Source: Bdellovibrionales bacterium
GTDB lineage: Bacteria; Bdellovibrionota; UBA1018
Direction of reading: 5' to 3'
Assembly: GCA_018266355.1 (NCBI GenBank)
Contig: JAFEAP010000029.1
Coordinates: 78,305 to 142,304, forward strand
Length of the DNA stretch: 64,000 nt
The notes beneath the pieces were generated by a model. That model saw only the letters and a list, made by a program, of their open reading frames with translations, ran no database searches and was not told where the DNA came from. Shown in pieces: positions 1 to 64,000 of the stretch (position 1 is the first letter of the stretch; every line of letters begins with the position of its first letter). The position numbers and the translations under genes are program-made.

Positions 1-2139
1 CCGGTCGTCCGCGGCCGGAAAGGGGAGTACCAAAAGGAACTCGTGCAGCTCCGAAGCCGCGGTTTCGTCCGCGTGCGCATCGACGGCGAGGTCCTCGACC
101 TTTCCCAAGACATCGCACTCGACAAGAACAAGAAGCACACGATCGAAGTCTACGTCGATCGCCTCATCATCAAGGGCGACCGCGGAGCGCTCGGCACGCG
201 GGTGAGCGACTCGGTCGAGCTCGCGCTCAAACTCGGCGAGGGCCAACTGATCCTCGAGACCCAAACCGAGAAAGACGGGAAGAAGTCCGCCGAGGAGCAG
301 CTCCTTTCCGAAAAGTTCGCTTGTCAGGACTGCGGAATCAGCTATCCGGCGCCGGAGCCACGCACGTTTTCGTTCAACAGTCCGATGGGCGCCTGTCCGA
401 AATGCGACGGCCTCGGGGTGCAGAAATACGACGTCGAAGAAGACTCCGAGGAGGACGGGAGTGAAGCTTCCGATCAACCGATTTTCGTCGAGGAGGTTTC
501 CCCGGAAACCCACCCCTGCCCCGAGTGCCTCGGCGACCGCCTCCGCATCGAAAGCCGATACTTCCGAGTCGGCGGAAAGAACATCGCCGACGTCGCCCGC
601 CTCGCGATCACCGACCTGCAGCTCTTCTTCGAAAAAGTTTCGCTGACCGACCGCGAGAAAATGATAGCCGAGCGGATCATCAAGGAACTCCTCGAGCGGA
701 TCCGGTTCCTGAACGAAGTGGGTGTGGGCTACCTTTCGCTTGCGCGGTCGGCTTCGACGCTTTCGGGCGGCGAATCCCAGCGCATCCGGCTCGCGACCCA
801 GATCGGAAGTTCGCTCGTCGGCGTGATCTACGTCCTCGACGAGCCTTCGATCGGCCTCCACCAGCGCGACAATAACCGCCTGATCGGGACGTTGAAGCGG
901 CTTCGGGACCTCGGAAACACCGTCCTCGTCGTCGAGCACGACGAAGACACGATGAAACAAGCCGATTACATCGTCGACATCGGGCCCGCGGCGGGCGTCC
1001 ACGGGGGCCGGGTCATCGCAGCAGGAACCTACGACGAAATCCTGAAGACGAAGGAGAGCCTCACCGCGAAATACCTTCGCGGCGAGCTCGCGATCGAGGT
1101 CCCTAAAAAGCGGCGTCCGGTCGACAGGTCCCGGGTACTCAAGATCGAGGGCGCGAAGCAGAACAACCTCAAGAACCTGACCGTCGAGTTTCCGCTCGGC
1201 ACGTTCACCGCGGTCACCGGCGTCTCGGGCAGCGGGAAATCGACCCTCGTGATCGATACCCTCTACCGACTCCTCGCCCGCGAAGTCTACAAGGCGAAGA
1301 TCGCCGAGCCGAAGATCAAGAAGGCGACCGGCTTCGAGAACGTCGACAAGGTCGTCGACATCGACCAAAGCCCGATCGGCCGCACTCCGCGCTCGAATCC
1401 GGCGACCTACACCGGACTTTTCTCGTTCATCCGCGACCTTTTCGCGCAGCTTCCCGAAGCCCAGATCCGCGGGTACAAGCCGGGCCGCTTCTCCTTCAAC
1501 GTGAAGGGCGGGCGCTGCGAAGCTTGCGAAGGCGACGGCGTGACGAAGATCGAAATGCATTTCCTGCCCGACGTCTTCGTCCAGTGCGACGTGTGCAAAG
1601 GAAAACGCTATAACCGCGAGACGCTCGACATCCGGTACAAGGGAAAGAACATCGCCGAGGTTCTCGACATGACGATCGAGGACGCCGTCGCGTTCTTCGA
1701 CGCCGTCCCGTGGATCAAATCCCGCCTGACCATCCAGAACGACGTCGGCCTCGGATACCTGAAGCTCGGCCAATCCTCGACCACGCTTTCCGGCGGCGAG
1801 GCCCAGCGGATCAAGCTCTCTCGCGAGCTTTCGAAGCGCGGCACCGGGAAAACCGTCTACATCCTCGACGAGCCTTCTACCGGACTTCATTTCGAGGACG
1901 TCCGGCGGCTCGTCTCGATGCTCCAGACGCTCGTCGACCAGGGAAACACCGTGATCATCATCGAGCATAATCTCGACATGATCAAAGTCGCCGATTGGAT
2001 CATCGACATCGGTCCGGAGGGCGGCGCGGCCGGCGGCGAAATCGTCGCCCAAGGAGCGCCCGAAGCGGTGGCGAAGGTCGTGAACTCCTACACGGCGAAA
2101 TACCTTAAGCCGTACTTGAAACCGTCCGCGAACGCTTAA
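1..2139 (+). CDS. uvrA: UvrA, excinuclease ABC subunit A (5' truncated by window edge)
   Basis: ATPase subunit of the nucleotide excision repair damage sensor; it recognises lesions as a dimer and loads UvrB. The open frame is continuous from base 1 ([10 protein letters not shown] is typical UvrA sequence), so the GTG at 43 is internal and the N-terminal Walker A lies upstream. Visible in order: first zinc module (FACQDCG, CPKCDG, CPEC), ABC signature [11 protein letters not shown], Walker [10 protein letters not shown], second Walker A SGSGKST near base 1230, second zinc module (CEAC, CDVC) near 1510-1600, second signature [11 protein letters not shown] and LDEPSTGLH. Odd: only about 32 residues, 12 of them acidic, separate [10 protein letters not shown] from CPEC, where usual UvrA has about 120 (the insertion domain). 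The next gene starts 3 bases after the stop. Confidence 0.97.
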
Positions 2140-2142
2140 ACC

Positions 2143-3255
2143 ATGGCCCGGCGACGGACCCGACTTTCAAAGCGAAAGCCTTCGGCCGGACCGCCGCGCC
2201 AACTCGATCTCTTCGGTTCGACGAAGCGCAACCCAGCTTCCGCCCCTCCGGGTACCGTGATGATCGCCGTCGATCGCGAGCCGATTCTCCGCGATTGGCG
2301 CCTGAAATACCGCGAGCTAGAGCGCGAACTCGTCGAACTCGCGAAAAGAACGGAAGACTACCATTTTCGCGCCGTGCCCGAGTTCCAGTCTTGGGTCGCG
2401 CGGACGTTCGGGGAAGCGCTGTCCGAAATCCGTGAAATGGAAGAAAGAATCCGCGAAGCCGAGTTCATCGCCCTCGCGACCGAAGCGGAAGCCGCGGCGA
2501 GCGGGTCGACCGAGGCCGAGGCCTACCGCATGGTCCTCTTTCGAAAAGAGAGGGGAGAGGACCTCTTCCCTTCGGACGAATCCGCGGTCGAAGACGACTG
2601 GGAGTCTGGTTGGGAGGAAGTCGATCCCGAACGGGACTATCGCGAAGAACAGCGCTCGGGTGGGCGGCGGGATCGCGATTCGGACGACGCTTCCACTTCG
2701 CGGGGCCGCGGGCGCAATCGGAGAGAGTCCGCCGACGACGCCTCCCGGGATTTTTTCCGCGCGCGCGAGGCGGAAGCCCGTTTGGCCGAGTCGTCCCAAG
2801 ATTCCGCGCGATTGAAAACGCTCTACCGTAAACTCGCCTTCGCCCTTCATCCCGACGTGAACCCCGACCTCGGTGCGCGAGAAAGGAAAATCTGGGCCGA
2901 AGTCCAAGAAGCCTACGACGAGCGCGATCTCGAGCGCCTCGTTCTTCTGCATTCCTGGCTCGAGTCCGGTTCCGAGGACTGGCTCGAACGAATGACCCAT
3001 GTGGGAACGCTCCGGGGACTCGTCCTCCAGAAGGCGACCGAAGTTCGCGCGAGTCGCGTCGGTTTCAATCGATTGAGAAAGGAGGCGCCTTGGCGATATT
3101 GGGTCGCGCGCGATCTCCCGGAAAAAATCGAACTCGTTCGTCTGGACATCGAAGACGAGTTCGTCCGGGCCTACCTCTCGCTCAAGAAGCGGCTCGAACG
3201 TTTCGAACTCCACTTCCGTCGCCTCGCCGGCAAGTCGCCTCGTCGACCTCGGTAA
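2143..3255 (+). CDS. J-domain-like protein, unknown role
   Basis: A 370-residue cytoplasmic protein. Residues about 225-265 resemble a J domain: a short helix ending YRKLAFALHPD, with the His-Pro-Asp tripeptide at about 236-238, followed by a charged helix. In family members HPD stimulates DnaK ATPase. The N-terminus is basic, residues 50-130 are predicted helical or coiled, and residues 150-215 are a low-complexity Asp/Glu/Arg-rich linker. No zinc-finger or C-terminal substrate domain of true DnaJ is visible, so it is at most a specialised co-chaperone. It follows uvrA with 3 bases between stop and ATG and is probably co-transcribed. There is no good ribosome binding site, so coupling to uvrA is likely. 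Partner and function are unknown. Confidence 0.8.
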   Translation: MARRRTRLSKRKPSAGPPRQLDLFGSTKRNPASAPPGTVMIAVDREPILRDWRLKYRELERELVELAKRTEDYHFRAVPEFQSWVARTFGEALSEIREMEERIREAEFIALATEAEAAASGSTEAEAYRMVLFRKERGEDLFPSDESAVEDDWESGWEEVDPERDYREEQRSGGRRDRDSDDASTSRGRGRNRRESADDASRDFFRAREAEARLAESSQDSARLKTLYRKLAFALHPDVNPDLGARERKIWAEVQEAYDERDLERLVLLHSWLESGSEDWLERMTHVGTLRGLVLQKATEVRASRVGFNRLRKEAPWRYWVARDLPEKIELVRLDIEDEFVRAYLSLKKRLERFELHFRRLAGKSPRRPR

Positions 3256-3261
3256 AGGGCG

Positions 3262-3307
3262 CGGAAAAAGAAAAGGCCCCGGACCGCGCGAAGCGATCCG
3301 GGGCCTT
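3262..3307 (-). terminator. Terminator of the atpZ-atpI-atpB-atpE operon
   Basis: A perfect 11-bp inverted repeat (AAGGCCCCGGA and its complement) with a 13-base loop. Read on the minus strand it is followed by TTTTCTTTTT, a textbook intrinsic terminator just after atpE. On the plus strand the stem also sits behind the J-domain gene, but only CTTCTCC follows, so termination there would be weak. Confidence 0.88.
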
Positions 3308-3321
3308 CTCCAAATCGTAAA

Positions 3322-3684
3322 CTAGATCTTGATCTTAACGAACGCGATGACGAACGCGTAGAGAACGAGCGATTCGATCAGCGCGAGCGAAATGATCATC
3401 GGAACGAAAATTTTATTCGAGGCGGAGGGGTTACGGGCAATACCTTCGAGTGCGGAAGCCCCAGCCTTTCCCTGACCAATTGCGCCGCCAAGTGCGGCAA
3501 TTCCAATGGCAAGTCCCGCTCCGAGAGCGCTGTATTTGTCTCCTGCGAGTGCGGCGACGCGCGCTCCGTTCATCGCTTCTTCGAGTGCCTTGCCATCTGC
3601 GACCGGGGTAACCGCATCCGCGAAGGCTGAAACAGCGGAGACGAACGAAAAGAAAATCGACAGGGAAAAAATCTTACGAATCAT
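3322..3684 (-). CDS. atpE: ATP synthase F0 subunit c (proteolipid)
   Basis: Ion-translocating c-ring subunit in the inner membrane. Two hydrophobic hairpin helices flank a polar loop (ARNP). The ion-binding carboxylate is Glu104 in ALIES; Gln71 (IGQG) in helix 1, Ser105 and Tyr109 are also present. Together these are most of the known Na+-type set, but the usual Thr after Ser is Leu106. At 120 residues it exceeds the usual 75-90 because of an N-terminal extension with a signal-peptide pattern ending AFA-DA near residue 23. The start is ATG 3684, with AAAGG nine bases upstream; a TTG at 3690 lies too close to that site. Last gene of its operon, 15 bases after atpB. Confidence 0.95.
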
Positions 3685-3699
3685 GCTCAAATGCCTTTC

Positions 3700-4431
3700 T
3701 TAGTGATCTTGTGCCGTTGACAGAGAAATATAGACCATCGTCATCAACGAAAAAACGAAGGCCTGAATGAAGGCCACGAACACGCCGAGCCCGAGGAAAA
3801 TCACGGGAAGGCCGATCGGGACCAAATTGCTGAACACGCCGTGCACGACGTGGTCGCCCATGATGTTCCCGCGGAGACGAAGTCCGAGGGAAACCGGGCG
3901 GAAAACGTGCGAAACGATTTCGATGACGAACATCAGCGGCGCGAGCCAGCAGAGCGACCAGCTCAGCGTCGGGCCGAAGAAATGCTTGATGTGGCCGAGC
4001 GGACCCTGCGCGATGATGCCTTGGATATTATAATAGAGGAAAACGAAAGCGCCGAAGGCGAGCGTCGTGTTCAGGTTTTCCGTCGGGGGAGTGAATCCCG
4101 GGATCGCACCGATGAGGTTCGCGAAGAAGATGAAGCAGAAAAGCGTCCCGATGAACGGGTAGAAAATCTTCGCTTCATGCGGGCCCATGACCTGTTCGCA
4201 GAGGCCGTAGAGCTTTTCGGCGAGGATCTCGAAGAAGTTCCGATAGGTGAGGGTCGCCGGCGGGATGATCCCGGCGTGTTCCTTCTTGAGCTCGCGATTC
4301 AGCGAGAAGCGGGCGAGGCCCATCGTGATGATCATCAAGCCGGCGACGAGTGCGGCGTGCACGACGTGGTTCGGAAGGTGTTCCACGCCCGGGATGAGGT
4401 TGATCCAGTTAAAACTTTCCTGTTCGTGCAT
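3700..4431 (-). CDS. atpB: ATP synthase F0 subunit a
   Basis: Membrane stator subunit that provides the ion half-channels against the c-ring. It is a 243-residue protein with five or six hydrophobic helices. The C-terminal part carries LGLRLRGNIMGD, matching the invariant LxLRLxGN motif whose Arg faces the c-subunit carboxylate, and a final helix with QAFVFSLMTMVYI. The start is placed at ATG 4431 (MHEQESF). The frame stays open upstream, but that sequence is the antisense of atpI and looks nothing like subunit a. It lies 11 bases after atpI and 15 before atpE. Confidence 0.95.
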   Translation of the reverse strand: MHEQESFNWINLIPGVEHLPNHVVHAALVAGLMIITMGLARFSLNRELKKEHAGIIPPATLTYRNFFEILAEKLYGLCEQVMGPHEAKIFYPFIGTLFCFIFFANLIGAIPGFTPPTENLNTTLAFGAFVFLYYNIQGIIAQGPLGHIKHFFGPTLSWSLCWLAPLMFVIEIVSHVFRPVSLGLRLRGNIMGDHVVHGVFSNLVPIGLPVIFLGLGVFVAFIQAFVFSLMTMVYISLSTAQDH

Positions 4432-4442
4432 CTTCGAAAACT

Positions 4443-4874
4443 CTATTCTTGTTTTTCCGCTTCTCTCACTTCGACCTGGCTCCAAAGGAACCCGCCGATC
4501 AGCGGCACCGCGACGAGCGCGCTCAGCCCAAACAGAATGCCTCCGCTCGTCCGGCTCGGAACTTTCCATAGGCAAAAGCCAATCATTCCGAGACACAGGA
4601 ACTTCAAGCCGCCGAACACGATGGCCTGGATAGCGTAAGCTGTCCTGTTTTTTGCCCCCTGATCTGACATTAAAACCAGGGTCGCCGCAACGGTTTTCAC
4701 GATAAAAAACAGGTCCGTAACGGCCAATCCGTAGTAGAGGGCGAAGGTTTTCAGCGCACTTTCGCGGTCCTCGGAAAGAGCCCCGAGCGCGCCCGCGCCG
4801 ACCACGGCCCATGCGATCGCGGCCCATATAAAAGGACGGAGGTCGACCCGCTGACCGCCGATTTGCATGATCAT
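4443..4874 (-). CDS. atpI: ATP synthase subunit I-like membrane protein
   Basis: A 143-residue protein with four hydrophobic segments (about residues 14-34, 44-68, 82-104, 112-134), the architecture of the ATP synthase I family (AtpI), thought to help c-ring assembly or Mg2+ supply. Sequence similarity is low, so the assignment leans on position between the atpZ-like gene and atpB. The start is ATG 4874 with a strong AAAGGAGG upstream. Its ATG overlaps the stop of the preceding gene (ATGA), which indicates translational coupling. Confidence 0.7.
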   Translation of the reverse strand: MIMQIGGQRVDLRPFIWAAIAWAVVGAGALGALSEDRESALKTFALYYGLAVTDLFFIVKTVAATLVLMSDQGAKNRTAYAIQAIVFGGLKFLCLGMIGFCLWKVPSRTSGGILFGLSALVAVPLIGGFLWSQVEVREAEKQE

Positions 4875-5134
4875 GTTTTCCCTCCTTTTTTCGGTTCGTT
4901 CGCGAGCCGCCGCTGAATCCGAATCACTTGATAACTCGCCGCCCCAAGTCCGAGCAGCGCTCCGACGAGCAGGGTCCACCAGGGAAATCCCGCTTTCTTC
5001 CAAAGCAACCAACCGAATCCCACACCGACCGCACTCGCGCCCAAGAACTGACCGAGGGTCACGCCAAACATCGCGAACTGGCCGAGGAACGAGTCGTCGG
5101 AGTTCGGAACGGGCGGCTTTTCCGGATCGGTCAT
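4871..5134 (-). CDS. atpZ: AtpZ-like F0F1 ATPase assembly/accessory protein
   Basis: An 87-residue protein with two transmembrane hairpin helices separated by a short Trp-rich turn (KKAGFPWW) and a basic C-terminus. This matches the small putative F0F1-ATPase subunit family that opens many atp operons (AtpZ/gene 1 type). First gene of the F0 operon, overlapping atpI by four bases. The predicted transcription start lies only a base or so before its ATG (see the promoter entry), so the mRNA may be leaderless. The functional name is by family and position. Confidence 0.72.
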   Translation of the reverse strand: MTDPEKPPVPNSDDSFLGQFAMFGVTLGQFLGASAVGVGFGWLLWKKAGFPWWTLLVGALLGLGAASYQVIRIQRRLANEPKKGGKT

Positions 5135-5141
5135 GGACCGC

Positions 5142-5171
5142 CATATATCGGCCCCCCGGGACGACGGTCAA
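5142..5171 (-). promoter_or_regulatory. Promoter of the F0 (atpZIBE) operon
   Basis: On the minus strand TTGACC (5171-5166) and TATATG (5147-5142) are separated by 18 bases, a good sigma-70-type promoter. Initiation about seven bases downstream would fall at about 5135, next to the atpZ ATG at 5134. It overlaps the last codons of the upstream TPR lipoprotein gene. The other atp operon also has a TTGACC box. Confidence 0.55.
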
Positions 5172-6079
5172 CGACCGACCTTCGGCTCCTTCAGATTCTT
5201 TTGATTCTTCCGGTCCTTAATCCGCTTGAGCTTCAACTCGACGACCGGCCGATTCGGATATTTCTCGAGGATTTCCTCGAACTTTTCGTACGCCGCGTCA
5301 ACCTGGTCCAGTTCTTCGAGGCTGTTCCCGATCTCGAATTTCGCGTCGAGCACGAGCGGGTCGTTCGGATAGCGCACGATAAAATCGGAATAGTCCTTTA
5401 CCGCCTGTTTGAACGCGTCCTGAGCGAGCCGCGCTTCCTTGGCTTGGAGCTGGTGGCCTTTCGTCTGCTCGGAAACCCCGATGGCGAACCGCGCGAGTTT
5501 CGCGGAGTCGGTGTCGGGGTATCTTTCGACGACGACCCGGAAAGTCTTGATCGAGTCGTCGAAGCGAAGCAGGTGGAACTGGGCTTTGCCGATCCGGTAC
5601 GCGTACTCGGAGCGCGCGGGGTCTTCGGGATAATTTTCGAGCATCTTCTCGTAGTGCTGGATCGCGGCTTCGTACTGTTCGAGCTTCGTGAAGAGGATCT
5701 CGCCGATGAGCTTGTTCGCCGGGTGCGCAAGGCGGTGTTCACGGTTCACCTCGATGATCCGGTTCAGCTTCTTGAGCGCTCCGAGCTGCTCGTTCAAGAA
5801 AAGCGTCTGGGTGGTCGCCGCCCGGTAAGCCGCCTCGATCCCGAGGTCCGACGACGGGGCTTTCTGCACGACCTTCTCGTATTCCGCGACGGCGGCCGCA
5901 TAGTTCTTCTCCTGCCAGAGCTTTTCGGCGAGCAGGAACCGGTCGCGGGGGTTTTGGGACGTGCATCCGCTCGACCCGAAGGTCGCGACGAGCGCGAAAA
6001 AAACGAGCGCGAGGAATTTCCCCGCGCTCGAACTCTTTTTCCGAAGGACAGCGCCGTACGGTTGAGCGCCTTCCCTCAC
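5168..6079 (-). CDS. TPR lipoprotein, BamD-like
   Basis: A 303-residue protein with a lipoprotein signal: basic n-region (RKKSSSAGK), hydrophobic core (FLALVFFALVA) and a lipobox ending SSG-Cys39. The mature part is a run of tetratricopeptide-like helical pairs (AEYEKVVQKAP, AIQHYEKMLENYP, SIKTFRVVVERYP, YEKFEEILEKYP), similar to BamD or YbgF-type outer-membrane lipoproteins. The C-terminal end is highly basic (RIKDRKNQKNLKEPK). It starts with GTG two bases after the gyrA stop; no ATG precedes the signal sequence. BamD identity is possible but not shown; any TPR envelope scaffold would fit. Confidence 0.82.
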   Translation of the reverse strand: MREGAQPYGAVLRKKSSSAGKFLALVFFALVATFGSSGCTSQNPRDRFLLAEKLWQEKNYAAAVAEYEKVVQKAPSSDLGIEAAYRAATTQTLFLNEQLGALKKLNRIIEVNREHRLAHPANKLIGEILFTKLEQYEAAIQHYEKMLENYPEDPARSEYAYRIGKAQFHLLRFDDSIKTFRVVVERYPDTDSAKLARFAIGVSEQTKGHQLQAKEARLAQDAFKQAVKDYSDFIVRYPNDPLVLDAKFEIGNSLEELDQVDAAYEKFEEILEKYPNRPVVELKLKRIKDRKNQKNLKEPKVGR

Positions 6080-6081
6080 GA

Positions 6082-8589
6082 CTAGTGCACCGTCTCCCCG
6101 GATCCCGTGTCGGCCGATCCGTTCTCTCCGGTCCGGTCGCTTTCGGCGATCATCTCGAAGAACATGACCTTCTCCCCTTCGGAGAGGGTCATGAGCCGCA
6201 CGCCCTGCGTGTTCCGGCCCTGCTCGGAGATCCCGGCGACGTGGATGCGGATCATCTGGCCCTTGTTCGAGACGAGCATGACGTCGTTCTCGCCGAGGAC
6301 TTGGCGCGAGCCCATGACGAAGCCGTTCTTGTCGTTCGTCTTCATCGTGATGATGCCCTTACCACCGCGGGACTGCGTGCGATATTCGGTGACAGGCGTG
6401 CGCTTGCCGTAGCCGCCTTCGGTGACCGTGAGGACCTCGAACTTCGAGGTCTCTCCGCGTTCGAGGACTTCCATCGCGACGACTTGGTCGTTCTCGTCGA
6501 GCGACATCCCGATCACGCCGCGGGCCGTGCGGCCCATCGCGCGGACGTCTTCCTCGTTGAAGCGGATCGACATCCCTTCCTTCGAGCAGAGGAACACGTC
6601 CTTCGATCCGTCGGTGATGCAGGCGCGGATGAGTTCGTCGCCGTCGTCGGTGGTGACGGCGATGATGCCGGCGTTCCGCACGTTCGAGAAATCGGAAAGC
6701 GGCGTCTTTTTGATGATGCCCTTGCGGGTGACCATCATGATGAATTCGTTTTCCTTGAACTCCTTCACGGGCAGGATCGCCTTGATCTTCTCGCCGGCTT
6801 GGAGCGCGAGCAGGTTCACGATCGCCTTGCCCTTCGCCGCGCGGGACGCTTCCGGCACCTTGTAGACCTTGAGCCAGTACATCCGGCCGCGATCGGTGAA
6901 GCAGAGGAGGAAGGAGAGGGTGTTCGTGTGGTACATCGACGTGACGAAATCCTCTTCGCCGGTCGTCATGCCCTTGATCCCGCGGCCGCCCCGGTTCTGG
7001 GAGCGGAATTGCGACGGATCGGTGCGCTTGATGTAGCCCGTGTGCGTGATCGTCACGAGCGTTTCCTCGTCGGAAATAAGCTCTTCTTCCTCGAACTCCG
7101 AGGATCCGCCGTAGACGATCTCCGTGCGGCGCTTGTCGCCGAAGGTTTCTTTGATCTCGCGAAGCTCTCCCTGGATGATCTCGAAGACGAGCTTTTCGGA
7201 TCCGAGGATCTCTTTCAGGCGGGTGATGAGCTTCAAGACTTCGTTATACTCGTCGATGATCTTTTCGCGCTCGAGGCCGGTGAGGCGCTGGAGGCGCATT
7301 TCGAGGATCGCTTGGGCCTGGATGTCGGAGAAACCGAACTTGATCTGGAGGGAGTCCTTCGCTTCGTCCGGGCCCTTCGAGGCCTTGATGAGCGCGATGA
7401 CTTCGTCGATGTTCTCGACGGCTTTCTTCAACCCTTCCAAGATGTGCGCGCGCGCTTCGGCCTTCCGGAGTTCGAAGATCGTCCGACGGACGACGACGTC
7501 CTTCCGGTGCTCGACGAACGCCCAAAGCATGTCGCGGAGGTTGAACGTTTTCGGCTGGCCCTGGTGGATCGCCAGCATGTTGATCGAGAAGTTCTCCTGC
7601 ATCTGGGTCAGCTTGTAGAGCCGGTTCAAGATGACGTTCGCGTTCTCGCCCTTTTTGATCTCGATCACGATCCGCATGCCGGTCCGGTCGGACTCGTCGC
7701 GAAGGTCGGAGATCCCTTCGAGTTTCTTGTCGCGGACGAGGTCGGCGATCTTCTCGATGAGCTTCGCCTTGTTCACCTGGTACGGGATCTCGGTGACGAT
7801 GATCCGCTCGCGGTCGTTCTTCATCTGCTCGATTTCCGCGCGGGCGCGGAGAGTGATCGAACCGCGGCCCGTGCGGTAGGCTTCCTTGATGTTCGATCCG
7901 CCGAACATCAGCGCGGCCGTCGGGAAGTCCGGGCCCTTCACGAATTCGAGGAGGTCGTCGGTCGCGAGCGTCGGTTTGTCGATGAGCGCGATCGTCGCGT
8001 CGACGACTTCGGTAAGGTTATGCGGCGGGATGTTCGTCGCCATGCCGACGGCGATGCCGGTCGAGCCGTTCACGAGGAGGTTCGGGATCCGGGTCGGCAG
8101 GACGAGCGGCTCCTGCAGCGAATCGTCGTAGTTCGGCCCGAAGTCGACGGTTTCCTTGTCGAGGTCGGCGAGGAGATCGTCGGTGATCTTCTCCATTTTC
8201 GCCTCGGTGTAGCGCATGGCCGCCGGCGAGTCGCCGTCGACGGAGCCGAAGTTCCCCTGGCCGCGGATGAGCGGATAGCGAAGCGAGAAATCCTGCGCGA
8301 GGCGGACGACGGCGTCGTACACCGCGACGTCGCCGTGCGGGTGGTATTTACCGATGACGTCGCCGACGACGCGGGCCGATTTCACGAACGGGCGATTATA
8401 CGAGATGTTCTGCTCGTACATCGAATAGAGCACCCGGCGATGGACGGGCTTCAGTCCGTCGCGCACGTCGGGAAGGGCGCGCCCGACGATCACGCTCATC
8501 GCGTAGTCGAGGTAGGCGCCCCGCATTTCGTCTTCGATATTGACCTGGACGACGTTCGAAGAAGGTTCGGTATTTCCGGTATCGGCCAT
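6082..8589 (-). CDS. gyrA: DNA gyrase subunit A
   Basis: Cleaves and rejoins DNA in the gyrase A2B2 complex that introduces negative supercoils. It is 835 residues long, typical of the family. The catalytic tyrosine sits in AAMRYTEAKM. The C-terminal beta-pinwheel carries a GyrA box (QNRGGRG), supporting gyrase rather than topoisomerase IV, and the protein ends in an acidic Gly/Ser tail. In the quinolone region the sequence is HPHGDVAVYD: the position equal to E. coli Ser83 is Val, while Asp87 is kept. Start ATG 8589 with AGGAAAG upstream. It lies 27 bases after fabH, in the series gyrB-fabH-gyrA. Confidence 0.97.
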   Translation of the reverse strand: MADTGNTEPSSNVVQVNIEDEMRGAYLDYAMSVIVGRALPDVRDGLKPVHRRVLYSMYEQNISYNRPFVKSARVVGDVIGKYHPHGDVAVYDAVVRLAQDFSLRYPLIRGQGNFGSVDGDSPAAMRYTEAKMEKITDDLLADLDKETVDFGPNYDDSLQEPLVLPTRIPNLLVNGSTGIAVGMATNIPPHNLTEVVDATIALIDKPTLATDDLLEFVKGPDFPTAALMFGGSNIKEAYRTGRGSITLRARAEIEQMKNDRERIIVTEIPYQVNKAKLIEKIADLVRDKKLEGISDLRDESDRTGMRIVIEIKKGENANVILNRLYKLTQMQENFSINMLAIHQGQPKTFNLRDMLWAFVEHRKDVVVRRTIFELRKAEARAHILEGLKKAVENIDEVIALIKASKGPDEAKDSLQIKFGFSDIQAQAILEMRLQRLTGLEREKIIDEYNEVLKLITRLKEILGSEKLVFEIIQGELREIKETFGDKRRTEIVYGGSSEFEEEELISDEETLVTITHTGYIKRTDPSQFRSQNRGGRGIKGMTTGEEDFVTSMYHTNTLSFLLCFTDRGRMYWLKVYKVPEASRAAKGKAIVNLLALQAGEKIKAILPVKEFKENEFIMMVTRKGIIKKTPLSDFSNVRNAGIIAVTTDDGDELIRACITDGSKDVFLCSKEGMSIRFNEEDVRAMGRTARGVIGMSLDENDQVVAMEVLERGETSKFEVLTVTEGGYGKRTPVTEYRTQSRGGKGIITMKTNDKNGFVMGSRQVLGENDVMLVSNKGQMIRIHVAGISEQGRNTQGVRLMTLSEGEKVMFFEMIAESDRTGENGSADTGSGETVH

Positions 8590-8616
8590 ATGACTTTCCT
8601 AAGCTTTAAATAAGAA

Positions 8617-12134
<3,518 letters not shown>

Positions 12135-12199
12135 TCATCCCGGATCCGGGGGCACGTCGCTCCCGTGGTCACTCGTAGGAAAAGATCCGCTAAACGCGA

Positions 12200-13390
12200 T
12201 CAGCCGATTTCGAGGGCTCCCTGTTTCACCCGGAAGATCTTCCCCGCGAAGGGCGGTTCTTCCGTCGACGTCACGAACACTTGGAGGTCCGATTCGAAAA
12301 GAGTGCGGAGGAGGTACTCTCGTCGTCCTCGATCGAGCTCGGATGAAAAATCATCCAAGAGCAGGATCGGCCGATGCCCGGTTTTCGATCGAAAGAGTTC
12401 GATCTCACAGAGCTTCAGCGCGATGAGCGCCGACCGCGTCTCCCCTTGGGAGCCGTGGCCTCTGAGCGGTTGGGCCCCGTAAAACAGGGCCAAGTCGTCG
12501 CGGTGAGGTCCCGCAAGCGTTACTCCCGCTCGCCATTCCGCCTCTCGTTTCACCGAGAGTGCTTCACGAAATTCAGCTTCGAAAAACTCTAGTGCGGGGA
12601 GGGGGTTTTGTAAAGCAAATCGGGCCGGGTCAAACTCGACTGAAGATATTGAAATCCCTTCGTTTTTCTTGATCCAGGAAGACAGGTAAAATGCGCGAAG
12701 CGGCAGGGCTCCGGGCACCGTTTTTCGCAGCGTTTCGCCGAGGATTTTTTCGAGTCGCGCGAGCCACCCAAGTCGCGCGTGAACGATCCGTGCGCCCATC
12801 TCGACCAGGGGAGCGGTGAATCCCTCGAGCATCGACTCCGTCGGCCGCGCGTCGAGCTTCAAGAGCGCGTTTCGCTGTTCGAGGATCTTCGCGTAACGCG
12901 AGAGCGTTTTCAGGTACTCGGGATCTTCGGCGGAAAGGGCTCGGTCGAGGTATCCTCGACGCAGTGCGGGTTCTCCGCGTATCAAATCATGGTCCGAGGG
13001 GTTGAACACGATCGAGTGAAACCCGAGTTCGACGTTTCCGAATCGCGACGAAAGATACTGCGTCGAAGACCGAATAGGCTTCCCGTCAATGAACGCGGTC
13101 CGCGCCACCCGCTCACCGGCCTGGGCGAACGTGATTTTCAGCTCTGTGGACCAATCCGGGCGGTCTCCGACGGTCGCCGAGGCCTCCGCCCAGGTTTCCC
13201 CGACCTTCACCAGCTCCTGGTTCTTCGCTCCGCGAAAAGAACGAAGCGTCGAAAGCGTGCTCAGCCCCTCGAGGATCGAGGTCTTCCCCTGGCCGTTTTC
13301 GCCCAGGATGAAATTCAACCGCGGCTCCGGGGTGAACCGAAGGTCCCCGAGATTCCTAAAGTGCTTCAGCCGGATTTCACGGACGAGCAA
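12200..13390 (-). CDS. recF: RecF, recombination mediator ATPase
   Basis: SMC-like ATPase that acts with RecO and RecR to load RecA at gaps. It is 396 residues with Walker A GENGQGKTS near residue 31, signature GSQGETRSALIALK near 310, and Walker B ILLLDDFSSELD near 345. The start is taken as TTG 13390 (LLVREIRLKHFRN), the usual RecF N-terminus, with AGAGG five bases upstream; no ATG exists between it and the motif. It lies 13 bases after dnaN. Confidence 0.95.
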   Translation of the reverse strand: MLVREIRLKHFRNLGDLRFTPEPRLNFILGENGQGKTSILEGLSTLSTLRSFRGAKNQELVKVGETWAEASATVGDRPDWSTELKITFAQAGERVARTAFIDGKPIRSSTQYLSSRFGNVELGFHSIVFNPSDHDLIRGEPALRRGYLDRALSAEDPEYLKTLSRYAKILEQRNALLKLDARPTESMLEGFTAPLVEMGARIVHARLGWLARLEKILGETLRKTVPGALPLRAFYLSSWIKKNEGISISSVEFDPARFALQNPLPALEFFEAEFREALSVKREAEWRAGVTLAGPHRDDLALFYGAQPLRGHGSQGETRSALIALKLCEIELFRSKTGHRPILLLDDFSSELDRGRREYLLRTLFESDLQVFVTSTEEPPFAGKIFRVKQGALEIG

Positions 13391-13403
13391 GACGCCTCTG
13401 AGG

Positions 13404-14510
13404 CTAGATCCGCATCGGCATCACGACGTAGGTGTGATTCGGCTGGCCGGCGCCCTTCAGGATGCCCGGGCTCAGGTGATCCTTGAAGTGGAGTTCGAGT
13501 TCTTCGACCGGGGTGACGGCGAGACACTCGAGGAGGTATTTCGCGTTGAAGCCGATCGAGACGGCGTCGCCCTTGTAGTTCACGTCGATCTCTTCCTTGG
13601 CCTCGCCGAGATCCGGGTTCGACGAGTAAACGGTCAATACGCCCGGAGCGATCGAGAACTTCACGCCTTTCGATTTCTCGTGGGCAAGCAAGCTCACGCG
13701 CTTCAGCGCGGAGTGGAAGGTTTCCTTGTCGATCCTCGCCATGCGATCGGTCGACTTCGGGATGACTTGGCGATAGTCGGGGTACTCGCCTTCGATCAGG
13801 CGGATGAAGAGGTAGCTCCCGTTCAGATGACCGAACACGTAGCCGCGTTCGAACGCGAGGCCGATCGTCGATTCGCCTTCGTCGAGGAACTTCCGGAGTT
13901 CGATGAGGCCCTTCCGCGGGATGATCACACCGCGTTTGAATTCCGGCATCGTCGAGAAAACTTCTCCGTCCATGAACGCGAGACGGTGGCCGTCGGTTGC
14001 GGTCATGCGCATGACATTCTTCTCGAGAGGCTCGAAGTAAACGCCGTTCATCAGGTAGCGAGTGGCATCCGTCGAAACGGCGAAGCTCGTCCGATCGATC
14101 ATTTCCTTCAGCCCGTCGATCTTCGCGTCGAAATATTTTTTCTCTTCGAATGCCGGAAGCGCCGGGTACTCGGTCGCGGCGAGCGACACGACTTTGAATT
14201 TCGATTTCCCGCAAACGATCTCGACCCAATCATTGTCTTTCTTCGAGATCTCGATCGGAGCTTGCGGGAGCTCCTTCACAATATCGAGGAGCGCTTTCGC
14301 GGAGAGGGTGATCTTTCCTGCGGAAGCTTTCTCCACGGGAAGGTTCATTTTCATGCCGACTTCGAGGTCGGTCGCGGAGACTGAGAGGGTATCCCCTTCG
14401 ACAGCGAACAAGACGTTCGCGAGAATCGGTACGGTGTTCTTCTTCTCCACAACGGACTGAGCTTTGCTTAAAGCTTCCAAGAGCGGATTGCGGTGAATGA
14501 TGAACTTCAT
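13404..14510 (-). CDS. dnaN: DNA polymerase III sliding clamp (beta subunit)
   Basis: Ring-shaped processivity clamp, 368 residues, with the three-domain clamp pattern. The N-terminus MKFIIHRNPLLEALSKAQ and C-terminus HTYVVMPMRI are both diagnostic. Start ATG 14510 with AGAGGG seven bases upstream. A perfect TATAAT on the minus strand at 14536-14531 predicts transcription from about 14524, giving a short leader. It heads the dnaN-recF unit, but dnaA is not immediately upstream: an unrelated gene and a 654-base non-coding stretch intervene. Confidence 0.97.
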   Translation of the reverse strand: MKFIIHRNPLLEALSKAQSVVEKKNTVPILANVLFAVEGDTLSVSATDLEVGMKMNLPVEKASAGKITLSAKALLDIVKELPQAPIEISKKDNDWVEIVCGKSKFKVVSLAATEYPALPAFEEKKYFDAKIDGLKEMIDRTSFAVSTDATRYLMNGVYFEPLEKNVMRMTATDGHRLAFMDGEVFSTMPEFKRGVIIPRKGLIELRKFLDEGESTIGLAFERGYVFGHLNGSYLFIRLIEGEYPDYRQVIPKSTDRMARIDKETFHSALKRVSLLAHEKSKGVKFSIAPGVLTVYSSNPDLGEAKEEIDVNYKGDAVSIGFNAKYLLECLAVTPVEELELHFKDHLSPGILKGAGQPNHTYVVMPMRI

Positions 14511-15164
14511 GGGTCCCTCTTAAGAGAAGAATTATATATATAAAAACTAGTCGTCATCATAGGGGCGGTGGATTTGGGGAAATCCGCGCCAACCCCACGT
14601 AACTCCGAAAGAAAACCCGGACCGAAGTCCGGGGATTTCCCCCGGGGATACTTTCCCGAAAACGGGGATGCTTTCCTAAGACCGTAGAATGACCATGGTA
14701 TCCCCAAGTTTTCAACTCACGAATGGGGACACCGCGAAGAAAACGACTCAATTCCTTCGGTATTTGGGCTGTTTTTGAAAATTTCGGGTTCAATAGCCGG
14801 ACTTTATCCCCGTGAGGAACGTTTCGTGGGGATCTTCAGCCTCGGGGATAAGTCGAATCCCCAGCCCGAAAACGGGATGGTCCGAAAAGCGTCGGCTTTT
14901 CAACCCCTTGGGCCGGAGCGGTTTGGGGATAACCCCGGAAGCCCCTTGGGGATGACTGGGGAATCTAAGGGGATAAAAGGGAAGTTATCCCGGAGGAATC
15001 CACCGGCATTCCACCGAAAAACGAATACCAGAGGGATTCCGTCGCAAGCGAGAGCAAACCCCTTCCGGAGAGTAAACGGAAATCACGGCAAAGTTATTGA
15101 AAAGACTAAACAAAAAGACGCGCGGTTCGTTAAGGGGCGGAAGAGAGCCTCCGATAAGGTGAGT
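14511..15164. other. Non-coding dnaN-side region with DnaA-box-like repeats (candidate oriC part)
   Basis: There is no convincing gene in these 654 bases. The octamer TTATCCCC or its complement occurs at 14804-14811 (+), 14844-14851 (-), 14925-14932 (-) and 14969-14976 (-), with TTATCCCG at 14985-14992 (+). Further near matches (GGGGAT core) are at 14631, 14644, 14664, 14699, 14828 and 14948. The consensus resembles the DnaA box TTATCCACA with C for A at position 7. An AT-only run (14531-14545) next to dnaN could be the unwinding element. Location beside dnaN and dnaA supports an origin role, but no function is shown. Confidence 0.55.
14531..14536 (-). promoter_or_regulatory. Minus-10 box of the dnaN promoter
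   Basis: Perfect TATAAT on the minus strand within an AT-only run (14531-14545). The region 17-18 bases upstream (TGATGA) is a weak -35. The predicted start at about 14524 leaves a 14-base leader containing the ribosome binding site. Confidence 0.5.
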
Positions 15165-16241
15165 ATGAAGCGAACCCTCCCCGCTTGGGGCAGTTTTCTC
15201 GCCCTCCTCATCCTCGCCGGATCGCCGAACGCCTCCGCGGGCGATCCGAAGTCCCAGGTCACCGTCGGCCTCGAGCTGGTTTTCCGTTTGACCACGATCG
15301 CCGCCGGCCAAGAAGAATCGATGGAAACCATGCGCGACGTCTCGACCTACTTCGGCGACCTCGCCGACGCGATCGAAAAGGAAATCGTCGGCAACCGGGA
15401 CCTTCCGATCACCTCGTTTCGGCGGAACGGACCGCGTGGGGATTTGATCGTCGAACTGAAAGGGGGAAAGACGCTTCGTTTCACTCAAGCGTCGACCGGA
15501 TTTGAAGTCATCGTTTCCGAGATGTCGTACGGGGAATACCGCGTCGCTACGCCGGTGATCCAAAGACTCGCCTACGACATCCCTTCCGCCGTTCCGCTCA
15601 AGGGTGGCGCTAAGGTCAGCTACGTTCCGAGCCCGTCCGAGCGCGGGACGATCACGCTCCAGTTCGATCCGTCGTTTCCGAAAGTTCCCGAAACGCGGAC
15701 GAGCGCGACGAACCTCATCATCGACTTGAACAACCATCTTCCCGTGATCGCGCCCGAGCTCGGAATCGATCAAAAAGACGCGAACAGCCTCCGGGATCAG
15801 GCGGACGAGGTCGCGCGGAAATACGAGAGCTGGCGAAAAAGCGCCGCGGAAATCGTCAACAAAGAGAACGCTACGGCGATCGACCTGATCCCGTCTTTCG
15901 ACGACCAGGTCTACAGCCACGCGTACACGCGGAAGGGCGTCGTGGAGATGAACGCAAACTCCGAACAGCTCGTCGACATCGACCTCTTCGGCCGGGACGC
16001 GAAGCTCGAAATCCGGGGATACATCACCCCGAAAGACGCGAAAACCGCGTTCGGGAATGCGACGGCGGCGACGATCGAAGCGAAGCGGTCGCTTCGCTTC
16101 TCGACGATGACGAAGACGCCGAACCTACGGCCGCTGCTGCCGAGCGGGATTCCCCCGAGCCAAATGAAGAAGATGTTCCTCGATTTCCGCTCGCTCGTGC
16201 GTTGTCCGGAAGTCGTGAAACTCTTTCAAGGCGAGATCTAA
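15165..16241 (+). CDS. Exported protein of unknown function between dnaA and dnaN
   Basis: Not recognised. It is a 358-residue protein with a classical signal peptide (MKRTLPAW, hydrophobic core, cleavage after NASA near residue 25). The mature region is mixed alpha/beta with a helical Lys/Glu-rich stretch near 215-245 and a Met/Lys-rich end. There is only one cysteine (near the C-terminus) and no transmembrane segment after the signal. Start ATG 15165 with AAGGTGAG upstream; the frame is open further 5', but that part is the repeat-rich non-coding region. Its TAA overlaps the dnaA TAG on the other strand (CTAA), so the two genes converge with no terminator between them. Its position interrupts the usual dnaA-dnaN neighbourhood. 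Confidence 0.8.
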   Translation: MKRTLPAWGSFLALLILAGSPNASAGDPKSQVTVGLELVFRLTTIAAGQEESMETMRDVSTYFGDLADAIEKEIVGNRDLPITSFRRNGPRGDLIVELKGGKTLRFTQASTGFEVIVSEMSYGEYRVATPVIQRLAYDIPSAVPLKGGAKVSYVPSPSERGTITLQFDPSFPKVPETRTSATNLIIDLNNHLPVIAPELGIDQKDANSLRDQADEVARKYESWRKSAAEIVNKENATAIDLIPSFDDQVYSHAYTRKGVVEMNANSEQLVDIDLFGRDAKLEIRGYITPKDAKTAFGNATAATIEAKRSLRFSTMTKTPNLRPLLPSGIPPSQMKKMFLDFRSLVRCPEVVKLFQGEI

Positions 16242-17725
16242 AGCAGGTTCTGGATGGCCTCGACGGCGTCCTTCACTTCCTGCTCGGAATCGATCTTTTT
16301 CTCGATCTCCCGGCAGGCGTGCATGATCGTCGTGTGGTCGCGGCCGCCGAAATAGTGGCCGATCTCCTTGAAGCCGAGGCTCGTGTACTTCCGGATGAGG
16401 TACATCGCGATCTGGCGCGGACGCGCGACCGAGCGCTGCTTCGAGTTCGACTTGAAATCGGCCGCTTTCAGCCGGAAATGCTTCGCGACCGCGGATTGGA
16501 TCGACTCGATCGTGTAGTTCGAACCCTGCTCCGGAACGACGAGCTTCAGCTGCTGTTTTGCGAGTTCGAGCGAGAGCTCGGCGCCCGTGAGGGAGGCGTG
16601 GGCTTGCAACTTGATCAGGACGCCTTCGAGTTCGCGGACGTTCGACTTGATGTAGGTCGCGAGGAACGTCGCGACTTCGTCGGGAAGGTAGATATCGTCC
16701 CGCTCGGCTTTCGCCTTCAGGATCGCGATCCGCGTCTCGATTTCCGGCGGCGTGATGTCGGCGATGAGACCCCACTCGAACCGGGTGCGGAGGCGCTCCT
16801 CGAGGCCCTCGATCTCCTTCGGCGGGCGATCGCTCGTGAGGACGATCTGGCGCTTCGAGGAGTGGAGGGCGTTGAAGGTGTGGAAGAACTCTTCTTCCGT
16901 GCGCTCTTTGCCGGCGATGAACTGGATGTCGTCGAAAAGAATGACGTCGTACGAATCGCGATATTTTTTCCGGAATTCCGTCGTTTTATGGTGCTGGATC
17001 GACTCGATCATCTCGTTCACGAAGCGCTCGGCCGAGATGTAGAGGACGCGGGCGTTCGGATTCCGGGCGAGGACCCCGTTCGCGATCGCGTGCAGGAGGT
17101 GGGTCTTCCCGAGGCCCGGCTGCGAATAGAGGAAGAGCGGGTTGTATTGGCGCGCCGGGTTTTCGGAGACGGCGAACGCTGACGCGTGAGCGAATTGGTT
17201 CGAAGCGCCAACGACGAACGAATCGAAGGTGTAGCGAGGGTCGAACTGAGTCGACTGGGACTGCGGCGAGCGGCTCATCGCGCCCCAAAGCACGCCGGAA
17301 TCGGGCAGCGGAGGAAGGCTCGCGGAGGTCGAGTCCGGAGCGGAAACGGAGCCGGTTTCCGCCGATTTCGGAAGGAGCGGCTCGGAGTGGGGTTCCATGG
17401 CCTCTGCGGCGCCGTCCGTCGGCGCGACGACGACGGAGAGGCTCGCCGGCTGACCGAGGATCTGGGTGAACGCCTGTTCGAGCTGGGGCTGAAAATGAGT
17501 CGCGATCCAGTGGCTCGCGAAGTCCGTTTGGGCCGCCATTTGGACGCCCATCACGTGAGAAACCCCGTCCGCACTCGGGATTTCCTGGATTCCGATCAGC
17601 CGAAGGGGGGCGATCCAGAGCTGAAGTTGTTGGGGGGTCAGGTTCCCTTCGGTTTCCAGGTGCCGATATACGGCACGCCAGACCTCGGGCCACTGGGAGA
17701 CGTCTTGCTGCAAGAGGGTTCGCAT
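16238..17725 (-). CDS. dnaA: Chromosomal replication initiator DnaA
   Basis: Binds DnaA boxes at oriC and melts the origin, 495 residues. Domain I is residues 1-90, followed by a long Ser/Pro/Ala linker (about 100-160). The AAA+ domain has Walker A at 201-208 (SQPGLGKT; the usual first Gly is Ser), Walker B ILFDDIQF, and sensor region LTSDRPPKEI. Domain IV carries the DnaA signature RPRQIAMYLIRKYT and GGRDHTTIMHACREI, the residues that read the DnaA box. Start ATG 17725. The upstream 183 bases contain further GGGGATA boxes, suggesting autoregulation. Confidence 0.97.
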   Translation of the reverse strand: MRTLLQQDVSQWPEVWRAVYRHLETEGNLTPQQLQLWIAPLRLIGIQEIPSADGVSHVMGVQMAAQTDFASHWIATHFQPQLEQAFTQILGQPASLSVVVAPTDGAAEAMEPHSEPLLPKSAETGSVSAPDSTSASLPPLPDSGVLWGAMSRSPQSQSTQFDPRYTFDSFVVGASNQFAHASAFAVSENPARQYNPLFLYSQPGLGKTHLLHAIANGVLARNPNARVLYISAERFVNEMIESIQHHKTTEFRKKYRDSYDVILFDDIQFIAGKERTEEEFFHTFNALHSSKRQIVLTSDRPPKEIEGLEERLRTRFEWGLIADITPPEIETRIAILKAKAERDDIYLPDEVATFLATYIKSNVRELEGVLIKLQAHASLTGAELSLELAKQQLKLVVPEQGSNYTIESIQSAVAKHFRLKAADFKSNSKQRSVARPRQIAMYLIRKYTSLGFKEIGHYFGGRDHTTIMHACREIEKKIDSEQEVKDAVEAIQNLL

Positions 17726-17908
17726 ACTGCCTACACCTACGGATTAAACCAGAGGTCGCGGGGATAGCATGGGGATAACTCGGAGACAACCGCGCCGCCC
17801 CGGAAGTTTCCCTGGGGATGGTTTTAGACGCACCATCTCGCTTGACGGCGCGGGGTGCCTTTGAGTAAACCCAAACCTCATTCTTAAAGGATTAGAGGTT
17901 TTTCGGTT
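17726..17908. promoter_or_regulatory. dnaA-rpmH divergent intergenic region with DnaA-box-like sites
   Basis: 183 bases between the divergent dnaA and rpmH genes. GGGGATAG at 17760-17767, GGGGATAA at 17771-17778 and GGGGATGG at 17814-17821 match the boxes seen near dnaN. Genes to the left run mainly on the minus strand and genes to the right mainly on the plus strand, so this is the strand-switch point expected at or near oriC. A possible rpmH promoter is TTGACG (17842-17847) with TAAACC 18 bases later. Confidence 0.5.
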
Positions 17909-18058
17909 ATGAAACGTACACTCCAACCGTCCCGCACGAAGCGCCGTCGCCGCCATGGATTCCGCGCGCGCATGAAGACGAAGAACGGTAAAAAGGTTCT
18001 CGCCCGCCGCCGCACCCGCGGCCGCAAGAAGCTCGCCACCAAAGTTGCCGGCAAGTAA
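17909..18058 (+). CDS. rpmH: 50S ribosomal protein L34
   Basis: Small basic protein of the large ribosomal subunit, 49 residues: starts [20 protein letters not shown] and ends [10 protein letters not shown], the conserved L34 pattern. Start ATG 17909; an AGAGG lies 14 bases upstream. The gene neighbourhood rpmH-rnpA-yidD-yidC-mnmE next to dnaA is conserved in bacteria. The rnpA start codon lies inside its last codons. Confidence 0.97.
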
Positions 18059-18419
18059 CTTCTCGTTCGGTCCCGAATTCCGCCTTCACGACACCTGGGA
18101 GTACCAACGGTTCTTCCAAGGCAGCGACGTCCTGCGCCTGAAGGAGTGCGCGATCTTCCGGATCGCGAATACTTACGGCCATTTCCGTCTCGGCATCACG
18201 ATCAAAACGAAGTGCAACTCCGTCGAGCGGAACCGCGTAAAGCGGACGCTCCGGGAATGTTTTCGTCATTTGAAAGATCGCCTCGGTAGTTACGACTACA
18301 ACGTCGTGATATCCGGCGGACGGAAGCTCGATTTTGAATATGCCCGGCGGTTGCGCCGATCCGTGCTCGAGGAGTTCACGCATGACCGCGAAATGGCTCG
18401 TTTCAAACGGGCTCGTTAG
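18045..18419 (+). CDS. rnpA: Ribonuclease P protein component
   Basis: Protein cofactor of RNase P, which matures tRNA 5' ends; 124 residues. The RNA-binding motif [16 protein letters not shown] (the RNR helix) is clear at about residues 62-77, preceded by the FRLGITI strand. The start is the TTG at 18045, which overlaps the end of rpmH by 14 bases; no ATG or GTG lies nearer, and the frame is open. Overlap with rpmH suggests coupled translation. Confidence 0.92.
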
Positions 18420-18639
18420 TTTGTATAGAAAGGCCTTGTCGCCGATTCTTCACGCCGTTTACGGCCCCGCGTACGGCTGCCGGTTCGTTCCGAGTTGCAG
18501 CGAATATTTCGGGAACGCCGTCGAGGCCCACGGGGTCTTGAAAGGCGGCGCGATGGGGCTGCGGCGGATTTGCCGTTGCCATCCTTTGGGCGGCTCCGGA
18601 TTCGATCCGGTTCCGGCGGAAAACACGAATAAAGGTTAA
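18382..18639 (+). CDS. yidD: Membrane protein insertion efficiency factor YidD
   Basis: Small membrane-associated protein that helps YidC-dependent insertion. It is 85 residues with the family core CRFVPSCSEYF, AVEAHGVLKGG and RICRCHPLGGSGFDPVP. The start is ATG 18382 (MTAKWLVSN) with GAGGAG seven bases upstream; it overlaps the end of rnpA by 38 bases. An in-frame upstream ATG at 18334 lacks a binding site and would add non-family sequence. yidC follows three bases after its stop. Confidence 0.95.
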   Translation: MTAKWLVSNGLVSLYRKALSPILHAVYGPAYGCRFVPSCSEYFGNAVEAHGVLKGGAMGLRRICRCHPLGGSGFDPVPAENTNKG

Positions 18640-18642
18640 GTC

Positions 18643-20223
18643 ATGGATCGTAAGACGCTTCTCGCAATCGGCCTCTCGCTGCTCTTCTTCGTCGGATGGC
18701 AGAAATTCTACATCGAACCGCGCCTCCCGAAGGCGGGCCAGTCCGTCGCGCCGAGCGGAACGGAAGCGGTCGCGCTGAGTTCGCCGGGCGGGGCGCCCGC
18801 CGCGGGCCTGGGCGCGAACGGAGCGGCCGCCCTACCGGTCGCGACGAAACCGATCGAAGTGAAATCGACCGACATCGCGACGGGCACGGGCCCGGCGAAG
18901 ATCGGCGACGCCGGAAAATTCTTCACCGGCTGGCAGCTGAACGACTACCGGGCGACCCGCGAGAAAAGCGCTCCGCCGGTCGACCTCGCCGGATTCTCGA
19001 ATCTTCCCGGAGGCGAGGGAGAACTCGCGTTCGACGCGAAGGATTTCGCCTACGCGAATAACGTCCAAGGCACGATGAAGGCTTCGCCGGGCGGCGCGAT
19101 CTGGACGTACGAAGACGCGAACCTGAAGCTCACGCGCGAATATTCCTTCGGACCCGACAAGAAATACGTCGACCTGGTTCTTTCGGCCGAGTTCAAGACG
19201 AAGCGCCCGAATTTCGCGTTCGTTTCGGTCGGCACGAAGAGCGCGGTCGACGGGCACGACGAGGCGGACCGCCAACTCGTCGCCCTTCAGAACAACTCGA
19301 TCCAGCGCGTTCACTTCAAGGACATCGATGAAACCACGAAGGTGAAAGATCTCCCGGGCGCGACGTCTTGGATCGGCGCCCAGAGCCGTTACTTCCTCTT
19401 CGCGCTCGTCCCGGCGGAAAACGCCGTCCGCGCGGTCGCCCAGACGATCCCTCACCCGGACAAGGAACACGAAGCGAAGATCAACCTCGTTTACCCGGTC
19501 ACCGGAAACGCGATCCGCATCCCGCTCAAGGCCTACTTCGGCCCGAAGGAAATGAACGCGCTCCACTCCGTCGAGCGCTCGCTCGACCTCACGATCGACT
19601 TCGGATGGTTCACCATCCTCGCCTATCCGATCCTGAAAGTGATGAAGTGGATCAATTCCGCGGTCGGAAACTGGGGTATCGCGATCATCCTCCTCACCCT
19701 CCTCATCAAGCTCCTCACGTACCCGCTCACGTACAAGTCGATGAAGAGCATGAAGAAGATCGCGAAGCTGCAGCCGCAGATGAACGCGCTCAAGGAGAAG
19801 TACAAGGACGACAAGGAAGCGCTGAACCGCGAGATGATCACGTTCATGAAGGAACAAGGCTATAACCCGGTCGCGGGCTGCCTGCCGATGTTCCTCCAGA
19901 TGCCGATTTTCTTCGCGCTCTACCGCGTGCTCTACTCGTCGATCGAGCTGTATCAAGCGCCGTTCTTCGGTTGGATCCAGGATCTTTCGATGAAGGACCC
20001 GTTCTACATCACGCCGGTCCTTCTCGTCGCCCTCATGTGGTTCCAGCAAAAGATCACGCCCTCGACGGCGACCGACCCGACCCAGGCGAAGATGCTCCAG
20101 TACATGCCGCTTTTCTTCGGCCTCATGATGATGAACCTTCCGGCCGGCCTGACGGTGTACATGCTCGTGAACGCCGCGGCCTCGATCGTCCAGCAGCGGT
20201 ATTTGAACAAAAAGTTCGCCTAA
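18643..20223 (+). CDS. yidC: Membrane protein insertase YidC
   Basis: Inserts and folds inner-membrane proteins, alone or with SecYEG; relevant clients include subunit c of ATP synthase. It is 526 residues with an N-terminal anchor (LLAIGLSLLFFVGW), an Ala/Gly/Pro-rich linker, a large periplasmic beta domain (about 60-310) and the conserved C-terminal five-helix core (MKSMKKIAKLQPQMNALKEK, QPxPxFF-like GCLPMFLQMPIFFALYRVL). The end has LNKKFA and no long basic tail. Start ATG 18643 with AAAGG upstream. Confidence 0.96.
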   Translation: MDRKTLLAIGLSLLFFVGWQKFYIEPRLPKAGQSVAPSGTEAVALSSPGGAPAAGLGANGAAALPVATKPIEVKSTDIATGTGPAKIGDAGKFFTGWQLNDYRATREKSAPPVDLAGFSNLPGGEGELAFDAKDFAYANNVQGTMKASPGGAIWTYEDANLKLTREYSFGPDKKYVDLVLSAEFKTKRPNFAFVSVGTKSAVDGHDEADRQLVALQNNSIQRVHFKDIDETTKVKDLPGATSWIGAQSRYFLFALVPAENAVRAVAQTIPHPDKEHEAKINLVYPVTGNAIRIPLKAYFGPKEMNALHSVERSLDLTIDFGWFTILAYPILKVMKWINSAVGNWGIAIILLTLLIKLLTYPLTYKSMKSMKKIAKLQPQMNALKEKYKDDKEALNREMITFMKEQGYNPVAGCLPMFLQMPIFFALYRVLYSSIELYQAPFFGWIQDLSMKDPFYITPVLLVALMWFQQKITPSTATDPTQAKMLQYMPLFFGLMMMNLPAGLTVYMLVNAAASIVQQRYLNKKFA

Positions 20224-20242
20224 GCCGCGAACGGGATTTCCC

Positions 20243-21670
20243 GTGGACCAATCGAAGTACCTCTCGCACGACACGATCCACGCGCTGGCCACGCCGGTCG
20301 GGGGGGCGCTCTCCGTCGTTCGCGTGAGCGGGCCGGGCGCGATCCGCGCGCTCGAGCGGCTGCACGGGCCAGAGGCGGCGAGGTTCGCCGGCCGCGCGCC
20401 GCGGGAGATGTTCCGGGTAAAGCTGACGGACGGGGGCGTATCGGGTCACCCCGAGACGCTCGACGACGCGATGGCGGCGTTTTACGTGGCACCGAAAAGT
20501 CAGACAGGAGAGGACCTCGTCGAGCTCTTCCTCCACGGCGGTCCGATCGTCGCCGAACGCGTACTGCGCGCGCTCGAGGACCTCGGCTCCCGCCAGGCGC
20601 TCCCCGGGGAATTCAGCTTTCGCGCCGTCCGAAACGGAAAAACCTCGATCACCGCGGCCCAAGCCGTGGCCGAACTCGTGGCCGCGACGAACGACGGCGC
20701 GGCGAAGCTTGCACTCGAAAAGATGGAGGGGTCCCAAGCCCGGCTCATCACGGAACTCGCCGAAGGGCTTCGTCGGCTTTCGACGATGGGCGAGCTCGGG
20801 ATCGACTTCGCCGACCAGGACGTCGAAGAGCTTTCACTCCCGTTCCTTAAGGGCCGCGCGCGGGAAATTCTCGCGCGACTGAACGAACTCGGAAACTCCT
20901 TCGACCGGGGCGAAAAAATCCAGTCGGGCGTCCGCGTGGCGTTCGTCGGGCGTCCGAACGCCGGAAAATCGAGCCTTTTTAACGCCCTTTTAGGCGAAGA
21001 GCGCTCGATCGTCTCCGAGATCGCCGGTACGACCCGCGACGTGGTCCGCGAGCGGCTCACGCTCCGCGCGGACGGGGCTACGGTCACGCTGCGACTCGAA
21101 GACACGGCCGGGATCCGTGAAACGACCGAAGACCGCATCGAGGCGGAAGGAATCGAGCGCTCGCGGCGGGCCGCCGAGGGCGCGGACTTCGTGATCCTCG
21201 TCGCCGACGCGACGGCGACCGACGCCGAGTGGGTCGAGACGAAGGCGGTTTGGGAGGCGATCGGGCGCCCGTCGGCGAAAGCCGTCGTCGTGCTCACGAA
21301 GCGAGATCAGGCCGCGGAGGCGGAATTCCTACGCGCGAAGGAAGCGCTTTCCGAGATCCGCGCCCCCCTCGTCGGCATCGTGTCTTCGAAAACGAGTGAG
21401 GGGATTTCCGACGCGGCGAAAGGCATCGTCGGCTACTGCGCGAAATTCACCGCGCGCGCGCCGGGCGAAGTCCTCCTCACGCGCTTCGATCACTTACGCG
21501 CCGTGCGCGACACGGTGACGCACCTCGAAAGGGCGCTCGAAGCGACGGAAGAAGACCTTTTTGCAGCGGACCTTCGCCAAGCCCTCGTCGCGCTCGGACC
21601 GGTCATCGGCGAGACGCTTCCCGACGATATTTTGGGCCGGATTTTCTCCGAATTTTGTATTGGAAAATAG
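20243..21670 (+). CDS. mnmE: tRNA modification GTPase MnmE
   Basis: With MnmG it builds 5-carboxymethylaminomethyl-uridine at the tRNA wobble position. It is 475 residues: N-terminal tetrahydrofolate-binding domain (DTIHALATPVGGALSVVRVSG), helical domain, inserted G domain with G1 GRPNAGKSSLFNALL, G2 GTTRDVV, G3 DTAGI and G4 LTKRD, and the catalytic C-terminal FCIGK. Start GTG 20243, 20 bases after yidC. MnmG is also in this window at 30.6 kb. Confidence 0.96.
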   Translation: MDQSKYLSHDTIHALATPVGGALSVVRVSGPGAIRALERLHGPEAARFAGRAPREMFRVKLTDGGVSGHPETLDDAMAAFYVAPKSQTGEDLVELFLHGGPIVAERVLRALEDLGSRQALPGEFSFRAVRNGKTSITAAQAVAELVAATNDGAAKLALEKMEGSQARLITELAEGLRRLSTMGELGIDFADQDVEELSLPFLKGRAREILARLNELGNSFDRGEKIQSGVRVAFVGRPNAGKSSLFNALLGEERSIVSEIAGTTRDVVRERLTLRADGATVTLRLEDTAGIRETTEDRIEAEGIERSRRAAEGADFVILVADATATDAEWVETKAVWEAIGRPSAKAVVVLTKRDQAAEAEFLRAKEALSEIRAPLVGIVSSKTSEGISDAAKGIVGYCAKFTARAPGEVLLTRFDHLRAVRDTVTHLERALEATEEDLFAADLRQALVALGPVIGETLPDDILGRIFSEFCIGK

Positions 21671-21684
21671 CCCCCGAACGGGGG
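21671..21684 (+). terminator. Short GC hairpin after mnmE
   Basis: CCCCCGAACGGGGG directly after the mnmE stop forms a 5-bp stem with a four-base loop. Only GTTTC follows, not a T-run, so it is at best a weak terminator or an mRNA 3' stabiliser between mnmE and the CoA cassette. Confidence 0.3.
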
Positions 21685-21741
21685 AAGTTTCTGACGCAAA
21701 TTCAATGGCTTCACGCTCGTCTATTCGGAGGTTGTCACATC

Positions 21742-22647
21742 GTGTCTCATTCGCTCGCTTCGCTTAAGAAATTCGGTGTCCTCGGCTCCGGTCAGATGGG
21801 CGGGGGGATCGCCCAAGTCGCGGCGGCCGCCGGCTTTTCAGTGCTTCTCGCGGACCGAGACCAGGCAACCGCCGAAAACGGCAAGTCGAAGATCGCCGCC
21901 GGGCTGAAGAAGCTCGTCGAGAAGGCGAAGATGACCGAAGCCGAGACGAAGACGATCTTGGACGGCATCACCTGCGTCGGCGGACTCGCCGACCTGAAGG
22001 ACTGCGATCTCGTCGTCGAAGCCGCGACCGAGAACGTGGCGTTGAAATTCCAGCTCTTCAAGCAGCTCGACGAAACGTGCAAGCCGGGCGCGATCCTGGC
22101 GACGAACACCTCGTCGATCTCGATCACGCTCATCGCGGCCCAAACGAAGCGCCCGGGCCTCGTCGCTGGGATGCACTTCATGAACCCGGTTCCGGTGATG
22201 AAGCTCGTCGAAGGGATCCGCGCGATCCAGACGACCGACGCGACGTTCGCGACCGTGAAAGCCGCCGCCGAGAAGATGGGCAAGACTTTCGTCTCCGTGC
22301 AGGACATCCCGGGCTTCGCCGTGAACCGGATCCTCATGCCGATGATCAACGAAGCCGCCCAAGTGGTCTATGAAGGCATCGCGACCGTCGAAGACGTCGA
22401 CACCGCGATGAAACTCGGCACGAACCAGCCGATGGGCCCGCTCACGCTCGCCGATTTCATCGGCCTCGATACCTGCCTCGCGATCATGGAAGTGCTCTAC
22501 ACGGGCCTCGCCGATTCGAAATACCGCCCGAGCCCGCTCTTGAAGCAGATGGTTTCGGCGGGGTGGTTCGGCCGGAAGAATAAAAAGGGCTTTTACGATT
22601 ACGCGAACGCCGAAGCGCCGACGCCGATGCGTTGGGGGTCGAAATGA
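21742..22647 (+). CDS. hbd: 3-hydroxybutyryl-CoA (3-hydroxyacyl-CoA) dehydrogenase
   Basis: NAD(P)-dependent oxidation of 3-hydroxybutyryl-CoA to acetoacetyl-CoA, or the reverse. It is 301 residues: Rossmann motif GVLGSGQMGGGIAQ near the N-terminus, catalytic His-Glu pair in MHFMNPVPVMKLVEGI, and the C-terminal helical domain (AQVVYEGIATVEDVDTAMKLG). Single-domain short type, as in clostridial Hbd and PaaH. The start is GTG 21742 (VSHSLASLKKFGV) with GGAGG ten bases upstream; in-frame codons further 5' overlap mnmE and have no family similarity. The stop overlaps the next gene (ATGA). Confidence 0.93.
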   Translation: MSHSLASLKKFGVLGSGQMGGGIAQVAAAAGFSVLLADRDQATAENGKSKIAAGLKKLVEKAKMTEAETKTILDGITCVGGLADLKDCDLVVEAATENVALKFQLFKQLDETCKPGAILATNTSSISITLIAAQTKRPGLVAGMHFMNPVPVMKLVEGIRAIQTTDATFATVKAAAEKMGKTFVSVQDIPGFAVNRILMPMINEAAQVVYEGIATVEDVDTAMKLGTNQPMGPLTLADFIGLDTCLAIMEVLYTGLADSKYRPSPLLKQMVSAGWFGRKNKKGFYDYANAEAPTPMRWGSK

Positions 22648-23450
22648 GCGCGACGTCGTTCGAAAACCTGTTGATCGACCGCGCCGATCCGGGCGTCGCG
22701 ATCGTGAAGATCAATCGCCCACGCGCGTTGAACGCGCTGAATTCGGCGACGTTGAAGGATCTGCGCACGGCGCTGACCGAACTCGCCGGCGACAAGACCG
22801 CGCGCGTGGTCGTGCTCACCGGGGAAGGCGACAAAGCCTTCATCGCGGGCGCGGACATCGCCGAAATGAAAGATCTCTCGCCGGGCGCCGGCGTATCGTT
22901 CTCGGCGGTCGGCCACGAAGTGGCGAAACTCCTCGAGACGATGCCGAAGCCGACGATCGCGGCCGTGAACGGATTCGCCCTCGGCGGCGGGACCGAAATG
23001 GCGGTCGCCTGCGACTTCATCATCGCGAGCGAGAAGGCCGTATTCGGCCAACCCGAAGTGGGTCTCGGGATCATCCCCGGTTTCGGCGGCACGTTCCGCC
23101 TCTCCCGTGCGATCGGTCTCCCGGCCGCGAAGGAACTGATCTATTCCGGCCGCAAGGTGAAGGCCGACGAAGCGAAGGCGATGGGCCTTTGTAACCACGT
23201 GCTCCCGGCGGAGGGATTCCTCGCCGCGGTCATCGAGAATCACGCGAAACCGATCGCGCTCCAAAGCGCGTCCGCGGTCGCGAAGGCGAAAGCGCTCATA
23301 GTCGAGTTCACCGAGTCGCACGGGCTCAACACGAAGATCGACGCCGAAGCGCACGCTTTCGGCCGGCTTATGACCTCGCACGATCAGCGCGAGGGCATGG
23401 GCGCGTTCACGGAAAAACGTAAACCTCAGTTCGAAGGCCTCAAGGCCTGA
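22644..23450 (+). CDS. Enoyl-CoA hydratase (crotonase family)
   Basis: Hydrates crotonyl-CoA to 3-hydroxybutyryl-CoA. It is 268 residues; the oxyanion-hole strand is KAFIAGADIAEM, and both catalytic glutamates of true hydratases are present, in GGGTEMAVACD and FGQPEVGLGIIPGFGGT. The start ATG 22644 sits in an ATGA overlap with the preceding stop; an in-frame ATG at 22632 is possible but overlaps more. Second gene of the five-gene CoA cassette. Confidence 0.93.
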   Translation: MSATSFENLLIDRADPGVAIVKINRPRALNALNSATLKDLRTALTELAGDKTARVVVLTGEGDKAFIAGADIAEMKDLSPGAGVSFSAVGHEVAKLLETMPKPTIAAVNGFALGGGTEMAVACDFIIASEKAVFGQPEVGLGIIPGFGGTFRLSRAIGLPAAKELIYSGRKVKADEAKAMGLCNHVLPAEGFLAAVIENHAKPIALQSASAVAKAKALIVEFTESHGLNTKIDAEAHAFGRLMTSHDQREGMGAFTEKRKPQFEGLKA

Positions 23451-23466
23451 TCGGAAGGACGAAGGC

Positions 23467-24633
23467 ATGAGTTTGCACGGTTGGCCGGTCGAGGGCGACG
23501 AAGACAAGAAGATGCTCATGGAGCAGGTGAGCGCGTTCGCGAGCGAGGTCGTCGCACCGAAGGCGAAGCACCACGACGAAACGGGCGAGTTCCCGGCGAG
23601 CCACGTGAAGCAAATGGCCGAGATGGGCCTTATGGGCATGATGGTCTCCGAGGAGTTCGGCGGCGCCGGGCTCGACGCCGTCGCCTACGCGATGTGCATG
23701 GAGGAGATCTCCGCCGCTTGCGCCTCGACCGGCGTGATCATGTCGGTGAACAACTCCCTCGTCTGCTGGCCGATCGACGAGTTCGGCACGTCCGACCAGA
23801 AGAAAAAGTGGCTCACGCCGCTCGCGCGCGGGGAAAAGCTCGGCTGTTTCGCGCTTTCCGAACCGTCTGCCGGTTCCGATCCGGGCGGACTGAAGACCGT
23901 CGCGACGAAAGTCGACGGCGGCTATAAGATTCGCGGCACGAAAAATTTCATCACGAACGGGAAGGAAGCCGATACCGCGATCGTCTTCGCGTCGACGGAT
24001 CCCACGAAGGGTCACAAGGGCGTCACCGCGTTCCTCGTCGACACGAAGTCGAAAGGGTTCAGCGTCTCGAAGCTCGAAGATAAACTCGGGATCACGGCCT
24101 CTTCGACGGCCCAGCTCTTCCTCGACGACGTTTTCGTCCCCGCGGACGCGAAGCTCGGCGAAGACGGCCAGGGACTGAAGATCGCGCTCGCGACGCTCGA
24201 CGGCGGCCGGATCGGCATCGCCGCCCAGGCGCTCGGGATCGGCCGGTGCGCGCTCGAAGCGGCGAAGAAATTCGCCTCGGATCGCGAGCAGTTCGGCGCC
24301 CCGATCTCGAAGCTCCAAGCGATCCAGTTCCACGTCGCCGACATGGCCACGCGGATGCAGTCGGCGCGGCTCCTCGTTTGGAACGCGGCCCGGCTGAAGG
24401 ACTCCGGCGTGCGGTTCTCGAAGGAAGCCGCCATGGCGAAGCTCGCCGCCTCGGAAGCCGCGATGTGGGTCGCGACGAAGGCGATCCAGGTTCACGGAGG
24501 CTACGGCTACACGAAGGAATACGTCGTCGAGCGGAACTTCCGCGACGCGAAGATCACCGAAATCTACGAGGGCACGAGCGAGATCCAGCGGATCGTCATC
24601 GCCGCCCAGGAATTCGCCGAACTGAAGGGCTAA
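23467..24633 (+). CDS. Acyl-CoA dehydrogenase (short-chain/butyryl type likely)
   Basis: FAD-dependent alpha,beta-desaturation of an acyl-CoA, passing electrons to ETF. It is 388 residues; FAD-binding motifs [12 protein letters not shown] and [11 protein letters not shown] are visible and the catalytic Glu is in [10 protein letters not shown] at about residue 370, the position used by short- and medium-chain enzymes. Start ATG 23467 with GGAAGGACGAAGGC upstream. Genomic context (isobutyryl-CoA mutase downstream, crotonase upstream) argues for butyryl-CoA as substrate; this is inference. No ETF genes are in the window. Confidence 0.93.
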
Positions 24634-24664
24634 CGCCCGAAACCGACCGCGAGGGATAGAAGTC

Positions 24665-26350
24665 ATGTCCGATGCCCAAGAAATCGCGAAGCTGAAAGCC
24701 GAACTCGAAGGGTTCAAGAAACGCCTCGCCGAAACGGAGAAGAAAGTGCCGCCGCGCCCGGAGCGATTCACCACGCTCTCGGACATGGAAGTGCCGCTAC
24801 TTTCGACGCCCCTCGATCTCGAGAGCGAAGGATTCGACTATCTCCGCGACCTCGGCTTCCCGGGCGAATATCCGTTCACCCGCGGGGTCCAGCGGAACAT
24901 GTATCGCGGAAAGCTCTGGACGATGCGCCAGTTCGCGGGATTTTCGAGCGCCGCCGAGACGAATAAGCGTTTCAAGCTCCTGCTTGCGAACGGCCAGATG
25001 GGTCTTTCCACCGCCTTCGACATGCCTACCCTCATGGGCTACGACGCCGATTCCCCGCGTTCGAAAGGCGAAGTCGGGAAATGCGGCGTCGCCGTTTCCT
25101 CGCTCGAGGACATGGAAGAGCTTTTCGCCGGCATCGACCTCGGGAACATCACGACCTCGATGACGATCAACGGCCCGGCGATCGTCATCCTCATGATGTA
25201 CTACGCGGTCGCCGAGAAGAACGGGGTTCCCCGCGAAAAGGTCCGCGGCACGCTCCAAAACGACATCCTGAAGGAATACATCGCGCAGAAGGAATGGCTC
25301 TTCCCGGTGAAGCCGGCGGTCGAGCTCGTGATCGACACGATCGAATACGGCGCGAAGAACTACCCGAATTGGAACACGGTTTCGATCTCGGGCTACCACA
25401 TCCGCGAAGCCGGGGCGACGGCGGTCCAGGAACTCGCGTTCACGCTCGCCGACGGTCTCGCTTACGTCGAGCGTTGCCTCGCGCGCGGGATGGATATCGA
25501 TTCGTTCGCGCCGCGCCTCTCGTTTTTCCTCGACGTGCATAACGACTTCTTCGAGGAGGTGGCGAAGTTCCGCGCCGCCCGCCGCGTGTGGGCGCGCCTC
25601 ATGAAAGAACGCTACAAGGCGAAGGACCCGAAGTCCTGGATGCTCCGGACTCATGCGCAGACCGCCGGCGTCTCGCTCACCGCCCAGCAGCCGTACAACA
25701 ACATCGTCCGCGTCGCCGTCCAGGCGCTCGCCGCCGTCATGGGCGGAACGAATTCGCTCCACACGAACTCGATGGACGAGACGCTCGCGCTACCGACCGA
25801 CGAAGCCGTGATGATCGCGCTCCGAACCCAGCAGGTGATCGCCGAAGAATCCGGCGTCGCGAACGTCGTCGACCCGTTCGGCGGCTCGTACTTCATGGAG
25901 TCGCTCACGAACCGGGTCGAGCGCGAAACGCTCGATTATATCCGCCGAATCGACGAGATGGGCGGGATGATCGCCGCGGTCGAGCGCGGGTTCCCCCAAG
26001 CCGAGATCGCGAACTCCGCCTATCACTTCCAGCGCCAGCTCGAGGCGAAGGAAAAGGTCATGGTGGGAGTGAACAAATTCGTCGAGGCCGAAGAAAAGCG
26101 GAAGATGGAGACGCTTTACATCGACCGCTCGATCGAGAAGCGGCAGATCGAGAAAATCGCGGCGCTTAAGAAGCGCCGGAACGCGGACGCGGTGAGGAAG
26201 GCGCTCGACGCCGTCCGCGAGGACGCGAAGGCCGGGAAGAACATGTGCCCGACGATTTTCGCGGCCGTGAAGGAATACGCCACGCTCCAGGAAATCTGCG
26301 ACACCCTCCGGGGCGTGTACGGCGTGTATAGCGAAGCAGGCAGCTTTTAA
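24665..26350 (+). CDS. icmA: Isobutyryl-CoA mutase large subunit (annotatable as methylmalonyl-CoA mutase)
   Basis: Catalytic TIM-barrel subunit of a B12-dependent acyl-CoA mutase, 561 residues, lacking its own B12 domain. Residues that define substrate choice were read directly: Phe90 in RQFAGFS (Tyr in methylmalonyl-CoA mutase, Phe80 in Streptomyces IcmA, Ile in 2-hydroxyisobutyryl-CoA mutase), Ala117 in STAFDMP (Asp in the hydroxyisobutyryl enzyme) and Gln208 in YIAQKEW (Arg in methylmalonyl-CoA mutase, Gln198 in IcmA). His245 (GYHIREAG) is conserved. Length and the separate 139-residue partner match IcmA/IcmB. The reaction is reversible isobutyryl-CoA to n-butyryl-CoA. Start ATG 24665 with AGGGATAGAAGTC upstream. 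No MeaI/MeaB-type G-protein chaperone is in the window. Confidence 0.85.
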
Positions 26351-26370
26351 TTCGAAGGGCGGAACGATCC

Positions 26371-26790
26371 ATGACCAATAAACCAACGGCGAACGAAAAA
26401 ATCCGAGTCCTGGTCGCGAAACCCGGACTAGACGGCCACGACCGCGGGGCGAAGGTCATCGCCCGCGCCCTTCGGGACGCCGGTTTCGAAGTCGTCTATA
26501 CCGGTCTTCACCAAACTCCGGAAATGGTCGTCCGCGCGGCGATCGACGAAGACGTCCACGTCGTCGGACTTTCGATCCTGTCCGGCGCGCATAACGCCCT
26601 CGTCCCGGAAATCGTCGACGGATTGAAAAAGGAAGGTCTCGACGATGCCCTCATTCTCGTCGGCGGCATCATTCCGGACGAGGATTTCGAACCGCTGAAA
26701 AAGGCGGGAGCCCACCTGATCTTCACGCCGGGCGCGTCGCTCCAAGAAATCGTCGACGCGATCAAGACGAACGCCCCGAAACGGGCCTAA
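26371..26790 (+). CDS. icmB: Isobutyryl-CoA mutase small subunit, B12-binding
   Basis: Cobalamin-binding Rossmann-like domain, 139 residues, that pairs with the large subunit encoded just upstream. The base-off/His-on signature DGHDRGA, the SxL strand (VGLSILSGAHN) and the Gly-Gly turn (LVGGIIPDED) are all visible, so the lower ligand His is present. Start ATG 26371, 20 bases after icmA. Family members of this length are the stand-alone small subunits of isobutyryl-CoA and hydroxyisobutyryl-CoA mutases; the pairing with IcmA residues decides for the former. Confidence 0.87.
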   Translation: MTNKPTANEKIRVLVAKPGLDGHDRGAKVIARALRDAGFEVVYTGLHQTPEMVVRAAIDEDVHVVGLSILSGAHNALVPEIVDGLKKEGLDDALILVGGIIPDEDFEPLKKAGAHLIFTPGASLQEIVDAIKTNAPKRA

Positions 26791-26804
26791 GCAAGGGGAT
26801 CCCC

Positions 26805-27374
26805 ATGACTCCGATCGCGCTCTTGATGACGATGCAAGCCCTCGGTGCCGCCCCGCACTCGGGAAGTCCGAGCTATTACTTCGGCAACGACCACGTCTTT
26901 TTCGACTTCGACAATTACCACGAGCGGGATGTTCGGCACGAACCGCGGAACTTCTGGCGCGCGATGCGCGTGAAGCCGCACGTCGTCCGTCCGGACGACG
27001 ATTCTCCGTTCGAAGTGAAGTCGATCGACTTCGTCGGAGGCTCGCATATTTCGTTGGATTGCTTCCGTGACGGACTCCGCGGCGCGATCCGGTTTTGCGA
27101 CTTCTACGCGACCGATAACGGCGGGACCGAGCGCGTTTACCCGGGCGAAGGCCGGATCGAATTCGTTTACACCGGAAAAACGGCGAAGGCGCTGAACGCC
27201 GATTTCGTTCCGAACGCCGGGGCAAACCACTTCCGCTGGATCTCGACCGACCATCGCACGAAAATCGACTCGACGCCCGACCGGTTCGAATTCACGATCC
27301 TGCCGGAAGGCCGCACGTTTCCCGCGACTGAGTTCGGGAAGACCTCGGCCTGGCCGGGTAAATCCCGGAATTAA
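26805..27374 (+). CDS. Small exported protein of unknown function
   Basis: Not recognised. It is 189 residues; the N-terminus (MTPIALLMTMQALGAAPHS) looks like a short signal peptide, and the rest is Asp/Phe/Arg-rich beta-type sequence with two cysteines 13 residues apart (LDCFRDG and RFCDFY) that could pair. Start ATG 26805 with AAGGGGATC upstream. It lies 14 bases after icmB in the same direction, so it may be co-transcribed, but an exported protein is an unlikely partner of the CoA cassette. It converges on the next gene with adjoining stop codons and no terminator. Confidence 0.7.
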   Translation: MTPIALLMTMQALGAAPHSGSPSYYFGNDHVFFDFDNYHERDVRHEPRNFWRAMRVKPHVVRPDDDSPFEVKSIDFVGGSHISLDCFRDGLRGAIRFCDFYATDNGGTERVYPGEGRIEFVYTGKTAKALNADFVPNAGANHFRWISTDHRTKIDSTPDRFEFTILPEGRTFPATEFGKTSAWPGKSRN

Positions 27375-28763
27375 TCAGTTCGAAAAACCCCAGCGCGTCG
27401 CCGGCGGATCCCGCGGGTCGGACGAGTATTTCTTCGCTTTCCACACCGCCGCGACGTCGTCGTAGCGGTATTTCTTTCCGTCGAATTTCAGAAGGTTTTT
27501 CTTCCGCTCGGATTTCAGAACGTCCTTCGCGCGATCGAGATCGTCTCCGTGGAGTGACGCAAGATAGCCGTCGACTTGGTCGAAGTATCCGCCGAGGCGG
27601 GCATCGCGCGATGGCGAACTCCAATCCTCGTAGTTTTGGGTGCCCGGCGAGCAATCGGCGGCCGAGCAGACCTTGAACCCGTCTTCGACGAGGGTTTTTC
27701 GGTCGTCGATCGCCTGATTCAGGTTTTTCAACACCGACTCGAGGCCGATGACCGGATCCGTCGAAGCGCGGATGCGGGCGGCGACTTCGGCGCTGTAGTC
27801 GTAGGTGCCATGCTGAAAAAAATCGGGTTGGTATTGCTCGAGGGAGTACCCCGGCATCTGTTCGGCGGGAACGAGGTACGCGGACGCCGCCGTCAGGCGG
27901 GTCCAGCGATGACGGAGGATTCCGCCGAACTTCATCGGCGGCTGCTGATAGACCGTGAACGGCTCGACTTCGAGTTTCCGGACTTTCCGCGGGACGTTCG
28001 ACCACATGTCCTCGAGGGGCCACGAATACGGATCGCGCGTGATGTTCGTGAACACGCGGGTGTGGCCGTCTTCCGTGCGGAGTTCGAGGTGAAACGCGCC
28101 TTCGCGCAGGAACTGCGGCGTGATCTCGATCGGATAGGAATCCGCGTGCACCGAGTGGGTGTAGGTGTTCACGAGGATGTAGTCGAGTGCGGCGAGAAAG
28201 CGCTTATCCTCGTACCAGTTCGTCGCCGTCGGAAGGTTCGCCCATGCCGCCCGGACCGACCGGTTCGTCATCAACCCCCCGCCCCAATCGAGGCGGTTCC
28301 CCGCGGGCAACCCCATGATCCGCGAAAAGATCCATCGGAGGGCGACCGCCGCGTCCGCGCAGTCCGTCTTGATCTTGTAGCGCTTGAAGAACTTCGCGTC
28401 GAAGTTCGCGCGGGTCCAATCCGCGAACTTATCTTCCCAGTCCGTCGACCACTCTTCGGTGGCGGTCCAGATCTCGCCGGCCATCGTGCCGCGAAGTTCG
28501 TGCGTCGGATCGCCGCTCGGAACGGAATCCTTTTCGACCGTACCGGATCGAGACGCGAGCTCGCGGATTCGCGCGTCCGCTTCGCCTTCGGTCGGGTAGG
28601 CCCGCTTTTCGACCGTGTCCGGAAACCCTTCTCCGTCCATCTTCACGACGTGGACGTACCAGTTCCCGTTCTCGGCGTATTTCAGCGCGACGGGCGGAGA
28701 GGCGAGGGCGGAGCCAAAGGCGAAAAGCGCCAGACCGGCGAGGACGAGGGGACGAATCGTCAT
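27375..28763 (-). CDS. Exported protein, possible papain/transglutaminase-like fold
   Basis: A 462-residue protein with a clear signal peptide (MTIRPLVLAGLALFAFGSALA, cleavage near residue 21). A cysteine in KTDCADAAVALRW (Cys135) at the head of a helix and a later His225 in EGAFHLELR give the order Cys then His seen in papain/transglutaminase-type folds, but the third residue is not obvious and identity is too low to name a family. The C-terminal half is Lys/Asp-rich with two further Cys (VCSAADCSP). Start ATG 28763. Neighbours on both sides are unrelated, so context does not help. Confidence 0.75.
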   Translation of the reverse strand: MTIRPLVLAGLALFAFGSALASPPVALKYAENGNWYVHVVKMDGEGFPDTVEKRAYPTEGEADARIRELASRSGTVEKDSVPSGDPTHELRGTMAGEIWTATEEWSTDWEDKFADWTRANFDAKFFKRYKIKTDCADAAVALRWIFSRIMGLPAGNRLDWGGGLMTNRSVRAAWANLPTATNWYEDKRFLAALDYILVNTYTHSVHADSYPIEITPQFLREGAFHLELRTEDGHTRVFTNITRDPYSWPLEDMWSNVPRKVRKLEVEPFTVYQQPPMKFGGILRHRWTRLTAASAYLVPAEQMPGYSLEQYQPDFFQHGTYDYSAEVAARIRASTDPVIGLESVLKNLNQAIDDRKTLVEDGFKVCSAADCSPGTQNYEDWSSPSRDARLGGYFDQVDGYLASLHGDDLDRAKDVLKSERKKNLLKFDGKKYRYDDVAAVWKAKKYSSDPRDPPATRWGFSN

Positions 28764-28808
28764 AGGAAAACGGTAGCACCTTCGCGGAAAAACGGAAGGC
28801 GGCCCGGG

Positions 28809-30365
28809 TTAAATCCGGGGTTCGCGCGTGATAAACCGGATCAGGTTCGAGACCCATCCCGGCAGCGCCCGGAGTTTCGCGAACCAGCTGTTCCGATAGA
28901 ACTCGATGAACTTCCGGAACGTCGCGTGCTGGAACGGCGTGTAGGGGAACCACCAGAGCGACTTGAAGACGAAGACGCCGGCGACCGGTTTGTGGATATG
29001 GCGCGTGTTCACGAATTCGTAGAGCCCGCGCGCGGAGTGCTTCCGCCCGAAGCCCGTTTCTTTTACGCCGCCCCACGGGGTCTCCGGTAGGCCGGCGGTG
29101 TAGACGACTTCGTTGATCGTGATCGTTCCGGCTTCGATGCGCTTCGCGATCTCTTCGCCCTTCGAGATGTCGCGGGTGATGACCGAGGCGAGGAGCCCGT
29201 ATTTCGAGCGGTTCGCCTTTTCGACCGCTTCGTCGATCGTTCGGAACGTCGTGAGCGCGACGACCGGGCCGAAAGTTTCCTCGTTGTAGATGTCGAGGGA
29301 TTCGATGTCCTCCCCGGTGACGACGGTCGGCTGGAGGAAACGACGATCGGCGGAAAACTCGCCGCCGGTGACGAACTCCGCGCCTCGTTCCTTCGCTTGG
29401 CGGATTTGGGACGCGTAGATGTCCTTTTGTTTTTCGAACGTGATCGCGCCGAGGTCATTGTTCCCCGTGCGGGAAACGCCTTGGCGAAGCGTGGCGATTT
29501 TTTCCTTCAAGCGGCGTTTGAATTCGGTCGCGACGGATTCGTGGACGAGAATTCGCTCGACCGAAGCGCAGATCTGGCCGGAATTCGAGAACCCCCCCCA
29601 GAGCGCCGCGCTCGTCGCGAAATCGAGGTCCGCGTCGTCGAGCACGATCATCGGATCCTTTCCGCCGAGTTCGAGATTCACGGGGATCAGGTGCTCAGAG
29701 GCCGCGCGCATAATTTTTTTTCCGGTCGCGACCGATCCGGTGAAGAAGATCTTCGCCGGGCGCTGGTCGATGATCGCGGCGCCGGTCGCGCCGTCACCGA
29801 CGACGGTATTGATCAGGCCTTTCGGGAACCCGGCCTCTTCGAAGATTTCCTGGAGACGGAGCCCGATGAGGGGAGTGATCTCCGATGGTTTGAAGATGAT
29901 CGCGTTCCCCGCGAGGACGCCCATCACGAGTTCGCCCATCGGGAGGAGGAAGGGGTAGTTCCAGGGCGTGATGACCGCGATCACGCCGAGCGGCCAGTAA
30001 TTCAAGTAACTTGCCCGGTGCTTCATGAGCCCCATCGGGATCGGCGAGTCCGCGAGGAGCGCTTCGCCGTTCTTCGCGAAGTAGGTACAAAGTTCGATCG
30101 CGGCGAAAATCTCGTTCACCATCGCCTCGAAGCGCGGCTTTCCGTTTTCGTTCGAAATGAGCTCGGAGAGGTCGTCGACGTGGTTGATCAGCGTTTCGCG
30201 AAGGGAGTAGAGGCGCGCGACGCGGTCTTTCAGCGGCACGGCCGCCCATCGTTTTTGGACCTCGGAGGCGCGTTCGAAGAGCGAACGCAGCTCCGCGGTC
30301 GGCGTCAGGGGAAGTTCTTTCAGGAGTTCGCCCGTGGCCGGGTTCCGTACGGAGAGGAGATCCAT
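28809..30365 (-). CDS. NAD(P)-dependent aldehyde dehydrogenase
   Basis: Oxidises an aldehyde to the acid, 518 residues. Motifs: NAD-binding FTGSVATGKKIM, general-base Glu in LELGGKDP, catalytic Cys in SGQICASVER, and the C-terminal EETFGPV and PWGGVKETGFGRKH. About 50 residues extend past the usual end and are rich in aromatic and basic residues (FKSLWWFPYTPFQ), resembling a membrane-binding tail as in fatty aldehyde dehydrogenases. Start ATG 30365. Substrate cannot be set from sequence; long-chain aldehyde is a guess from the tail. Divergent from the tRNA-Gly gene 47 bases away. Confidence 0.88.
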   Translation of the reverse strand: MDLLSVRNPATGELLKELPLTPTAELRSLFERASEVQKRWAAVPLKDRVARLYSLRETLINHVDDLSELISNENGKPRFEAMVNEIFAAIELCTYFAKNGEALLADSPIPMGLMKHRASYLNYWPLGVIAVITPWNYPFLLPMGELVMGVLAGNAIIFKPSEITPLIGLRLQEIFEEAGFPKGLINTVVGDGATGAAIIDQRPAKIFFTGSVATGKKIMRAASEHLIPVNLELGGKDPMIVLDDADLDFATSAALWGGFSNSGQICASVERILVHESVATEFKRRLKEKIATLRQGVSRTGNNDLGAITFEKQKDIYASQIRQAKERGAEFVTGGEFSADRRFLQPTVVTGEDIESLDIYNEETFGPVVALTTFRTIDEAVEKANRSKYGLLASVITRDISKGEEIAKRIEAGTITINEVVYTAGLPETPWGGVKETGFGRKHSARGLYEFVNTRHIHKPVAGVFVFKSLWWFPYTPFQHATFRKFIEFYRNSWFAKLRALPGWVSNLIRFITREPRI

Positions 30366-30412
30366 TGTCTTTTTAGTCTGGGGGCGATAGGTACCACTGT
30401 CTACAGGGATGG

Positions 30413-30488
30413 GCGGACGTAGCTCAGTTGGTAGAGTGCGAGCTTCCCAAGCTTGAGGTCGAGGGTTCGATCCCCTTCGTCCGCTCCA
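30413..30488 (+). tRNA. tRNA-Gly (anticodon CCC)
   Basis: 76 bases fold as a full cloverleaf: acceptor GCGGACG with CGTCCGC, D arm GCTC/GAGT, anticodon stem CGAGC/GCTTG with loop TTCCCAA, T arm GAGGG/CCCTT with loop TTCGATC, discriminator T and encoded CCA. The anticodon CCC reads GGG glycine codons. It lies 89 bases before mnmG, same strand, and could be processed from a joint transcript. Confidence 0.95.
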
Positions 30489-30577
30489 TTTTCCTGCACC
30501 GCGTCAGCGTGAATTTTAATGCGCTGCGATTAACCGACTTCCCAATCCCCCCGAAAATCGGGTATCCAGGGCGGACT

Positions 30578-32524
30578 TTGAACCCCCTTCACTCGGGATC
30601 CCCCGAACCCCATTTCGACGTCCTCGTGATCGGCGCCGGCCATGCCGGTACCGAAGCTGCGCACGCCGCCGCCCGGATGGGCGCGCGAACCGCGCTTGCG
30701 ACGTTGAACCCGGAACGGATCGGATACCTCTCGTGCAATCCCGCGATGGGTGGACTCGCGAAGGGTCAGCTCGTGAAAGAGATCGATGCGCTCGGCGGGA
30801 TCATGGGACGTCAGACGGACAAGTGCGCGATCCAGTTTCGGCGGTTGAACACGTCGAAGGGCCCGGCGGTCCGATCGTCGCGCGCCCAGTGCGATAAGCC
30901 GCTTTATGCCCGCAAAATGCGCGAATTCATCGAGACCGTGCCGAACCTTTCGGTGCTCGGTTTCGAAGTCGCGGACCTCGTTTGGGAAACCGCGAACGCG
31001 CGCCCGCGGATCACCGGCGTTCGCCTACGCGATGGAAGCGTCGTGAAAGCGCGCGCGGTCGTCGTGACTTCGGGGACGTTTCTCCGCGCGGTCATGCATA
31101 CGGGGTTCGACCAAGCCGAAGGCGGTCGGGTGGGCGACGAGGCCGCGAAGACCCTGAGCCGTTCGATCGAGGAACTCGGATTCCGCCTCCGTCGGCTGAA
31201 GACTGGGACCCCCCCGCGCCTGGATAAGGATTCGATCGACTGGTCGAAGACGGAACCCCAGCCGGGCGATGCGAAGCCGATCCCGTTCTCCTTCTATTAT
31301 AGAGGGTCGCGGTTCCCGGAACTTCCTCAACTAAATTGCTTTATAACCTATACGAACGCACAAACTCACGAAATTATTGAGAAAAACTTCGATAAGTCCC
31401 CGATGTTTACGGGAATTATCCAAGGCGTGGGCCCCCGGTACTGCCCCTCGATCGAGGATAAGGTGAAGCGGTTCCACGAGAAAGAACGTCATCAGATCTT
31501 CCTCGAACCCGAAGGACTCGACGTTCCGGAGATCTACGTGAATGGGATGTCGACTTCGCTCCCGCGCGACGTCCAAGAAGCGTTCATCCATTCGATCGTC
31601 GGTCTCGAAAACGCGAAGTTCCTGAAGCACGGGTACGCGGTCGAGTACGATGCGGTCGATGCGCGGATGCTCCGGGCGACCCTCGAATCGAAAGACGTCG
31701 ACGGACTTTTCTTCGCCGGCCAGGTGAACGGAACTTCGGGTTACGAAGAAGCCGGCGCGCAGGGTCTCATCGCCGGAATGAACGCGGCCCTCTCGGTCGC
31801 GGAAAAATCTCCGTTCGTCCTCTCGCGACTCGACGGCTACATCGGCGTCCTCATCGACGATCTGATTTTGAAAGGTTCCGACGAACCGTACCGCATGTTC
31901 ACTTCCCGAGCCGAACACCGGTTGCACCTTCGCGAAGACAACGCCGACCTCCGTCTTTCGGAACTCGGCTACCGCGCGGGCCTTCTCTCCGAGGCGGACT
32001 ACCAGACGTTCGATCGGAAGCGGAACGCGATCGCGAAACTGAAGAGCGAGGTCGAAGCGGGCAACCTCTACCCGAACGAAGCGACGAACGCGTGGATTGC
32101 CGGAATGGACCTTGCGATTTTGAAGGATAAGACGCCTTTTTCGGCCTTTTTGCGTCGTCCGGAAGTCTCGATCGACCTCCTCGCGCGGATTCCCGCCGGC
32201 ATCGAAGGGACCACCCCTCTCGCGCTCGCGGAACATTCCGAGGACGTGATCGAACAAGTCGAAATCCAGGTGAAGTACGCCGGGTACATCCAGCGTGACC
32301 TCGAGCTCCTCGAAGGCGTGCGGAAGAACGAATCGATGAAGATTCCGGGCGACCTCGGGTACGACCGTGTTCCGGGACTTTCGACGGAGATCACGAATCG
32401 CTTGAAAGAGACTCGTCCTGAGACGATCGGCCAAGCGAGTCGGCTCCAAGGAGTGACTCCAGCGGCCGTGGCGAATATTTTGATCTATTTGAAGATGGCG
32501 AACCAGAAAGCGGCGTCCCTGTGA
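30578..32524 (+). CDS. mnmG: tRNA uridine-5-carboxymethylaminomethyl modification enzyme MnmG
   Basis: FAD-dependent partner of MnmE in wobble-uridine modification, about 648 residues. FAD motif VIGAGHAGTEAAHAAARMG, CNPAMGGLAKGQLVKEIDALGG, GTFLRAVMHTG and EPYRMFTSRAEHRLHLREDNAD are diagnostic. The start is uncertain: the frame is open from within the tRNA gene and holds no ATG. The TTG at 30578 leaves 15 residues before FDVLVIG, close to the family norm, and has AGGGCGG just upstream, so it is preferred; GTG 30509 is the alternative. The stop overlaps rsmG (GTGA). Confidence 0.93.
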   Translation: MNPLHSGSPEPHFDVLVIGAGHAGTEAAHAAARMGARTALATLNPERIGYLSCNPAMGGLAKGQLVKEIDALGGIMGRQTDKCAIQFRRLNTSKGPAVRSSRAQCDKPLYARKMREFIETVPNLSVLGFEVADLVWETANARPRITGVRLRDGSVVKARAVVVTSGTFLRAVMHTGFDQAEGGRVGDEAAKTLSRSIEELGFRLRRLKTGTPPRLDKDSIDWSKTEPQPGDAKPIPFSFYYRGSRFPELPQLNCFITYTNAQTHEIIEKNFDKSPMFTGIIQGVGPRYCPSIEDKVKRFHEKERHQIFLEPEGLDVPEIYVNGMSTSLPRDVQEAFIHSIVGLENAKFLKHGYAVEYDAVDARMLRATLESKDVDGLFFAGQVNGTSGYEEAGAQGLIAGMNAALSVAEKSPFVLSRLDGYIGVLIDDLILKGSDEPYRMFTSRAEHRLHLREDNADLRLSELGYRAGLLSEADYQTFDRKRNAIAKLKSEVEAGNLYPNEATNAWIAGMDLAILKDKTPFSAFLRRPEVSIDLLARIPAGIEGTTPLALAEHSEDVIEQVEIQVKYAGYIQRDLELLEGVRKNESMKIPGDLGYDRVPGLSTEITNRLKETRPETIGQASRLQGVTPAAVANILIYLKMANQKAASL

Positions 32525-33183
32525 GCGACGCTCTGAACGATAGCGCGGAATTTTCTCGCCTACTCACGAGCACGCTTGGAAAAGAGCTCGCGCCGGACCA
32601 AATCGATCGCATCATCGCGTTCCGCGAAGAAGTTCTGCGGGAAAACGTCCTCCAAAACCTCACGCGCCTCACGTCTCCGCGCGACTTCCTCGAAGGAAAC
32701 GTCCTCGATGTCATTCACCTCGAGAAATCGGGGCTCCTCGAACTCCCCGCGCTCGATCTCGGGGCGGGCATGGGTGTCCCGGGGATCCTTCACGCCGTGA
32801 TTTATCGCCCAAAAGGAGCGAAAACGTGGATTTCTTCAGATTCCGAGGGAAAAAAAGCCGATTTTTCGCGCCGCATGATCGAAAAGTTCGATCTGGCAGG
32901 CGCGCAGGCGACGTCGAAGCGGGGAGAAGAAGTCCTGGATAGCCAGGAGATCGGGACGATCGTTTCTCGCGCCGTAGGATCCGTCACGAAACTCTACGGA
33001 TGGCTACGGACACGTTCCACGTGGAACACGATGATCCTTCTCAAGGGACCCAAGTGGGACGAAGAGTGGGCGGAGTTCCAATCCACGGCCGCCGGAAAAC
33101 GCCTCGTCGTCGATAAAATCTACGAGTACACCGCAGGCGAGGCGCAGAAGCGCCTGAAAATCGTCCGCCTGAAGCGCAAATAG
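32521..33183 (+). CDS. rsmG: 16S rRNA m7G527 methyltransferase RsmG
   Basis: SAM-dependent methylation of 16S rRNA guanosine 527, 220 residues. The SAM motif LDLGAGMGVPGI, the following acidic strand (WISSDSEGKK) and the late SRAVGS motif match RsmG. Start GTG 32521 overlaps the mnmG stop by four bases. The order mnmG-rsmG-parA-parB is a conserved origin-proximal block. A parS site lies inside the gene at 33013-33028. Confidence 0.94.
   Translation: MSDALNDSAEFSRLLTSTLGKELAPDQIDRIIAFREEVLRENVLQNLTRLTSPRDFLEGNVLDVIHLEKSGLLELPALDLGAGMGVPGILHAVIYRPKGAKTWISSDSEGKKADFSRRMIEKFDLAGAQATSKRGEEVLDSQEIGTIVSRAVGSVTKLYGWLRTRSTWNTMILLKGPKWDEEWAEFQSTAAGKRLVVDKIYEYTAGEAQKRLKIVRLKRK
33013..33028. other. parS site 1 (within rsmG)
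   Basis: CGTTCCACGTGGAACA; the inner 14 bases are a perfect palindrome and match the C/G variant of the ParB-binding parS consensus (TGTTTCACGTGAAACA). It is the first of three in 260 bases. Confidence 0.88.
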
Positions 33184-33188
33184 CGAAA

Positions 33189-33204
33189 AGTTCCACGTGG
33201 AACA
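33189..33204. other. parS site 2
   Basis: AGTTCCACGTGGAACA, same 14-bp palindrome as site 1, six bases after the rsmG stop codon. Confidence 0.88.
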
Positions 33205-33256
33205 GCGAGGGATGGGTCTCGCGTTCGTGTTTCTTGGGGGAAAACGAAGGAAGCTT

Positions 33257-33272
33257 CGTTCCACGTGGAACA
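33257..33272. other. parS site 3
   Basis: CGTTCCACGTGGAACA, identical to site 1, 68 bases after site 2 and about 250 bases before parA. Confidence 0.88.
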
Positions 33273-33525
33273 TCTTCGCGCAGACTTGCGCGGCGAGTAC
33301 TCGGGAGTTGCAAAAAAACGCTCTGCGTAGCGAGAAAAAGATCTTGATGATCCGCCTATCCGTCCTTAGTCTAATAGGAGTAAGCAAGCAGTTCGGACGG
33401 TCTGCGGGAGTACCTTCGATGAAGAGTCGGAGTACCTTTTGACTATCCACCCCCACAACCACACGAGTAGTACCGGGGAAAAGAGATGTTTTGCTTAACC
33501 CAAGTCTCAATCGCAGCAAGGACGC

Positions 33526-34449
33526 ATGCCCCAGGAGTCAGAATTCATGGAAAAGACGGCGAAAATCGCTCATCCCGGTAAGATGGTCGCGCTCATTAAC
33601 CAAAAAGGCGGAGTTGGTAAGACGACTTCGACGGTTAATCTCGCCGCTTCGCTTGCCCTCGCCGACCGTAAAATTCTGGTCTTGGATTTTGACCCCCAGG
33701 GGAATGCGTCCTCTGCGTTGGGCATCGATCGCCAAGCCGCCTCGAGCGGCCCGACGATCTACAATGCTTTGATCGGAGAAGTGAAACTCTCCGAAACGGT
33801 TCGCCCGACGGAAGTCGACGGCCTCTTCGTTTCTCCGGCGAACGCCGACCTCACGGGCGCTGAGATCGAACTCGTCACCGCGTTCGCGCGCGAGATGAAG
33901 CTGAAAGCCGCGATCGCGGAAGTGAAAGATCAGTACGACTATATTCTGATCGACTGCCCGCCGTCGCTCGGCCTCCTCACGGTGAACGCGCTGACCGCCG
34001 CCGATAGCTATCTCGTTCCGCTTCAGTGTGAGTACTTCGCACTCGAAGGCCTTTCCCAACTGATCAACACGATCGGCCTCATCCGCCAAAGCACGAACCC
34101 GAACCTGAAAGAAGAAGGCATCCTTCTCACGATGTTCGACGGGAAAACGAACCTCGCGAACCAGGTGGTTGACGAAGTGCGTAAACATTTCGGCGAACAA
34201 GTCTATCAATCCGTGATTCCGCGGAACGTGCGCCTCTCCGAGTGCTCGAGCTTCGGAAAACCGATCATGCTCTACGACGTAAATTCGAAGGGTTGTAGCG
34301 CGTACCTCAGTCTCGCGAACGAATTCCTCGCGCGGAACCAGCAACTCGAAATGCCGGCGACGATTCCGACGATGGCCGGAGAAGCGCCGGGTCTCGCGAC
34401 GAAAGTCACGCCGCCGCCGTTCAATCCCGCGACTGCGGCCGAAATTTAG
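33526..34449 (+). CDS. parA: Chromosome partitioning ATPase ParA (Soj)
   Basis: Deviant Walker-A ATPase that binds nucleoid DNA and pulls ParB-parS complexes. It is 307 residues with P-loop KGGVGKTT, switch regions LDFDPQGNASSAL and DCPPSLGLLT, and the ParA/Soj motif PLQCEYFALEGL. The C-terminal 40 residues are an Ala/Pro-rich tail. Start taken as ATG 33526 (AAGGACGC upstream); ATG 33547 with CAGGAG upstream is equally possible and would remove seven residues. Followed by a 57-base hairpin-forming repeat, then parB. Confidence 0.96.
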   Translation: MPQESEFMEKTAKIAHPGKMVALINQKGGVGKTTSTVNLAASLALADRKILVLDFDPQGNASSALGIDRQAASSGPTIYNALIGEVKLSETVRPTEVDGLFVSPANADLTGAEIELVTAFAREMKLKAAIAEVKDQYDYILIDCPPSLGLLTVNALTAADSYLVPLQCEYFALEGLSQLINTIGLIRQSTNPNLKEEGILLTMFDGKTNLANQVVDEVRKHFGEQVYQSVIPRNVRLSECSSFGKPIMLYDVNSKGCSAYLSLANEFLARNQQLEMPATIPTMAGEAPGLATKVTPPPFNPATAAEI

Positions 34450-34514
34450 TGTCGTAAGTAGGTTCGGTCGCGGATGGGAGGGCTTCGCCCGACCGTAGCG
34501 AGCCGAACTGTTCT
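34447..34514 (+). repeat. Intergenic hairpin repeat, copy 1 (parA-parB gap)
   Basis: It begins at the parA stop (TAGTGT), then GTAGGTTCG, an insert holding GGGCTTCGCCC (4-bp stem), then TTCGCCCGACCGTAGCGAGC and GAACTGTTCT. GTTCGG and CCGAAC can pair across the element. A shorter copy follows the bactofilin stop at 35937. Confidence 0.7.
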
Positions 34515-34545
34515 AGATGAGCAGAAGATTTTTGAAGGAACGATC

Positions 34546-35538
34546 ATGAACCAGAAGCCGACCACCTCCCGTCCCGTCCTTGGAAAAGGACTCGCCTCGC
34601 TCCTTCCGGTATCTCCCCCGGCGCCGAACCCGGCGATGACCGCCGCTCCGGCCGCAGCGGCGACGATGGGAACGGGCGCGATGGCCGCCGGCCCGGCGAT
34701 TCCGGTCGCGGACGCGAGCATCGGAAACGCGAACCGCATTCCCGGGCTCACGTTCACGAACATCGAAGACATCGCGACGAATCCGTACCAGCCGAGACGC
34801 GAATTCTCGGACGCGGAACTTCACGAGCTTTCCCTGTCGATTCTCGCGAACGGCATCATCCAGCCGCTCGTCGTCCGCAAAGGCGCGACCGGTTACCAGC
34901 TGATCGCCGGCGAACGCCGCCTTCGCGCCGCGAAGCTCGCGGGTTTGAAGCAAGTCCCGATCGTGATCCGAAAATCCACGGACCGCGAAGCGCTCGAGAT
35001 CGCCCTCGTCGAAAACGTTCAGCGCGAAAACCTGAACTGCATCGACGAAGCCCTCGCGTACCTGCAACTCATGCAGGACTTCAACCTCACCCAAGACGAA
35101 ACCGCCGAACGCGTCGGGAAGGACCGTTCGACGGTCGCGAACTTCGTGCGTCTGCTTCGCCTGCCGGAAGCGATCATCGACGACTTGAAAAAGGGGACCC
35201 TCTCTTTCGGTCACGGGAAAGTTCTCCTTTCCCTCGAAGACCAAGATCAGCGCCTCCTCGCCCGGAAAGCGATCATCGAGGGGAAACTCTCGGTCCGCGC
35301 TTCGGAAGCCCTCGTCCAGGACCTGCTGCGCGGAAAGAGTTCCACGGGAAACACGTCCCCGGCGAAGGAACTCACCCCGGTCCAATCCCGGCTCAAAAAC
35401 CTCGCTCTCGACCTGACCCGTTCGGTCGGCGTGCGCACGGAAGTGAAGGGGAACGAAAAGCGGGGGAAAATGGTCCTCCATTATTCGTCGCGCGAAGAGC
35501 TTGAACGGCTGATCGCCCTCATGCAAAATTCTCGGTAA
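34546..35538 (+). CDS. parB: Chromosome partitioning protein ParB (Spo0J)
   Basis: CTP-dependent DNA clamp that loads at parS and spreads. It is 330 residues: a ParA-stimulating N-terminus (KPTTSRPVLGKGLASLLP), an Ala/Pro/Met linker, the CTP-binding region with NPYQPRR and GERRLRAAKLAGL, the parS-reading helix-turn-helix (TQDETAERVGKDRSTVANFVRLLRL, in segments) and a C-terminal dimerisation domain. The start is ATG 34546 with GAAGGA seven bases upstream; open frame further 5' is the hairpin repeat. The gene holds a degenerate parS-like sequence at 35338-35353 (14 of 16). Confidence 0.96.
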   Translation: MNQKPTTSRPVLGKGLASLLPVSPPAPNPAMTAAPAAAATMGTGAMAAGPAIPVADASIGNANRIPGLTFTNIEDIATNPYQPRREFSDAELHELSLSILANGIIQPLVVRKGATGYQLIAGERRLRAAKLAGLKQVPIVIRKSTDREALEIALVENVQRENLNCIDEALAYLQLMQDFNLTQDETAERVGKDRSTVANFVRLLRLPEAIIDDLKKGTLSFGHGKVLLSLEDQDQRLLARKAIIEGKLSVRASEALVQDLLRGKSSTGNTSPAKELTPVQSRLKNLALDLTRSVGVRTEVKGNEKRGKMVLHYSSREELERLIALMQNSR

Positions 35539-35939
35539 TGCTACCGAAGAAAAACACGCTTTCGACCCCTGCGACCCTTTCCGCGGTGACCGGCGTTCTC
35601 GATGCCGGCTCGGAATTCGACGGGAAGCTCGCCTTTCAGGGGACGCTTCGTATCGGGGGGGCCTTCAAAGGCCAGATTTTCACCCCGGATACCCTCATCA
35701 TCGGGGAAGGCGCGAAGGTCAGCGGCGAAATCGACGCCGGGATCGTCATCATCAGCGGGGAAGTGCACGCGAACATCAAGGCGCGGCACCGCGTCGAAAT
35801 TCACTCCCCGGCCGTCTTCCGCGGAAGCATTGTCACGCCGAGTCTTCAGGTCGACGAAGGGGTCATTTTCGAAGGCTCCTCGAAGATGATCAACTCCGCG
35901 ATCGCGCCTGCGCCGGGCGTCAGTCCGCGCGCTCACTAG
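35538..35939 (+). CDS. Bactofilin
   Basis: Polymer-forming cytoskeletal protein, 133 residues. The core has the right-handed beta-helix pattern of bactofilins: repeated short strands with Gly turns (GKLAFQGTLRIGGAFKGQI, LIIGEGAKVSGEI, VIISGEVHANI, ARHRVEI), flanked by unstructured ends. Its ATG shares one base with the parB stop (TAATG), so it is the third gene of the par operon. In Myxococcus, bactofilin filaments hold ParB-parS near the poles; the operon suggests a similar scaffold role, which is inference. Confidence 0.92.
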   Translation: MLPKKNTLSTPATLSAVTGVLDAGSEFDGKLAFQGTLRIGGAFKGQIFTPDTLIIGEGAKVSGEIDAGIVIISGEVHANIKARHRVEIHSPAVFRGSIVTPSLQVDEGVIFEGSSKMINSAIAPAPGVSPRAH

Positions 35940-35979
35940 TGTGAGTAGGTTCGCCCGACCGCAGCGAGCGAACTGTTCT
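35937..35979 (+). repeat. Intergenic hairpin repeat, copy 2 (after bactofilin)
   Basis: TAGTGT at the stop codon, then GTAGGTTCGCCCGACCGCAG, CGAGCGAAC and TGTTCT. GTTCGC pairs with GCGAAC around a 13-base loop. It matches copy 1 without that copy's 19-20 base insert. No T-run follows, so it is not a standard terminator. Confidence 0.7.
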
Positions 35980-36020
35980 GACTAACTCGCGCCGACGAAA
36001 TCTCTTCGACGAAAAAAGAG

Positions 36021-36036
36021 CGTTCCACGCGGAAAA
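36021..36036. other. Degenerate parS-like site
   Basis: CGTTCCACGCGGAAAA matches parS sites 1 and 3 at 14 of 16 positions, in the non-coding gap between bactofilin and the atp operon. Binding may be weak or absent. Confidence 0.35.
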
Positions 36037-36065
36037 TTCGCGCGCGTGCGGGATTTTGGATTTCC

Positions 36066-36095
36066 TTGACCGTTCAGAAAAGCGCGTGTTAGCAA
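36066..36095 (+). promoter_or_regulatory. Promoter of the atpF'FHAGDC operon
   Basis: TTGACC (36066-36071) and TAGCAA (36090-36095) separated by 18 bases; the -35 is the same hexamer as at the F0 operon and the -10 is weak. Predicted start near 36102, 30 bases before the first GTG. Confidence 0.45.
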
Positions 36096-36131
36096 CGGTT
36101 TCGATCCATTTTTTCGCTTTTGGAGAGTTCC

Positions 36132-36569
36132 GTGGCCGAAATTTTCGCCCAGCTTGGCATCGACCAGACGTTCTACATGCAGTTCGCGATTTTCGTCGCG
36201 CTCTTCCTCGTTCTTCCTCCGCTTTTCTTCAAGCCGTTTCAAAAGCTGATCGAAGCGCGCCACCAGAAAACGGTCGCCGATCGTGAGCGCGCCGAAGAGC
36301 TCGTGAAGCAAGCGAACGCGAAGCTCGACGAGTTCCGCACGCGCATGACCGAAGAGCGCGCCCGCGCCCGCGCCGAACACGAGCGCGTGATTTCGGAAGT
36401 AAAGGCCGAAGAAGCGAAGATCGTCGGCGTTGCCCGCGAAGAGGCGAAGAAAATCACCCAGATGTCTTTGGAAAATATCCAGAACCAATCGGCGCAGCTG
36501 AAGCGCGCGCTCGAAGCGGACGTCGAGGGCCTCGCCCTTCAGATCTCCGACATGCTCACGAAGAGGTAA
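36132..36569 (+). CDS. atpF': ATP synthase subunit b' (peripheral stalk)
   Basis: A 145-residue protein: one N-terminal membrane helix (MQFAIFVALFLVLPPLFF) then a long charged coiled coil, the plan of F0 b-type subunits. A second b-type gene follows, so the two probably form a b/b' heterodimer that ties F0 to F1. The start is GTG 36132 with GGAGAG upstream; TTG 36120 is an in-frame alternative lacking such a site. Which paralogue is b and which b' is a convention here. Confidence 0.88.
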   Translation: MAEIFAQLGIDQTFYMQFAIFVALFLVLPPLFFKPFQKLIEARHQKTVADRERAEELVKQANAKLDEFRTRMTEERARARAEHERVISEVKAEEAKIVGVAREEAKKITQMSLENIQNQSAQLKRALEADVEGLALQISDMLTKR

Positions 36570-36571
36570 TC

Positions 36572-37069
36572 GTGGAAGAAACCGCAGCCGCCTCCATGTC
36601 GTCCCTCCTTTATCCTTTCATCAACTTCGCGATCCTCGCGGGCGGGCTCTTCTACCTCTTGAAAGAGCCGACGAAGGGATTCGTGAAGAATCGTCACTCG
36701 ACCCTGAAAGACGAGCTCGACCGCACCCAGGCGAAACTTTCCGAGGCCCAGAAACAATACTCGGAGTATTCTCAGCGCCTCTCTTCGATGGACGCCGAGA
36801 TTTCGAATCTCGTGCAAGCCGTCCGGTCGGAGGCGGAGTCTTCGAAAGTGCGCATCCTCACGGAAGCGCGCCGCTCTGCCGATCAGATCGTGATTGATTC
36901 GAAGCGCACGGCGGAATCGATGCTCGCCGAATTCAAGGACCAAGTCCGCATCGACCTCGCGAACCAAGTCATCGCGCGCACCGAAGCCATCTTGAAAACG
37001 AAGATGACCGGCGACGTGCGCGAGCAGCTGAAAAAAGACTTTTCGAAACAAGTGGAGAACGTTCGATGA
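36572..37069 (+). CDS. atpF: ATP synthase subunit b (peripheral stalk)
   Basis: 165 residues: N-terminal hydrophobic helix (YPFINFAILAGGLFYLL) followed by a coiled coil rich in Lys, Glu and Gln and ending in a basic segment. Start GTG 36572 with GAGG six bases upstream, two bases after the b' stop. Its stop overlaps the atpH start (ATGA). Confidence 0.9.
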   Translation: MEETAAASMSSLLYPFINFAILAGGLFYLLKEPTKGFVKNRHSTLKDELDRTQAKLSEAQKQYSEYSQRLSSMDAEISNLVQAVRSEAESSKVRILTEARRSADQIVIDSKRTAESMLAEFKDQVRIDLANQVIARTEAILKTKMTGDVREQLKKDFSKQVENVR

Positions 37070-37629
37070 GCGTCGCCCGTTCCTATGCGAAAGCCCTGTT
37101 GGACGCCGCGACCGAATCCGGCTTGAAGTCGTCCGATCTCGACAAGATCGAAACCGAGCTGAACGAGTTCACCGCGGCGATGGGTTCCTCGCGCGAGCTG
37201 CACACCGCGCTCACGAGCCCGGTCATCTCGAACGGCGACAAAGGCTCGGTCGCCGAAGCGTTGACCGCGAAGATGGGGTTTTCGAAACTCACCTCGCAGT
37301 TCCTCACCCTCGTGGCGCGCAAAGGCCGCGGCCCGGCGATCGAAGACATCGCGGAAACGTTCACCGCGGTTCGTCTCGAGGGCGAAGGCGCCACGCTCGG
37401 CACGGTCGTCTCGGCTGACCCGCTGAAAAAAGAAGATCTCGAAGAGCTCGCGACGGCGTTTACCCGCAAGCTCGGGAAGAAAGTCGTCTTCAAATCGTCG
37501 GTCGACCAGAACCTGCTCGCCGGCCTCAAAGTCACCGTGAACGGGATCACCTACGACGGCTCTCTCCGTTCCCAGCTCCACCAACTTCGCGATCGCCTGG
37601 TTTACGGTAAACCGGCGACGACGCACTGA
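37066..37629 (+). CDS. atpH: ATP synthase F1 subunit delta
   Basis: Joins the peripheral stalk to the top of the alpha/beta hexamer. It is 187 residues with the helical N-terminal domain (RSYAKALLDAATESG) and the C-terminal LKVTVNGITYDGSLRSQL region typical of delta/OSCP. Start ATG 37066 overlaps the atpF stop by four bases. Confidence 0.93.
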   Translation: MSVARSYAKALLDAATESGLKSSDLDKIETELNEFTAAMGSSRELHTALTSPVISNGDKGSVAEALTAKMGFSKLTSQFLTLVARKGRGPAIEDIAETFTAVRLEGEGATLGTVVSADPLKKEDLEELATAFTRKLGKKVVFKSSVDQNLLAGLKVTVNGITYDGSLRSQLHQLRDRLVYGKPATTH

Positions 37630-37671
37630 TTTTCGATACCGTTTCTTTTTCAATACGAACCCGAGGTTCAA

Positions 37672-39177
37672 ATGCAAATCCGCCCAGAAGAAATCACTCA
37701 GATCCTGAAAACCCAGCTGAAAGACTTCGATAAGAAGCTCGACATCTCGGAAACCGGCTCCGTCATCTCCGTCGGCGACGGCGTCGCGAAGATCTACGGC
37801 CTCGAGAAGGCGATGGCCGGCGAGCTCGTCGATTTCGGCCAAGGCGTTTTCGGCATGGTTTTGAACCTCGAAGAAGAATCCGTCGGCGTCGCCATTCTCG
37901 GCGACGACACGCTCATCAAGGAAGGCTCTTCCGTCAAGCGTACCGGTAAGATCGTCCAAGTCCCGGTCGGCGAAGCGCTCTGCGGCCGCGTCGTGAACGC
38001 GCTCGCGTTTCCGATCGACGGAAAAGGCGACCTGAACGCGAAAGAAACTCGGAAGATCGAAATCAAGGCCCCGGGCATCGTCGCCCGCCAGTCGGTTTCG
38101 GAGCCGCTCCAAACCGGCATCAAGGCCATCGACTCGATGATTCCGATCGGCCGCGGCCAGCGCGAACTCATCATCGGCGACCGCCAAACCGGCAAAACCG
38201 CCGTCGCGCTCGACACGATCATCAACCAAAAGGGCCGTGGCGTTTATTGCATCTACGTCGCCATCGGCCAGAAGCAATCCACGGTCGCCCAGATCGTCGA
38301 TAAGCTCCGCCAATACGGCGCGCTCGACTACACGGTCGTCGTCGCCGCCACCGCCTCCGAGCAAGCGCCGATGCAGTTCATGGCCGCCTACACCGGCGTC
38401 ACGATCGGCGAATGGTTCCGCGACAACGGCAAGCACGCCCTCATCGTGTACGACGACTTGACGAAGCAAGCGCAAGCCTACCGCCAGCTCTCGCTCCTCC
38501 TTCGCCGCCCGCCGGGCCGCGAAGCCTATCCGGGCGACGTTTTCTATCTCCATAGCCGCCTGCTTGAGCGCGCCGCGAAGCTCTCCGACAAGATGGGCGG
38601 CGGATCGCTCACCGCGCTTCCGATCATCGAAACCCAAGCCGGCGACGTCTCGGCGTACATTCCGACGAACGTGATCTCGATCACCGACGGCCAGATCTTC
38701 CTCGAAACCGATCTTTTCAACTCCGGCGTTCGTCCGGCGGTTAACGTCGGTATCTCGGTTTCCCGCGTCGGCGGCGCCGCTCAGGTGAAGTCGATGAAGC
38801 AGGTTTCCGGTACGCTCCGCCTCGACCTCGCCCAATACCGCGAGAAGGCCGCGTTCGCCCAGTTCGGATCCGACCTCGACGCCGCGACCCAGAAGCAGCT
38901 CGCGCGCGGATCCCGCCTCGTCGAAATGCTGAAACAAGATCAGTACTCGCCGATGCCGGTCGAAGAGCAAGTGCTCATGGTTTACGCCGGCACGAAGGGC
39001 TACACGGACAAAATCGACACCAAGTCGCTCAAATCCTACGAAAAACAACTCCTCGAGTTCATGCACCGCAAGCACGCCGACGTGCTGAAGGATATGCAGA
39101 AGTCGAAGATCGAAGGCGCGCTCCAGTCGAAGCTGAACGACGCCCTCGAAGAATTCGGAAGCACCTTCTCGGCCTGA
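37672..39177 (+). CDS. atpA: ATP synthase F1 subunit alpha
   Basis: Non-catalytic nucleotide-binding subunit, 501 residues. P-loop [23 protein letters not shown], the [18 protein letters not shown] segment and arginine-finger region [11 protein letters not shown] are all present. Start ATG 37672 with GAGG seven bases upstream, 42 bases after atpH. Confidence 0.97.
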
Positions 39178-39192
39178 AACGGTAGGTAGGAA

Positions 39193-40101
39193 ATGCCAAG
39201 TACTAAGGACCTAAAAAAGCGGATCGGCAGCGTGGTGAACACCCGCCAAACGACGAAAGCCATGAAGATGGTTTCGGCCGCGAAGCTTCGCCGCGCGCAG
39301 GATGCGATTCTCAGCAATCGTCCCTTCGCGAAGCAGGTTGGCTCCCTCGTCGAGCACATGCTCGGCGTTCCGGAAATCACGCTCACCTCGAACCTCCTCG
39401 ATCGCGACGGCACGACCGCCGCGATGGAAGGAAAGCGCCTTCTCCTGATCATCGTGACGTCGGATCGCGGCCTTTGCGCCGGATTCAACGCCAACGTGAT
39501 CAAGACGGCGGTCCGCTGGATGAAAGAGAACTCGAAGCACTACTCCGAGATCACGCTCTCGACGCTCGGTAAGCGCGGGAACGACTTCTTCCGTTCGCGG
39601 AAGCAGTACAAGCTCGGCGAATACTTCGACCAATACGGCGGGAAGGTCACCTTCAAGAAGGCTTCCGACCTCGCGAAGCACCTCGTCGGCGGTTTCAACG
39701 ACGGCCAATACGACGAAGTGAAGATCATCTACAACGAATTCAAGAACGCCGTCCTCCAGACCCCGGTCGTGGAAGACTACCTCCCGCTTCGCCCGAAGCC
39801 GGCGGAAAAGGCGACCGAGAGCTCCGAAACCATGGGAACCACGATCGTGAAGCCGAACGCGGACGAAGTCCTCGCCGCGCTCCTGCAGAAGCACTTCTCG
39901 ATCCAGATCTTCCGGATCATGCTCGAGTCCCAAGCGGGCGAGCACGGCGCGCGGATGTCGGCGATGGAAAACGCGACGAAAAACGCGAGCGAGATGATCA
40001 AGAAACTCACGATTCAATACAACAAACAACGCCAGGCCGGCATCACCAAGGAACTGCTCGAGATCATCGCGGGCAGCGAATCGGCGAAAGCCCAGGCTTG
40101 A
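39193..40101 (+). CDS. atpG: ATP synthase F1 subunit gamma
   Basis: Central rotor shaft, 302 residues. N-terminal helix LKKRIGSVVNTRQTTKAMKM and C-terminal helix ENATKNASEMIKKLTIQYNK are the conserved ends; SDRGLCAGFN lies between. Start ATG 39193 with TAGGTAGGA upstream. Confidence 0.96.
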   Translation: MPSTKDLKKRIGSVVNTRQTTKAMKMVSAAKLRRAQDAILSNRPFAKQVGSLVEHMLGVPEITLTSNLLDRDGTTAAMEGKRLLLIIVTSDRGLCAGFNANVIKTAVRWMKENSKHYSEITLSTLGKRGNDFFRSRKQYKLGEYFDQYGGKVTFKKASDLAKHLVGGFNDGQYDEVKIIYNEFKNAVLQTPVVEDYLPLRPKPAEKATESSETMGTTIVKPNADEVLAALLQKHFSIQIFRIMLESQAGEHGARMSAMENATKNASEMIKKLTIQYNKQRQAGITKELLEIIAGSESAKAQA

Positions 40102-41565
<1,464 letters not shown>

Positions 41566-41595
41566 TTCTGAAGACGTTCTAAAGTAGGAGCAATC

Positions 41596-42012
41596 ATGCT
41601 GCTTAACATCCTCTCTCCGGAAAAGCGCATCGCGAACGCGATCGAGGTCACCTCGGTCACGCTTCCGGGCAGCGAAGGTCAGATCCAGGTCCTGCCCGAA
41701 CACGCGGACATGATCGGGACGATCGAGACCGGTCCGTTCGCCTACCGCCCGACGACGGGCGCGGTGGTCTCCGGCGTGCTCAGCTCCGGCTTCTTCGAAG
41801 TCCGGAACGGCACGATCACGGTCGCGGCCGAAACCTGCGAACTCGTGGACGAGATCGACGTCAGCCGGGCGAAGCACGCCCAGTCGAAGGCGGAGGGAGC
41901 CCTTCAGGACCCCCAGCTCGACCCCGCGCTTTTCCAGAAATATGAGCGGAAGCTGCAGCGCGCGATCATTCGGCAACAAGCGGCGTCTCGCGAGTTCGCC
42001 TCGCTCGAGTAG
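41596..42012 (+). CDS. atpC: ATP synthase F1 subunit epsilon
   Basis: Rotor subunit that can inhibit hydrolysis, 138 residues: N-terminal beta sandwich (SLPG-like TLPGSEGQIQVLPEHADMIG) and a C-terminal two-helix segment rich in Ala, Lys and Arg. Start ATG 41596 with AGGAG upstream. A strong terminator follows 53 bases after the stop. Confidence 0.94.
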   Translation: MLLNILSPEKRIANAIEVTSVTLPGSEGQIQVLPEHADMIGTIETGPFAYRPTTGAVVSGVLSSGFFEVRNGTITVAAETCELVDEIDVSRAKHAQSKAEGALQDPQLDPALFQKYERKLQRAIIRQQAASREFASLE

Positions 42013-42065
42013 TCGACAGCGGTTTGGCGAATTAAAAAGCGAACGATTCGAAACTTTTAGCGGAG

Positions 42066-42094
42066 AGCCTTCAAGTATTGCTTGAGGGCTTTTT
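42066..42094 (+). terminator. Intrinsic terminator of the atpF'-atpC operon
   Basis: AGCCTTCAAG and CTTGAGGGCT form a 10-bp stem (one G-T pair) with loop TATTG, followed by TTTTCGTTTTT. Confidence 0.9.
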
Positions 42095-42210
42095 CGTTTT
42101 TGGACGTTTCGAACCGATCGAAGAGAGCCCCCGACTTGCTCGGAGCGAAAAAGGTGGTTACTCTTTTAGATAGGTTATTCATTTCTGTGGGTTCGATGGA
42201 ACGAGCTCTT

Positions 42211-45204
42211 ATGACGAAGTCGATCAGCCTTCGCGAATTAAGCCAATGGACGGCGGCCACCACGCTCGTTGCTGCCGGCTCGCTCGCGCTTTTTTCGGCG
42301 GCGACTCTCGATAAGCTCAGTCGCGGAGGCGACGTCGAGATCGACGTCAACGCGTTCCGGAAGCTCGGCTCGACTTCGCTCGCTCTCGATCGAACGGACG
42401 ACGAACGACTGATTCGCGAGGAGTCGCGGCTGATCGCCCAGGCCTCTTCGGCCGCGGCTGAAAAACTCCCCGCGACCCGAACCGCGTTCAAGCGGATTCG
42501 ACTCCACCCGAAAGTCGCTAAAAAAGCCGTAAAAAAGGCGGATATCGTCGCGCGCATCGAGGCGGCTCCGGCGCCGCTCGAAACCGCGGGCGTTCCCTCG
42601 GCCGAACGCCGCATGGCCGGAACTCCAATCGTCCTCTCCGCGGAAGACGCGGCCGAGATTTCCGCTCTCGAAACGGCGCAGGATCCTTTCGAGAGCCGCG
42701 CGCTCGCCCAGGTTTATCGGAATCTCCGATTCCAGTTCGTCACGGCCGTCGATCACGCGGACGCGCCGCTCATCGCGCAGGAGAAGGAAGAATTTCCCGC
42801 CGAGTCGATCGCGATCGCCCGTGAAGCCGGTGCGACCGAATACGACGAAGTGCCTGAGTTCCACGCCGAAGATTTCGTGATCCGCGAGGCGTCGAACGCG
42901 CTCGTCGCGGAGAACGAACCGTCGGAAATGGCCGCGCCGGTCGCCGTCGAAACGGCGCCCGCTAAGCTCGCTGGGGAATCGGATTCCGTTCCGCCTTCGG
43001 ATTCAGTGACGGTTTCCGCGTCAGTCGCCGAAAGGGCGCCCTCTCCGGAGAAAAAATTCGATCCGAGCGGTCCGACCGCGGATGCGGCGACGATGAATAC
43101 GCTCATCAAACCCGAAAAAGACTCGCGGAAGGAAGCCGCGCCGGTCGTCGCGGCGGTTTCTTCGCCGGGATTGGACCTCGTTCCGGATTCGGCGCCCGCA
43201 AAGGTGGATATTCGATCGGGCCTAACCGTGAATAGTCACGAAACCGAGGTTAAGCAGGCCACGGGGCCTCCGGAGACACCGAAAACCACTCAAATCGATT
43301 CTCCCACCTCACTCCAAGCGAAGAGTCCGTCCGGATTCGACGCTCCCCCCGAAACCCCTACTCAAATCACGCAAAATATCGCCAAAACCTCGCCGGAAAT
43401 GCCGGCGGTCACCGCGACGGATCTGAGTGAATACTCAAACGATCGCGCTTCCGTCTATCAAGGGATGCCCTCGGAAGGCGCGGACAGCGATGAGGAGTCG
43501 TCTGGGTATTCGGCGAATAATCAAACCGACGGCATCGTCGACGGGGATTTCACCGCTCGACCGACGGTCGTTACGAACCACGCTCTCGTGGGAGGCGCCT
43601 CTATTATTAAGTCCGCGCAGACGAACTCCAGTCTAACGATTGGAAACTCCGGTGGCGCCGGAGCGCGGAATTCCGGCGGCAGCGGGAACGTGCGGTCGAG
43701 GAAGATCCTCGGGAAAAACGTCAGCCCGAACGCGCTCGCTCCGAAAAAGAGCCAGACTCTCGCGGCGACGTTCGACCCGAACACCGGAGGCGAAGCGATC
43801 GTCGAAGCGGCTCCGCGAAAAAGCACTAAGAAGGAATACGGCTACGGCGTTTCGCGCGACGACCACGGCATTACGATCGACTGGAACGAAGACAAGGCGG
43901 ACGGCGGAAAGTACGCCGACACGTCGCTTGGCGGAAAAGTCTTCGTCGGACGTCCGGGCGAAGCGTTCGCGAATCTGCCGAACGGAAACAAGATCCTGAC
44001 CACGCAGTCGAGCGCTTCCGCCGGACCCGCGGAACCCGCGGTCGACACGAAGAAATGCGAAACCGCGCGCATCGGAATGGAGGCGTTCAATACCGGCGCC
44101 GAAAAAGAAGCGCTCTCGATTTGTCGTCGCGAGCTTTCCGTCGAAGGATCCCGCGAAGGACCCCAGGCGCGGTGGTGGGAGTCCTACGAAAACGAAGCCG
44201 AACACTGGCCGACGCTCTCGTACCAGAAGCCGGGCGCCGCAAGCGCGACGAACCGCACGCCGCTGCTCTCGACCGCTTCGATCCGTATCCTTTCCGCGAT
44301 TTCGAAGACGAACACGCACACCGGAACCGGCATCATCTTCGGAGAAGTCGCCAAAGGGCTCGAAATCCAACTCCTCGGACGTTCGGACTCGCCGATCTAT
44401 CTCGACAGCGGCATGAAGGTCTCGGCCGATTCGGCGACCTCGCGCCAATTCGTGTTTCTGAACGTGGCCCCCGGCCAACCGCTCCTCGTCGTGAAGGACC
44501 GCGAAAAGAACGTTTCCGGCGCGATCCCGCTCATCGTGAAGAGCGGCATGGCCACGAACCTAAAAGTTTCCGAACCGCGCGAAGCGGAGCTCGATCTCGT
44601 CGTTCTCGATGCGTCCGCCGCGAAGGAAACGCGGCTCGCGAATATGACCGCCGAAGTCATCGGCCAGCCGGGACGCCTCGGCGTCACCGACGCGAAGGGC
44701 GTCGTGAAGATCCGGAAGATCGCGGTATTCGACGACTTCCCGATCTACGTCGACGTATTGAAGAACGACAAGGGATACAAGAACCGTTTCCGAATTCGTC
44801 CGGCGGCGCTCGGCCGCGGGCCGCTGCCCTTCTTCTTCTTCGACGAAAAACGCGTCGGGGGATGGCTCGCCCAACTCGCCGGCGGCTTGAGCCCCTATAG
44901 TGGCCTCATCGCCGGTGTCGCCCCGGCGGCCGATCTGCCGAAGGCAAAGGGCGAATCGCGCTACCTGAAGATCGGCATCCTCGAAAAGAAGAGTTCCCTC
45001 GTTCCGGAACGCTACGTTCTCGACGAAAAGGAACGCCTCGTCTCGGAGTCGACTCTTCGGACCGGGCGGGCTCGCTACATCGGCGTGCAAATTCCCGAAG
45101 GTCCGGCGATCCCGACGATCGTCGACGAAAAAGGCGAAGTCCGCTGGTCGGAACTCGTCTACGCGCAGCCCGGCGTGATCAACGTCGTCAATCCCGAGCT
45201 CTGA
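42211..45204 (+). CDS. Large membrane-anchored protein with disordered middle, unknown
   Basis: Not recognised. Roughly 997 residues. An N-terminal hydrophobic anchor (TLVAAGSLALFSAATL) follows a short charged start. Next comes about 480 residues of low-complexity Ala/Pro/Glu/Ser/Thr-rich sequence, then a Gly/Ser/Asn patch (GNSGGAGARNSGGSGN). The C-terminal about 400 residues are ordered beta-type sequence with several short strand repeats, resembling carboxypeptidase-regulatory or Ig-like modules, and end RWSELVYAQPGVINVVNPEL. Two cysteines (KKCETAR and SICRREL) lie close together. The start is uncertain: ATG 42211 or ATG 42196. It follows the atp terminator, so it has its own promoter. A cell-envelope or surface-exposed role is inference. 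Confidence 0.78.
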   Translation: MTKSISLRELSQWTAATTLVAAGSLALFSAATLDKLSRGGDVEIDVNAFRKLGSTSLALDRTDDERLIREESRLIAQASSAAAEKLPATRTAFKRIRLHPKVAKKAVKKADIVARIEAAPAPLETAGVPSAERRMAGTPIVLSAEDAAEISALETAQDPFESRALAQVYRNLRFQFVTAVDHADAPLIAQEKEEFPAESIAIAREAGATEYDEVPEFHAEDFVIREASNALVAENEPSEMAAPVAVETAPAKLAGESDSVPPSDSVTVSASVAERAPSPEKKFDPSGPTADAATMNTLIKPEKDSRKEAAPVVAAVSSPGLDLVPDSAPAKVDIRSGLTVNSHETEVKQATGPPETPKTTQIDSPTSLQAKSPSGFDAPPETPTQITQNIAKTSPEMPAVTATDLSEYSNDRASVYQGMPSEGADSDEESSGYSANNQTDGIVDGDFTARPTVVTNHALVGGASIIKSAQTNSSLTIGNSGGAGARNSGGSGNVRSRKILGKNVSPNALAPKKSQTLAATFDPNTGGEAIVEAAPRKSTKKEYGYGVSRDDHGITIDWNEDKADGGKYADTSLGGKVFVGRPGEAFANLPNGNKILTTQSSASAGPAEPAVDTKKCETARIGMEAFNTGAEKEALSICRRELSVEGSREGPQARWWESYENEAEHWPTLSYQKPGAASATNRTPLLSTASIRILSAISKTNTHTGTGIIFGEVAKGLEIQLLGRSDSPIYLDSGMKVSADSATSRQFVFLNVAPGQPLLVVKDREKNVSGAIPLIVKSGMATNLKVSEPREAELDLVVLDASAAKETRLANMTAEVIGQPGRLGVTDAKGVVKIRKIAVFDDFPIYVDVLKNDKGYKNRFRIRPAALGRGPLPFFFFDEKRVGGWLAQLAGGLSPYSGLIAGVAPAADLPKAKGESRYLKIGILEKKSSLVPERYVLDEKERLVSESTLRTGRARYIGVQIPEGPAIPTIVDEKGEVRWSELVYAQPGVINVVNPEL

Positions 45205-45217
45205 GGCCAGAGCGAGC

Positions 45218-46615
45218 TCACCGTCGCCCGACGGAGGTCGGCGAGCCGCGACGCCCGCGGTCCTTCGCGAAACGGCGCGTGCGGGTCGGAGTGGACTTGA
45301 TCGCGGTGATCAGTTCGTCGATCTCGCCGTCGTTTCCGGGCAAGATCACATAGTAGCCCACCGGCAGGCGCGCGCGCAGGTTCCGAATATCGGGGTTGAA
45401 CACGCGGAAGTCCTGGATCGGAATCCCGTTCCGGCGGGCGTATTCGAGCGGGGTGATCGAGGCGTTCACGCGGTGGAAGGTGAGGGCCGGTGCGACCGGC
45501 AGCGGAGTATCCCCGTAAAAGAGATCCTTATAGGCCTCGGCGTGGAGAAGCGCGAGGAACTCGGCGTAGTAGTTCGAACTCGCGTAACCGAGCGTGCGGC
45601 GCTTGTTGTTCGAGCAAAGGGAAAAGAGCCGGCCGTCGATCGCCATGCCGCGCTGTTCGGGCGTGAGGTGCTTGATACCGGTGTAACCGTGATTATACGC
45701 CGTGATCGCGAGCGGCCAGTTCCCCGCGATGATCAGGTTCCGGCGCAGGAGGCGCGCGGCGGCGACCGTCGATTTCAGCGGCGAAAGGCGCTCGTCGATT
45801 CCGAGCGCCGGGTTCACCTTCATGTATTCCTTGCCCGACGCCGGCATGAACTGCCAGATCCCTTGGGCGCCGACCTTCGAATGCGCGCCGATGTTGAACG
45901 AGCTCTCGACGAGCGGGATGCGAGTGAGTTCCTTCGGCACGTCGAGTTCCTCGAAGATTTCTTCCATCTTCGGGAAGAACGTCTCCGCGGAAAGAAGTCC
46001 CTTCACGATCATGTCGCGTTGGCCGGTTTGGATGTGGAAGCCGCTGTTCCACTCGCGGATCGCATGCTTGTGATCGGAAACGGCGATGGAAGCGAGGATC
46101 TTCCGCTCGAGGGGAGTCAGCTTCGGGGAGTCGGCGCTCAATTTTTTCGTCTTTTTCGCCTTGCGGGCGAGCGAGGCGAAAGCCGCTCGGTATTCCGCCC
46201 GGTGTTTCTTCAATCGACGCTCGCGCATGATCTCGTAGGCGACCTGGTTCCGCGCCGAGCGCTTCAAGTCGCGGAAATCCATCACCTCGTAGATCACCTC
46301 GGGGTGTTTCTTGTCGAAAAAGACGGTCTGCTCGCTCGTGTATTCGGTATAGACCCGGAGCCAGAGCGAGACGGTGTTCCTGAGCGGGGCCGGAACCTTG
46401 AAGTTCTCGTCGATCCGGTTGTCGGCGTCGTTCAGCGCCATCTCGTGAACGTTCACCATCAGGGGCCCTTCGGAAGCGCGGGGAGCGGAGAACGCCCGAT
46501 CGGGATTGAACGGCCGATTAGAACTCAGGGACGAGCTCGACTCGTAGCCAGCCCATCCCGCGGAAGCGGAAAGAGCGGCGGCGAAGGCGATCAGGAGGGG
46601 GCGACGGGAAAACAT
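45218..46615 (-). CDS. Membrane-bound lytic murein transglycosylase (MltD-like)
   Basis: Cleaves the glycan strands of murein, releasing anhydro-muropeptides. It is 465 residues: signal peptide (FSRRPLLIAFAAALSASAGWA), a charged N-terminal region, then an SLT domain with catalytic Glu in RIPLVESSFN, HSKVGAQGIWQFMP and ITAYNHGYTG. The C-terminus has a LysM-like stretch (ITPLEYARRNGI...LPVGYYVILPG) and a basic end. The start is ATG 46615; a TTG at 46633 is in frame but less likely. Faces xseB on the other strand; 154 bases lie between. Confidence 0.88.
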   Translation of the reverse strand: MFSRRPLLIAFAAALSASAGWAGYESSSSLSSNRPFNPDRAFSAPRASEGPLMVNVHEMALNDADNRIDENFKVPAPLRNTVSLWLRVYTEYTSEQTVFFDKKHPEVIYEVMDFRDLKRSARNQVAYEIMRERRLKKHRAEYRAAFASLARKAKKTKKLSADSPKLTPLERKILASIAVSDHKHAIREWNSGFHIQTGQRDMIVKGLLSAETFFPKMEEIFEELDVPKELTRIPLVESSFNIGAHSKVGAQGIWQFMPASGKEYMKVNPALGIDERLSPLKSTVAAARLLRRNLIIAGNWPLAITAYNHGYTGIKHLTPEQRGMAIDGRLFSLCSNNKRRTLGYASSNYYAEFLALLHAEAYKDLFYGDTPLPVAPALTFHRVNASITPLEYARRNGIPIQDFRVFNPDIRNLRARLPVGYYVILPGNDGEIDELITAIKSTPTRTRRFAKDRGRRGSPTSVGRR

Positions 46616-46769
46616 CCGGGTTCCAGTGAGCAAATCCTTTGCCAGAACGCGTTATCCAAGTTACGGATATCGCTGGAGTGTTTTCCGCCCCCGGGTCTGA
46701 AACTGTCTAAGAAATCGACAGCCGGCCCAAAAGTGGCGACTTTTAATTTCGGAAGTTGAGGTTGAATTC

Positions 46770-47018
46770 ATGACCGCCGCGAACCCCACCCAAGCCACCG
46801 ATCTGCCCTTCGAAAAGGCGTTCGCGCAGCTCCAGGAGCTCGTGAAAAAACTCGAAGGCGGGACGCTGCCCCTCGAGGAATCGCTGAAGGCCTTCGAAGA
46901 GGGCGTTCGCCTCACCCGACAATGCCAGGAATCGCTCTCGGCCGCCGAATTGAAGGTCGAGCAGCTGCTGAAGATCGGCGCCGACGGGAAAACCCAGACG
47001 AAGCCCTTCGAAGAGTAA
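46770..47018 (+). CDS. xseB: Exodeoxyribonuclease VII small subunit
   Basis: 82-residue helical protein that pairs with XseA. The family core FEKAFAQLQELVKKLEGG, LPLEESLKAFEEG and CQESLSAAELKVEQL is clear. Start ATG 46770. xseA is not in the window; the xseB-dxs order (with ispA often between) is common in proteobacteria. Confidence 0.94.
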   Translation: MTAANPTQATDLPFEKAFAQLQELVKKLEGGTLPLEESLKAFEEGVRLTRQCQESLSAAELKVEQLLKIGADGKTQTKPFEE

Positions 47019-47026
47019 GTCGTCCG

Positions 47027-48766
47027 ATGCTCGCGAACCGGAATCTTCCCGCCGATCTGAAGGCGATGAACACCGAGGAACTCTCCGCGCTCTGCGAAGA
47101 GATCCGCCAGGAGATCGTCGCGACCTGCCTGAAGAACGGCGGGCACCTCGGCGCGAGCCTCGGGACGGTCGAGATCGCCGTCGCGCTCCACCGGATCTTC
47201 GATTCCCCGAAAGATAAACTCGTATGGGACGTCGGGCACCAAGCGTACGCGCATAAACTCCTGACCGGACGAGCCGCCCGTTTCGGAACGCTACGCACGC
47301 ACGGGGGACTTTCCGGATTTCTCGCGCGCGAAGAAAGCGCGCACGACGTCTTCGGCGCGGGCCATAGCAGCACTTCGCTCTCGGCCGCTCTCGGCTTCGC
47401 GTACCGCAGCGACGACTGGACGGTCGCCGTGATCGGGGACGGAGGTCTCACCGCGGGCGTCGCGTTCGAGGCGATGAACAACATCCAGTCGCCGAACCAC
47501 TTCGGCCCGCTCCTCGTCATCCTGAACGATAATCAGATGTCGATCTCGGAAAACGTCGGAGGAATCCATCACCTCCTCTCGAACGGTCAAGGCGCGGACT
47601 ACTTCCACCTCTTCGGCTTCGATTACGTCGGTCCCGCGAGCGGCCACGACCTTCCGACGCTCCTTGCGACGTTGAACGGAATTCGGGAAGCGCGCCCCGC
47701 GCGTCCGATTCTCCTTCATTTGATGACCCAGAAAGGGAAGGGATATTCGCCCGCCGAGGCGAGACCTGCTCTCTATCACGGAGTCGGCCCGGCCCAACCC
47801 TCGGACGTCTCCGGAAAGACCGCGCCGAGCGGAGAGCGGGCGACGTCGACCGAGAAGGCGTGGAGCGATCTTTTTTGTAGCGCGCTCATCCGAGCCGCCG
47901 AGAAGGATCCGAAGATCGTCGCGATCACCGCGGCGATGAGCGACGGAACGGGATTGCTCCCGTTCGCCTCCCGGTTCCCGGATCGTTTTTTCGACGTCGG
48001 GATCGCCGAGCCTCACGCGGCCACGTTCGCGGCCGGACTCGCGGCGAACGGGTGGAAACCCGTGTGCGCGATCTATTCGACGTTCCTCCAGCGCTCCTTC
48101 GACGCGATCATTCACGACATCGCCCTCCAAAACCTTCCGGTCGTCTTCGCGGTCGACCGCGCGGGACTCGTCGGTGCGGACGGTCCGACCCACCACGGAG
48201 TCTTCGATCTCGCCTACACGGGGCTTATCCCGGGCACTCGGATCTACACTCCGGAGGTCGCGGGGGATCTCGAAGGAGCGCTCGGCGCGGCGCTGACCGG
48301 AAACGGAGCCGCGTTCATCCGGTATCCGCGCGGAAAGGCCGCCGAAGCCTCCGTTCCCTATTCGGCGGTACGCAGGGGAGGCGCGAGCGTCGACTCCGCG
48401 GCGAAAAAAGTCCTCATCAGTTACGGACCGATCGGCGTCCGGGTGAAGAAGATTCTCTCCGGCTTGGACCCGTCGGTGACGGCGAAGGTCGCCCACTTTT
48501 CCGTAATCGAAGCGAAACCAACCCCGAACGAAGTGGTCGATTTCCTCGAGAAAAACGCGGGAACGATCGTCGAAGCGATTTTCTTCGAGGACGGCGTTCG
48601 TCACGGAAGCCTTTCGGTCGACGTCGCTTCGCGGGTTCCGAGCTTGAAGATTCGAACGTTCACTTATCCCGACCGCTTCCTTCCCCACGGAAACGTGCCC
48701 GAGATCGAACGCGAGTTCGGTCGTACCGACGAAGCGATCGCGCAGGCGATTCGCGCAGGACTCTAA
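47027..48766 (+). CDS. dxs: 1-deoxy-D-xylulose-5-phosphate synthase
   Basis: Thiamine-diphosphate enzyme opening the MEP isoprenoid pathway from pyruvate and glyceraldehyde 3-phosphate; 579 residues, slightly short for the family. Motifs: WDVGHQAYAHKLLTGR, GAGHSSTSLSAALG, ThDP/Mg motif GDGGLTAGVAFEAMNN, and DRAGLVGADGPTHHGVFD. Start ATG 47027, eight bases after xseB; the frame is open further upstream but that part is antisense-like shadow of xseB. tlyA follows four bases after. Confidence 0.95.
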   Translation: MLANRNLPADLKAMNTEELSALCEEIRQEIVATCLKNGGHLGASLGTVEIAVALHRIFDSPKDKLVWDVGHQAYAHKLLTGRAARFGTLRTHGGLSGFLAREESAHDVFGAGHSSTSLSAALGFAYRSDDWTVAVIGDGGLTAGVAFEAMNNIQSPNHFGPLLVILNDNQMSISENVGGIHHLLSNGQGADYFHLFGFDYVGPASGHDLPTLLATLNGIREARPARPILLHLMTQKGKGYSPAEARPALYHGVGPAQPSDVSGKTAPSGERATSTEKAWSDLFCSALIRAAEKDPKIVAITAAMSDGTGLLPFASRFPDRFFDVGIAEPHAATFAAGLAANGWKPVCAIYSTFLQRSFDAIIHDIALQNLPVVFAVDRAGLVGADGPTHHGVFDLAYTGLIPGTRIYTPEVAGDLEGALGAALTGNGAAFIRYPRGKAAEASVPYSAVRRGGASVDSAAKKVLISYGPIGVRVKKILSGLDPSVTAKVAHFSVIEAKPTPNEVVDFLEKNAGTIVEAIFFEDGVRHGSLSVDVASRVPSLKIRTFTYPDRFLPHGNVPEIEREFGRTDEAIAQAIRAGL

Positions 48767-48769
48767 CCG

Positions 48770-49531
48770 GTGGCCAAGGGAGGCGCGAAGAAGCGGATCG
48801 ACGTGATCCTGGTCGAGCGCGGGCTCGTGCAGAGCCGCGAACGGGCCCAAGCGATGATCCTCGCCGGCAATGTGCTCGTCGAAGACGTTCCGTGCACGAA
48901 GGCGGGCACGAGTTTTCCCGAGGACGTCGTGATACGCCTTCGCGAGGCGGACCATCCTTATGTTTCTCGGGGCGCGTTGAAGCTGAAGGGCGCGCTCGAA
49001 ACGTTCCGCATCGACGTGAAAGACAAGCTCGCCGCGGATATCGGCGCCTCGACGGGAGGATTCACGCAGGTTCTTCTCGAAGCGGGCGTTCGAAAGGTAG
49101 TCGCGATCGACGTCGGCACGAACCAAATGGACTGGAAGATCCGGAACGATCCGCGCGTCGAATGCCTCGAGAAAGTGAATGCGAGAAACCTCACTTCGGA
49201 GATCATTCGCCAAAAAGTTGACATTGCCGTGATCGACGTTTCCTTCATCTCGCTCACGAAGATTTTCCCTTCGCTCTTCCCGTTCGTGGAAGACGCGGGA
49301 GACGTGATCTCGCTGATCAAGCCGCAGTTCGAAGCGGGGCGCGAAGAAGTCGGAAAGGGCGGAATCGTGACGTCCGAAACCGCGCGCAAGGAATCGGTCG
49401 AACGCGTGACGGATGTCGCTAAGGGGCTTGGATGGGAGCGGGTGGGCTTGATAGAATCTCCTATTACAGGGACCGATGGAAATATCGAATACCTCGCACT
49501 TTGGAAGAAGCGGCGGACGGACTCTCCTTGA
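48770..49531 (+). CDS. tlyA: TlyA-type rRNA 2'-O-methyltransferase
   Basis: S4 RNA-binding domain (RIDVILVERGLVQSRERAQ) followed by an FtsJ-like Rossmann methyltransferase (ADIGASTGGFTQVLLEAG, later IKPQFEAGREEVGKGG); 253 residues. Relatives methylate 16S C1409 and 23S C1920 and affect capreomycin susceptibility; some are also called haemolysin A. Start GTG 48770. The end overlaps the next gene by 56 bases. Confidence 0.94.
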   Translation: MAKGGAKKRIDVILVERGLVQSRERAQAMILAGNVLVEDVPCTKAGTSFPEDVVIRLREADHPYVSRGALKLKGALETFRIDVKDKLAADIGASTGGFTQVLLEAGVRKVVAIDVGTNQMDWKIRNDPRVECLEKVNARNLTSEIIRQKVDIAVIDVSFISLTKIFPSLFPFVEDAGDVISLIKPQFEAGREEVGKGGIVTSETARKESVERVTDVAKGLGWERVGLIESPITGTDGNIEYLALWKKRRTDSP

Positions 49532-50468
49532 TTGGGGTCGCGTGTGCGCGCTCGTCACCCTCCTCGCGTTCGCGGGTTGCGCGAGCGCGAGAAAACAAAC
49601 GACGCCCCCGCCGACGAACGAAGTAGCCGGCCCTCCCGAGTCGCTGAAAAATTCGGCGACGCCGGGCGAAGTTTACGGCCCGTTTCCGACGAACACCACA
49701 CCCGACGGTCCGGCGGTCGAACCTGCGGCGAATCCGGATCGCGTCGTCCTCGTTTTCGGACGCGGACTCACTCGCGGTTACGCTTACGTCGGCGTACTTC
49801 GCGCGCTCCATGATTTGAAAGTACCCGTCGGCGCCGTCTACGCGACCGAAGTCGGAGCGCTCGCGGCCGCGCTCTACTACACGCAGCCGAATCCGAACCG
49901 AATCGACTGGGCACTGCTTCGCTTCACCGAGAAAAATCTCGGCCCGACGACCGGGAAGTTTTCGCTCAGCTTGAAATCCCCGGAAGAGGAACTCGACGCT
50001 CGGCTGAAAGAAGTCTTCGGGGAAAGGCGCGTGGAGACCACCGCGGACCGTCTCCGTATCGAACTCCAAGACGCGAAATCCGGCGAACCCGTCGAAGCGA
50101 GAAGCGGCGAACTCTGGCGGGCGATCCGTGGAGCGCTCGCCGGTGGAAACGGCTTCGGCCCCGCCGATTTGGAGGGTCGCGAAGTGAAGGTTTCCGCTCG
50201 GCGAATCGGAGACGAGTTCCGAGTCGCCCAGCAGGCGGAACGCTATCCGATCATCGTCGTCTCCGTGGGTGACGCGCCTTCGGAATCCCTTCGGAAGCTC
50301 GTCGCCGACGGCAAGGCCACCCTCATCCATGTCCCGCTCGCCGGGATCGACGACCTCGACTTGAAACAACGGAATCGCGCGGTTTTCGCCGGGAAAAGTG
50401 CCGTAAACAAGGCCGCCCCGGAAATCCTCGCGCTCATCGGTAAAGCTCCCGAGCGGAAGGCGGAGTAA
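49476..50468 (+). CDS. Patatin-like lipoprotein lacking the nucleophile Ser
   Basis: A 330-residue lipoprotein: signal with hydrophobic core (CALVTLLAFAG) and Cys35 lipobox. Residues 90-140 follow the patatin start: a strand VVLVFGRG (oxyanion loop GGGGxRG appears as GRGLTRG), helix YAYVGVLRALHDL and strand VGAVYATEVGALAAALYY. Where patatins have GTSxGA, this has ATEVGA, so the catalytic Ser is Glu125. The later Asp-Gly dyad is not found. A binding or scaffold role, not hydrolysis, is more likely. Start ATG 49476 with AGGGAC upstream; overlaps tlyA by 56 bases. PBP1A follows nine bases after. Confidence 0.78.
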   Translation: MEISNTSHFGRSGGRTLLDWGRVCALVTLLAFAGCASARKQTTPPPTNEVAGPPESLKNSATPGEVYGPFPTNTTPDGPAVEPAANPDRVVLVFGRGLTRGYAYVGVLRALHDLKVPVGAVYATEVGALAAALYYTQPNPNRIDWALLRFTEKNLGPTTGKFSLSLKSPEEELDARLKEVFGERRVETTADRLRIELQDAKSGEPVEARSGELWRAIRGALAGGNGFGPADLEGREVKVSARRIGDEFRVAQQAERYPIIVVSVGDAPSESLRKLVADGKATLIHVPLAGIDDLDLKQRNRAVFAGKSAVNKAAPEILALIGKAPERKAE

Positions 50469-50476
50469 ACGGCATC

Positions 50477-53083
50477 ATGGGCGGCATCCTGAAAACACTC
50501 ATCAAATGGGGCTTCCTGGCGGCGATCGTCGGCTCGATCCTGGTCACGATCGTCGGCGGCGGAGCGTTCTGGTATTTCTCGCGAAGCCTGCCCGACATCA
50601 TCACCGTCGCGGATTACCGACCCGCGATCGTTTCCCAAGTCGTCGCGACCCAAGGTACTCCCGCGGTCATCGGCGAGTTCTACAAGGAACGCCGCTACCT
50701 CATCCCCTACGAAAAAATTCCGGAAAAACTCGTCCAAGCGTTCATCTCCGCCGAAGACGACCAGTTCTTCACCCACCAGGGGGTGAACCTCGCCTCGATC
50801 CTTCGCGCGGCCTTCGCGAACTTCCGGGCCGGCCACGTCGTCCAAGGGGGCAGCACGATCACCCAACAGGTCGCGAAGTCGCTCCTCCTCACTCCCGAAC
50901 GGAGTTTCGTGCGTAAGGCGAAGGAGCTCATCCTCGCGAACCAGATCGAGCGCAATCTCACGAAACAGCAGATCCTCTACCTCTACTTGAATCAGATTTA
51001 TCTCGGCCACGGATCCTATGGTGTCCAAGCGGCGGCGAAGGTTTACTTCGACAAGGACGTCTCGAACCTCGACGTCGCCGAGTGCGCGATGATCGCCGGG
51101 ATGCCCCAAGCGCCCGGAAAATATTCGCCCCACTTGAATCCGAAGAAGGCGAAGGATCGCCAGCTTTACGTGCTTCGCCGAATGTACGAAAACCGTTACC
51201 TGAAGCAGGACGAGTACGAGGAAGCGGCGAAGGAGAAGCTCAAGGTTCACGGCGAATTCGACGTGAACACGAAGTACAGCCCGTATTATATCGAGACCCT
51301 GCGCCGGATGCTCGTCGAGAAATACGGCGACCGCGCGGTCTACGAGGACGGCCTCCAGGTCACCGTCGACATCGATCCGGAACTCATGAAATCAGCCGGT
51401 AAGTCCGTGCGGGAAGGCTTGCGCGCGATCGACCGTCGGAACGGATTCCGCGGGCCGGTAAAGAAACTGAAGACGGACGAGGAAATCTCGAAGTGGGTCG
51501 CCGACGCGAGGATCAAACTCGTGATCGACGAACTCGGCTACGACGTTCTCCTGCCCGACGGCGTGATCGACACGCTCGAGGCGGTGAAGTTCGCCGGGCT
51601 GAAATCGGAAGCCGATCTCCTGAAGGTCGACGAGATTTATCAGGGCGTCGTGACGAGCCTCGATCCGAAGGCGAAAATCGCGATCGTGAACGTCGGATCG
51701 GTGAAGACGGAACTCCCGGTCTCGGAACTCACGTGGGCGAAGCCCGGCGTCACCCAACCGGCCCAGGTCCTCCAGAGGGGCGATGTCGTCCAGGTCCGCG
51801 TGATCAAACACGACGGCAAGGACGGCGAACGTGTCGTCGTCGGTCTCGACCAGGACACCGAAATCCAAGGCGCGCTCTTCGCGATGAACGCTCACACCGG
51901 GCAAGTTCTCGCCGTCGAGGGCGGATTCAGCTTCGCGAAATCCGAGTTCAACCGCGCCCTCCAAGCCCAGCGTCAGATGGGCTCCGCGTTCAAGCCGATG
52001 ATTTTCTCGGCTGCTCTCGAAAAGGGATACACCCCGGCGTCGATCATCGTCGACGCGCCGATCGTCTATAACGACGATGAATCCGGGAAGTGGAAGCCGG
52101 CGAACTTCGAGGAAAAATTCTACGGCGACACCACCTTCCGGCAGGCCCTCATCAAGTCGCGGAACATCCCCACGATCAAGATCGTCCAGGACGTCGGCAT
52201 TCCGTACGTTACGGAGTTCGGAAAGCGCGTCGGAATGCCGACCGCGTTTCCGAAGGACCTCTCGATTTCCCTCGGTTCGGCCACGATTTCGCTCGCCGAA
52301 CTCACGAAAGCCTACGCGATTTTTCCGCGCTACGGCCAGAAGATCGAGCCGATCTACTTCTCGATGGTAAAAGACCGCGACGGAAAACTCCTCGAAGAGA
52401 ACACCCCGAAACCGGTGAAATCGATCCCCGAGATCATGAAGGAAGTCGCCGCGGAAACCGTCGCGCCCGCGCGAACCGAGGCCGTGGCCGAAGCGCGTTC
52501 GCCGGGCGAGGAAGCCGCGCCCGCGCCGAGCCCGACGCCGATTTCGAGCGCTCCGAACCTTCCGACCTATCCGCTCCGCGCGGATCCGAACCAGGTCCTC
52601 GATCCGCGAATCGCGTTCGTCGCGAGCCACTTGATGAAGGAAGTCGTGAGTTACGGTACCGGAGCGGGAGCGAAGCAGCTCGGTCGCCCGGCGGCCGGGA
52701 AAACGGGAACGACGAACGATTACCAAGACGCCTGGTTCATGGGTTTCACGGCGAACGTCGTGGCCGGAGCGTGGGTCGGTTACGATACGAACAAGCAGAT
52801 CGGAAAAGGCGAGACGGGAGCTCGCGCCGCGTTGCCGATTTGGCTCGATTTCATGAAAGAGGCCGTCAAAAACACGCCGGAATCGGATTTCGAAGTCCCG
52901 CCGGGCGTCGTTTTCGCCTCGATCCATCCCCAAACCGGGAAGCTCGCTCCGCCGAACGCGTCCTACGCGATCAAGGAGGCGTTCCTCGAGGGCACCGAAC
53001 CGAAAGAGTCGGGATCCGTCGGAAACGGAAACGCCCAGCCGGCGCGCTCCACCGGGGATTTCCTTAAAGAAGACATCGAATAA
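50477..53083 (+). CDS. mrcA: Class A penicillin-binding protein (PBP1A)
   Basis: Bifunctional murein synthase, 868 residues. N-terminal anchor (FLAAIVGSILVTIVGGGAF), glycosyltransferase motifs EDDQFFTHQG and QGGSTITQQVAKS, then an OB-like insert, and transpeptidase motifs SAFK (Ser nucleophile), SRN and KTGTTND. A Pro/Ala/Glu-rich linker separates part of the transpeptidase domain. Start ATG 50477. Between the patatin-like lipoprotein and the TonB-like gene, which may share regulation. Confidence 0.95.
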   Translation: MGGILKTLIKWGFLAAIVGSILVTIVGGGAFWYFSRSLPDIITVADYRPAIVSQVVATQGTPAVIGEFYKERRYLIPYEKIPEKLVQAFISAEDDQFFTHQGVNLASILRAAFANFRAGHVVQGGSTITQQVAKSLLLTPERSFVRKAKELILANQIERNLTKQQILYLYLNQIYLGHGSYGVQAAAKVYFDKDVSNLDVAECAMIAGMPQAPGKYSPHLNPKKAKDRQLYVLRRMYENRYLKQDEYEEAAKEKLKVHGEFDVNTKYSPYYIETLRRMLVEKYGDRAVYEDGLQVTVDIDPELMKSAGKSVREGLRAIDRRNGFRGPVKKLKTDEEISKWVADARIKLVIDELGYDVLLPDGVIDTLEAVKFAGLKSEADLLKVDEIYQGVVTSLDPKAKIAIVNVGSVKTELPVSELTWAKPGVTQPAQVLQRGDVVQVRVIKHDGKDGERVVVGLDQDTEIQGALFAMNAHTGQVLAVEGGFSFAKSEFNRALQAQRQMGSAFKPMIFSAALEKGYTPASIIVDAPIVYNDDESGKWKPANFEEKFYGDTTFRQALIKSRNIPTIKIVQDVGIPYVTEFGKRVGMPTAFPKDLSISLGSATISLAELTKAYAIFPRYGQKIEPIYFSMVKDRDGKLLEENTPKPVKSIPEIMKEVAAETVAPARTEAVAEARSPGEEAAPAPSPTPISSAPNLPTYPLRADPNQVLDPRIAFVASHLMKEVVSYGTGAGAKQLGRPAAGKTGTTNDYQDAWFMGFTANVVAGAWVGYDTNKQIGKGETGARAALPIWLDFMKEAVKNTPESDFEVPPGVVFASIHPQTGKLAPPNASYAIKEAFLEGTEPKESGSVGNGNAQPARSTGDFLKEDIE

Positions 53084-53100
53084 CCCCGAATAGTTCCTTG

Positions 53101-53994
53101 ATGGGAACTATACGGAAATTATCGCCATCATTCTTATCGTCCGTCCTCCTTCACGGACTTTTCCTCCTGATGTGGGCGTTCATCGCGACCCACTCGCCGA
53201 CGACCTCGGCGCCGCGGGAGAACAAGTACATCCTCGTCGAGGTCGACCCGATCTCGAAGACGAACGAGAAGTCGAAGAGCACCCAAGTCGTCCAAACCGA
53301 GAAGGGCGCGCGCACCCAGGACGTCGCTCCGGACGCGTTCCTCGGCGAGCAGAATCAGCGGGTCGAGAAGCAGTCGGTTTCCGTCGCGAAGAACGGGACG
53401 GCCCCGAAGGCGTCGCGTCCCGCGAAGCAAACGAAAGAAGCGACCGAGGCGTCCACGACGAAAGAGACCGTCCCACCGAAGGGCGTGATCACCGCGACCG
53501 GCGCGCTCGCGAAGTTCGGCATCGCGATCGGAAACGGCAAGGAAGAATCGCCGAAGCCCCAGGCCGCTCCGAATCCGATCGAAGAGGGTTCCATGACCGC
53601 GCAGGCACGCGGCGAATACGTCAAAGGGTTCAAAGAAGGCGAAAAGACGATGCTCAATACGCGCGAGTTCGTCTTCTACGGATATTTCCAACGCATCCGC
53701 GAGAAGCTCGACCGCGCGTGGGAAAAATCGCTCCGCGAGCAACTCATGAAGTACTACTACCGCGGCCGTCAGCTCGCGAGCGAAACGGATTACGTGAGTC
53801 AACTCCTCGTCTCGCTGGACAAGGACGGTCACGTGACGAAAGTCCAAATCATCGGGTCCGCGGGAACCACCGACCTCGACGAAGCGGCGACGAAGGCGTT
53901 CAATGACGCGGGACCGTTTCCGAATCCGCCCTCGGGGCTCGTCGATACGGGCGGCCAAGTCCTGGTGCGCTGGGACTTCGTCCTGAAAACTTAA
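53101..53994 (+). CDS. TonB-like energy-transducing protein
   Basis: 297 residues: N-terminal anchor (SFLSSVLLHGLFLLMWAFI), a long Lys/Glu/Thr/Pro-rich linker, and a C-terminal TonB-type domain (VSLDKDGHVTKVQIIGSAG, DLDEAATKAFNDAGPFPNPP). The end matches TonB C-terminal folds. ExbB and ExbD are not in the window. Start ATG 53101; a TTG at 53098 precedes it. It follows pbp1A by 17 bases. Confidence 0.82.
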   Translation: MGTIRKLSPSFLSSVLLHGLFLLMWAFIATHSPTTSAPRENKYILVEVDPISKTNEKSKSTQVVQTEKGARTQDVAPDAFLGEQNQRVEKQSVSVAKNGTAPKASRPAKQTKEATEASTTKETVPPKGVITATGALAKFGIAIGNGKEESPKPQAAPNPIEEGSMTAQARGEYVKGFKEGEKTMLNTREFVFYGYFQRIREKLDRAWEKSLREQLMKYYYRGRQLASETDYVSQLLVSLDKDGHVTKVQIIGSAGTTDLDEAATKAFNDAGPFPNPPSGLVDTGGQVLVRWDFVLKT

Positions 53995-54031
53995 GCCGGC
54001 GCTTCACACACTGAAGTTCAGATAGCGAGGC

Positions 54032-54316
54032 TTAGTTCGAAAGCTTCAGACGCTCGACGCCCTCGGAAACGAGGTAATCCGTCCAGAGGCGGTCCATACG
54101 GCGGAAGGTGCGGATCATCTCGCGCGCCGCTTCAATTTCCGAAATACCCTGATCTCCGGCGAGGAGTTGGATCGACTGGAGAATCGCACCGAAGCCCGGC
54201 GACTCCATGAGTGCGTGAATTTCGCCCGCGGCGTCCGGTTTCGTTTCGGCGTGCGAGGACACGAGCGCGGTATTGAAAATCTGATTCAGGCGATCACGTT
54301 GCGCTGAATCGTTCAT
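54032..54316 (-). CDS. Small protein of unknown function
   Basis: 94 residues, mostly helical (RLNQIFNTALVSS, SEIEAAREMIRTFRRMDRLW). No signal, membrane segment or known motif. Start ATG 54316 (MNDSAQ) is preferred; ATG 54355 is in frame but has no ribosome binding site. It converges with the TonB-like gene. Confidence 0.6.
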   Translation of the reverse strand: MNDSAQRDRLNQIFNTALVSSHAETKPDAAGEIHALMESPGFGAILQSIQLLAGDQGISEIEAAREMIRTFRRMDRLWTDYLVSEGVERLKLSN

Positions 54317-54553
54317 CTCAATTTTGGTTTCCGGTTGGGAATGAGGATTCCACATGAAGAAAATCGAAGGTCCTGCGGTTCGCTTTATTCAACGGTTGAT
54401 TCAACGTCTGCGTCTGCTGTCGGAGCGAACGCCAATTTAGCCAAATCCTTTTTTTTCTCAAGGGCGCTCGGAGAAATATTTGGTCAAGATCGAAATCCGC
54501 CAGTGGAACAAAAACTTTCCGATTGATAGAGTCTGAAAAAACAGGGGTTTTCT
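54317..54553. promoter_or_regulatory. Upstream region of gcvP with TCAAC repeats
   Basis: 237 bases. ATTCAACG occurs at 54387-54394 and 54399-54406 (12-bp period), and the first copy forms a palindrome TCAACGGTTGA. CGTCTG is repeated in tandem at 54405-54416. These may be an operator. No glycine-riboswitch core was recognised. A good -10/-35 pair is not evident. Confidence 0.35.
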
Positions 54554-57415
54554 ATGCAAAATACGGATTCGCATCCTTCGGTCGAAACCTTCGAAGCTCG
54601 GCACATCGGATTAAATTCGGAGTCCGAAGCGCAGCTCCTCCAAACGCTCGGCGTGAAGTCGATCGCGACGCTGATCGATCAGACCATTCCGGCCGGAATT
54701 CGAATGAAAGGCGCGTTGAAGTTAGCGAAACCGTTCTCGGAAGCGGAGGCGATCGCCTCGATTCGGGAGATCGCCGAACAAAATGAAGTTTACCGCTCAT
54801 TCATCGGCATGGGTTACGTCGATACGCGCGTGCCCGCGGTCATCTTGAGGAATATCCTCGAAAATCCGGGCTGGTACACGCAGTACACGCCGTACCAGGC
54901 CGAGATCGCACAGGGACGACTTGAAGCGCTCTTGAATTTCCAGACGATGATCATGGACTTCACCGGCTTCGCGATCGCGAACGCGTCGCTCCTCGACGAG
55001 GGAACGGCGGCGGCCGAAGCGATGGCGATGGCGTACGCGATCCAGGGTCGCGACGCGACGAAGGCGTTCTTCATCGCCTCGGATTGCCACCCCCAAACGA
55101 TCGCCGTCGTGCAGACGCGTGCGAAGTACGCGGGCATCCGCACCATCGTCGCGAAACCCGAGGAGTTTTCCTTCTCGACGCCGATCTTCGGCGCGCTCCT
55201 CCAGTACCCGAACACCTTCGGCGCGGTCGTCGACCCGTCCGCATGGATCAAGCGGGCGCACGACCAGGGAGCGCTCGTCACGCTCGCGTGCGACTTGATG
55301 GCTCTCGTGCTCTTGAAGTCCCCCGCCGAGCTCGGAGCGGACTTCGCGGTGGGCAATACGCAGTGTTTCGGGGTGCCGATGGGGTTCGGCGGTCCGCACG
55401 CGGCGTTTCTCGGAACGAAAGACGAGTACAAACGGCAGATGCCGGGACGGATCGTGGGCGTGTCGAAGGACGCGCTCGGAAAACCGGCGATCCGACTCGC
55501 GCTTCAGACTCGCGAACAACACATTCGACGCGACAAGGCGACGTCTAATATATGCACCGCGCAAGTTTTGCTCGCGATCATGGCCTCAATGTACGCCGTT
55601 TACCACGGGCCGAAGGGCGTGCGGGAGATCGCGTCGAAAATCCATGAGAGGACGGGACTCCTCGCGGCCGCGTTAAAATCGCTCGGCTACGCCGTCGGCG
55701 AAACGTTCTTCAACACGCTCACCGTGGGCGGCGCGGATGCGACGAAAATTCACGCGGCGGCCGCGGCGAGGAAGATGAATTTCCGCGCGATCGACGGCAC
55801 GAACGTCGGCATCACGCTCGACGAAACCGCGACGCTCGAAGACCTGAAGGCGATCGTCGCCGTCTTCGGCGAGGCGAAAGGAAAAACCGCCTCGCTCGCC
55901 GCTTCCGCGAAGTCGGGCATCCCGTCGGCACTCGACCGCGCGAGTCCGGTGCTCACTCACCCCGTGTTCAACCGCCACCATTCCGAAACCGAGATGCTAC
56001 GCTACATCACTCGGCTCCAGGGGAAAGACCTCTCGCTCGCCCAGTCGATGATCGCGCTCGGTTCGTGCACGATGAAGCTGAACGCGACGACCGAGATGCT
56101 TCCGGTGACTTGGCCGGAGTTCGGTCGCATCCACCCGTTCGCGCCGGAAGCGCAGTGGACCGGCTACAAGAAAATGCTCACCGAACTCGAATCGCAGCTC
56201 GCGGAGATCACCGGCTTCGACGCGATCTCGCTCCAGCCGAACGCCGGTTCGCAAGGCGAGTACGCGGGTCTGCTCGCGATCCGGAAATTCCAGGAAGCGA
56301 AGGGCGAAGCGAATCGCGACGTTTGTCTCATTCCGTCCTCCGCGCACGGAACGAACCCGGCGTCGGCGGTGATGGCGGGACTGAAGGTCGTCGTCGTGGC
56401 GTGCGATTCGAACGGGAACGTCGACCTCGGCGACCTGCGCGAGAAAGCGGCGACGCACGCGAAGAACCTCTCGGCGCTCATGGTGACGTATCCCTCGACT
56501 CACGGCGTGTTCGAGGAGAGCATCCGCGAGATCTGCGAGATCGTGCACAAGGCGGGCGGCCAAGTCTACATGGACGGCGCGAACATGAACGCGCAGGTGG
56601 GCCTCTGTCGTCCGGGTGACTTCGGAGCGGACGTTTGTCACCTGAACCTCCATAAGACGTTCTGCATCCCGCACGGCGGCGGCGGTCCGGGCATGGGTCC
56701 GATCGGCGTGAAGGCGCACCTCGCGCCCCACCTCCCGAATCATCCGCTCGTGAAAGTCGGCGGGAAAGACTCCTGCGGAGCGGTTTCGGCCGCGCCATAC
56801 GGTAGCGCTTCGATCCTGCCGATCCCGTATCTCTATATCCAGATGATGGGGGCGGACGGACTCCGTCGCGCGACCGAGTCCGCGATCCTGAGCGCGAATT
56901 ACGTCGCGAAGAAACTCGAGCCGCACTATCCCGTCCTTTACAAGGGCAAGCACGGATTCGTCGCGCACGAGTGCATCGTCGACCTACGGCCGCTGAAGGA
57001 AACGAGCGGCGTCGAAGTCGAGGACGTCGCGAAGCGGCTGATGGATTACGGATTCCACGCGCCGACGATTTCGTTCCCGGTTCCGGGCACGATGATGATC
57101 GAGCCGACGGAGAGCGAGTCGAAAGCCGAGCTCGATCGGTTCGTCGAGGCGATGGCGAAGATCCGCGAGGAAATCCGCGAGATCGAAACCGGAAAGGCCG
57201 ATCGGAAGAACAACCTGCTCAAGAACGCGCCCCACACCGCGGAGATGATCGCCGCCGACGCTTGGGATCGTCCGTACTCGCGCTCGCGCGCGGTCTATCC
57301 GGCGGAGTGGATCCGCGACGGGAAATTCTGGCCGGCGGTCGCGCGGATCGACAACGTCTACGGCGAGAGGAACCTCGTGTGCGCTTGTCCGCCGATCGAA
57401 GAGTATTCGAGTTAG
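54554..57415 (+). CDS. gcvP: Glycine dehydrogenase (decarboxylating), P protein
   Basis: PLP enzyme that decarboxylates glycine and passes the aminomethyl group to lipoyl-GcvH. It is 953 residues, the undivided (GcvPA-GcvPB fused) form. N-terminal [31 protein letters not shown] and the PLP lysine in [17 protein letters not shown] are diagnostic. Start ATG 54554 with AGGGG seven bases upstream. gcvT, gcvH and folD lie on the other strand 1.5-4 kb further on, separated by two envelope genes. Confidence 0.97.
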
Positions 57416-57418
57416 GCC

Positions 57419-57829
57419 CTATCGGCACTTTCCTTCATCGACGCGATATCCGGTGCTCGTCAGTTTCGGAGTCAGCCGAACGCAGGAAGTTCCGTAATCG
57501 GGAAGATATGCCCAACCGTAATTTTTCGCCTGATCACAGTTCGCATCTTCCACGCGGTAACCGGTACTGTCTCCTTTCGGAGTGATCCGGCAGCAAGAAA
57601 CTCCGAAAGGGTCGGAAAGATTGCACCACCCGTAGGTTTCCGGCCGGTCGCAGACGTAGTCGTCCACGCGGTAACCGGTGTTGTCGCCCTCCGGCGTGAT
57701 CCGCATACAGGAAGTTCCGTAAGTGGGGTGGTTATACCAGCCGGTCGATCCCGAGTAATAAAGGGGATCTTGGGCAAAGCAAAGGTTCGAAGCCAGCAGG
57801 ACGATCAAGGCGAAGAATTTCAATGTCAT
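57419..57829 (-). CDS. Small secreted Cys-rich protein with three repeats
   Basis: 136 residues: signal peptide (MTLKFFALIVLLASNLCFA, cleavage near residue 19), then three tandem repeats of about 37 residues (30-66, 67-104, 105-136). Each follows GW, a Pro, a Tyr/Phe-Gly, SC, R(I/L)TP, TGYRV(D/E) and a final Cys. Cysteines are at 41/60, 79/98 and 116/135, one pair per repeat, with extra Cys69 and Cys80 in the middle repeat. The domain is not recognised. Its stop lies three bases after the gcvP stop on the other strand. Confidence 0.75.
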   Translation of the reverse strand: MTLKFFALIVLLASNLCFAQDPLYYSGSTGWYNHPTYGTSCMRITPEGDNTGYRVDDYVCDRPETYGWCNLSDPFGVSCCRITPKGDSTGYRVEDANCDQAKNYGWAYLPDYGTSCVRLTPKLTSTGYRVDEGKCR

Positions 57830-57995
57830 GGTTGGATCTCGGGCGTGGGAAAAACCATCCCTAAAGCAGGTCGCATACCAGCTCCGTAAGCGTCCATGCT
57901 ATGCCCAGGTTCCCGTAGAGCGCGGTTTCGGTTCGGGGGACCGTCGAGAACTTGGGTAAGTGTAAAACCTTCAGTCAGTGAATCGGGTCGCCGAT

Positions 57996-58778
57996 CTAAT
58001 CCCGCCCTAACATCTCGTCGTGCTCGAAGAGGTCGTACGAGTCGATCGAGTTGCACCCGGAACCTTGGGGCGGCTCTTCCTGGGCGAGGCATTTCGGGCT
58101 CGTCTCGGGGCATTTCACGCGCATGTGGAAGTGGTCGTCGTGGTTCGGGTACGGGCGGAGTCGGCGGAGGACCTCGGTCCGGATGTCCTCGGAAAGCATC
58201 GGTTCGATCTTCGCGCTTTGCTTGCAGAAGAGGCGCTTGATCTCGGGGTCGACGAAAATCCGCGAGATGTTCCCGCGGGCGACGACCGAGCGGAGCAGGA
58301 ACCAGTTCCGGGTTTGGTCGAAATTTTTCGTGACCCTTCGGCTCTTCACGAAGATTTCCTCGAATCCGCGGTCGCCCCACGCGTTCGGGTCGAGCTCGTG
58401 GTGGTTCGCGCGGAGATAGGCGATGTCCGCGTCGAGTCCGTTTTGGTGGCTGTCGTGGAGCGAGAGCTGTCCGCCGTATTCGGCCGCGATGTCGCCGACT
58501 TGGACGCGGTCACCGTCGGGGAAGCTGCGGCGGAAGGTGAGCGCGGCGCCGAGGATCGTGTCGATCAAGGTCGCCGTTCCCCACGCGCGCTTCCGCGGAC
58601 GGAAGAGTTTCACGTGAAACGGACTTTCCTCCGGCATCGCGACGGCGTTCCGAAGCGCGCCGTCGGCGTAGAAGCCGAGCGCCTCTGAACGGTCGTTCGC
58701 GCGGTGGGAGGGGATGTCGGGAAGGTTTTCTTGGCCGAACGGCGTCGGGTCGGATAAGCCGGGGCCGCACGCGCTCAT
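57996..58778 (-). CDS. mepA: Penicillin-insensitive murein endopeptidase (MepA/LAS type)
   Basis: Zinc metallopeptidase that cuts D-Ala-mDAP cross-links. At least 260 residues; zinc motif SHQNGLDADIAY (His111, Asp116/118) and late HDDHFHMRVKC match the LAS-family pattern. Five or more Cys are present. Start problem: ATG 58778 (MSACGPG) lies directly in a lipobox; the frame continues upstream through RFVLVSALLTM, a proper lipoprotein signal, to an in-frame TAG at 58853. No ATG, GTG or TTG starts that extension; an ATC at 58841 with GAGGG upstream is the only candidate. A sequencing error is an alternative. A canonical parS site lies inside the gene. Confidence 0.88.
   Translation of the reverse strand: MSACGPGLSDPTPFGQENLPDIPSHRANDRSEALGFYADGALRNAVAMPEESPFHVKLFRPRKRAWGTATLIDTILGAALTFRRSFPDGDRVQVGDIAAEYGGQLSLHDSHQNGLDADIAYLRANHHELDPNAWGDRGFEEIFVKSRRVTKNFDQTRNWFLLRSVVARGNISRIFVDPEIKRLFCKQSAKIEPMLSEDIRTEVLRRLRPYPNHDDHFHMRVKCPETSPKCLAQEEPPQGSGCNSIDSYDLFEHDEMLGRD
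58606..58621. other. Canonical parS site within mepA
   Basis: AGTTTCACGTGAAACG; the inner 14 bases GTTTCACGTGAAAC match the classical parS palindrome exactly, unlike the three C/G variants by parA. It is 25 kb from parAB. Confidence 0.75.
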
Positions 58779-58946
58779 CGTGAGGAGAGCGGAAACGAGG
58801 ACGAACCGGCACGCTGCGGGCTGAAGTCTGACCTTGGCGATGCCCTCATTCTAAAAAGGCGAAAGGCGATCGGTAAAGCTTCGAATCGGAAAAAACGCCG
58901 TCAAAAAAACGGCGATTCCGGGCCGGAAATGTGGAAGCAGAAGGGA

Positions 58947-59333
58947 TTATTTCAGCGATTCGACGAAACTCGAGTATTTTCCCGCGTCCATGAGCGCGTT
59001 CACGCTCGCGGGGTCCGTGAGTTCCATTTTCACGAGCCAAGCGCCCGCGTGCGGTTCGCGATTCAGCATCGAGGGCTCGCCCACCGCCGCTTCGTTCACG
59101 GCGACGATTTTTCCGGCGACCGGGGAGTAAAGGTCGGACACGGCCTTGATGCTTTCGACGACTCCGAAAGTTTCGCCCGCTTTGAGAGTACGCCCCACTT
59201 TCGGGAGTTCGACGAAGACGATGTCGCCGAGCGCGCTCTGCGCGTGGTCGGTGATGCCGACGGTGATTTGGTTCCCCTCGACCTTCGCCCACTCGTGATC
59301 TTTCGTGTATTTCAGATTTTCCGGAAAGCGCAT
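58947..59333 (-). CDS. gcvH: Glycine cleavage system H protein
   Basis: Lipoyl carrier shuttling the aminomethyl group between P, T and L proteins; 128 residues. Lipoyl lysine Lys63 in VESIKAVSDLYSP, N-terminal YTKDHEWAKVEG and DHAQSALGDIVFVELP are diagnostic. Start ATG 59333 with AGAGG upstream, 25 bases after gcvT. Confidence 0.96.
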   Translation of the reverse strand: MRFPENLKYTKDHEWAKVEGNQITVGITDHAQSALGDIVFVELPKVGRTLKAGETFGVVESIKAVSDLYSPVAGKIVAVNEAAVGEPSMLNREPHAGAWLVKMELTDPASVNALMDAGKYSSFVESLK

Positions 59334-59358
59334 GACAACCTCTTCGAATCGGTTTCGG

Positions 59359-60459
59359 TTAATAGGGACGTTTATAGAACGGCGTGGGCACGACTTCAGC
59401 AGGAATCTTGTTCGCGCGGATCTCGACGAGGACCTTCGTTCCGACTTCGGAGCGATTCGCCGCGACGTAACCGATGCCGATCGGTTTTTTCAGCGAAGGC
59501 GACTGCGTCCCGCTCGTGAGGAAGCCGATCTCCGTCGTTCCGTCGGGGTCGAAGAGCTTGTAACCTTGGCGCGGAATGCCCGCGCCTTTCAGTTCGAAGC
59601 CGACGAGCTTCCGCGCGAGGCCCTTCGCTTTGGCGGCCGCGATCGCGGCCTTTCCGACGAAATCCGTCTTGTCGAGCTTCGTCGCGAAACCGAGGCCCGC
59701 CTCGAGCGGATTCGTGGTGTCGGTAAGCTCGTTCCCGTAAAGCGGATACTTCACCTCGAGCCGAAGGGTGTCGCGCGCGCCGAGACCGCAGGGTTTCATC
59801 CCGAGCGGGGTTCCTTTTTCGAGGAGCGCTTGCCAAACCCTCGGCGCTTCCGCCCACGGGAGGTAAACCTCGAAACCGTCTTCGCCGGTATATCCCGTCC
59901 GAGCGAGGATCGCCGGGATGCTGAGGACGGTGTTTTCGACGAAGCGGAACGTCTTCACTTCGGAAAGCTTCGCGGGAGTAAGCGACTGGAGGATCGTCTC
60001 GGCCTGGCGGCCCTGGATCGCGATTTGGGACCACTTCGCGCTCACGTTTTCGAGGCGGCACTGGAACCCGCCTTCGGCGTGGATTTTTTGCATCCACGCG
60101 AAGTCCTTGTCGGTGTTCGACGCGTTCACGACGACGAGGTAACGGTCCTTCGCTCGGCGGTAGACGATGAGGTCGTCGACGATGCCGCCGTCCGGGCGGC
60201 AGAGCGCGGAGTACTGGGCCATTCCGATCTCGATCTTCGCGACGTCGTTCGAGACGAGGTGATAGAGGAACTTCTCGGCATCGGCGCCCTCGACGAGTAC
60301 CTCGCCCATATGGCTCACGTCGAAAAGGCCCGCGGCAGAACGGCAAGCGAGGTGTTCGTCCATCACGCCGGTGTATTGGACGGGGAGTTCCCAACCGCCG
60401 AAGTCGATCAGGCGGCCGCCGAGTTTCCGATGTTCTTCGATCAGTGCGGTTTGCTTCAT
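59359..60459 (-). CDS. gcvT: Glycine cleavage system T protein (aminomethyltransferase)
   Basis: Transfers the methylene group to tetrahydrofolate and releases ammonia; 366 residues. FDVSHMGEVLVEG, NASNTDKDFAW (catalytic Asp region), RTGYTGEDGFEVYLP and GARDTLRLEVKYPLYGNEL are the family motifs. Start ATG 60459 overlaps the folD stop (ATGA), so translation is coupled. Confidence 0.96.
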   Translation of the reverse strand: MKQTALIEEHRKLGGRLIDFGGWELPVQYTGVMDEHLACRSAAGLFDVSHMGEVLVEGADAEKFLYHLVSNDVAKIEIGMAQYSALCRPDGGIVDDLIVYRRAKDRYLVVVNASNTDKDFAWMQKIHAEGGFQCRLENVSAKWSQIAIQGRQAETILQSLTPAKLSEVKTFRFVENTVLSIPAILARTGYTGEDGFEVYLPWAEAPRVWQALLEKGTPLGMKPCGLGARDTLRLEVKYPLYGNELTDTTNPLEAGLGFATKLDKTDFVGKAAIAAAKAKGLARKLVGFELKGAGIPRQGYKLFDPDGTTEIGFLTSGTQSPSLKKPIGIGYVAANRSEVGTKVLVEIRANKIPAEVVPTPFYKRPY

Positions 60460-61307
60460 GGTTTTATCTTCGCGTTCGCGCCGGCGAGGGTGTTTTCGAG
60501 GAGGCCCAAGATCGTCATCGGACCGATGCCGCCCGGAACGGGGGTGATCGCGCCTGCGACTTTCGCCGCGTCGTCGTACGCGACGTCGCCGACCGTCTTG
60601 TTCGCGGCGTTCTTGCCGATGCCGACGTCGATCACGACCGCGCCCGGCTTCACGTGTTCGGCGCGGACGAATTCGGGTTTTCCGATCGCGACGAAGAGAA
60701 AGTCCGCCTGACGCGTGATCGAGGCGAGATCCTTCGTGCGGCTATGGCAGTGAAGAACCGTCGCGTCGCGCTGAAGGAGGAGCTGGGCGAGCGGTTTGCC
60801 GACGATCGAACTTCGGCCGATCACGCACGCGATTTTTCCCGCGAGGTCGTACCCGTAGAAATCGACGAGCTTCAAACAACCCGCGGGCGTGCACGGAAGA
60901 AATCCCGGAAGACCGAGCGACATCCGACCGACGGTTTCCGGGTGGAAGGCGTCGACGTCTTTCGAGGGGTGCACCCAGAGGAGCACGTCTTCTTCCTTGA
61001 AACTTTTCGGGAGCGGGCGCTGGATCAAGATCCCGTCGACCGACGGATCGGCGTTCAATTCCGCGACCGCGCGCGCGACTTCTTCGGGCGCCGCCGTTTC
61101 CGGGAACTTGACGGTGGCCGCATCCATCCCGATTTCGGCGGCCATCTTTTCCTTGTTCGCGACGTAGATCGCGCTCGCCGTGTGGTCGCCGACCATCACG
61201 ACCCGGAGCTTCGGTTTCCGGCCGAGGGCCGACGTGCATTTGACGACGTCCGCTTTCAGTTCGGACAGTCGCTTCTCGCGATAAGGGCGCGCTTCGAGCC
61301 GAATCAT
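60456..61307 (-). CDS. folD: Methylenetetrahydrofolate dehydrogenase/cyclohydrolase FolD
   Basis: Interconverts 5,10-methylene- and 10-formyl-tetrahydrofolate; uses the product of GcvT. It is 283 residues: YVANKEKMAAEIG holds the catalytic Tyr/Lys, GILIQRPLP and IGRSSIVGKPLAQLLLQRDATV are diagnostic, and PVPGGIGPMTI ends the domain. Start ATG 61307 (MIRLEARPY) with GGAG ten bases upstream is preferred over ATG 61334. First gene of folD-gcvT-gcvH. Confidence 0.95.
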   Translation of the reverse strand: MIRLEARPYREKRLSELKADVVKCTSALGRKPKLRVVMVGDHTASAIYVANKEKMAAEIGMDAATVKFPETAAPEEVARAVAELNADPSVDGILIQRPLPKSFKEEDVLLWVHPSKDVDAFHPETVGRMSLGLPGFLPCTPAGCLKLVDFYGYDLAGKIACVIGRSSIVGKPLAQLLLQRDATVLHCHSRTKDLASITRQADFLFVAIGKPEFVRAEHVKPGAVVIDVGIGKNAANKTVGDVAYDDAAKVAGAITPVPGGIGPMTILGLLENTLAGANAKIKP

Positions 61308-61415
61308 TCGAGGATTTCTCCGTGAGTTTTGCATCTCATAGGGGCGCGCCGCGGCTCAAGGTGGGAGTTGCGGAGGCGGGGAAATACCCCTCAAAATAGA
61401 GTTCGGGGAGACGGT

Positions 61416-62420
61416 ATGAAAAATTTCTATCGGGTCGGATGGTTGCTCGCGCTCGGATTTTCGGGAAACGCCTTCGGGTGGGGAGCGATCGGGCACGCCA
61501 CGGTCGGCGAAATCGCGGAACGCGCGCTGACTCCGCGCGCGAAAGCGCTCGTATTCAAGGTTCTCGGACCCGAGCCGCTCTCGACGGCGGCGAACTACCC
61601 CGACGAAGTCCGCTCCGACAAGCGTTACGCGAAATTTGCGGATTACCATTTCGCGACGATTCCCGCGAACGGTGCCTACGGCGACTTGCCGCCGCCGGAT
61701 CACGACATGAATTCGATCATGGTGAAAGCGATGAAGATGATCGCGAAGCGGAACGTTTCGCGGGACGAGAAGATCCTTTATATGAAGTACCTGATTCACA
61801 TCGTCGGCGACACGCATCAGCCGTTGCACGTCTCGACTCCGGGCTCGCTCGGCGGAAACCTCTGTAAGGTGAAAATCGCCGACCCGGCGACCGGTAAAGA
61901 AGACCTCGAAAACATCCATCACGTTTGGGACGAAGTGCTGATCGAGTACGAGCGGCGGGTATTCCAGAAGATGCATCCGGAGAAGAAGGATCCATGGTTC
62001 GGTTACGCCGAATACGCCGACATGATCCTGGCCGAGCCGAAGGTCGAAGCCGTGAAGAGCGAAGTCGAACGCGCAGGACCGGTGAAGGAAGCCGATTTTG
62101 CGACTTGGATCACCGATACGTTCCGGATCGGCGAGTCGGCCTACCCGAAGGTCACCGAGATCGTCCCGGGGCGCCGTCCTTACTGCAGCTTCCTCGATCC
62201 GAAGACGAAGAAATTCGACAACTCGGGTTACGACGCGAAATCGATTCCGACGCTCGACGAAGCCTACGTCGAGAAGTGGCTGCCGACGGTTCGTTCGCAG
62301 ATCCTGAAGGGTGGTCTTCGCCTCGCGAAGGTCCTCGATAAGATCGCCGCCGACGCTCACGTCAAGCCGATGGACCCGGCGAAGGAAACCCGGCTGATCG
62401 ATTCGATCCTCGCGAAGTAG
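61416..62420 (+). CDS. S1/P1-type nuclease (zinc-dependent)
   Basis: Exported single-strand-specific nuclease, 334 residues. The signal peptide ends NAFG so that mature protein begins WGAIGH: the N-terminal Trp is itself a zinc ligand in this family, along with His6 after it. Other ligand motifs are DYHF, YLIHIVGDTHQPLHV and NIHHVWDEVLI, so all three zincs can be formed. Cysteines (NLCKV, PYCSF) may pair. Start ATG 61416 with GGGGAG upstream. Divergent from folD. Confidence 0.9.
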   Translation: MKNFYRVGWLLALGFSGNAFGWGAIGHATVGEIAERALTPRAKALVFKVLGPEPLSTAANYPDEVRSDKRYAKFADYHFATIPANGAYGDLPPPDHDMNSIMVKAMKMIAKRNVSRDEKILYMKYLIHIVGDTHQPLHVSTPGSLGGNLCKVKIADPATGKEDLENIHHVWDEVLIEYERRVFQKMHPEKKDPWFGYAEYADMILAEPKVEAVKSEVERAGPVKEADFATWITDTFRIGESAYPKVTEIVPGRRPYCSFLDPKTKKFDNSGYDAKSIPTLDEAYVEKWLPTVRSQILKGGLRLAKVLDKIAADAHVKPMDPAKETRLIDSILAK

Positions 62421-62570
62421 TCGCGCGAGGAACTTGACGCCGGGGTCGGCGTCGGCGGTAGGCAGGAAAGTTCCCGCTCCGGTTAAAAGATTCCTCATCA
62501 TCGGATCGTTTTTGCCGGGTGATCGTCCGGAAAAACCTTCGAATCGGCGAAATCCTTCGGGAATCCGCCA

Positions 62571-62586
62571 CGGCATAGCGGTTGCT
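62571..62586 (+). promoter_or_regulatory. Sigma-54-like promoter before flgF
   Basis: CGGCATAGCGGTTGCT matches TGGCACG-N4-TTGCW: GGCA at -24 and TTGCT at -12, with exact 10-base spacing between GG and GC. Located about 55-70 bases before the proposed flgF start. Sigma-54 control of rod/hook genes is common in polar-flagellated proteobacteria. Confidence 0.45.
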
Positions 62587-62641
62587 TTATTACCTACTGA
62601 AACTTTCTGCCAGGATGGCAGGGTCTCGGGGGATAAAGAGA

Positions 62642-63538
62642 TTGGCCACAGGGATGTGGACTTCCGTATCGGGCGCTGCCGCGCAGGCCCAAGCTGTCGA
62701 TACCGTCGCTAATAACTTAGCGAACGTCGACACCAATGGCTTCAAGAAGGACGTCCCGGCGTTCAAGGAATACCTTTCTTCCGTCGAGCGCGAAAACTCG
62801 CGCCCCGATATCCACATCGGGCCGGTGAAGGATAAAGACCTGAATCCGCTTTACGACAAGGACCAATCCCACGTGATCGTGCACGGGAATTACACGAGCT
62901 TCTCCCAGGGACCGATGAAGGTCACGAAAGCTCCGCTCGACGTCGCGATCGAAGGCCCGGGATTGATCGAAGTCGCCTCTCCGCAAGGCCCGAAGTTCAC
63001 CCGCCACGGCAGCTTCAAAGTCGCAGTCGACGGCCGGCTCGTGACGAACGAGGGTTACCCCGTCCTCATGGCGAAAGCCGGAGGACTCGCGGGCGAAGCA
63101 CCGGCCGCGCTCACCGCCGCCGGCGCGGCGACGGGCGACGCGTCCTCGCCGATCCCGGGATCGCTGTCCGATCCTTCGGTCGCTTCCCGTTTCATCAACC
63201 TGAAAGACCGCGGAAACATCCAGATCAACGACAAGGGCGAAGTCTATTCCGGCACCGAGCTCATCGGCCAGATCGGGCTCGTCGAGTTTTCCGAACCGAA
63301 GCTGCTCCAGAAGACGGGCCTTCAGTATTTCACGAACACGCTTCCGGAAAAGAACGCCGTCGTCGAGGCCTCTCACTCGAAGATCCACCAAGGCATGCTC
63401 GAGGGTTCGAACGTGAACCCGGTCGAGGAAATGTCGAACCTCATCAAAGCGAACCGTCTGTTCGAACACGACTTGAAGGTCATGAAGACCTTCGGCGACC
63501 TGATGGGTCGCGAAGCGAACGACATCGGCAAACTCTAA
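62642..63538 (+). CDS. flgF: Flagellar basal-body rod protein FlgF
   Basis: Proximal rod protein between MS ring and distal rod; about 298 residues. N-terminal rod motif TSVSGAAAQAQAVDTVANNLANVDTNGFKK and C-terminal EGSNVNPVEEMSNLIKANRLFE, with an Ala/Gly/Ser insert in the central domain (GEAPAALTAAGAATGDASSP). The start is unclear: TTG 62642 (LATGMWTS) has a GGGGGA seven to eight bases upstream and gives the normal N-terminus; ATG 62654 and ATG 62615 are alternatives. flgG follows 22 bases after. Confidence 0.9.
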   Translation: MATGMWTSVSGAAAQAQAVDTVANNLANVDTNGFKKDVPAFKEYLSSVERENSRPDIHIGPVKDKDLNPLYDKDQSHVIVHGNYTSFSQGPMKVTKAPLDVAIEGPGLIEVASPQGPKFTRHGSFKVAVDGRLVTNEGYPVLMAKAGGLAGEAPAALTAAGAATGDASSPIPGSLSDPSVASRFINLKDRGNIQINDKGEVYSGTELIGQIGLVEFSEPKLLQKTGLQYFTNTLPEKNAVVEASHSKIHQGMLEGSNVNPVEEMSNLIKANRLFEHDLKVMKTFGDLMGREANDIGKL

Positions 63539-63560
63539 CGGATAACGGAGACGAAACCCT

Positions 63561-64000
63561 ATGATCCAAACTCTCCATACCGCCGCGACCGCGCTCGAAG
63601 CCCAGAGCGCGAACATCGAACGGATCTCGAACGATCTCGCGAACGTGAATACCGACGGATACAAGCGCGGCCAAACCGAGTTCAGCGAGCTCATGTACAA
63701 GACCGAGAAGGAACCGGGCGCCCAAGTCGGCGCGTCCTCCCAAACCCCGGTCGGCATCCAAACGGGCCTCGGCGTGAAGGTCGGCGCGCAGTCGAAGATC
63801 TTCGAACAAGGACCGGTGAAGCATACGGGCAATCCCCTCGACATCATGGTCGAAGGCCGCGGCTTCATCCCGGTCTCGCGGCCGAACGGCGAGATCGCCT
63901 ATACGCGCGTGGGCGCGTTCCACCGCGATTCCCAAGGCCGTATGGTGCTCTCGAACGGGAGCCAACTCGTTCCGGCGGTCGTGCTCCCCGCGAACGCGCT
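63561..64000 (+). CDS. flgG: Flagellar distal rod protein FlgG (3' truncated by window edge)
   Basis: Distal rod subunit. 146 codons are seen before the window ends. N-terminus MIQTLHTAATALEAQSANIE and ISNDLANVNTDGYKRGQTEF are the FlgG/FlgF motifs; IQTGLGVKVGAQSKIFEQG and PLDIMVEGRGF continue as expected. Start ATG 63561, with GGAG upstream. Confidence 0.93.
   Translation, partial: MIQTLHTAATALEAQSANIERISNDLANVNTDGYKRGQTEFSELMYKTEKEPGAQVGASSQTPVGIQTGLGVKVGAQSKIFEQGPVKHTGNPLDIMVEGRGFIPVSRPNGEIAYTRVGAFHRDSQGRMVLSNGSQLVPAVVLPANA

Follow-up and report, generated by a model that had tools for sequence, protein, structure and literature searches.

A cluster of octamers (TTATCCCC) beside dnaN raises the question of whether this locus is an origin of replication, and how an ordinary DnaA could use such sites. 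The octamers lie in a 64,000-nucleotide stretch of DNA (the window) from a Bdellovibrionales bacterium that is known solely from a 30-contig draft assembly (3.9 Mb). They depart from the standard DnaA box at one position, yet the DnaA encoded nearby carries a standard domain IV, a combination that the initial annotation found puzzling.

C7 boxes and a probable unwinding module beside dnaN

The genes and box-like sites on the dnaN side are as follows (coordinates in the window, strand, identity), with the boxes assigned from sequence:

13404..14510, minus: dnaN, DNA polymerase III beta clamp (Pfam PF00712, PF02767, PF02768)
14643..14651, minus: near-match box GTATCCCCG
14698..14706, plus: near-match box GTATCCCCA, within a genus-conserved block
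14804..14812, plus: C7 DnaA box TTATCCCCG
14843..14851, minus: C7 DnaA box TTATCCCCG
14924..14932, minus: C7 DnaA box TTATCCCCA
14947..14955, minus: near-match box TCATCCCCA
14968..14976, minus: C7 DnaA box TTATCCCCT
14985..14993, plus: near-match box TTATCCCGG
15165..16241, plus: orphan gene between oriC and dnaA, outside the origin, with a signal-peptide-like N-terminal stretch (by eye)
16238..17725, minus: dnaA, 495 aa, ordinary domains I, III and IV (Pfam PF00308, PF08299, PF11638; alignment to solved DnaA chains)

Judged by its letters, TTATCCCC is a DnaA box carrying C, not A, at position 7 (C7), which places the one-position departure from the standard box that had been noted initially. 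The window holds six copies (0.82 expected), a number reached in none of 100 shuffles: four on the dnaN side (14804-14811, 14844-14851, 14925-14932 and 14969-14976), one at 17771-17778 and one elsewhere, at 62629. Within the dnaN-side gap (14511-15164), the pattern TTATCC[AC]C occurred four times (0.12 expected) and sites with at most one mismatch occurred eight times (1.98 expected); neither count was equalled in 1000 Markov shuffles. The clustering claimed for this gap is thus far above chance, but the exact octamers number four and not five, the fifth site (14985) being TTATCCCG. Scanning the chromosome for enrichment, as had been proposed, revealed 52 copies in the 3.9-Mb assembly versus 27 of a reversed control pattern. 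The window's origin contains no TTATCCAC, and C7 boxes are its sole full-length class.

GC skew was the second check that had been proposed. In the sister genus G025, sampled in 20-kb stretches, the skew inverted at dnaN from -0.035 on the left (9 stretches, one of them positive) to +0.018 on the right (11 stretches). The window's own contig changed in the same direction (-0.012 left, +0.017 right), a weak and noisy signal with only ~93 kb on the left side. Box enrichment well over chance level, an unwinding module before dnaN (described below) and the flip of GC skew at the dnaN of G025 support the earlier claim of an oriC at this position beside dnaA and dnaN. The dnaN-side intergenic region is therefore very probably the chromosomal origin. 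The orphan gene between this region and dnaA gave no Pfam match at E 0.001 and, among the compared loci (L001-L103), was matched only within the window's own genome.

In relatives, the sequence just before dnaN contains tandem boxes, a spacer, DnaA-trio repeats and an AT run, in this order. The window has tandem boxes, a trinucleotide array and an AT run in the same fixed order, as in the basal unwinding system (BUS) of B. subtilis:

14530..14546, no strand: AT-only run, putative unwinding start, between the trios and dnaN (sequence; same place in the relatives displayed)
14548..14562, plus: DnaA-trio array 5'-TAG TCG TCA TCA TAG-3' (trio strand), with the place and register of the relatives' TAG repeats
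14567..14575, minus: BUS box 7 equivalent AAATCCACC (sequence, relatives)
14575..14583, minus: BUS box 6 equivalent ATTTCCCCA, C7; the congener G002 has TTTTCCACA (sequence, relatives)

The AT-only run had been recognized in the initial annotation and lies at 14530-14546. The trio array (14548-14562), the boxes (14567-14583) and the A-to-C shift of the trios are additions to that description. The module was detected in 42 of 44 upstream regions of the class and in 60 of 77 from the rest of the phylum, compared to 2.0/44 and 4.8/77 in a Markov-shuffle control; the two class regions without it comprise one of only 82 bases and one without a CTA trio. With the register taken from the flanking TAG trios, the centres of the window's trios are A in two of five cases and C in three. 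A published BUS search demanded three or more A-centred trios (3'-NAN-5') (PMC8287927, partial text), one more than is present here. The trio-capturing residues are found in the window's DnaA, and the equivalent of Asn187 is retained in all 42 DnaA rows, that of the window included.

Interchange of A and C at box position 7 and trio centres

The change of A to C was not confined to the window's genus. In 40 class origins outside this genus, A7 to C was the commonest single change of TTATCCACA, with A7 replaced by C in 53 cases, by T in three and by G in one; the 77 other origins showed 11 changes to C, two to T and none to G. Note that G033 (82 bases) was excluded from the box counts. Aligned sites in 13 close genome pairs, which share genomes and are not independent, gave A/A 101, A/C 28, C/C 19, C/T 2 and A/T 1, with no pair containing G. 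Thus, position 7 swaps between A and C in close relatives, the best pair having an identical DnaA recognition helix. This interchange at aligned sites, together with the published tie of C7 to ATP-DnaA-preferring boxes (PMC8235120, partial text), answers the puzzle of an odd box alongside a standard domain IV, the latter being borne out by Pfam and by alignment to solved DnaA chains. Boxes also turned over rapidly between congeners.

A DnaA residue as the cause of C7 was considered and rejected, because genomes rich and poor in C7 cannot be told apart by their recognition-helix residues: G022 (C7 share 0.57) and G031 (C7 share 0.06) have the same residues. The equivalent of D433 is retained in 43 of 43 DnaA rows, including the window's DnaA. 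The equivalent of L438 varies (M 14, L 15, V 9, I 5), by eye without a clean link to C7.

Alternatively, the C7 octamers could be a product of neutral drift in a GC-rich genome, that is, ordinary and somewhat weaker DnaA boxes without regulatory meaning. The C7 share rises with the GC content of dnaA (rho 0.42, p 0.01, n = 36, kinship uncorrected), and composition may therefore explain part of the shift; the fast turnover of boxes is also consistent with drift. However, GC pressure or mutation predicts changes of A to G as well, yet G accounts for only one of the 57 position-7 changes in the 40 origins. Moreover, C7 is less frequent in trio-adjacent boxes (8/64) than elsewhere (141/454; Fisher p 0.002), and it is frequent in the low-GC genomes G012 and G049. 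We consider drift a serious but unlikely account of the C7 boxes.

Trio centres were counted both in the class and outside it. A first automatic count (200 triplets from 40 genomes, with T at the top-strand centre in 170, G in 19 and C in 11) was rejected, as its register was too early in several genomes, and the recount was therefore limited to triplets lying between two CTAs. Of the 106 inner trio centres counted in 42 origins of the class, 84 were A and 22 were C, with neither G nor T observed. G041, which has no CTA trio, was omitted from this count, and the CGA of G006 falls outside the flanking rule. The array of G041 is C-centred when placed by box distance, and a one-base shift of the register renders four of its five triplets A-centred. 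On a tree labelled by trio type (39 rows, without G033), six changes of the label were required with G006 (at least five forced) and five without it (at least four forced), suggesting at least four separate A/C changes at the trio centre within the class.

Outside the class, the top-strand centres in the recount were T 139, A 10, G 5 and C 7 (n = 161). By eye, seven of these rows (G164, G160, G089, G092, G162, G091 and G103) take in spacer or flank and contribute all seven C and six of the ten A. The genuine changes comprise five G (C in the trio) and four A (T in the trio; G207, G186 and twice in G146), and G228 has a further A (trio T) beyond the counted triplets. Since trio centres with T are present outside the class, the A-or-C rule is strict only inside it. 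In B. subtilis, the central A of a trio can be replaced by C better than by G or T (PMC10721633, partial text).

The dnaA-rpmH gap

A second octamer cluster had been described between dnaA and rpmH, at a flip of gene orientation that we confirmed from the gene order, and the locus had been proposed to be a bipartite oriC. In B. subtilis, the origin has box clusters flanking dnaA that loop together, and a bipartite origin of the window would be arranged likewise. The gap contains two sites:

17759..17767, minus: near-match box CTATCCCCG upstream of dnaA, a candidate for autoregulation (sequence)
17770..17778, minus: C7 box TTATCCCCA, also upstream of dnaA and a candidate for autoregulation (sequence)

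One exact octamer and one near match are thus present in tandem, 11 bases apart, but they exceed chance only marginally (P 0.015 and 0.052, 1000 shuffles). In the corresponding gaps of 40 relatives, 6,419 bases in all, 14 box-like sites were counted versus 8.5 expected (Poisson P 0.051), a marginal excess spread over 13 of the 40 genomes, 12 of which have a single site; the gap of the congener G001 has no box-like site in 250 bases. By eye, the window's dnaA-rpmH gap contains no trio array or AT run, and the unwinding module is located on the dnaN side. The bipartite proposal is therefore unsupported and such an origin highly improbable, the box pair before dnaA being at most a regulatory site, possibly for autoregulation of dnaA. 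We give even less credence to TTATCCCC being the site of another protein, such as a cell-cycle regulator, that overlaps the origin: the one base that sets the octamer apart from the canonical box is a contacted one, but the seven remaining positions match the DnaA box, the octamer substitutes for A7 boxes at aligned places, and a C7 variant sits at module box 6 in both G000 and G001.

ATP-DnaA and comparison with known systems

Location, enrichment, the conserved module, the A-to-C interchange and the retention of DnaA contact residues were computed directly. We consider it likely that the ~0.5 kb upstream of dnaN form an origin based on a DnaA-box/DnaA-trio module, with TTATCCCC as the lineage's C7 box, weak and ATP-DnaA-preferring.

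C7 marks ATP-DnaA-preferring boxes (PMC8235120, partial text), and by analogy with this published tie ATP-DnaA probably accounts for most of the loading at the window's origin. ATP preference has been weighted more on box positions 1-4 than on C7 alone (PMC6727663, partial text). The window's boxes keep the TTAT of strong boxes at these positions, and TTATCCCCA may therefore exceed known ATP boxes in strength. A claim that every C7 box is ATP-specific was dropped, as the data were insufficient. Hda scored over the family cut-off in none of 30 genomes, with the same model passing in just one of the 14 control genomes.

At the window's origin, we infer DnaA binding, ATP preference and unwinding as follows. 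The ordinary helix-turn-helix of DnaA would bind the C7 boxes, which, judging from E. coli, Caulobacter and Helicobacter, would be weak and ATP-DnaA-preferring. Since the origin lacks TTATCCAC and even its unwinding module has a C7 box, DnaA would be loaded mainly at high levels of ATP-DnaA. The ATP-DnaA filament would grow onto the trio strand, capturing the central A or C of the trios, and this capture would open the AT run beside dnaN. More tentatively, an 'amino base' rule (A or C, hardly G or T) may hold lineage-wide for both box position 7 and the trio centre; the window's genus would be C-shifted in both, with an origin gated nearly wholly by ATP-DnaA and almost without nucleotide-independent boxes.

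The class origins represent a natural mutational scan of both DNA elements read by DnaA. Structural work in B. subtilis reportedly suggested that trio bases are captured via their amino group, and the A-or-C pattern of the class agrees with this idea in a distant lineage and through several separate changes. A7/C7 swaps in sister species with an identical recognition helix provide matched natural pairs for asking whether C7 by itself determines dependence on ATP-DnaA and the timing of initiation. Origins of this kind would be missed or ranked low by searches based on TTATCCACA or on three A-centred trios.

Like the BUS of B. subtilis, the window has two tandem boxes, a spacer, a trinucleotide array and an AT-rich stretch in identical order, and its DnaA is the same at the equivalents of Asn187, Ile190, Ile193, Arg202 and Glu228 (numbering counted along the alignment). 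Unlike that system, it has C at three of five trio centres and a C7 variant as box 6. Bdellovibrio bacteriovorus is presumably related to the window's lineage. The DnaA box of its oriC is likewise built on the core TCC.C and relaxed at the first positions, whereas the consensus, NN(A/T)TCCACA, carries A at position 7 (PMC5124646, partial text). With C at position 7, the window's boxes resemble the W-boxes of Caulobacter crescentus (PMC4285127, partial text) and the ATP-DnaA boxes of E. coli and H. pylori (PMC8235120, partial text); unlike either, they retain the full TTAT 5' half. Moreover, in Caulobacter, E. coli and H. pylori the weak class stands beside strong boxes, whereas the window has no full-length class other than the C7 boxes.

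A probable single origin next to dnaN

On the evidence of sequence comparison, this region is very probably oriC, a known type of origin and single rather than bipartite; both elements read by DnaA show a marked A-to-C shift. The gene order is gyrB-recF-dnaN (minus strand), an orphan gene (plus), dnaA (minus) and rpmH-rnpA-yidC-mnmE (plus). The features concerned are:

Upstream of dnaN, minus strand: putative unwinding module consisting of ATTTCCCCA overlapping AAATCCACC, GCCC, CTA TGA TGA CGA CTA and an AT run up to dnaN
15165-16241, plus strand: orphan gene, inserted between oriC and dnaA, whose start resembles a signal peptide

The octamer TTATCCCC is present in 6 copies in the window (0.82 expected), 4 of them within 173 bases upstream of dnaN and 1 before dnaA. 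Box enrichment was also seen in the chromosome scan that the initial annotation had proposed: the octamer had 52 copies in the assembly (3.91 Mb, 30 contigs) and the reversed control had 27. In the gap on the dnaN side (14511-15164), the pattern TTATCC[AC]C occurred at 4 sites (0.12 expected), or 8 with one mismatch allowed (1.98 expected), indicating a real box cluster. The dnaA-rpmH gap contained 1 site (0.02 expected), or 2 with one mismatch (0.36 expected). Thus, of the octamer clusters initially placed on both sides of dnaA, the one next to dnaN is confirmed and the other is only marginal. The dnaA-side excess is likewise marginal, not absent, in relatives, and present evidence favors a single origin over the bipartite one first suggested.

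dnaN and dnaA are often neighbors in relatives, with 0.4-0.8 kb between them, but quite a few relatives have some 3 to 28 kb between the two genes. In those of the latter that were looked at, boxes are found before dnaN rather than after dnaA. In the congener G002 the two genes are separated by 648 bases, with no match to the orphan gene in this gap. The orphan gene had no Pfam match, and no relative of it was found among loci L001-L103 apart from the window's own. Note that a block at 14680-14720 (GTTGAAAACTTGGGGATACCATGGTC, minus strand), comprising a weak box, a box and a CATGGTC stretch, is strongly conserved in the genus, and also in genus g21 with A/C changes in its box.

GC skew around dnaN in the sister genus (G025) was -0.035 on the left and +0.018 on the right (9 and 11 sampled 20-kb stretches), with one left stretch positive and no right stretch negative. 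The skew inversion sought as a check on oriC is therefore present at dnaN in the sampled sister genus; the window's own contig changes in the same direction (-0.012 and +0.017), weakly and noisily.

The putative unwinding module and the centers of the DnaA-trios

We collected 41 regions upstream of dnaN from the class, 33 of which were inspected by reading the sequence, and a further 80 from the phylum including 3 of the class (44 class and 77 outside, 121 in total). A module finder, requiring an AT run after repeats of CTA, which is complementary to the DnaA-trio, matched 102 of the 121 regions, 42/44 in the class and 60/77 outside, compared to 2.0 and 4.8, respectively, in Markov shuffles. 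When three in-frame CTAs were required, 34 class and 55 outside regions remained (0.8 and 1.9 in shuffles). Tandem boxes precede the CTA repeats in most sequences inspected.

The trio strand of the window reads TAG TCG TCA TCA TAG, and thus three of five centers are C. In 42 class origins, the inner trio centers were A in 84 and C in 22 of 106 cases, with no G or T. Changes in these triplets were mostly transitions at the first (12/15) and third (4/4) positions; in contrast, the change from A to C at the center is a transversion. Mapped on a DnaN tree (39 rows), the C-type trio label required 5 changes, at least 4 of them forced by well-supported branches, or 6 (at least 5 forced) when G006, which misses the strict rule, was counted. 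Outside the class, 5 C and 4 T centers were judged genuine by eye (T in G207, G186 and G146), and the A-or-C rule is looser there.

The origin of G041 (locus L201), without a CTA trio, has its array about 75 bases before dnaN, beside ordinary boxes with A at position 7 (A7). With the register set by the distance to the boxes, five C-centered trios stand in a row, although shifting the register by one base makes four of the five A-centered. This array suggests that box and trio shifts may occur apart.

In a B. subtilis study (PMC10721633), cytosine replaced the central adenine at a similar rate in vitro, central C was better than G or T in vivo, and the effect was ascribed to an amino group contacting Asn187. 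The equivalent of Asn187 is kept in 42/42 DnaA rows.

Position 7 of the DnaA box

A and C also predominate at position 7 of the box. TTATCCACA and TTATCCCCA occur side by side in many relatives, and TTATCC?C boxes of 43 class origins carry A in 227, C in 75, T in 3 and G in 2 cases. The class origins that do not belong to the window's genus (40 origins) have 159 exact TTATCCACA boxes; A7 to C is the commonest single change there (53; G 1, T 3), followed by A9 to C (43). In the 77 other origins of the phylum (94 exact boxes), A7 changed to C in 11, to G in 0 and to T in 2 cases, and A7 to C is not the commonest change. The three origins of the window's genus contain 6 TTATCCCCA boxes (C7) and 3 exact canonical boxes, all in G002 by the site list; TTATCCAC is absent before dnaN in the window.

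Aligned boxes of 13 close genome pairs, which share genomes and are not independent, were A/A in 101, A/C in 28, C/C in 19, C/T in 2 and A/T in 1 case, with no G. Two genomes of a single genus, G022 and G031, show A/C differences at 7 aligned boxes and an A/T difference at 1, yet have identical DnaA recognition helices. C7 and A7 boxes thus seem to be interchangeable sites for a single protein. C7 was rarer in boxes touching the trio array (8/64) than further away (141/454; Fisher p 0.002; looser box pattern than in the TTATCC?C counts). The trio-adjoining box is itself C7 in the window and the congener G001 and, by eye, in G004, G008, G026, G049 and G052.

Other box and DnaA variants were observed. 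G039 (L094), the one origin seen of its family, has mostly TTATCCACC boxes, with C at position 9 in 16/22 sites. The DnaA of G019 (dnaA in L068/L020), alone among 43 rows, has the recognition helix DYST rather than DHTT/DHST, and the 1.2 kb before its dnaN (L098) contain four ATCCCT(A/G) boxes and no TTATCC[AC]C; helix and boxes look like a natural altered-specificity pair. Stretches resembling DnaA domain IV (40-47% identity) occur outside dnaA, three in contig G028:C3 and one in G032:C1, 3/4 in open frames of 285-302 aa. These may be transposase-linked domains.

Possible ATP preference and comparison with known origins

The initial annotation found it puzzling that unusual boxes accompany an ordinary DnaA. 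According to a Helicobacter study (PMC8235120), C at position 7 marks boxes bound only by ATP-DnaA in E. coli, Caulobacter and Helicobacter; D433 and L438 matter in the position-7 contact. The D433 equivalent is kept in 43/43 DnaA rows. A review of E. coli oriC (PMC6727663) gives positions 1-4 more weight in ATP preference; the window boxes retain TTAT there. The puzzle is thus eased insofar as C7 is a known ATP-box mark; by analogy, we infer that the window's origin may be gated by ATP-DnaA.

The interest lies mostly in the comparative pattern, less in the window alone. In passages of PMC10721633, PMC8235120 and PMC13220808, which treat DnaA-trio, cytosine and oriC, we found no report of natural C-centered trios; among the papers searched, TTATCCCC together with DnaA occurred only in works that, by title, concern human genes or disease. 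Box degeneracy, W-boxes, C7 as a mark of ATP boxes and C replacement in trios are already known. The basal unwinding system of B. subtilis (PMC8287927), with tandem boxes, spacer, trio array and AT run, has the same order of elements as the pre-dnaN module of the relatives.
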